Origin: a virus
DNA length: 22,021 nt
Virus record (IMG/VR): IMGVR_UViG_3300034012_002401
Span: 1 to 22,021 of that record
Direction: 5' to 3' (one strand)
Part shown: one piece after another, positions 1 through 22,021 of the stretch
Layout: each line of letters begins with the position of its first letter
Position numbering within the stretch: the first letter of the stretch is position 1
Notes under the pieces: model-generated
Told to the model about the DNA's origin: nothing
Seen by the model: the letters and a program-made list of their open reading frames with translations, nothing else
The model's database searches: none
Program-made: the position numbers and the translations under genes

Positions 1-1437
1 AGCATTATCAATAAGAGCTACCTCGTTATACTTAACAGCAGTAACGTAAGCTCTCTTATCCTCTTGCTCCTCAAGCACTCTCAAAGCTTTTGCAGCTCTT
101 ACACCACTAGGAGCTTGACCACGAGACATTGTAAAAATGCCCGATAACTTCTCTAACGTAGATTCTAACTTATTGATGTAATTAAACATCTCTCCATTCA
201 CCGGAGGCATAGATAAAATGCTTGGAACATCATCATTATAGAGAACTACCGTAGAATCATTTACTAACTGATTAATATTTACAGAGCCTTCTCTAGCTGC
301 AATCTTTGGATGCGCCATAAGAACAAAGCTCTTATAAATAAGAGAAGCGCATGCATTAACTTGAAACTGAAGAGGGTAGAGCTGCTGAAAGAATGACATG
401 CCACGAATCTGATCCGGCACTTCAATGTCATTCATGTATACATACGGGATTTTGCCATGCTGATACGGCAAATCAGTATTTTCTAAGATAGCTGTTTTGG
501 TAAACTTAATGTACCTACCCTTATCTAGGAACTCAGAAGAGCGATGAAATAACTCGTACACAATGCACTCGTTTTTCATTTTGCCAATATCAAGCTTTCT
601 ATTAGAGAAGACTTCCATGCCATCATCAGGCTTAATTAAGTCTTCTTTCTCTGGATACTTAGCTTTTACGTAATCAACATTCTCGCTAGACCAGCGAATA
701 CTCCAATCTATGTCATCCCTATTGCGGCAGGGCATATCAAATACATGCCAAGGAGGAACTACCTTGTACTCAACTTCCCCAATACGAATGGCTTTTTGAA
801 TGTATAGAGGCTCTCCCTTTTCAGACAGAACTGGTTGCCCGTCTTTCCCTGTAACTGGAATGCGATACCCCTGAGATTGAGCCTGTACCCAGTCAGGATG
901 TAAATCTCCCTTATTGGGGTTCCAAGTAATCCACAAATAGGCTTCACCAAATATTTTAACTTGACGAACAAACTCTTGGAGGTACTTGTCGATATTATTT
1001 TGATACCAAATGTAATTAAGTACGTCCTTAGCAATCTTTGCGTCATCAGAGTCAGACATCTCTGAGCTAGCTGGATAAATAGCTACTGCTGGACGATACC
1101 GGGTAAGCCTACTTACCCATTGTTCCACAAAGTCATACAAATGGTTAATAACCACCCGAGGAGAACGGCGAGTAAGAATTCCCTGTTTATCAAGCCACTT
1201 ATTTGAGTACCTATCTTGCATGATCCAGTGAATGCCACGGAAAAGCATGAGGTTATCCTGCTGGATTTGAAAGTAGTACCCATAATACTCCTCACACGCT
1301 TCTACGGTTTCCCTAGCCCACTTAAGAAGAGCTTCCTCGTCCGTCAAATCTGGCAATGTCCATAAGGGACTAAAGGTTTTATCTGTGTACTCCAGATCGT
1401 CAAAAGGCGAATTTGATAACGGATTAATAGCACTCAT
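1..1437 (-). CDS. Portal protein (partial, C-terminus off the left edge)
   Basis: The portal forms the dodecameric ring at the capsid vertex through which DNA is packaged and ejected. The reading frame starts at ATG 1437-1435 and stays open for 479 codons to base 1, so the C-terminus is missing. The N-terminal 120 residues contain the run VEQWVSRLTRYRPAVAIYPA followed by a DDAKIAKDVLNYIWYQNN helix and EFVRQVKIFGEAYLWITWNP, an arrangement typical of portals of podovirus/P22-like type. Later segments (RGMSFFQQLYPLQFQVNA and a C-terminal helical part containing RGQAPSGVRAAKAL) also fit that family. Its start overlaps the preceding stop as ATGA, so it is the last visible gene of the late operon, two genes downstream of the terminase. 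The family call is from memory of conserved portal wording, not from a search. Confidence 0.85.
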   Translation of the reverse strand, partial: MSAINPLSNSPFDDLEYTDKTFSPLWTLPDLTDEEALLKWARETVEACEEYYGYYFQIQQDNLMLFRGIHWIMQDRYSNKWLDKQGILTRRSPRVVINHLYDFVEQWVSRLTRYRPAVAIYPASSEMSDSDDAKIAKDVLNYIWYQNNIDKYLQEFVRQVKIFGEAYLWITWNPNKGDLHPDWVQAQSQGYRIPVTGKDGQPVLSEKGEPLYIQKAIRIGEVEYKVVPPWHVFDMPCRNRDDIDWSIRWSSENVDYVKAKYPEKEDLIKPDDGMEVFSNRKLDIGKMKNECIVYELFHRSSEFLDKGRYIKFTKTAILENTDLPYQHGKIPYVYMNDIEVPDQIRGMSFFQQLYPLQFQVNACASLIYKSFVLMAHPKIAAREGSVNINQLVNDSTVVLYNDDVPSILSMPPVNGEMFNYINKLESTLEKLSGIFTMSRGQAPSGVRAAKALRVLEEQEDKRAYVTAVKYNEVALIDNA

Positions 1438-1874
1438 AGGACTTCACCCTTTGCCTTTGCTTTCTCGTATTGTTTTCTAGCTTCATCAATTAATTCTATT
1501 TCATCATCGGAGAGTAGCGGCTTTAAAAACTCAGCCTCTTCGTTTCCAAAAAGGTCTTCAAGCTTTCCTTTTGCTACCGCTTCACTCACTAACTGTTCCT
1601 TAGAAATGAATTTTGGTCTAGCCCCTATGCCTTTTGATAGAATTGAGACTGAAACATTTGAAGCGCTAGCCATCCTAAACGCATTCTCAGCAAGCTTTTT
1701 TGTTACCTTGGCTTCAATAGTAAGCTGCTGGATAAGGCCCATAAGCCTATCAAGCTTTCTCTCGTCAATGCTTTTTGTAACGTAGGTATTATGAACAACC
1801 TTACATTTTCTAAGCTGTAAGTAGAAAAAACTTAAAATTATCGCAATTATACTTATTGAAATGTAATGTCCCAT
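1434..1874 (-). CDS. Small membrane-anchored coiled-coil protein, unknown function
   Basis: I do not recognise this 146-residue protein. Residues 4-21 (YISISIIAIILSFFYLQL) form one N-terminal membrane segment, followed by a basic patch and a long, charged, helix-rich tail. This is the shape of an i-spanin or other anchored phage protein, but nothing shows a specific role. The start overlaps the end of the large terminase by 22 bases and the stop overlaps the portal start by four (ATGA), so it is translationally coupled between two packaging proteins. That position could mean a packaging or head-completion accessory. A spanin role is less likely because the lysis-type genes lie about 3 kb away. 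Confidence 0.7.
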   Translation of the reverse strand: MGHYISISIIAIILSFFYLQLRKCKVVHNTYVTKSIDERKLDRLMGLIQQLTIEAKVTKKLAENAFRMASASNVSVSILSKGIGARPKFISKEQLVSEAVAKGKLEDLFGNEEAEFLKPLLSDDEIELIDEARKQYEKAKAKGEVL

Positions 1875-3328
1875 GGATCCGCATTTATAGAATTAAATAA
1901 AACTTCCTCATCCCAGCCAGTCACTAAATCTAGCTCCCTGCTCTGAGATAGTCCCTCAATGTCCCTTGCTTGTAAGTGGGCCCTCTGGGCCTCTACTCGC
2001 TCAACAAATTTGTAATTAACGTGTCTAAGTATGTACCTAAAGTCATCCAGCAAATGATCTCCATCTTCAGGTAAATCACCCTTTTCGTCAGTTACATAAT
2101 TCTCTACTTCCTTAATAAAATTAATACACCTATCAGAAACATAGAGAGCATCCTCTGCTGCCATGAGGCTTTTAATGAGAGCTATATCATCATCAATAAA
2201 TCTTGTGGTTTTTGCACTTCCTACAAGACTGGCTTTAAAGTTGGTTTGAATTAGCTCTTTCCACCACGCTTCAGCAGAGTCATACCCATTAATCCACCTG
2301 CCATCAAAAAGCTCTTTTTGCTTAGCTTGAATTCGATGCCACATTCTTAGTGGCTCTGTGCTTTTCCTATCTGTCTCGTATATCTCATCAAGAATAAAAA
2401 TTTGAGCTGTATATGGATTATACGCTGCAAACAGAACTGCAAAGCAGGTAGCAGCTCCGGGGTCAGCAAAGGCTATCCACTTCATCTTCTTTTTATCTTT
2501 CTCAAGAGTAGCTGTTAGTACATTGTGTGGCCGCACATGCGTTTCTCTTGACCAGAATGGGAATACTACGCCCTCACCACCAAAGCAGTCTTCTCCGTAA
2601 TATTCGCGTCTTGCAATTGCAGAGTTACCAGAGCGAACTAGCGCATCAATAGTCTTTTGTAGCTCTTCCTTATCGATAGTTGGATTAATGCTGGTAGGAA
2701 ATTGAAGATAGAGCCTAGTCTTATCTCCACCAGCAATTTCTTGTAAAAGCTGTTTTTTAAACTGCATGTAGTAGCAGTCTCTTTTAGGAGGAGTGCCAGT
2801 AATAATAAGAGAGGAGTTTTTAGCCAAAAGATTTGGACGCATTATCTCCAAGTCAAACTCTTGGGAATGACGCTGAAACTCATCGTAGAAAACTAAGTGA
2901 GGCTTAATACCAGCGTGAGCTGCTGTATTTTCGCAGCCATCTACGCAGATAAAGGAACCGTTTTTAAAAACTAAACGAATCTCAGAGTCTTTGGCCTGAT
3001 CGATAAATTCAGGAGGAGGATAATTCTGTAGTCTTCTACTAGCCCAGTAAATTTCTTTTCCTTGCTTACGCTCTGGGCAAATAATGTAAATCTGGGAATT
3101 AGGCTCTAGAATGGCCTTAACAGTCGCAATGTAAAGAACAGACTCGCTTTTCCCAGCATTCCTGCCCCATTGGGACTGAATTATTCTTTTCTTGTCATTA
3201 AAGTAGGCTTTGGCTAGCTGAATTTGCCCTGCGTGTAATGGTCTTTTGTGTACGTTATTAATGCGATCATAAATCGCTGCCATGATATTCCGATGATTTG
3301 ATAATGCCTTTGCTGCATTACTGCTCAT
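1853..3328 (-). CDS. terL: Terminase large subunit (ATPase and nuclease)
   Basis: This is the packaging motor: an N-terminal ATPase drives DNA into the prohead and a C-terminal RNase H-like nuclease cuts the concatemer. With the ATG at 3328 it is 491 residues, a normal size. A Walker A-like loop GRNAGKS lies at residues 55-61 and a Walker B LVFYDE at about 145-150, with the catalytic acid at its end. A serine/threonine motif ITGTPP follows. Nuclease acids are plausible in AFADPGA (about residue 286), GYDSAEAWW and the late DHLLDDFRYI. A longer TTG start at 3349 is possible, but the ATG has AGAGG six bases upstream and overlaps the stop of the upstream gene, so I prefer it. The gene sits directly after the probable small terminase and two genes before the portal, the standard packaging cluster. 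Confidence 0.93.
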   Translation of the reverse strand: MSSNAAKALSNHRNIMAAIYDRINNVHKRPLHAGQIQLAKAYFNDKKRIIQSQWGRNAGKSESVLYIATVKAILEPNSQIYIICPERKQGKEIYWASRRLQNYPPPEFIDQAKDSEIRLVFKNGSFICVDGCENTAAHAGIKPHLVFYDEFQRHSQEFDLEIMRPNLLAKNSSLIITGTPPKRDCYYMQFKKQLLQEIAGGDKTRLYLQFPTSINPTIDKEELQKTIDALVRSGNSAIARREYYGEDCFGGEGVVFPFWSRETHVRPHNVLTATLEKDKKKMKWIAFADPGAATCFAVLFAAYNPYTAQIFILDEIYETDRKSTEPLRMWHRIQAKQKELFDGRWINGYDSAEAWWKELIQTNFKASLVGSAKTTRFIDDDIALIKSLMAAEDALYVSDRCINFIKEVENYVTDEKGDLPEDGDHLLDDFRYILRHVNYKFVERVEAQRAHLQARDIEGLSQSRELDLVTGWDEEVLFNSINADPWDITFQ

Positions 3329-3926
3329 CTGGAACCTCTGGATACTCAAAGACTGGATCTATTTCTTTTAGGTCTTTAAGTATAACGCTGACACTCTGAG
3401 ACGTTGTTTCAGTTATGTGAGTTTTATTGGAAATATTTTGAGTAGACTGACCTGTTTCTAGCCTTAAGATATTGTTTAATTCTGCGGCTACCATTGTTAA
3501 ATCTCGAATCTCTCTGGGAGAGAAGGAGCGTAACCTTTCCTTATCCTCAATAACGCCCTGAACAGCTTCCTTTACGCCTTCTAGGGTAAGTCCTACTATC
3601 TCCTTAATGAGAGGGAGCTTACGCCTATAAACATCCTTTTTAATCTCAGTAATAGCCTTATCTACTTTCTCTTCTATACGGATAAGGTTTGCGTACTTTT
3701 CGATAGTGCGATGGGGAAAGCCTGTAACGCGATGAAAGGCTTCAACAGCCAAGTCTATAGGCATGTGAAGGCGTAGCTCTGGGAATTTCTCAGCAACTAG
3801 CGCCTTAAGATTCTCATCCGTAGCATGGCCTTTCCCGGGCACATACACAGGTTTATGCCAAGGATGCATATTGTTGTAGAACTGCTCAAAGTCTGCTTCT
3901 ACTTTAAGCCTTAGCGGGCCTTCCAC
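3318..3926 (-). CDS. Probable terminase small subunit
   Basis: The 202-residue product lies immediately upstream of the large terminase and overlaps it. This position, the size, and a helix-turn-helix-like stretch at about residues 57-80 (MPIDLAVEAFHRVTGFPHRT) suggest the DNA-recognising small terminase. The central part is a long charged helix, and the C-terminus (residues 165-202) is a polar, threonine/serine-rich tail ending in acidic residues, as in many small terminases. The start is GTG at 3926 with AGAGG nine bases upstream; the first ATG (residue 20) has no ribosome site. Twenty-three bases overlap the upstream gene. The evidence is positional plus a weak motif. A head-tail or regulatory protein is the main alternative. 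Confidence 0.6.
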   Translation of the reverse strand: MEGPLRLKVEADFEQFYNNMHPWHKPVYVPGKGHATDENLKALVAEKFPELRLHMPIDLAVEAFHRVTGFPHRTIEKYANLIRIEEKVDKAITEIKKDVYRRKLPLIKEIVGLTLEGVKEAVQGVIEDKERLRSFSPREIRDLTMVAAELNNILRLETGQSTQNISNKTHITETTSQSVSVILKDLKEIDPVFEYPEVPDEQ

Positions 3927-4176
3927 GTTTTTTAACCTCTAGGACGACTGGTTCTGGAGCTACTTGAGGCTCCTCGAACTTAGTCATTAAATATTGAATT
4001 CCTAAAGGGTCTAGTCCTTTCACTCTATTGAGAACAAACTCTACTTCCATCTCAGATAAGTGCTTGCCTAAGACTGGAAGTAGTTTTTCCTTTGTCATCT
4101 CTTGGCCAAAAGAAACCTGATAAGCTTTAAGTAAGTTATCAAATACTGCGTCTAGCTGTTCTTTTGAGTGCTTCAT
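3904..4176 (-). CDS. Small protein with AT-hook-like C-terminus
   Basis: This 90-residue protein is unrecognised. Its body is mostly helical and charged, and it ends in VKKRGRPAKA. The KRGRPAK core resembles the AT-hook minor-groove binding motif, so DNA binding is a reasonable guess. The motif lies in the last ten residues after a proline/valine-rich linker. The start overlaps the upstream membrane-protein stop as TAATG and the end overlaps the probable small terminase, so it belongs to the packaging part of the late operon. A packaging accessory or nucleoid-like role is possible but not shown. Confidence 0.7.
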   Translation of the reverse strand: MKHSKEQLDAVFDNLLKAYQVSFGQEMTKEKLLPVLGKHLSEMEVEFVLNRVKGLDPLGIQYLMTKFEEPQVAPEPVVLEVKKRGRPAKA

Positions 4177-4391
4177 TAGATCTTTTTTACAACCTGATGG
4201 CCTACGCCAAGAGCAAGTACTACGTGAGCAACAGCAGCTCCAATATTAGCAACGCTAGGGAGCACTAGTGCGGCATTAACAGCATCAAGTGCTAAGGGAG
4301 AGCCAGTTAGTACGTTAGCAAATAAATACCCTAAAATAGTTTTCCAACCATTTAGAGGGCCACCAGCTAGTAAGCCTGTAAGGAACTTCAT
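4176..4391 (-). CDS. Small two-TM membrane protein, candidate holin
   Basis: The product is about 71 residues and almost entirely hydrophobic. One membrane segment lies at about residues 13-32 (GWKTILGYLFANVL) and a second at about 40-65 (ALVLPSVANIGAAVAHVVLALG), with a basic VVKKI C-terminus. Small size, two membrane passes and a charged tail fit a class II holin, which forms the lethal membrane hole that releases or activates the endolysin. An M15 endolysin lies 1.3 kb upstream in the same operon. The start at 4391 has AAAGG six bases before it; a second ATG two codons earlier (4397) overlaps that ribosome site and is less likely. The single-TM protein at 5376-5675 is a competing holin candidate. 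Confidence 0.65.
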   Translation of the reverse strand: MKFLTGLLAGGPLNGWKTILGYLFANVLTGSPLALDAVNAALVLPSVANIGAAVAHVVLALGVGHQVVKKI

Positions 4392-4400
4392 ATGCATCCT

Positions 4401-4709
4401 TTAATTTATATAATTAGCCTCAATTGCATCACTCTTATTGTTTTCAAAGTACTCCAGAACCATTTTAACAACATCCTGCTGAGCAAGTCCTGATACATTA
4501 TCGGTATCAAATACAACGCAGAGATTCCCTGACTTATCAGCAGAGAATAGCGCCCTTCTCATTTCAAACAATTTCTGTGCCCATTCTGGCAAGCTTAATA
4601 CGCAAGCCTCTAAATAATGTTCTAATCCTACTAATTCAGCAGGAACTTCCTCGATAGTTGAATCTGTTTCTGATTGCAAAAGTTCTTTCTCTTTGTCGGA
4701 GGAACCCAT
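4401..4709 (-). CDS. Hypothetical acidic protein
   Basis: This 102-residue protein is not recognised. It begins with a very acidic/polar region (DKEKELLQSETDSTIEEVPAE) and continues as a compact alpha/beta-like part containing GNLCVVFDTDNVSGLAQQDVV, with no membrane segment or signal. The ATG at 4709 has a strong AAAGGACAAGA ribosome site in the recurring AAGGAC form seen at several early genes. It overlaps the 3' end of the secreted-protein gene by 79 bases in another frame, an unusually long overlap for this operon. It precedes the holin-like gene by nine bases. Confidence 0.65.
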   Translation of the reverse strand: MGSSDKEKELLQSETDSTIEEVPAELVGLEHYLEACVLSLPEWAQKLFEMRRALFSADKSGNLCVVFDTDNVSGLAQQDVVKMVLEYFENNKSDAIEANYIN

Positions 4710-5434
4710 TCTTGTCCTTTTTTTAGTCCATTATTACATGGTTGCCATGCAAGCCTAAGGTACTTAGCTTTGGTCTTCTTACGCCACAAGTTTATATTTA
4801 CCTCGGATAAAGATATTCCGTCTAGATCAAGTATATCTCCAGACTTAGTGTCTCCATGCCTTTCGCAAAGAACGCCAGAGACACAAGAGCCCTTTAGTGG
4901 ATTATCTACTAAAATAGCGTTTGGCATATGAAGGTTTGTCAGCATCAGGAGATTCATTCTTGCTGGCTTTGATAAATCGCATTCTAAGCAGGGAGATACT
5001 AGTAGCTGAATATTCCCCTGTCTTTTAGATAGCTGAGCATTTAAAGCGTTAAGTCTAGCCGCATACTTAGAAACAAAGGCTGGATGTAATTTCCTTACCT
5101 GAGAATCTAATTTTGAGCGGGAAACGCCAGCATGGATCTCATGCGGCTCTAGTCTTTTGTTTCTAAGGCCGGGGCTATTAATAACATGAATTCTTAGTAT
5201 GATTTTCTTCTTAAGCCTTAAAAGCCTATCGAGATTAGGGCAACCTTTAGGGTTAAAGGTGTTATCGAGAAAGCCCGTAGCAATAACAGGAGAGCCTTTA
5301 AACTGCTCTCGTAGACCCTTAAAGTTATATTGTGGATGACAGAGCCCTAGGTCGCTAATCCCTTGAATTTCAGCGTTAGCGAGAAATGGGATAAATAGGA
5401 TGCTCAAAAATCCACTCAATAATTTCCTTACCAA
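4631..5434 (-). CDS. Secreted protein of unknown function (TTG start)
   Basis: The 267-residue product begins with MVRKLLSGFLSILFIPFLANA, a basic n-region, hydrophobic core and ANA cleavage-type end, so it should be exported through Sec. The mature part holds an even spread of cysteines (CHPQ, GCPN, CLEC, SCVSGVLC), consistent with a periplasmic disulfide protein. Segments such as IILRIHVINSPGLRNKRL and LLVSPCLECDL alternate like strands of a barrel, so a hydrolase fold is possible, but I see no diagnostic catalytic motif. There is no in-frame ATG near the start. TTG at 5434 has AGGAG six bases upstream, and TTG 5419 has AAGG at the same distance. Its place between the endolysin module and a holin-like gene suggests lysis or envelope modification. 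Confidence 0.7.
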   Translation of the reverse strand: MVRKLLSGFLSILFIPFLANAEIQGISDLGLCHPQYNFKGLREQFKGSPVIATGFLDNTFNPKGCPNLDRLLRLKKKIILRIHVINSPGLRNKRLEPHEIHAGVSRSKLDSQVRKLHPAFVSKYAARLNALNAQLSKRQGNIQLLVSPCLECDLSKPARMNLLMLTNLHMPNAILVDNPLKGSCVSGVLCERHGDTKSGDILDLDGISLSEVNINLWRKKTKAKYLRLAWQPCNNGLKKGQEWVPPTKRKNFCNQKQIQLSRKFLLN

Positions 5435-5675
5435 AGATAACTCCTAGTAGTGTAGCGAACATGAGTACAACCATAAAAATTGGTATTGAGGAGCGATGGA
5501 AATCCATGAAGTCTTGAATGCGTTTACCTAGAGTATCTATAGTTTCTCTGTCTGGAAGCTGGCCTATAGCTAGAGTTTGTCTATCAACAGACTCAGAAAG
5601 CTTGTCAATTGCAGCCTTTAAAAGAGCAACTTCATGCTGTTCGTACCCATTTCTGCTGCCCATCATTTCTTCCAT
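5376..5675 (-). CDS. Single-TM coiled-coil protein, lysis-module candidate (holin or spanin-like)
   Basis: This 99-residue protein starts with a charged, heptad-like helix (about residues 15-58, with ALLKAAIDKLSESVDRQ) and has one strong membrane segment at about 68-87 (IPIFMVVLMFATLLGVIFG), then a short tail. It lies directly downstream of the endolysin, with its start overlapping that gene's last codons. Several ATGs are clustered (5675, 5666, 5663); the last two follow GGAAG. Its 3' end overlaps the start of the secreted protein by 59 bases. The position favours a lysis role, perhaps regulation of the hole or membrane anchoring, but one TM with an N-terminal coiled coil is not diagnostic. 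Confidence 0.65.
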   Translation of the reverse strand: MEEMMGSRNGYEQHEVALLKAAIDKLSESVDRQTLAIGQLPDRETIDTLGKRIQDFMDFHRSSIPIFMVVLMFATLLGVIFGKEIIEWIFEHPIYPISR

Positions 5676-6064
5676 GAGACTTCAGCATTAGTTAGGCTGT
5701 GACGAATATCTACATGAACGAATGTGTCGTATATGCCAATACCTCTAAATACGCCTAGAGAACGAATAGCGCCTAGAAACTGCTCTTGGGATACTTGATA
5801 GCAGGAGATATCAGCAGCAAGTCCCTGCATGTGATAGCTATACTTTTCTCCACCGACAATGGCGTAATTTTCGTGAGGAGAGCGGTATCCACGAAACTTT
5901 AGGCCATTATGATTAACTCTTAGTGGATGCTTAAGCTTAGAGCGTAAGGCTTCTAAGTGGTCTAGGAGAGTAGGAGAGATAAGCAGAATTCCACGAGCGT
6001 ATTGCTCTAGCCCATCAGGGGAAAGTACTTCCTCTGGTGTAAAATATCTCCAACGCCAGCTCAT
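5663..6064 (-). CDS. M15-family peptidoglycan peptidase, endolysin
   Basis: The product is a 133-residue zinc peptidase of the M15 (D-Ala-D-Ala carboxypeptidase-like) type that phages use to cut peptidoglycan peptides at lysis. The signature SYHMQGLAADI at residues 76-86 gives the zinc ligands His78 and Asp85, and HVDIR at 117-121 supplies the second His-x-Asp pair (His117, Asp119). The N-terminus FTPEEVLSPDGL and the FRGYRSPHEN segment also match this group. There is no signal peptide, so release probably depends on a holin; two small membrane proteins downstream are candidates. The ATG overlaps the upstream stop as ATGA. The length is typical for single-domain M15 endolysins. Confidence 0.9.
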   Translation of the reverse strand: MSWRWRYFTPEEVLSPDGLEQYARGILLISPTLLDHLEALRSKLKHPLRVNHNGLKFRGYRSPHENYAIVGGEKYSYHMQGLAADISCYQVSQEQFLGAIRSLGVFRGIGIYDTFVHVDIRHSLTNAEVSWKK

Positions 6065-6234
6065 TTCGGAACAATTTTGCCTAAAGATGTAAGCTTTAAA
6101 AGAGCAGCATCTAATGCCTCTTGAGGTATATTAGAAAGCACTTCGTTAAGTTTGGCTAGCTGCTCTTCTAGCTGAAGCTTTAAGATTAAAAGATTCTGAG
6201 CCTGTTCTTCTGGATTTACGTTAATTTTATACAT
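6061..6234 (-). CDS. Small coiled-coil protein (57 aa)
   Basis: A 57-codon frame opens with ATG 6234 one base after the upstream stop and ends in ATGA overlapping the endolysin start. The translation begins MYKINVNPEEQ and continues as a leucine-rich amphipathic helix (LLILKLQLEEQLAKLNEVL), ending in GKIVPK. An AGAGG lies nine bases upstream. Perfect fit between two coupled genes supports it as real. The shape suggests a coiled-coil oligomer; nothing more can be said. Confidence 0.7.
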   Translation of the reverse strand: MYKINVNPEEQAQNLLILKLQLEEQLAKLNEVLSNIPQEALDAALLKLTSLGKIVPK

Positions 6235-6235
6235 G

Positions 6236-6517
6236 CTACTTATCCTCTCCTAGAACTGTGCCTTGATTGAGAACGTCAGTCTGGGATTGCAATGGCCCCG
6301 GTGTGGCTTGCTGAATTTTGCCTTGCACCAAAGCCAATAGCTTTTGCTGGATTGTATCAATAACAGAATCGCAAGCGCCTTTCTGCTCGGCTGTTGTTTC
6401 TAGGATTAATAGCCCCTTGTACGAAACCTGCTCATACTTCTTTTGATACCAGAAGCCCAGCTCTCTTGAGCACTCTGCAATCTTTTCTAAAAATGCTTGG
6501 TCTTCTTCTAACGCCAT
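6236..6517 (-). CDS. Hypothetical helical protein
   Basis: This 93-residue protein is not recognised. It is mainly helical with a glutamine-rich C-terminal half (KIQQATPGPLQSQTDVLNQG) and no membrane segment. The ATG has AGGAT upstream that also spans the stop of the preceding fibre-like gene, so the two are coupled. Its place between the fibre-like protein and the lysis genes would allow a fibre-assembly or lysis-accessory role, but no motif supports either. Confidence 0.65.
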   Translation of the reverse strand: MALEEDQAFLEKIAECSRELGFWYQKKYEQVSYKGLLILETTAEQKGACDSVIDTIQQKLLALVQGKIQQATPGPLQSQTDVLNQGTVLGEDK

Positions 6518-6520
6518 ATT

Positions 6521-7534
6521 TTATCCTGCGAATCCTAAACTTTGATGATCATCAATTAGTGCGTTGATATTCTTCCTTAAATTCTCATCGTCAGTGATGA
6601 GATTTTTTATCTCGTTCACAAAAGTTGTCATCTCGGCACTTGATGCGAAACCCCAGCCACCAAGTGTGTTAGTTGCTGCTGGTACTGTGGCGGTAGGATT
6701 TGGTACGGTTCTGCTTGCTGTTGCAAATGTCTGGGTATAAGCCGCTGGCCTAGCTACCGGAGTCGCGCCGAAAAAGCCCCATTTATCGGTGGAACTTAAC
6801 CCAAGTTTTGAACCAGTGGTTGAACCCCCAGCAATGTTATATCCATCGGCTAGTGTCAGAGCAGTTGAAGAAAAATCACAAACCTTTACTGAGTTAATAT
6901 AGGTTTCTATTAATGAGCCAGTACCAAGTAAGTAATTAGTGCCTACGCTGGCGTCTCCACCGCCTAAGAGAAGTCTTTTGTTCGTGTTGATTTGGACATC
7001 ACCGGACGAAAGAATAGCCCAGCGTCTTATTGTTGCGGCTCCAGTGTAGGCTGCTGGCTCTTTTGCCCAGACTGAACGGGCGTTAATAATTCCGCCTGTA
7101 ATGACTGCCCCGTTGTCGGTGCATTCGAAAATGTTTTGTAAGTTAGTAGCGTTTGCCGAATGGCTAACAGTATCTTCTAACGTAGCAGTACCTTGGAGCG
7201 CTGTAACTTGCGCTGTGCCTGCATTTTTGACTGCAAGGCTTGCTGTAAACTGACCACCCAACGGGCTTTGAGCAATAGCAGTTCCGTTATGCCTAGCGGT
7301 AAACTGCATAGCGCGCATGATGCCAGTTGAGCCAGTGTGTTCAACTACCGAGCGAATACCGGCAGTTGTTGTGCTGCTGGTTTCGGACATGTCGAGAATA
7401 ATTGTTGAGCTATCAGAAGTCCCTGCTAAACCCACATGGTAGGCAGTAAGATTTGCAGTAGGAATCCGAATTGATGTCGTCGAGGTATTCCCGACATTTA
7501 AAACAGTATCTAAATCAAAGTTATAGAGTGGCAT
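6521..7534 (-). CDS. Phage structural protein, tail-fibre-like
   Basis: The 337-residue product is rich in Thr, Ser, Ala, Gly and Asn, with beta-strand periodicity typical of trimeric fibre or appendage proteins. A segment at about residues 245-275 (STDKWGFFGATPVARPAAYT) is a recurring motif in phage fibre and appendage proteins, near the end of the repetitive shaft. The last 50 residues (EMTTFVNEIKNLITDDENLRKNINALIDDHQS) form a helical tail, perhaps a trimerising end. The longer GTG start at 7543 is less likely: ATG 7534 overlaps the previous stop as TAATG and has GGAG eight bases upstream. With the next upstream gene it forms a two-gene structural pair. It probably acts in host contact, by inference. 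Confidence 0.75.
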   Translation of the reverse strand: MPLYNFDLDTVLNVGNTSTTSIRIPTANLTAYHVGLAGTSDSSTIILDMSETSSTTTAGIRSVVEHTGSTGIMRAMQFTARHNGTAIAQSPLGGQFTASLAVKNAGTAQVTALQGTATLEDTVSHSANATNLQNIFECTDNGAVITGGIINARSVWAKEPAAYTGAATIRRWAILSSGDVQINTNKRLLLGGGDASVGTNYLLGTGSLIETYINSVKVCDFSSTALTLADGYNIAGGSTTGSKLGLSSTDKWGFFGATPVARPAAYTQTFATASRTVPNPTATVPAATNTLGGWGFASSAEMTTFVNEIKNLITDDENLRKNINALIDDHQSLGFAG

Positions 7535-8397
7535 TAATAGCACTCCATAATTCTGGCGTTACCTGTAGCGCTGGACCACACAGCATCAATTATTCCCTGA
7601 TAGCCAAAAGGGATTTCATACAATTGGTTAGGCCGCACGATAGTTGTAAATGAGGTCGTCGAAGCTGTGGCCCCAAGCTTTAAATACATGCTTGCGGTTG
7701 AATCATTAAAAATTGAGCCACCTGCCCTAAGAGGCTGGTCGGCTAAAAGCGTTACATTTGTTGCACTTGCAGCAACTGAAACATGCGCCGAAAGAGTTGA
7801 GCGCATCTGTACAAGGCCACGCCCAGAAATAAAGTTCCACGGGGAACCAGTTACTGGGTCACCAACAACAACCGCAGGGATTTCATAAATTCCAGCGATA
7901 TTAAAATTTACCGTTGGTAACCCAAGAGGCCCACGGAACTGCACAGCCCAACCGGGACCAGAAGCAGAAGCACTTCCCTGATTAACAGTAGGGGAAGTAA
8001 TTATATTAACCGCTATAGTCCCATCAGCCCCAGTCTTTAAAAAGCTGGGACGCACTAAATCAAATCCATCTCCTACACCGGGAGCCTGAGCTAGTGTTTG
8101 ACTTAGGGTAAGCTCATTCGTAGTAACGCTCTGAACAAAAGCTACTAGTCCAGAATTAACACCAGAGGTAAATAAAACCGCATACCCCTCCTTAGCACTA
8201 GCCTCTATCCCAGTAGCAACTATCGTTCTAGTAGTAGAATTAGCCTCACACGTATCACTCACAACAAGCGCATACGCTATCTGAGCAACAACATCATTAC
8301 CCTGCCTATGTGGGCCAATAAGCTGAGCTGTACTAGGCTCAACCTTATTCCTAAGCTCATTACTTCTAGATTTAAAACCACCAAGAACTATCGTCAT
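7534..8397 (-). CDS. Phage structural protein (virion or appendage component)
   Basis: This 287-residue beta-rich protein starts MTIVLGGFKSRSNELRNKV. Its C-terminal domain (about residues 215-287) contains SMYLKLGATASTTSF and a YEIPFGYQGIIDAVW run. This small beta domain recurs in many phage minor structural proteins, where it often ends in a similar GYxGxIDxxW segment. The middle contains GPGWAVQFRGPLGLPTVNFNIAG. No enzyme motif is visible. There is no clear SD before the ATG. The gene is coupled to the fibre-like gene by a TAATG overlap. The virion assignment follows from composition, the C-terminal motif and operon position. Confidence 0.7.
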   Translation of the reverse strand: MTIVLGGFKSRSNELRNKVEPSTAQLIGPHRQGNDVVAQIAYALVVSDTCEANSTTRTIVATGIEASAKEGYAVLFTSGVNSGLVAFVQSVTTNELTLSQTLAQAPGVGDGFDLVRPSFLKTGADGTIAVNIITSPTVNQGSASASGPGWAVQFRGPLGLPTVNFNIAGIYEIPAVVVGDPVTGSPWNFISGRGLVQMRSTLSAHVSVAASATNVTLLADQPLRAGGSIFNDSTASMYLKLGATASTTSFTTIVRPNQLYEIPFGYQGIIDAVWSSATGNARIMECY

Positions 8398-8414
8398 GTT
8401 GGCAGATTACAGGG

Positions 8415-8873
8415 CTATTTAACTTTTGAATAGCGCTCATTAAAATCTGCTTCCGCATCCTTAAGCTCAGGATCGTAATTCCCATCAGACTTAGCCTTTA
8501 GCTTCTCAGCATACTTTTCAAAAATCATCTCAGCTAATTGAGTAATCTCAATCGTATTCTGCTTCATAAGGCTAGCATCCAATCCAGCCCTACCCATATT
8601 AGTCATTAACCCATTAAGCATCTGACTAGACATATTGGCCTTAGCCTGACCAGTCATTAACTGCGCTAATCCACCTTGGGTAATAAAACTAGCCACTACC
8701 TCCATACTGCTAGCAAGGCTCTGTAAAGCCTTAGCTTGCGCTACAGCAGGGACTTCAGCATGGGGGGTATCAGTAGTGGGAGTAATAGCTTTCTCTTCTC
8801 TCAGAGCTAAGGATTTCTCTACAGACTTCTTTACAGCAGCAGCTATAAAATCTTCTAAGTTCCTTTCAGTCAT
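8415..8873 (-). CDS. Hypothetical helical protein
   Basis: The 152-residue product is not recognised. It has an N-terminal charged helix (MTERNLEDFIAAAVKKSVEKSL), a short proline/threonine linker, and a methionine/glutamine-rich helical middle (QLMTGQAKANMSSQMLNGLMTNM). A final charged helix includes IFEKYAEKLKAKSDGNYDPEL. It has no membrane segment or signal. The ATG has a strong GAGGGG ribosome site. It lies between a zinc-ribbon protein and the structural pair. A scaffold-like or assembly role would suit its helical nature, but this is only a guess. Confidence 0.65.
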   Translation of the reverse strand: MTERNLEDFIAAAVKKSVEKSLALREEKAITPTTDTPHAEVPAVAQAKALQSLASSMEVVASFITQGGLAQLMTGQAKANMSSQMLNGLMTNMGRAGLDASLMKQNTIEITQLAEMIFEKYAEKLKAKSDGNYDPELKDAEADFNERYSKVK

Positions 8874-8882
8874 AAATCCCCT

Positions 8883-9269
8883 CTAGTTAGGTAATATCAA
8901 TCCAGTGCTTGTGACTCTCGTAATAGGACTAACGGTTTCCCACTTGCACCGCTGACATCCGATTGCAACCTTATCCCCAAACTTAATAATCGCAAACCAA
9001 GGGCAATTACAGCTCGGACACACCCCAGTAAAATCCTTCGATGTAAGGGGTATATGTATAACGCTCTCCCATCCACACTTACGGCATCCTGTCTTCGTAG
9101 CAAATCCTGCACCGCTAACACCAAACCATGCAGACTGGCATTGAGGACAAGATAAGTGCGATTGCTCCGGCATTCTCTGTAACTCTGCAATTCCAATACC
9201 TTTAAGCCCGTCATCTGGAAATCTCCCCTGCTTAGTCCTTACCCTCTCAAGCTTTTTAAGCAATTTCAT
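8883..9269 (-). CDS. Tandem zinc-ribbon protein
   Basis: This 128-residue protein contains two copies of one unit. The first, at about residues 40-68, has CPQC then CRKC and continues GWES. The second, at about 83-111, has CPSC then CQRC and continues KWET. Each copy also shares an aromatic WF pair after the first CxxC, so the units arose by internal duplication. Four-cysteine ribbons of this kind usually bind zinc and contact nucleic acid or protein. The N-terminus is basic (MKLLKKLERVRTKQGR). The ATG has AAGGAG seven bases upstream. Being second in the late operon, it could be a late transcription or structural accessory; no direct evidence separates these. Confidence 0.75.
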   Translation of the reverse strand: MKLLKKLERVRTKQGRFPDDGLKGIGIAELQRMPEQSHLSCPQCQSAWFGVSGAGFATKTGCRKCGWESVIHIPLTSKDFTGVCPSCNCPWFAIIKFGDKVAIGCQRCKWETVSPITRVTSTGLILPN

Positions 9270-9579
9270 CCGAATGCTCCTTCCACGCTCTGTCAGCCCA
9301 AAATCTATCTATCTCAGGGTCAAACTCATACACACCCTGCTGCTCCTCTGGTAACTGCGATATCGCAGCCTTTGCCCCCTCCGCATGCCCACGCACAAAC
9401 CCAGCCTTAATAGCACTCACAACAACATCGTTAATCCTATCCAGCAGCCCAGCACTACCATTGGCTCCAAGCGCATCAGCATCCTCCCCATACAACTCTT
9501 CCTCAACTATCTTACCATCCTTCACACAATCCAGTATGTTGCCCCTCAACAACATCCTTATCTCACCCCTCCAGTCCAT
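9256..9579 (-). CDS. Hypothetical protein, first gene of the late operon
   Basis: The 107-residue product is not recognised. It is acidic and mixed helical, with a central VVVSAIKAGFVRGHAEGAKAAI helix and an aromatic/acidic C-terminus (YEFDPEIDRFWADRAW). The ATG at 9579 is preceded by AGGAG four bases upstream. It is the promoter-proximal gene of the leftward operon, with a leader of roughly 100 bases if the candidate promoter at 9687-9716 is used. Its end overlaps the start of the zinc-ribbon gene by 14 bases. Confidence 0.65.
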   Translation of the reverse strand: MDWRGEIRMLLRGNILDCVKDGKIVEEELYGEDADALGANGSAGLLDRINDVVVSAIKAGFVRGHAEGAKAAISQLPEEQQGVYEFDPEIDRFWADRAWKEHSDEIA

Positions 9580-9664
9580 ATCTCTCCTCTTGCTAATACT
9601 AATTATTTTATTTACATTGCAGACAGATGGGTCTAGTCCACCTCTCTAAACCTTAAACGGTTAC

Positions 9665-9705
9665 ACCCCCTTTATGGCCTCATATCCATATAGGGGGTTT
9701 TTCTT
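9665..9705 (+). terminator. Hairpin with T-tract, intrinsic terminator-like (rightward)
   Basis: ACCCCCTTTATGG (9665-9677) pairs with CCATATAGGGGGT (9686-9698), 12 of 13 positions matching, with an 8-base loop and then TTTTTCTTT. On the plus strand this has the form of an intrinsic terminator, although no plus-strand gene is seen to its left. On the minus strand it lies in the late leader and has no T-tract. Confidence 0.5.
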
Positions 9706-9716
9706 TATAATGTCAA
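9687..9716 (-). promoter_or_regulatory. Candidate leftward late promoter
   Basis: On the minus strand, TTGACA (9716-9711) is followed after 18 bases by TATATG (9692-9687). This would start transcription near 9680, about 100 bases before the first late gene. The -35 is perfect but the -10 matches only four of six and lies within a hairpin arm, so this is tentative. The same 11-base TTGACATTATA occurs at 13203 ahead of the SSB-like gene. Confidence 0.35.
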
Positions 9717-9865
9717 TCTTTTATTTATTATCTAGAGTTAGAACCGTAGATACACCACGGCCTCCCCGTCTCATTTATTTTATTAGAGCTGGCGGCTGCT
9801 AGGGTGTTTTTATCTAATTAATATTAATTAATAGATACACAAATAGCAGTCAGGTCTAATAACCC

Positions 9866-10016
9866 AAATGACAGGTAAGGAGATTTAGTCATTTAACTTT
9901 AGGGGATAAACTTATACAGGCTGGTTTTTAGTAGTGAAACTACCCAATGAGTCTCTGGACTAGGACGCGCCGTGGTTGAATAAGATCAACTACTTACTCG
10001 TTGCCTAGACTAAACC
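9866..10016. other. Nested hairpins, candidate structured RNA
   Basis: Several perfect or near-perfect stems follow one another. AAATGAC (9866-9872) pairs with GTCATTT (9888-9894), enclosing an AAGGAG. GTAGT (9931-9935) pairs with ACTAC (9939-9943). CAATGAGT (9945-9952) pairs with ACTCGTTG (9996-10003) and encloses GTGGTTGA (9972-9979) paired with TCAACTAC (9986-9993). GGTTT (9923-9927) with AAACC (10012-10016) closes the set. G-U wobbles in the inner two stems would be expected for an RNA written on the plus strand. No known RNA family is recognised. Confidence 0.45.
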
Positions 10017-10250
10017 TCTCCATTTCTGGACAGGGAAACTCGCCCTTTCATTTACCCGATTGCCCCGTTTCAATACTCCTAAAGACCTCATCCACATAGC
10101 GGATAAGTACTTGTACTGCTTATTTATTCTCGAACATAAAAAACAGCAAAAAGACGGTAACTAAATATTATCACTAACTCAGGAACTGACACAACCAAAA
10201 AAAATTATAACCAAAATAATCAACCTAACTATATGATAAAAGGACTAATA

Positions 10251-10286
10251 ATGGGGAAAATAGGTACGGGGGATACATACCCATGA
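10251..10286 (+). CDS. Possible 11-residue leader peptide
   Basis: ATG 10251 is preceded by AAAAGGACTAATA, the same ribosome-site form used by several early genes here, and encodes MGKIGTGDTYP before a TGA at 10284-10286. The last codons form CATACCC (10276-10282), which can pair with GGGTATG (10314-10320). ACCCCC (10291-10296) can pair instead with GGGGGT (10312-10317), so the two stems exclude one another. This is the arrangement of a translation-coupled attenuator, but no T-tract follows. It could also be chance. Confidence 0.3.
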   Translation: MGKIGTGDTYP

Positions 10287-10381
10287 CCACACCCCCAGCT
10301 GGCGGCCTATAGGGGGTATGCAAATTCTTTCATAGTCCTATGCAACTAATTCATACTAGTAATATCAATGACTTAGGAATC

Positions 10382-10415
10382 TTACCTAACCAGAATTATA
10401 TTTCTCGTTAGGTAA
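10382..10415. repeat. Perfect 9-bp inverted repeat
   Basis: TTACCTAAC (10382-10390) and GTTAGGTAA (10407-10415) are exact reverse complements separated by 16 bases. No T-tract follows, so a protein-binding site or RNA stem is more likely than a terminator. Confidence 0.5.
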
Positions 10416-10505
10416 TAGCTATATAACTATATGATAATACTATACTTACTTTGCTTAGTGTCTTTTCTGGCTGGATACATAGCTACTACGCAATAATTGC
10501 ATAGC

Positions 10506-10522
10506 TGTCCCACGGCGGGACA
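10506..10522. repeat. Perfect 6-bp GC-rich hairpin
   Basis: TGTCCC (10506-10511) and GGGACA (10517-10522) flank a five-base loop ACGGC. It lies 56 bases before the direct-repeat array. Confidence 0.45.
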
Positions 10523-10577
10523 CACTGGAATATTACAATAGGCGAGTATCCCCTCTTGCCCCCTGCGTTAATCTCGC

Positions 10578-10622
10578 ATTACTCCTGTATTGCTCCTGCC
10601 ATTACCCTGCCCTAATCCTGCC
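10578..10622. repeat. Array of ~11-bp direct repeats (iteron-like)
   Basis: Four degenerate tandem units follow each other: ATTACTCCTGT (10578), ATTGCTCCTGCC (10589), ATTACCCTGCC (10601) and CTAATCCTGCC (10612), at a period of 11-12 bases. A weaker unit, GTTAATCTCGC, precedes them at 10567. One helical turn per unit puts every copy on the same DNA face, as in iteron origins or cooperative operators. GC-rich flanks with AGCTTGC motifs follow at 10627 and 10648. Confidence 0.5.
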
Positions 10623-10806
10623 TATAAGCTTGCTAACGCAAGGCAATAGCTTGCCCGCAACGGGATATTATCGGTCATTATTATTTATGTCATTACACGA
10701 TAGTTACTTGGATATAAGGTAAGTTTGCGTAACTACTGTGTAATATTTGTACAGCTATTGAATATTAATAATGATGGATTATTTTGGTGAAACTATAAAG
10801 TTTATC

Positions 10807-10835
10807 TTTACATCTTACGATATAGTATGTATAAC
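10807..10835 (+). promoter_or_regulatory. Sigma70-type promoter for the early operon
   Basis: TTTACA (10807-10812), a 17-base spacer and TATAAC (10830-10835) match the -35 and -10 consensus at five of six each with ideal spacing. Transcription should begin near 10842, leaving a leader of about 40 bases before the preferred ATG at 10884. Confidence 0.6.
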
Positions 10836-10883
10836 TAATACATGCTCAATAGTGAGCGACTAACCAATAGGACTAGAACCAAT

Positions 10884-11297
10884 ATGGAACACACCAATAA
10901 AGAAAAGCAGATAATTAACGATGCATGGCATAAGCTTATGTATTGTGCTGATTGTACAAGTAACAAGTGGAGCTTAGAGCAAGCCTTTAAATATGAGCGC
11001 AAAGAGCGTAAGAATGGCTATACCGCCAAGGCTTTAATCATGCGGGTTACAGCTGAGTTCTATCATAAGCCTGAGCAGTTCATTCATGACCTTGCCCATA
11101 TATCTCAAGGTATCTTGCTGGGAGCAATTAATGCTAACGATGCGCTAAGGAAGGTTAGCTCTTACCCTAAGTTTCGAATTGATATCCCTAGCCTAGTAGC
11201 TGAGATGGAAGCAGCCGATGCTATCCATAGCAAGGCTGTAACCCGTTCAGTAGATGCAATCATGAAACCTTATCAAGCTAATGAGGTGAAGGCATGA
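10884..11297 (+). CDS. Hypothetical protein, first early gene
   Basis: The 137-residue product (MEHTNKEKQIINDAWHKL...) is not recognised. It is helical and basic in its first half, with a two-cysteine CADC at about residues 21-24, and ends IMKPYQANEVKA. An upstream in-frame ATG at 10842 would coincide with the predicted transcription start and has no ribosome site. ATG 10884 has AGGACTAGA upstream, the motif shared by other early genes, so I use it. Its stop overlaps the next start as ATGA. As the first product after the promoter it may act early in host takeover or regulation, by position only. Confidence 0.65.
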   Translation: MEHTNKEKQIINDAWHKLMYCADCTSNKWSLEQAFKYERKERKNGYTAKALIMRVTAEFYHKPEQFIHDLAHISQGILLGAINANDALRKVSSYPKFRIDIPSLVAEMEAADAIHSKAVTRSVDAIMKPYQANEVKA

Positions 11298-11530
11298 GTA
11301 CGATTGTAGTTAAGATGATAGAATCACGTAATTTCATGGGTGAACCTGTAACCACAATCTCGGAGCATGAGATCTGCTATAGCCTGATAGAAGGCTATAG
11401 AGCTAGAAAGCGTAAATACTTTAGTGCACCAGATTACCATGTAACAGATCTCCCAGAACTATTTAGAGCTGAATCAGTTAGGGGTGACTATACGATTGAA
11501 TACCGTTTTACTTCTGTTAAGGACTATTAA
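11294..11530 (+). CDS. Hypothetical small protein (78 aa)
   Basis: This 78-residue protein begins MSTIVVKMIESRNFMGEPV and has a basic, tyrosine-rich middle (YRARKRKYFSAPDYHV) and a beta-like end (YTIEYRFTSVKDY). It starts with an ATGA overlap with the preceding gene, so the two are coupled. No motif is recognised. Confidence 0.65.
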   Translation: MSTIVVKMIESRNFMGEPVTTISEHEICYSLIEGYRARKRKYFSAPDYHVTDLPELFRAESVRGDYTIEYRFTSVKDY

Positions 11531-11534
11531 CACC

Positions 11535-11666
11535 ATGAAACACTACACACTAATCGAGTTTAAAGAGGATTTATTCTGCACAGCCTTTGCCAGTCTTACG
11601 ATCATAGCTTGTTTTATGTTTGTAATGCTTGCGCTTAAGCTTGGGATACTTAGTTTTACTATTTAA
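11535..11666 (+). CDS. Single-TM small protein (43 aa)
   Basis: From ATG 11535 the frame encodes a 43-residue peptide (MKHYTLIEFKEDLFC...) with a membrane segment at about residues 17-38 (ASLTIIACFMFVMLALKLG). The start is supported by AAGGACTATTAACACC upstream, the local ribosome-site form; an upstream GTG-type extension to 11484 would overlap the previous gene and lacks such a site. It probably sits in the inner membrane. Function unknown. Confidence 0.6.
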   Translation: MKHYTLIEFKEDLFCTAFASLTIIACFMFVMLALKLGILSFTI

Positions 11667-11688
11667 CTAATTGAAAGGACTAGACTAT

Positions 11689-12291
11689 ATGAATACATTA
11701 GATTTTTTAAATAAAGCCTGTAGCAAAGATGCGTATAGACCTAACTTAACTAGAATTTATAAAGATAAAGAAACACTAGTTAGTACCGATGGGCATAGAT
11801 TGCACTATGTTAGAACCGAACCAAGCGAATTAAGGGGGTATCTTGATGGTTATGATGGTGAATTTCCTGAATATAAGCAGGTGTTATTGACTGAGAAAAG
11901 AGAGGTGCATTTAAGCTTTAATTCTGACTCATATAAGAAGCTTAAGGCATTGACTCAAGTTGCTAAGACTGAAGATAGCAAGGCCCCTATTGGAACAATA
12001 ACCTTGAATGATGACTTTGCAATTTTTGAGGTTAAAACTGTCGATATGCTTGCCTCTTTTGCTATCAACAGAGAAAAATCTGATCCTGACTGGAATACAA
12101 TTGAACCAACCAAAATAACGCTAAATTTAGTGTACTTACTTGATGCGCTTAGCCCACTAGAAAAAGCGAAGTTTGGAAAATTAACGCTTGGGGTTAATCC
12201 CGGGACTAATAGCCCGATTGAAACTACATGCTATGTGCAAAGTTTGGGGCTATATCACGGCGTGATTATGCCAGTGAAAAGCAGAGACTGA
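11689..12291 (+). CDS. Sliding-clamp-like protein (DnaN/beta-clamp family, short)
   Basis: The 200-residue product resembles the bacterial beta clamp, the ring that tethers DNA polymerase to DNA. Near the N-terminus it has LVSTDGHRLHYV (about residues 30-41), matching the clamp's conserved TDGHRL signature, and it ends GLYHGVIMPVKSRD, matching the HVIMPM-type C-terminus that lies by the protein-binding pocket. Host clamps are about 370 residues with three domains, so this one is roughly two domains long. It could form a trimer-like ring, a partial ring, or a competitor of the host clamp. ATG 11689 follows AAAGGACTAGACTAT. It lies in the replication part of the early operon with SSB-like and Gp157 genes. 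Confidence 0.7.
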   Translation: MNTLDFLNKACSKDAYRPNLTRIYKDKETLVSTDGHRLHYVRTEPSELRGYLDGYDGEFPEYKQVLLTEKREVHLSFNSDSYKKLKALTQVAKTEDSKAPIGTITLNDDFAIFEVKTVDMLASFAINREKSDPDWNTIEPTKITLNLVYLLDALSPLEKAKFGKLTLGVNPGTNSPIETTCYVQSLGLYHGVIMPVKSRD

Positions 12292-12319
12292 TATTTAAAA
12301 ACATTAAAGGACTAAACTT

Positions 12320-12391
12320 ATGCTAACTATTGCAGGTGGAATAATCTTGGGTTTATTCGGGTTTATGATTTTATGCGCCCTTCTCGGATAA
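12320..12391 (+). CDS. Tiny TM peptide (23 aa)
   Basis: ATG 12320 follows AAAGGACTAAACTT, the recurring ribosome site, and encodes MLTIAGGIILGLFGFMILCA plus LLG, a single hydrophobic span. Its end overlaps the next ATG (12373) by 19 bases. Size and composition fit a small membrane-active or regulatory peptide. The strong ribosome site supports translation. Confidence 0.5.
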   Translation: MLTIAGGIILGLFGFMILCALLG

Positions 12392-12603
12392 CCTTAACCA
12401 ATACTGATAAAGCTCGCATATGGGCCATAGTAGGCCCCCTATGCGAGTCTATTAAGGGGCTAGGGGGTGACATACCCCTAAGCCCTAACTATAGTCCTGA
12501 GTTAAATAAAGCTATCCTAGAAGCATGTCAGGCTTTGCGCTTGGGTATCCAAGCTGGAACTAACCCTGATAGATCGGAATTAGAGTCGATTAAGGACCAA
12601 TAG
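12373..12603 (+). CDS. Hypothetical protein (76 aa)
   Basis: This 76-residue protein (MRPSRITLTNTDKARIWAIV...) is unrecognised. It has a mixed helical composition with NYSPELNKAILEACQALRLG in the middle and no membrane segment. Its coding sequence contains CCCCCTA (12435), TAGGGGG (12461) and CCCCTA (12475), which can form alternative stems. The last 76 bases overlap the end of a convergent minus-strand gene, so this is the end of the first early segment. The ribosome site is weak, and coupling to the tiny upstream peptide is likely. Confidence 0.55.
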   Translation: MRPSRITLTNTDKARIWAIVGPLCESIKGLGGDIPLSPNYSPELNKAILEACQALRLGIQAGTNPDRSELESIKDQ

Positions 12604-12917
12604 TCCCTGCCAATATCAACTCTCCATCTACGGGGGTAGATTATCCCGTGTTGCTCAGCTTTGGTTATGATTTTTTTGGGGTCTATGTCTAGCTCTTCAC
12701 AGCACCAGATAAAAGTATAGGGCTTAGTATCTGGTGAATAGGTAAACTCAATAGCTTCTTGCCTGTGTAAGTCTAGGATATCGTTAGCGGGTTCTATTAA
12801 ATCCCTAATGGTTCTATCCAAGAGCGCTGCTATCAGTTGTTTTTCTGGGCAAGGATCTTCATCAGGTGTGTAGTCGAAAAAATCAGGAGAGGCTTGAAAG
12901 GGTGGTTTTCGTTTCAT
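12528..12917 (-). CDS. Conserved phage hypothetical in the regulatory island
   Basis: The 129-residue product has a central segment (EKQLIAALLDRTIRDLIEP...RQEAIEF) followed by PYTFIWCCEELDIDPKKI. I associate this helix plus CExLxxDPxxI pattern with a family of small phage/bacterial proteins of unknown function that may bind DNA through a helix-turn-helix-like end. It runs against the early operon and lies just downstream of a helix-turn-helix gene, giving a two-gene leftward island. TTAGGACTGAG lies upstream of the ATG. It converges on, and overlaps, the preceding plus-strand gene by 76 bases. Confidence 0.65.
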   Translation of the reverse strand: MKRKPPFQASPDFFDYTPDEDPCPEKQLIAALLDRTIRDLIEPANDILDLHRQEAIEFTYSPDTKPYTFIWCCEELDIDPKKIITKAEQHGIIYPRRWRVDIGRDYWSLIDSNSDLSGLVPAWIPKRKA

Positions 12918-12952
12918 CCTACTCAGTCCTAATCCTGTTTTAGTTGGTAAAA

Positions 12953-13192
12953 CTACATGAGATCTTTAATTAAAGTTGCTACTGTTTTGACTGGTAAATC
13001 GACTTTTTGAGCTATGGATTCTGCACTAGCTAATGCTTTGGTTGGATATGATGCCCCGTTTGATTTTGTTGTTACTGCAGCGTGATATCGCTGCAAACTC
13101 CAACCTAAGCACCTTGCAAGCTCTGCTTTGGTTAGATCCAGTTTGTCTCTTAGACGCTCTAAAAAGCAGTCATATTTTAGGGGTTGTTTCAT
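12953..13192 (-). CDS. Helix-turn-helix transcriptional regulator (Cro/repressor-like)
   Basis: This 79-residue protein carries LTKAELARCLGWSLQRYHAAV at about residues 19-39, a helix-turn-helix of the phage repressor/Cro type (helix, turn around CLGWS, recognition helix). It then has SYPTKALASAESIAQKVDLP and a last helix. It is transcribed divergently from the SSB-like gene, and the 16-bp palindrome at 13247-13262 between them is the likely operator. A minus-strand TATAAT at 13213-13208 would give a nearly leaderless transcript, and no SD is seen. A role in timing of early genes or in lysogeny is inferred; no integrase is visible in the window. Confidence 0.7.
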   Translation of the reverse strand: MKQPLKYDCFLERLRDKLDLTKAELARCLGWSLQRYHAAVTTKSNGASYPTKALASAESIAQKVDLPVKTVATLIKDLM

Positions 13193-13202
13193 AAAAATTA
13201 TT

Positions 13203-13231
13203 TTGACATTATAGAAGCCGCTTGTTAATTT
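13203..13231 (+). promoter_or_regulatory. Divergent promoter region, candidate rightward promoter
   Basis: TTGACA at 13203-13208 is a perfect -35. Seventeen bases on, TAATTT (13226-13231) is a weak -10. The same bases read leftward give TATAAT (13213-13208), a perfect -10 for the repressor-like gene, so the two promoters would share DNA and exclude each other. Confidence 0.4.
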
Positions 13232-13246
13232 AAGGTATCAAAGTTT

Positions 13247-13262
13247 TGTTTACTTGTAAACA
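13247..13262. promoter_or_regulatory. 16-bp perfect palindrome, probable operator
   Basis: TGTTTACTTGTAAACA is an exact palindrome 18 bases before the SSB-like start and 55 bases from the divergent helix-turn-helix start. Its length and dyad symmetry suit binding by a dimeric repressor of that type. Confidence 0.6.
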
Positions 13263-13279
13263 GTTAAAAAGAGAGAGTT

Positions 13280-14017
13280 ATGAACCAAAGAACTGAAGAA
13301 CTTAAAAACACTATAAAAATCCCTAAAGGGGAACTTGTCGAATATGACCTTGTACCATCTGGACTACATACTTTTGGACTAGTGCTGATTAAAAACACTC
13401 AAAAGAAAGCCTTTAAAAGTGATGAAATGCAGGATGCCTACCGCTTTGTGTTTAGACATAAGGAACTAACAGCGGGATACGTGTTTTTTACCTGCACTAG
13501 CTCATTCCATGAAAGATCTAACCTGTATAAGTCACTTAAAGCCATGGCAGGGCCCGAGCTAAAGCCTGATATGGGAGAGGCTGAACTATTTGGTCTTATG
13601 AAAAGCCTGATAGGTAGATGGTTTGACATCATGGTCGAACATAATACGGCTGAAAATGGCAAGGTGTACGCTAATATCGTTAAAGGCGCGATTATGCCCA
13701 ATAAGACGATGCAGGGCAGCTGCTTAGACTACTTCAACGGAAAGAATATTCAGCAGATTAAGGCCAATAATAAGCCTGAAGAGCCTAATGAGTTTGATGC
13801 CTATAAAGATGGTGCCTTAGCTGAGAAAGTAGAAGAGCATTTTTACGATTTGAGTACTTGCGTAAAGGATAAGCTTCCAGCAGCAAGGCAAATACTTATA
13901 AAAGCTGGTGCCGTTAAAACTGATCCAGATGGAATTATGTTTACGTCTCCTGTTGAGTGCCCAAAACTTGCTAAGTTCAAAGTGTTACCTATTGAGAAGG
14001 ATGATGTTCCATTTTAG
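13280..14017 (+). CDS. Single-stranded DNA-binding-like protein with SSB-type acidic tail
   Basis: The 245-residue product ends in IEKDDVPF. An Asp-Asp-x-Pro-Phe end is the hallmark of bacterial and phage SSB proteins, used to recruit replication and repair partners. The first 150 residues alternate strands and turns (YRFVFRHKELTAGYVFFTCTSS, RWFDIMVEHNTAENGKVYANIV), compatible with an OB-like core, though I see no standard SSB motif. Residues 150-200 are polar and may link the core to the tail. Starting 18 bases after the palindromic operator, it leads the second rightward segment and is followed by an OB-like protein and Gp157. The SSB role rests mainly on the tail and the context. Confidence 0.65.
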   Translation: MNQRTEELKNTIKIPKGELVEYDLVPSGLHTFGLVLIKNTQKKAFKSDEMQDAYRFVFRHKELTAGYVFFTCTSSFHERSNLYKSLKAMAGPELKPDMGEAELFGLMKSLIGRWFDIMVEHNTAENGKVYANIVKGAIMPNKTMQGSCLDYFNGKNIQQIKANNKPEEPNEFDAYKDGALAEKVEEHFYDLSTCVKDKLPAARQILIKAGAVKTDPDGIMFTSPVECPKLAKFKVLPIEKDDVPF

Positions 14018-14050
14018 TTGTTAGTTATTTTTAAAAAGGACTAGACCCAT

Positions 14051-14647
14051 ATGAGCAAAGAATACTCTAAATCAATTAAGCTTTCTGGTACTGTTCTTGG
14101 TACTGGAAAAGAATCAGTAGCCAAATCTGGCAAGCGTTACACAAAAATCCCTTTTAGAGACGTAAAAACAAGTGATATTTACGCGCTGATGTTTGCTGAA
14201 GAACTGTTACCTATGGCATTGGCTTTGAAGCTTGAACAAAAAGTGAGTCTCTCAGGCAGAAAAGTTGGTGGTAAGGATGAAAATATTGTGTGGGTAGATT
14301 TTATTTACACTGACGAAAAGCGCACTAGCAGATTTAAGACTAGTGAAGAGTCAGCAAAGTATCAGGCTGAAATGCGCGAGTACTACGCCAAAAATAATAT
14401 GGTGCTGTGTAAAACAAGTGACGATGGAAGAGTTTTTAAAGACTGGTTCCATAAAGATTCATGCATAGATCTCGGCAATGGCGAATGGGTCAGAAAGATA
14501 GATTACGTCATGGACTTACTTGGCCCCAAAGAAGTTGAAACCAGATTACGCAAAAAGTTATCTGAGTATGGGGGTGCTGTTCCGAAAGGGAAGGGCCATA
14601 TTTTCACAAGAATGATCGACGACATGATTGAAGAGGCTAAGTTCTAG
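14051..14647 (+). CDS. Hypothetical protein with OB-like N-terminus
   Basis: The 198-residue product starts MSKEYSKSIKLSGTVLGTGKE, followed by strand-like segments (KRYTKIPFRDV, KVSLSGRKVGG, IVWVDFIYTD) to about residue 85. This is the pattern of a small OB-type nucleic-acid-binding domain. The remainder is charged and helical with KDWFHKDSCIDLGNGEWVRK, without a recognised motif. The ATG follows AAAAAGGACTAGACCC, the strongest example of the recurring early ribosome site. Its place between the SSB-like and Gp157 genes suggests DNA metabolism (recombination or annealing), which is inference only. Confidence 0.6.
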   Translation: MSKEYSKSIKLSGTVLGTGKESVAKSGKRYTKIPFRDVKTSDIYALMFAEELLPMALALKLEQKVSLSGRKVGGKDENIVWVDFIYTDEKRTSRFKTSEESAKYQAEMREYYAKNNMVLCKTSDDGRVFKDWFHKDSCIDLGNGEWVRKIDYVMDLLGPKEVETRLRKKLSEYGGAVPKGKGHIFTRMIDDMIEEAKF

Positions 14648-14648
14648 T

Positions 14649-15167
14649 ATGAGTGAATCACTATACGAAATTTCTAAGGATATTTACGAGCTTGAAGCGC
14701 TCTTACTTGAAATGACAGTCTTTGAAAGAGCTGACGGACTCGATCAAAAGGCTATTGAAGACACGCTAGAAAGAAGGAAGTGGGATAAGAAGCAAAAAAT
14801 AGAATCGATGCTCAAGCTGTATCACTCTCTTAATGCTAGAGCTAAAAGCGCAGACCTTGAGGTTAAGAGATTACAAGCTTTAAGAGATGAAAGAACGGAT
14901 GCCGCTGAAAGTGTAAAAACGTATCTTGCTAAATATTGCCAAGGGGAGAACTGGGGTTTTGGTTGTGGATCTATTTCCTTTAGAGCTAGCGAAGGAGTTA
15001 TGGAAGTTCCTAATCCAGATGGAAGTTACCCAGAGATTCCAGAGGAGTTTAAACGCGTTAAAGTTGAAGTATCAGCAGATAAAAAAGCTATAAAAGAAGC
15101 ACTAAAAGCTGGTGCTACTATCCCCGGTTTTTATTTGGAAAAAAGAAATAATATTCAGCTAAAGTAA
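14649..15167 (+). CDS. Gp157-family protein (siphovirus Gp157-like)
   Basis: The 172-residue product matches the overall plan of the phage Gp157 family. It has an N-terminal LYEISKDIYELEALLLEM stretch, an IEDTLERRKWDKKQKIESM segment, a long coiled coil ending KRLQALRDERTDAAESVKTYL, then a C-terminal beta part (GCGSISFRASEGVMEVPNP). It ends with KADKKAIKEALKAG-type wording (here SADKKAIKEALKAGATIPGF). The family has been linked to phage resistance in Streptococcus thermophilus and lies near recombination genes in many phages; its mechanism is unknown. An upstream TTG at 14628 overlaps the previous gene; ATG 14649 one base after that gene's stop is preferred. Confidence 0.85.
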   Translation: MSESLYEISKDIYELEALLLEMTVFERADGLDQKAIEDTLERRKWDKKQKIESMLKLYHSLNARAKSADLEVKRLQALRDERTDAAESVKTYLAKYCQGENWGFGCGSISFRASEGVMEVPNPDGSYPEIPEEFKRVKVEVSADKKAIKEALKAGATIPGFYLEKRNNIQLK

Positions 15168-15190
15168 ATATTATCTTGACACGATAATAT
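15168..15190. repeat. Perfect 8-bp inverted repeat around TTGACAC
   Basis: ATATTATC (15168-15175) and GATAATAT (15183-15190) flank TTGACAC, starting directly after the Gp157 stop. No T-tract follows, so it is not a standard intrinsic terminator. The TTGACA in the loop suggests an operator or -35 element for the next block, though no good -10 lies at 17 bases. The 89-base gap to the lipoprotein gene holds little else. Confidence 0.45.
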
Positions 15191-15256
15191 CACTGTGAGA
15201 TGTTCGTAATGGTTAGAGTTAGTAGGTTTTAGTAACTGTAAATTAAGGAGACTAAT

Positions 15257-15460
15257 ATGAGAATTGGACTAGCAGTAAGCATTGTTATTTGGTCAACAGT
15301 AATGATGGTAACTAGTGGATGCTCCGGTATCGAGCTAGGGGGAAAACTTGGCGTGTATGCTGTTGATGAACGTAAGGAAGTTCAGGAAACGGCTAGTAAG
15401 TCTATGCCGCTAAAGTGCCGCTTCGTTAATTGCTCGGAGGGCTACCGCAATGACAAATAA
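15257..15460 (+). CDS. Small lipoprotein
   Basis: The 67-residue product starts with a hydrophobic signal (MRIGLAVSIVIWSTVMMVTS) followed by G-C, so Cys22 lies in a lipobox-like VTSGC. It is therefore a predicted lipoprotein of about 46 mature residues, with two later cysteines (KCRFVNC). Outer-membrane attachment is likely in a Gram-negative host. AAGGAG precedes the ATG. The size would suit an o-spanin, but the gene lies far from the endolysin, so superinfection exclusion or another envelope role is equally possible. It overlaps the next gene, a small membrane protein, by 11 bases. Confidence 0.65.
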   Translation: MRIGLAVSIVIWSTVMMVTSGCSGIELGGKLGVYAVDERKEVQETASKSMPLKCRFVNCSEGYRNDK

Positions 15461-15617
15461 CAATGAGTTCTATGCTGAACCTTTCTTTTCTATCCACAAG
15501 CTATTTTGGTTTATCGTTTACCTAACCTGCTTGTGGGGAAGCGTCGATATCTTAAATACCGCTTGGACAATTTGGGAAGGCGAGCCCTTTGTGCAAGTAG
15601 CGAGCAACAAGCGCTAA
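15450..15617 (+). CDS. Single-TM small protein (55 aa)
   Basis: A 55-residue frame runs from ATG 15450 to TAA 15617 and begins MTNNNEFYAEPFFSIHKLFW. A membrane segment covers about residues 17-36 (KLFWFIVYLTCLWGSVDIL), with an exported or cytoplasmic polar tail EGEPFVQVASNKR. GGAGG lies ten bases upstream, inside the end of the lipoprotein gene. With that gene it makes an inner-membrane plus lipoprotein pair, an arrangement also found in spanins and exclusion systems. The function is unknown. Confidence 0.6.
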   Translation: MTNNNEFYAEPFFSIHKLFWFIVYLTCLWGSVDILNTAWTIWEGEPFVQVASNKR

Positions 15618-15618
15618 C

Positions 15619-15652
15619 AAGGAGAGCCCCCGAAAGGGGGCTATTTAACCGA
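15619..15652 (+). promoter_or_regulatory. Stable GNRA hairpin between a ribosome site and the metzincin start
   Basis: AAGGAG (15619-15624) is followed by AGCCCCC (15625-15631), loop GAAA and GGGGGCT (15636-15642), a 7-bp stem with a GNRA loop, then ATTTAACCGA before ATG 15653. No other ribosome site lies near the ATG. Folding the hairpin would shorten the effective SD-to-ATG distance from 28 to about 10 bases. Alternatively, the stem plus ATTT is a weak intrinsic terminator or attenuator for the upstream genes. Confidence 0.5.
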
Positions 15653-16282
15653 ATGAAAACCCAAATCGCTTTTATTTTTGCTCTTACAGCCGCTCTAGCG
15701 CACTGCGCTACCGCACAAGCTGAGAGGCCGGTGCTGAATGTTTATTATGTGCAATCGCCTCGGGCCACGTCGTTAGCGCATGTGTCCGACACTAACAAGC
15801 TAATCAAAGCCGTGATGAAGCAGGATTTTAAACGCAAAATTAAAATTAGAGTTAGGGGAATCGCTGAGACAAAAAGCTTTGTTTACAATTCAAGCCTGAA
15901 TGAGTTTTGGCACTATGCGAACCACTACAAGGTCAGACTTACTACAGGCCGAAAAAAGTGGGCTCTAGTGCTTACCCCTCCGCAGTTAGATGCGAGTGGT
16001 AAAATGTGGTTTATCGGGCGAGGGCATACGCAATGTTGGAAGAAGAACAACGGCTTAACTATGGGAATGGCGAGCCTTGCTCTTAGTAACGATAAAGGCC
16101 AAAGCCGTTACTTACAGACCATATTAGGAACGCTGCACGAGCTTGGACATACCTTAAGTCTTAACCACAGCACCGACACGGGCAGCATTATGCACTCGGG
16201 CGTACTTTATTACGCGCTTAACGGGCTGGGATTTTCTGAGAGTGAGAAGTTTAAGGCTAAGCATTGTTTGAGGGTGAAATGA
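15653..16282 (+). CDS. Exported metzincin-type zinc metalloprotease
   Basis: The 209-residue protein begins with a Sec signal (MKTQIAFIFALTAALAHCAT, cleavage likely after AQA at residue 23). HELGHTLSLNH at residues 162-172 is the HExxHxxxxxH metzincin zinc site, with His162, His166 and His172 as ligands and Glu163 as catalytic base. The usual Gly of HExxHxxGxxH is Ser169. SIMHSG at 178-183 gives the Met-turn methionine (Met180). This is the active-site plan of matrixin/reprolysin-type enzymes. A longer frame upstream has no signal logic, so the ATG at 15653 is chosen. It should act in the periplasm or outside the cell, an unusual product for an early phage operon. It may degrade an envelope or external protein. 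Confidence 0.75.
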   Translation: MKTQIAFIFALTAALAHCATAQAERPVLNVYYVQSPRATSLAHVSDTNKLIKAVMKQDFKRKIKIRVRGIAETKSFVYNSSLNEFWHYANHYKVRLTTGRKKWALVLTPPQLDASGKMWFIGRGHTQCWKKNNGLTMGMASLALSNDKGQSRYLQTILGTLHELGHTLSLNHSTDTGSIMHSGVLYYALNGLGFSESEKFKAKHCLRVK

Positions 16283-16485
16283 AAAAAGCAATGGAGTGTA
16301 GGTTCTGCGGGAATCTCCCGACACTGTGCGAGGAAAATAGTTTCATCGACGATCAAAACCAATGGTGGGCGAGCTGTCATGATAAGTCACATCCTCCAAT
16401 AGACGTTGGCCCATGTTCTAACGTAGAAGCCGTAAAAGACTCTTGGAATCGAAGGATGGAGAATCTCAATAAGGAATGTAAATAA
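16279..16485 (+). CDS. Lar-like zinc-ribbon protein (restriction-alleviation family)
   Basis: This 68-residue protein contains CRFCGNLPTLCEEN near its start, a later SC-H pair, and AVKDSWNRRMENL at the end. The CxxCG ... WNRR layout is that of the Lar family, named after the Rac prophage protein that lessens type I restriction by changing modification. Members are common, fast-evolving phage and prophage proteins, and most are not shown to have this activity. The ATG overlaps the metzincin stop as ATGA and has GAGG upstream; a start at 16264 is less likely. An antirestriction role is inferred from the family only. Confidence 0.7.
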   Translation: MKKAMECRFCGNLPTLCEENSFIDDQNQWWASCHDKSHPPIDVGPCSNVEAVKDSWNRRMENLNKECK

Positions 16486-17003
16486 TGACCATCAAAATCG
16501 AACTAGAATTTATACCAGTAGCCGAGCGGTTGCCGGAGAAAGAGGGGTCATATCTTTGTTTTTATTCTGAAGGGGGACCGGCGTTCGCGTGGTTTCCTAG
16601 TTCAAGTTTTAGCTCAGTCGTCAGGGCTGTTGACGATCCAGCGTGTAAAGTTACCCACTGGGCCGAGTTGCCAGACTTTAGTAAGGCGAGCGAGCAAAAA
16701 CCAAACTTCCACACAGTCATCCCAGTGTCGACGAAGGAGTTTGAAAACGAGATGGAGGCGTTCGCAAAAAGCTACAAATACCGTACCAAGTCAGTAGCGA
16801 GCGAGCCAGTAGATACTACAAAAGAAATACTTGAGGAGATTGAGGCAGACCAAGAAAATATGCGCCGCCGCCGCGAGGTATTTTTGCAGGTGGCTCTAGC
16901 CTCGCCTCAGTTTGGCCATCCGTCTTGGTCACAGAAGCTAACAAGCGAATTAGCAGAAGAGATCCTAAAAGCCGCCGACAAGTTTGCAAGGGGGGAGCTA
17001 TGA
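16485..17003 (+). CDS. DUF551-containing protein
   Basis: The 172-residue product starts MTIKIELEFIPVAERLPEKEGSYLCFY and reaches KVTHWAELPDF at about residue 65. The ERLPE ... (T)HWxxLP pattern is DUF551, a short domain frequent in phage accessory genes, of unknown function. The C-terminal 100 residues are charged and helical (STKEFENEMEAFAKSYKYR, ILEEIEADQENMRRRREVF). The start overlaps the Lar-like stop as TAATG and the end overlaps the next start as ATGA, so it is coupled on both sides. Confidence 0.7.
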   Translation: MTIKIELEFIPVAERLPEKEGSYLCFYSEGGPAFAWFPSSSFSSVVRAVDDPACKVTHWAELPDFSKASEQKPNFHTVIPVSTKEFENEMEAFAKSYKYRTKSVASEPVDTTKEILEEIEADQENMRRRREVFLQVALASPQFGHPSWSQKLTSELAEEILKAADKFARGEL

Positions 17004-17398
17004 AGCGCGAGAACCTAACATGGCAAGAGCTGTGGCCGCTGGTTGGTGATGGGCAGTGTTTTGCTTATCAGGAGGATATCCACGGGGATACCTTCCAGTA
17101 TCGGAACGGTCTTCTGTGTAGCCTTTCTAGTTCGAGGGGATGGGAGGTTATCCTTTGGGAGCCAAGAATGTCGAAATACTTCAAACTAGTCGACGACCCC
17201 AGCAAGCCGAAGCCTAAAGATAATCACCTGCAACAGGACTTAGAGGATTACGCAATTAGGATATTTGGGCAACTAGAGGTCGTTGAGAAACAGTGCGATT
17301 ACGCCGCCAGAAAAGACTGCATTAAAGCGCTTGTTTCAATGTTTGAGTTATTACGCGCCGACATCCTGCGCGAGATTGAGGAGAGGGAAAAGAAATGA
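17000..17398 (+). CDS. Hypothetical protein (132 aa)
   Basis: From ATG 17000 the product is 132 residues. The N-terminal 65 residues (LTWQELWPLVGDGQCFAYQE ... MSKYFKLVDDP) are aromatic-rich and resemble in outline the small 'W-x-E-a-L' phage domains such as DUF2829-like proteins, but I am not confident. The rest is a charged helix with CDYAARKDC and LREIEEREKK. The start overlaps the previous stop as ATGA, with GGGGGAG upstream. It belongs to the accessory block and is coupled to the next gene by ATGA. Confidence 0.6.
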   Translation: MKRENLTWQELWPLVGDGQCFAYQEDIHGDTFQYRNGLLCSLSSSRGWEVILWEPRMSKYFKLVDDPSKPKPKDNHLQQDLEDYAIRIFGQLEVVEKQCDYAARKDCIKALVSMFELLRADILREIEEREKK

Positions 17399-17610
17399 GC
17401 AGCTTAGATTCCCTCATCGACGCGCTAACCCTGCGGCTGAACCTACCCCGCGAAACTGTGGAGTTAATCGCCGAACAGGTTTTTGATTTAGCTATGGTTG
17501 AGGCCGAAGCCGATTACCAAAAGCGCCTCGAAACAGAGGCCGAAGATTTAGCCCATGAACTAATTGAACTTAAAGACACCCAAGAATTTTTGAATGAGGT
17601 AATAAAATGA
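17395..17610 (+). CDS. Small helical protein (71 aa)
   Basis: This 71-residue acidic protein is nearly all helix (LTLRLNLPRETVELIAEQVF, then EAEADYQKRLETEAEDLAHEL) and looks like a small coiled coil. There is no recognised family. It is coupled on both sides by ATGA overlaps and sits between a hypothetical gene and the beta-helix gene. Confidence 0.6.
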   Translation: MSSLDSLIDALTLRLNLPRETVELIAEQVFDLAMVEAEADYQKRLETEAEDLAHELIELKDTQEFLNEVIK

Positions 17611-18746
17611 GACCAACATACATAGCCACACCGAGCGAAGTAATCCACACAGCTAGTCAACAACGTTGGCCACGCCAGTCACCACAGGATAACATGCTTG
17701 CTATGGCAATGCGATTAGCCGAGCCCGGTGATTCTATTGGGTTCATCGGCGCTCACAACGGATTGAATATCGGCAACGGGAATAAGTGGAGCCCCAACAC
17801 AGTCACTAGAGCGCTTAAACCAGTTGAGCACCTAACTATTATGGGGCTTAGGCCAAACGCAAGGATTTTTGGGGAGGTGAATTTTCAACAAACCCCCGGA
17901 ATTGCGGCACCTAATAACCTTACGTTCAAAGACTTCACCTTATTCTGTGGGAATAATCAGAGAGGCTTTCTGACGTATCAAAATCAGGGGCCTTTTTACA
18001 ATCTAAATTTTGACACCATCACAATTGACACAACTCACCCAACGAAAACCCCAAACAAATGGGCGTTTCGCTTTCATGGTCCGGCTTCATTTAACGTTGT
18101 TAACTGCTCGCTGCCTTTTGGTAACCAAGAGCATTTTGTTTATGCAGACAACGTATGCGGAGATTCAAGCGTAGTTGGATGCGTCGCGACACGTAACGGG
18201 CGCACTATGATTCAGATCGTTAACCGAGGAATTTCGGGACCATGCAGTACGGGAAACATTCTCATAGAAGACTGTCTCGCGATTGATGCCGGGCATATTG
18301 AAGGCGCTAGTGCTTACACGGTTGCAGGGCACTTGGGTGGCACTATTACTTTTCGCAACTGCAAAACAGTGGCATCAAATGGCGGATCTCTAGTCATCTG
18401 GGGAGACCCCGGGAAGGGCCCAATGTATAACGCGACTGGGGAACAAACTGATCATGTAGTTATCGAAAACTGTTCATTCACTGCGCCAAGCGCTGACCGC
18501 GATTGCATTATGCTATCAAATGCAACCAAAGTTGAAATGGGACACGTTGAAATAACAACAAACAAAAACGGAATTAGGCTGGATGCTGTGCAAAATAAAC
18601 CAGTGCGAGACTTTTGCTTTACCGTTCCAAACCCCTCACAGCTACCGATAAACGCCTATCGCAAAGTTGTTCGGGGCTACAGCTCGTCGACAACGGTTGA
18701 ACTTACCCCGCAAGAAATTGATGCACTTTATAAAGTGGAGGCTTAA
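17607..18746 (+). CDS. Right-handed beta-helix (pectate-lyase-like) protein
   Basis: The 379-residue product shows repeated strands with asparagine and hydrophobic ladders: NLTFKDFTLFCGNNQRG, LNFDTITIDTT, NILIEDCLAIDAG, TITFRNCKTVASNGGSLVIWG, VVIENCSFTAPSADRDCIML and VEITTNKNGIRL. This is the pattern of a right-handed parallel beta-helix, the fold of pectate lyases and of phage tailspike depolymerases. It probably begins around residue 60 and continues to about 330, with a shorter end. No signal peptide or virion-attachment domain is visible. It lies in the early rightward operon rather than with the late structural genes, and starts with an ATGA overlap. A glycan-binding or degrading function is plausible but unproven. 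Confidence 0.65.
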   Translation: MRPTYIATPSEVIHTASQQRWPRQSPQDNMLAMAMRLAEPGDSIGFIGAHNGLNIGNGNKWSPNTVTRALKPVEHLTIMGLRPNARIFGEVNFQQTPGIAAPNNLTFKDFTLFCGNNQRGFLTYQNQGPFYNLNFDTITIDTTHPTKTPNKWAFRFHGPASFNVVNCSLPFGNQEHFVYADNVCGDSSVVGCVATRNGRTMIQIVNRGISGPCSTGNILIEDCLAIDAGHIEGASAYTVAGHLGGTITFRNCKTVASNGGSLVIWGDPGKGPMYNATGEQTDHVVIENCSFTAPSADRDCIMLSNATKVEMGHVEITTNKNGIRLDAVQNKPVRDFCFTVPNPSQLPINAYRKVVRGYSSSTTVELTPQEIDALYKVEA

Positions 18747-18749
18747 AAC

Positions 18750-19028
18750 ATGACACGCTTAGACCCGAGATTAGAACCACTAGAAGACGCGCTTGCACAT
18801 CATTTTGGTACTAAAAGCCATTTGCCCCACAATGAAGCGTACCAATATAAAGAAGGCGCACTAGATACAATTGAGTTTGTTTTTCGGCTGCTTCGTAACA
18901 AAGCTTTGCAAACGGAAGATATAAAGCAAATCCTGAATGCTTTTGGTGAGAAGGTCGGCAACCTACAAACGCCAGAAGAAGCGCCCTTAGTCTTGCCGCC
19001 AAGGCCAAAGATGGATGGGGGTGAGTGA
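18750..19028 (+). CDS. Hypothetical protein (92 aa)
   Basis: This 92-residue protein starts MTRLDPRLEPLEDALAHHFG and contains one helical domain (KEGALDTIEFVFRLLRNKAL) and a proline-rich end (EEAPLVLPPRPKMDGGE). It is not recognised. GGAGG lies eight bases before the ATG. The stop overlaps the next start as TGATG. Confidence 0.6.
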   Translation: MTRLDPRLEPLEDALAHHFGTKSHLPHNEAYQYKEGALDTIEFVFRLLRNKALQTEDIKQILNAFGEKVGNLQTPEEAPLVLPPRPKMDGGE

Positions 19029-19249
19029 TGAAAGAAGAATTGCTTAATAACTGGAAAAAGCAAGTACGTTACAACCTCTCATTATATGACCACTCTGATT
19101 GTTTTGCATGGGGAGTCAGCGCAGTGATTCAAAGAATTCTGCTTGAACTCCAAGCCATAAACGAGGATCTCGGAGCTGGGCAGCGATACGATGCGCAGGC
19201 AAAAGTTCAAAGGTTGATTGAGTCATTAACCAAACAGGGGGAGCGATGA
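19028..19249 (+). CDS. Hypothetical small helical protein (73 aa)
   Basis: The product (MKEELLNNWKKQVRYNLSLY...) is amphipathic and helical, with WGVSAVIQRILLELQAINED in the middle. It is not recognised. A GTG at 19025 is the alternative start, but ATG 19028 with a TGATG overlap and a GGGGG site upstream is preferred. It is coupled to the next gene by ATGA. Confidence 0.6.
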   Translation: MKEELLNNWKKQVRYNLSLYDHSDCFAWGVSAVIQRILLELQAINEDLGAGQRYDAQAKVQRLIESLTKQGER

Positions 19250-19503
19250 GCGACAATAGGCCGGATGGTAACGCTGAATTAGATATAGAAAAGCTTGCCC
19301 GTTCCCGTTGGGGAACCGATGCTCAATACTTTCAAGAGCTGGAGCGGTTCTTAAAAGAGCACAGAGGAAGCAGCTTTATTGAGTATCACAATGAAACAAA
19401 GATGCCTGTAATGGCCTGTTATATATTTCAGCCTTATCAGGTGTTTATCGAACACGAGCAATTGATGAAAGCTCTGCGTGATTCAGATAAAGAGAAGCCC
19501 TAA
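19246..19503 (+). CDS. Hypothetical protein (85 aa)
   Basis: An 85-residue acidic protein, MSDNRPDGNAELDIEKLARS at its start, with a helical AQYFQELERFLKEHRGSSFI and a beta-like MACYIFQPYQVFIE segment near the end. It is not recognised. The ATGA overlap with the previous gene supports translation. It is the last gene before the structured 123-base gap at 19504-19626. Confidence 0.6.
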   Translation: MSDNRPDGNAELDIEKLARSRWGTDAQYFQELERFLKEHRGSSFIEYHNETKMPVMACYIFQPYQVFIEHEQLMKALRDSDKEKP

Positions 19504-19514
19504 CAGCCATGCGC

Positions 19515-19614
19515 CCCACGCCGTTTGGCTTGGGCCGGATCGCTGTCAGAGATGAGAGAAGCCGGAGGCTTTGATCGCTCCATAAAGGTAAAGTATAAAC
19601 TATGACAGCGATCC
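19515..19614 (+). ncRNA. Candidate structured RNA / riboregulatory leader
   Basis: Two main structures are visible. CCCA..GCC (19515-19522) pairs with GGC..TGGG (19527-19534), leaving one mismatch. GGATCGCTGTCA (19537-19548) pairs perfectly with TGACAGCGATCC (19603-19614), 12 bp, enclosing a small AAGCC/GGCTT hairpin (19559-19571). A second GATCGCT at 19574-19580 can compete for the same right arm. The element ends a few bases before the GAGGAG of the next gene, so arm choice could expose or cover that ribosome site. No known RNA family is recognised. Confidence 0.5.
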
Positions 19615-19626
19615 ACTTTTGAGGAG

Positions 19627-19818
19627 ATGATGAAGGATATTCAAGGTGTGTTCGACAAGCTCTCGCGATTGGGAAGGTTTAAGCCAAAACGAATAAGGTA
19701 TTGCGAGTGTAATGTTTGCACAAAAAACCAACTGAGGTGCATGAAGTATCATTTTGTTTTTAAGTGTCAGGTATGTGGTGGAAAAGTACCAGCAGAGTTT
19801 TGGAGTGTTAAAAAATGA
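19627..19818 (+). CDS. Small Cys-rich (zinc-ribbon-like) protein
   Basis: The 63-residue (or 62 from the second ATG, 19630) product contains CECNVC near residue 26 and, after a loop, CQVCGGKVP near residue 48. Paired CxxC motifs about 20 residues apart suggest a zinc ribbon. The N-terminus is basic (LSRLGRFKPKRIRY). GAGGAG directly precedes the first ATG, giving better spacing to the second. It lies just after a structured RNA that could control its translation, and it is coupled to the next gene by ATGA. Confidence 0.55.
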   Translation: MMKDIQGVFDKLSRLGRFKPKRIRYCECNVCTKNQLRCMKYHFVFKCQVCGGKVPAEFWSVKK

Positions 19819-20264
19819 GCACACTAAAGCCGAAGTCATTAATGGATGAAGACGAAATGAGGGAGGCTAAAGTACCTACGCCTAAAACCATTGAAGAACT
19901 GATAGAATATATTTCCAGCCTCGTGGACCGTCCACATGATTATGGAACATCCGTGTATGCGATGTCTCAATCTGCCGTTGCAGCATTCAATTTTGTGGCA
20001 AATAAATTATCGGTTTCTGGCTTTCAAGCCTCTTGTGCCGATTTGGACATTCTGAGGCATACGCGAGGATTAGAAGTAGGGCGAGTGTTGGATTTTTCAA
20101 AACTACTTTATCCGCAATATAAACACGATTTTGAGTCTTTGAATTGGGATGCTTTAATTAATGACAACAAGGCTTGGCTAAAGGAGCGCGCTACTAAGTT
20201 ATTGAAAGACAGCACGAGCGCTGCCCCTGATGTCATAGCCCACTGGGAAAAGTTAGCGAGGTAA
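19815..20264 (+). CDS. Conserved phage hypothetical protein (149 aa)
   Basis: The product contains the run SQSAVAAFNFVANKLSVSGF followed by QASCADLDILRHTRGLE, then DFSKLLYPQYKHDF and a final VIAHWEKLAR. I remember this combination (FQAS.ADL ... LLYPQY ... HW..L) from a family widespread in phage genomes with no assigned function. It has no membrane segment or signal. The ATGA overlap with the zinc-ribbon gene supports the start. Confidence 0.6.
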   Translation: MSTLKPKSLMDEDEMREAKVPTPKTIEELIEYISSLVDRPHDYGTSVYAMSQSAVAAFNFVANKLSVSGFQASCADLDILRHTRGLEVGRVLDFSKLLYPQYKHDFESLNWDALINDNKAWLKERATKLLKDSTSAAPDVIAHWEKLAR

Positions 20265-20266
20265 AT

Positions 20267-20491
20267 ATGAGCACACCAAAGCTGAGAGAAGGAATAACCG
20301 AACTGCTTGTTAACAGAGCGGTTAAATGCGCAGAGAATGACGATAAAATGAGTGGGATGTTTGTTGCTGGCGCACGTTGGGCATTAGATAACCTGCACAA
20401 ACTGCTAGAGCCGAACAGTACAACTTTTCAAATTTACTGCGATGCTGGGCAGCCATCAAAACCCGTTGCAATCGTGGAGCTGGAAGAATGA
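20267..20491 (+). CDS. Hypothetical protein (74 aa)
   Basis: A 74-residue protein, MSTPKLREGITELLVNRAVK at its start, with a helical GMFVAGARWALDNLHKLLEP and a beta-like TTFQIYCDAGQPSKPVAIVE end. It is not recognised. Its stop lies 14 bases before the hammerhead ribozyme, so its mRNA 3' end would be set by that cleavage. Confidence 0.6.
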   Translation: MSTPKLREGITELLVNRAVKCAENDDKMSGMFVAGARWALDNLHKLLEPNSTTFQIYCDAGQPSKPVAIVELEE

Positions 20492-20504
20492 CTAACGACA
20501 TCGA

Positions 20505-20552
20505 CCACGGCTGACGAGGGCTATTTGCCCGAAACGCGCAAGCGTACCGTGG
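20505..20552 (+). ncRNA. Type I hammerhead ribozyme
   Basis: All hammerhead parts are present in order. Stem I left strand CCACGG (20505-20510) is followed by core CUGACGA (20511-20517). Stem II is GGGC/GCCC with loop UAUUU (20518-20530). The core GAAA follows (20531-20534), its last A pairing with U20545. Stem III is ACGC/GCGU with GNRA loop GCAA. H17 is A20546, and stem I closes with CCGUGG (20547-20552), a perfect 6 bp. Both ends lie in stem I, making it type I. Cleavage is expected after A20546 (GUA triplet). It lies between two co-directional genes, so it should cut the early mRNA and leave a 5'-OH on the downstream part. An outer GACT (20490-20493) / AGTC (20562-20565) pair could extend stem I around an internal loop. 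Confidence 0.92.
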
Positions 20553-20617
20553 AGTTCTCCCAGTCGGGGAATAACTGAGGACCAGCGAGGGGTTTGCGAG
20601 AAGCGGTTAAGGCCGTT

Positions 20618-20674
20618 TGTCGCCGTGGGTTGGCAATGCCCCTTGTCCTGCCAACATCTGGCCCGACATTTTTT
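20618..20674 (+). terminator. Bipartite hairpin followed by T6, terminator-like
   Basis: TGTCG (20618-20622) pairs with CGACA (20664-20668), enclosing GTTGGCA (20629-20635) paired with TGCCAAC (20649-20655). TTTTTT (20669-20674) follows immediately. The long interrupted stem makes termination less certain, but the T6 and stem order fit an intrinsic terminator. It lies 66 bases after the ribozyme and 25 before the next ATG, so it could separate the two transcription units. CCGTGG at 20623 duplicates the right strand of ribozyme stem I. Confidence 0.5.
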
Positions 20675-20698
20675 ATGACGGAATGGAGATCTGTAAAG

Positions 20699-21118
20699 AT
20701 GAAACCAAAGAAGCATAGGCTAGATTCGTTTGTAAAACGCAGAGCTAAAGAACTTGGCTGGTATGCGCCACATCCTGCCCATGCACTATTATCAGACTGG
20801 CTCGGATCACTCTCGCTTAGCGAGATCTTGACTCTAACCGATAGAGGCAAGCCCGACTATGCCTATTCATCTAGTAAGGAGAATGGGGCTCGTACTTTTA
20901 AGATAAGAGAGACTTGGGATGACTCAAAAATGCAGATGCTTAAAAGTAGTTTGGTAGCAGAGAATCCCATACTTGCCAAATTGAAACATAAAAAAACGTA
21001 CTCAGTGGGATCTGTAATTGTTAAACCGATTAAATGGAGTAATGGCAATGCAAAAAAGAAAAGCAAAAAAGCCTCGCAATCCAAGCGATGCGACTATGCG
21101 GAATGTCCGAGCACTTAA
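20699..21118 (+). CDS. Hypothetical protein (139 aa) with basic tail
   Basis: The 139-residue product (MKPKKHRLDSFVKRRAKEL...) has basic ends, a middle with SDWLGSLSLSEILTLTDRG and a lysine-rich C-terminus (KKKSKKASQSKR). It is not recognised; nucleic-acid contact is possible from charge. ATG 20699 has GGAG ten bases before it; the open frame extends to 20594 through the terminator-like structure but has no better site. Its last 71 bases overlap the following gene in another frame. Confidence 0.55.
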   Translation: MKPKKHRLDSFVKRRAKELGWYAPHPAHALLSDWLGSLSLSEILTLTDRGKPDYAYSSSKENGARTFKIRETWDDSKMQMLKSSLVAENPILAKLKHKKTYSVGSVIVKPIKWSNGNAKKKSKKASQSKRCDYAECPST

Positions 21119-21230
21119 CAAAAAGATTAAAAGCTTAAGGTTAGATATCAAATCGCTAGAAAAGCTGTACTCTATTTTGTTAGTGGACGTGTGCCTGATT
21201 CGGAAATTGCTTAATTCTAAAGGTGAATAA
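21048..21230 (+). CDS. Small basic coiled-coil protein (60 aa)
   Basis: The product, MQKRKAKKPRNPSDATMRNV followed by a helix with LNKKIKSLRLDIKSLEKLYS, is basic and looks like a short coiled coil. It is not recognised. ATG 21048 follows GGAG at eight bases, inside the end of the previous frame. The 71-base overlap makes it possible that only one of the two genes is real over that stretch. Confidence 0.5.
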   Translation: MQKRKAKKPRNPSDATMRNVRALNKKIKSLRLDIKSLEKLYSILLVDVCLIRKLLNSKGE

Positions 21231-21231
21231 A

Positions 21232-21504
21232 ATGCCTAAAGACGATAACCATACTGGTTGCGGCATTAGCCCCATAGCAACAGGTAAGAAAGACCCATTC
21301 TTTGAGGCTTGTAGGTGGCATGACCAAACCTACATTGATAAATCTTATGCTCAGAATAATTTAAGCCGAGAAGTTATTGATAAGCTATTTTTGGCTCAAA
21401 TGCTAATTATTGCTGGGGATAATTTTTGGTTAAAACTAAAAGCTCATTTATATTACAGGCTTGCTAGAATATTTGGGAGTAGGTTTTGGGAAGGAAAGGA
21501 GTAA
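21232..21504 (+). CDS. Small protein with phospholipase A2-like Cys-His-Asp motif
   Basis: This 90-residue product has GCGISPIATGKKDPFFEACRWHDQTY near residues 9-34. A CxxHDxxY motif resembles the catalytic helix of phospholipase A2-like proteins, in which His and Asp are the active pair. Similar short proteins with (A)CxxHD..Y followed by a helical ADKIFLxxML-type segment (here VIDKLFLAQMLI) occur in phages. The C-terminus LKAHLYYRLARIFG is amphipathic. Activity is uncertain because the calcium loop is not clear. The ATG has AGGTG upstream. Confidence 0.5.
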   Translation: MPKDDNHTGCGISPIATGKKDPFFEACRWHDQTYIDKSYAQNNLSREVIDKLFLAQMLIIAGDNFWLKLKAHLYYRLARIFGSRFWEGKE

Positions 21505-21749
21505 CACCAAAATGTTGTAATAACTACATGCTCTGGATGTCGTATAATCCAGAAATTATTATTCATGAGGACCATTGGAAATGCCCCGCCTGTGGTCATG
21601 AGATTTACGAAACTCAATTAGAAATGGCATTCCATGCGGAAAATTTACGAGACAGAAGAGGATCTACAAAGAGAGGCAGCAGTAATAAAACAAATAGAGC
21701 ATTCAAGAAAAGTACGGTTCTTGAAGCTCCCGATGACATGGAAAGTTGA
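21486..21749 (+). CDS. Zinc-ribbon-like small protein (TTG start likely)
   Basis: The 87-residue frame starts at TTG 21486 and encodes MGRKGVTPKCCNNYMLWMSY. A CC pair at residue 10 and CPACGHEI at about 33 look like a four-cysteine ribbon, which supports the TTG start over the ATG at 21528, which would lose the first pair. A basic, serine-rich tail follows. It overlaps the previous gene by 19 bases and the next by 116, an unusually long overlap. Function unknown. Confidence 0.5.
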   Translation: MGRKGVTPKCCNNYMLWMSYNPEIIIHEDHWKCPACGHEIYETQLEMAFHAENLRDRRGSTKRGSSNKTNRAFKKSTVLEAPDDMES

Positions 21750-22021
21750 TGGGCTTATTCTGCACAAGGATAAGCCTTTTGCATGGGCAGAAATTAAAAC
21801 GAGAGCATTTAATTGGGGGGAATTCCCCGATGTAATTCTGTCATTAAAGAAGCTTAAAGCTGGGTTGCTGTTACAAAAGCACTTACAAGGAGAATCTGGG
21901 AAACTAGATCTCCTTTTTTTTGTATCCTCTAACTCTGGTATTTACTACACAAAACTACGGCAAGAATCTGAGTATGAGGTAAAGATAGGAGGAAGATATA
22001 AAGATAAGCGTGATGAGTATG
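21634..22021 (+). CDS. PD-(D/E)XK nuclease-like protein (partial, right edge)
   Basis: The frame opens at ATG 21634 and stays open to the window end (129 codons). It encodes MRKIYETEEDLQREAAVIKQ, then KLPMTWKVDGLILHKDKPFA and WAEIKTRAFNW. The order VDG ... x(10) ... ExK is that of PD-(D/E)XK nucleases: Asp in VDG and Glu-x-Lys in AEIKTR as metal ligands and base. Some phage and Holliday-junction-type nucleases share this shape. Only one ATG lies in frame after an upstream stop, so the start is well fixed, though the ribosome site is weak. The end of the protein is outside the window. Confidence 0.65.
   Translation, partial: MRKIYETEEDLQREAAVIKQIEHSRKVRFLKLPMTWKVDGLILHKDKPFAWAEIKTRAFNWGEFPDVILSLKKLKAGLLLQKHLQGESGKLDLLFFVSSNSGIYYTKLRQESEYEVKIGGRYKDKRDEY

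Follow-up and report, generated by a model that had tools for sequence, protein, structure and literature searches.

Positions 20505-20670 of the phage sequence analysed here probably encode a two-module RNA, in which a type I hammerhead ribozyme matures a discrete pseudoknotted RNA. In our computational analysis the hammerhead was found at a fixed position relative to a covarying core, in a family of elements that occurs in two circular orders, is distributed among phages and is adjacent to tRNA genes more often than expected.

The window, i.e. the whole stretch of DNA analysed, is a 22,021-base IMG/VR virus fragment whose minus strand carries the terminase and portal genes and whose plus strand carries the early genes. 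The element is flanked by two co-directional genes, the first ending at 20491 and the second starting with an ATG at 20699:

20267..20491, plus strand: 74-aa gene directly upstream of the element, no Pfam or PHROG match
20699..21118, plus strand: 139-aa gene directly downstream of the element, no usable Pfam or PHROG match

At the stop codon of the 74-aa gene an overlapping ATG (ATGA) starts a frame of 8 codons, MTNDIDHG (20488-20514), which ends at a UGA within the hammerhead core, so that ribosomes could disturb the fold; the frame is known from this genome alone. The window also encodes a Gp157/Gam-like end-protection protein (14628-15167), a predicted matrixin-like metallopeptidase in the phage early region (15506-16282; Pfam PF00413, just above the cutoff) and a phage PDDEXK endonuclease (21634-22020; Pfam PF24579), truncated by the end of the record. 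No tRNA gene is present beside the window's own element. Searches of IMG/VR with the 139-aa gene or the PDDEXK gene yielded no relatives. A TerL search yielded fragments of the same virus that end before the element and more distant relatives that lack a canonical type I hammerhead; none of these TerL relatives is a close relative of the window's own phage that covers the element.

A complete type I hammerhead ribozyme

An earlier note on this DNA had described a complete type I hammerhead at 20505-20552, and every part of it was found as placed, both in the sequence and by RNAfold. The features are as follows:

20505..20552, plus strand: type I hammerhead ribozyme (sequence, RNAfold, full-length RF00163 alignment, covarying stems in homologues)
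20505-20510 with 20547-20552, plus strand: stem I, CCACGG with CCGUGG (RNAfold; two covarying pairs in homologues)
20511..20517, plus strand: catalytic core CUGACGA (sequence, RF00163 alignment)
20518..20530, plus strand: stem II, GGGC-UAUUU-GCCC (RNAfold; three covarying pairs in homologues)
20531-20533, plus strand: GAA of the hammerhead core (sequence)
20534..20545, plus strand: stem III, ACGC-GCAA-GCGU (sequence, RNAfold, homologue alignment)

Stems I, II and III are 6, 4 and 4 bp long. A17 of the ribozyme is position 20546, and the cut is predicted between A20546 and C20547. RNAfold gave exactly the expected hammerhead fold at -20.8 kcal/mol (z -2.8), with 3 of 200 shuffled sequences scoring as well.

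The covariance-model check that had been suggested gave a divided answer. When the 48 nt were searched alone, RF00163 (Hammerhead_1) aligned from end to end with every core base present (16.8 bits, E 0.041), whereas an Rfam scan at the scale of the window, permissive thresholds included, gave no hammerhead match. The score is under the RF00163 gathering cutoff of 34 bits, which is a curated database threshold and not a functional criterion for the ribozyme class. The features of that class, i.e. the CUGANGA...GAAA core, three stems, an open-ended stem I and NUH before the cut, are all present. The earlier judgement that chance assembly is very unlikely could be put into numbers: with all-Watson-Crick stems and short loops the expectation is 1.6e-8 per window, or about 0.07 per 1e11 bases, and under a looser rule that allows G-U pairs and long loops a single match was found in 634 Mb of random sequence. 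Both strands of the window were scanned and contained no second type I hammerhead. We regard 20505-20552 as almost certainly a genuine hammerhead.

A family of elements in phage genomes

A tight hammerhead pattern had no match. The looser pattern that opened the family consisted of the core, a stem II closed by G-C and the ACGC stem III. Good stems I and II were also present in 81 of 85 matches (the first listed IMG/VR loci plus the window), compared to 32 of 119 matches to the same pattern in bacterial genomes, indicating that matches in phages are mostly genuine and those in bacteria mostly due to chance. About a dozen of the listed hammerhead loci share sequence 3' of the ribozyme with the window. 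A search pattern from this 3' part, GGAGTNNYCCNNNNNGGGGAATNANTG, which covers no part of the catalytic core, was present in at least 119 IMG/VR stretches, at least 100 of them unique, and in none of 794 bacterial genomes from two phyla. A plasmid search for the element gave no match. A profile built from twelve relatives, with the window left out, matched window positions 20506-20670 at E=1.2e-27, and the part 3' of the hammerhead alone (20554-20670) at E=2e-15.

The element is found in Arthrobacter phages Constance and Karkharias, Microcystis phage Mwe-JY26, Mycobacterium phage Gaia, Enterobacter phage SDFMU_EhYP, Dickeya phage Setonix and Pectobacterium phages Pappous and Taid, where it is unannotated or overlaid by small hypothetical ORFs. 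Prophages of M. abscessus also carry it, as do 15 of 5426 complete E. coli genomes. One E. coli element has the antiterminator Q gene on one side and the holin gene on the other; another, within the portal-terminase cluster of a prophage, is antisense to the genes on its left. In phage EhYP the element lies between capsid and tail genes.

A co-oriented tRNA gene was present within 150 nt at 25 of 98 loci (8.8 expected). The gaps are often 1-30 nt and many elements are flush between tRNA genes; all 255 tRNAs in the element loci are co-oriented with the element and none is antisense. Most loci show no such adjacency to a tRNA gene. An analysis of gene strands by simple ORF calling was too noisy and was set aside.

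Two loci, L391 (Mycobacterium phage Gaia, about 1450-1505) and L291 (about 3090-3154), have UUGANAA instead of CUGANGA as the hammerhead core. This variant changes C3 to U3 and G8 to A8, a natural double change with which the 3-8 pairing needed in the active fold would be preserved.

The core RNA

The window sequence 20505-20670 forms one folded RNA of about 165 bases, of which the hammerhead is only the front module. The remainder, here called the core, contains the following parts:

20554..20582, plus strand: helix A, GTTCTC 20554-20559 with GAGGAC 20577-20582 (575/576 pairs, 96 elements)
20585..20593 with 20638-20646, plus strand: helix B, GCGAGGGGT with GCCCCTTGT (9 bp in the window)
20601..20618, plus strand: helix D/P0, loop-capped, AAGCGG/CCGTTT (helix analysis across elements)
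20624..20655, plus strand: CGUGG, followed by hairpin C, GTTGGC 20629-20634 with GCCAAC 20650-20655 (569/576 pairs)
20656..20667, plus strand: conserved AUCUGG, followed by the helix E strand CCCGAC 20662-20667, which pairs with GTCGGG 20563-20568 (573/576 pairs)
20669..20674, plus strand: T6 run directly 3' of helix E (sequence; not universal in relatives)

The loop of helix A contains the first strand of helix E, GTCGGG, followed by the conserved GAATAACT (20569-20576), and the second strand of helix B lies in the loop of hairpin C, forming an H-type pseudoknot. Hairpin C takes a strand of B into its loop and helix A does the same for E, which makes the core two interlocked H-type pseudoknots. 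Its two halves are alike, each running CGUGG - helix - CA - partner - linker - helix - partner. Most window-type members have a stronger helix D than the window.

Across 96 elements, 98.8-99.8% of the pairs in helices A, C and E are formed, compared to 454, 392 and 485 of 576, respectively, when partners were shuffled between elements; in these counts some bases of A and E are fixed by the search pattern and C was placed partly through its pairing. The pattern put no constraint on helix B or on those positions of A and E that vary, and B has a mean length of 7.9 bp in the family versus 4.6 bp after shuffling (96 elements). Among 13 window-type sequences the covariation score exceeded that of all 500 shuffles and collapsed when the columns were slid by 1-3 positions. 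We are highly confident that 20505-20670 belongs to a conserved structured RNA.

The stem downstream of the hammerhead had been read as terminator-like. A terminator scan found no terminator in this place: a GC hairpin with a direct T run is lacking and the bases of the stem belong to helices A and E, so the reading as an intrinsic terminator was rejected. What stands of the earlier description is a hammerhead in a phage between co-directional genes, and what falls is a stand-alone motif beside a terminator. It is speculated that the T6 run could mark the 3' end of the RNA.

Loop II of the hammerhead, UAUUU (20522-20526), is complementary to the conserved GAAUA at 20569-20573 of the core, and this pairing is a possible docking contact in place of the usual loop I contact. 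Several window-type elements (L369, L381, L324) have a hairpin with CGGAAAGACG 3' of helix E. In an enterobacterial lineage the complete window-type element, hammerhead included, lies within an extra helix, AGAGCACUG/CAGUGCUCU (L393, about 1960-2170; flanks of the elements in L313, L347 and L074). Pairing of the hammerhead-flanking sequences was rejected as a general window-type feature, although one lineage has it.

Two circular orders with the hammerhead at one junction

The core occurs in two circular orders. The window and 16 other elements have the window-type order hammerhead - A - B - helix D - C - E, and 79 elements have the order C - E - junction - A - B. In this permuted order the outer flanks pair as a closing helix, the counterpart of helix D; its longest helix has a mean length of 9.3 bp in elements with a hammerhead (6.0 bp shuffled) and 7.4 bp in elements without one (6.1 bp shuffled). 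The alternative that the element occurs in tandem copies was rejected, because the piece upstream supplies the RNA's other half.

Where present, the hammerhead sits at the E-A junction in both orders. Using a parser that left out G at the cleavage position, it was present in 17/17 window-type and 58/79 permuted elements (Fisher p=0.02), and the 3' strand of stem I started 4 nt before GGAGU in 74/74. Approximately one fifth of the elements have no hammerhead and have kept the core, which means that the task of the core does not need the hammerhead. In these elements the junction is a linker of 6-9 nt, a plain hairpin or a decayed hammerhead. The junctions of L304, L300 and L388 carry hammerhead-like remnants with a broken CUGANGA or GAAA, next to intact core helices.

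Proposed maturation and alternative explanations

We propose that the hammerhead would cleave itself after A20546 and thereby create the 5'-OH end (5'-CCGUGGAGU...) of a compact RNA of about 120 nt starting at 20547. The cleaved RNA would consist of the two interlocked pseudoknots (A with E, B with C) around the loop-capped helix D, and would be a discrete small RNA that in many cases shares transcription and processing with phage tRNAs. The task of the hammerhead would be to open the same core junction whichever way the gene is permuted: in the order of the window the cut would free the core from the upstream transcript, and in the permuted order it would nick a domain still held by three helices. 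We infer that cleavage takes place in vivo, that it yields a free RNA product and that this product has a role in trans. A discrete matured RNA is favoured over a separator of mRNAs because of the shared outcome in both orders, the tRNA neighbours and the phage-biased distribution; on balance, we lean slightly towards the RNA acting as a discrete RNA rather than in cis. That its task is related to tRNA or translation is a guess.

The main alternative, which we consider rather unlikely, is that the element is a cis-acting operon joint, a ribozyme counterpart of RNase III processing sites, in which cutting of a polycistronic transcript by the hammerhead would leave the downstream mRNA with a 5' end shielded by the pseudoknot core. 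The location of the window element between co-directional genes and that of the EhYP element among structural genes fit such a joint, and published hammerheads flank prophage genes and cleave polycistronic RNA (PMC3088659). However, the cut in the permuted order is made inside a domain closed by the outer helix, so it would nick the RNA and not separate two genes, the outer helix still linking both sides. The core is also kept in members without a hammerhead, elements lie flush between tRNAs and one is antisense to the genes on its left. Simple mRNA cutting, the function suggested in the earlier note, is weakened for these same reasons.

Selfish or neutral insertion of the hammerhead into the junction loop, with repeated gain and loss and no benefit to the core, is improbable. 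The linkers, plain hairpins and decayed hammerheads that occupy the same junction elsewhere, the linker in its 6-nt form, would agree with this, but the fixed register, the presence of the hammerhead in every window-type element, and the covarying stems and retained core bases across very different phages argue against it.

Equally, we give a low probability to a motif that is structurally intact and catalytically silent in the window's phage. Type I hammerheads use a contact between loop I and loop II for fast cleavage. By inspection, stem I of the window has no bulge, internal loop or obvious extension that bears a contact loop, which together with the Rfam score under the cutoff would suit a silent motif. 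Against this, the core bases are all canonical, A at H17 fits the NUH rule, approximately 40% of hammerheads are predicted to use pseudoknots for the loop contact (PMC3088659), and the pseudoknot core itself could dock stem II. The window hammerhead is predicted, with good confidence, to be catalytically active. Chance assembly of the hammerhead elements is a negligible explanation, for which nothing speaks except the lack of close relatives for the region, and against which stand the calculated expectation, the covarying homologues and the independently conserved 3' part.

Returning to the proposed maturation of a discrete RNA, a broader interpretation is put forward tentatively. The elements may represent a hitherto undescribed phage-borne RNA class with two pseudo-symmetric, pseudoknot-locked halves in two orders, in which the junction hammerhead acts as maturation scissors; being at a fixed junction, the scissors would yield the same opened molecule from both orders. 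Travelling with the tRNA genes that phages carry as cargo, such a class might spread among phages whose hosts belong to several phyla, and act in trans on translation or host defence.

The function of phage hammerheads has been an open question since their discovery, and many of them now appear as fixed parts of one conserved RNA. With this, a vague question becomes two that can be tested, namely whether the RNA is matured by cleavage and what it does. The copies in culturable phages (Constance, Gaia, Pappous, EhYP) and in the E. coli genomes make direct laboratory tests possible. RNA gene permutation is rarely found together with a visible mechanism, and the two natural orders, with their ribozyme at the junction, would be one such case.

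Comparison with known systems

Rfam 15 contained no match for the core of the window; nine relatives matched tRNAs only, and the hammerhead-less core of L283 matched only a miRNA at E 9.8. No description of the core RNA was found in the literature covered, which excluded bioRxiv and most subscription journals; the core RNA is for that reason called undescribed only provisionally, and the hammerhead adds one more member to a class already known. Identity with theta ribozymes was rejected, given the lack of a match to an Rfam model and, by inspection, a different order of helices. Identity with VIPR vrRNAs was rejected too, as inspection against their definition (PMC13142463) revealed no tandem YNNGG repeats in the element.

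The closest known relatives are the type I hammerheads of phages and prophages (Perreault et al. 2011, PMC3088659; RF00163), which have the same core, stem order, cleavage site and intergenic location in phages. The published accounts found take the hammerhead as the unit, and the attached double-pseudoknot RNA, the permutation and the 4-nt register of the present family are described in none of them. The HDV-like theta ribozymes are likewise self-cleaving RNAs beside phage tRNA genes, with an HDV-like fold and a proposed function in tRNA 3' processing (PMC10879173), while the present element combines a hammerhead with a different pseudoknot core. VIPR guide RNAs are also phage RNAs of about 100 nt, some arrays of which contain hammerheads and one clade of which has a tail pseudoknot; vrRNAs consist of 9-16 YNNGG repeats beside the vipr gene (PMC13142463), in contrast to the strongly conserved stems of the core. 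Finally, two-piece tmRNA and permuted hammerheads (PMC10085705) share a circularly permuted gene order with a processed junction. The present element differs in that opening of the junction would fall to a hammerhead within the RNA itself, and in that phages as a group contain both orders.
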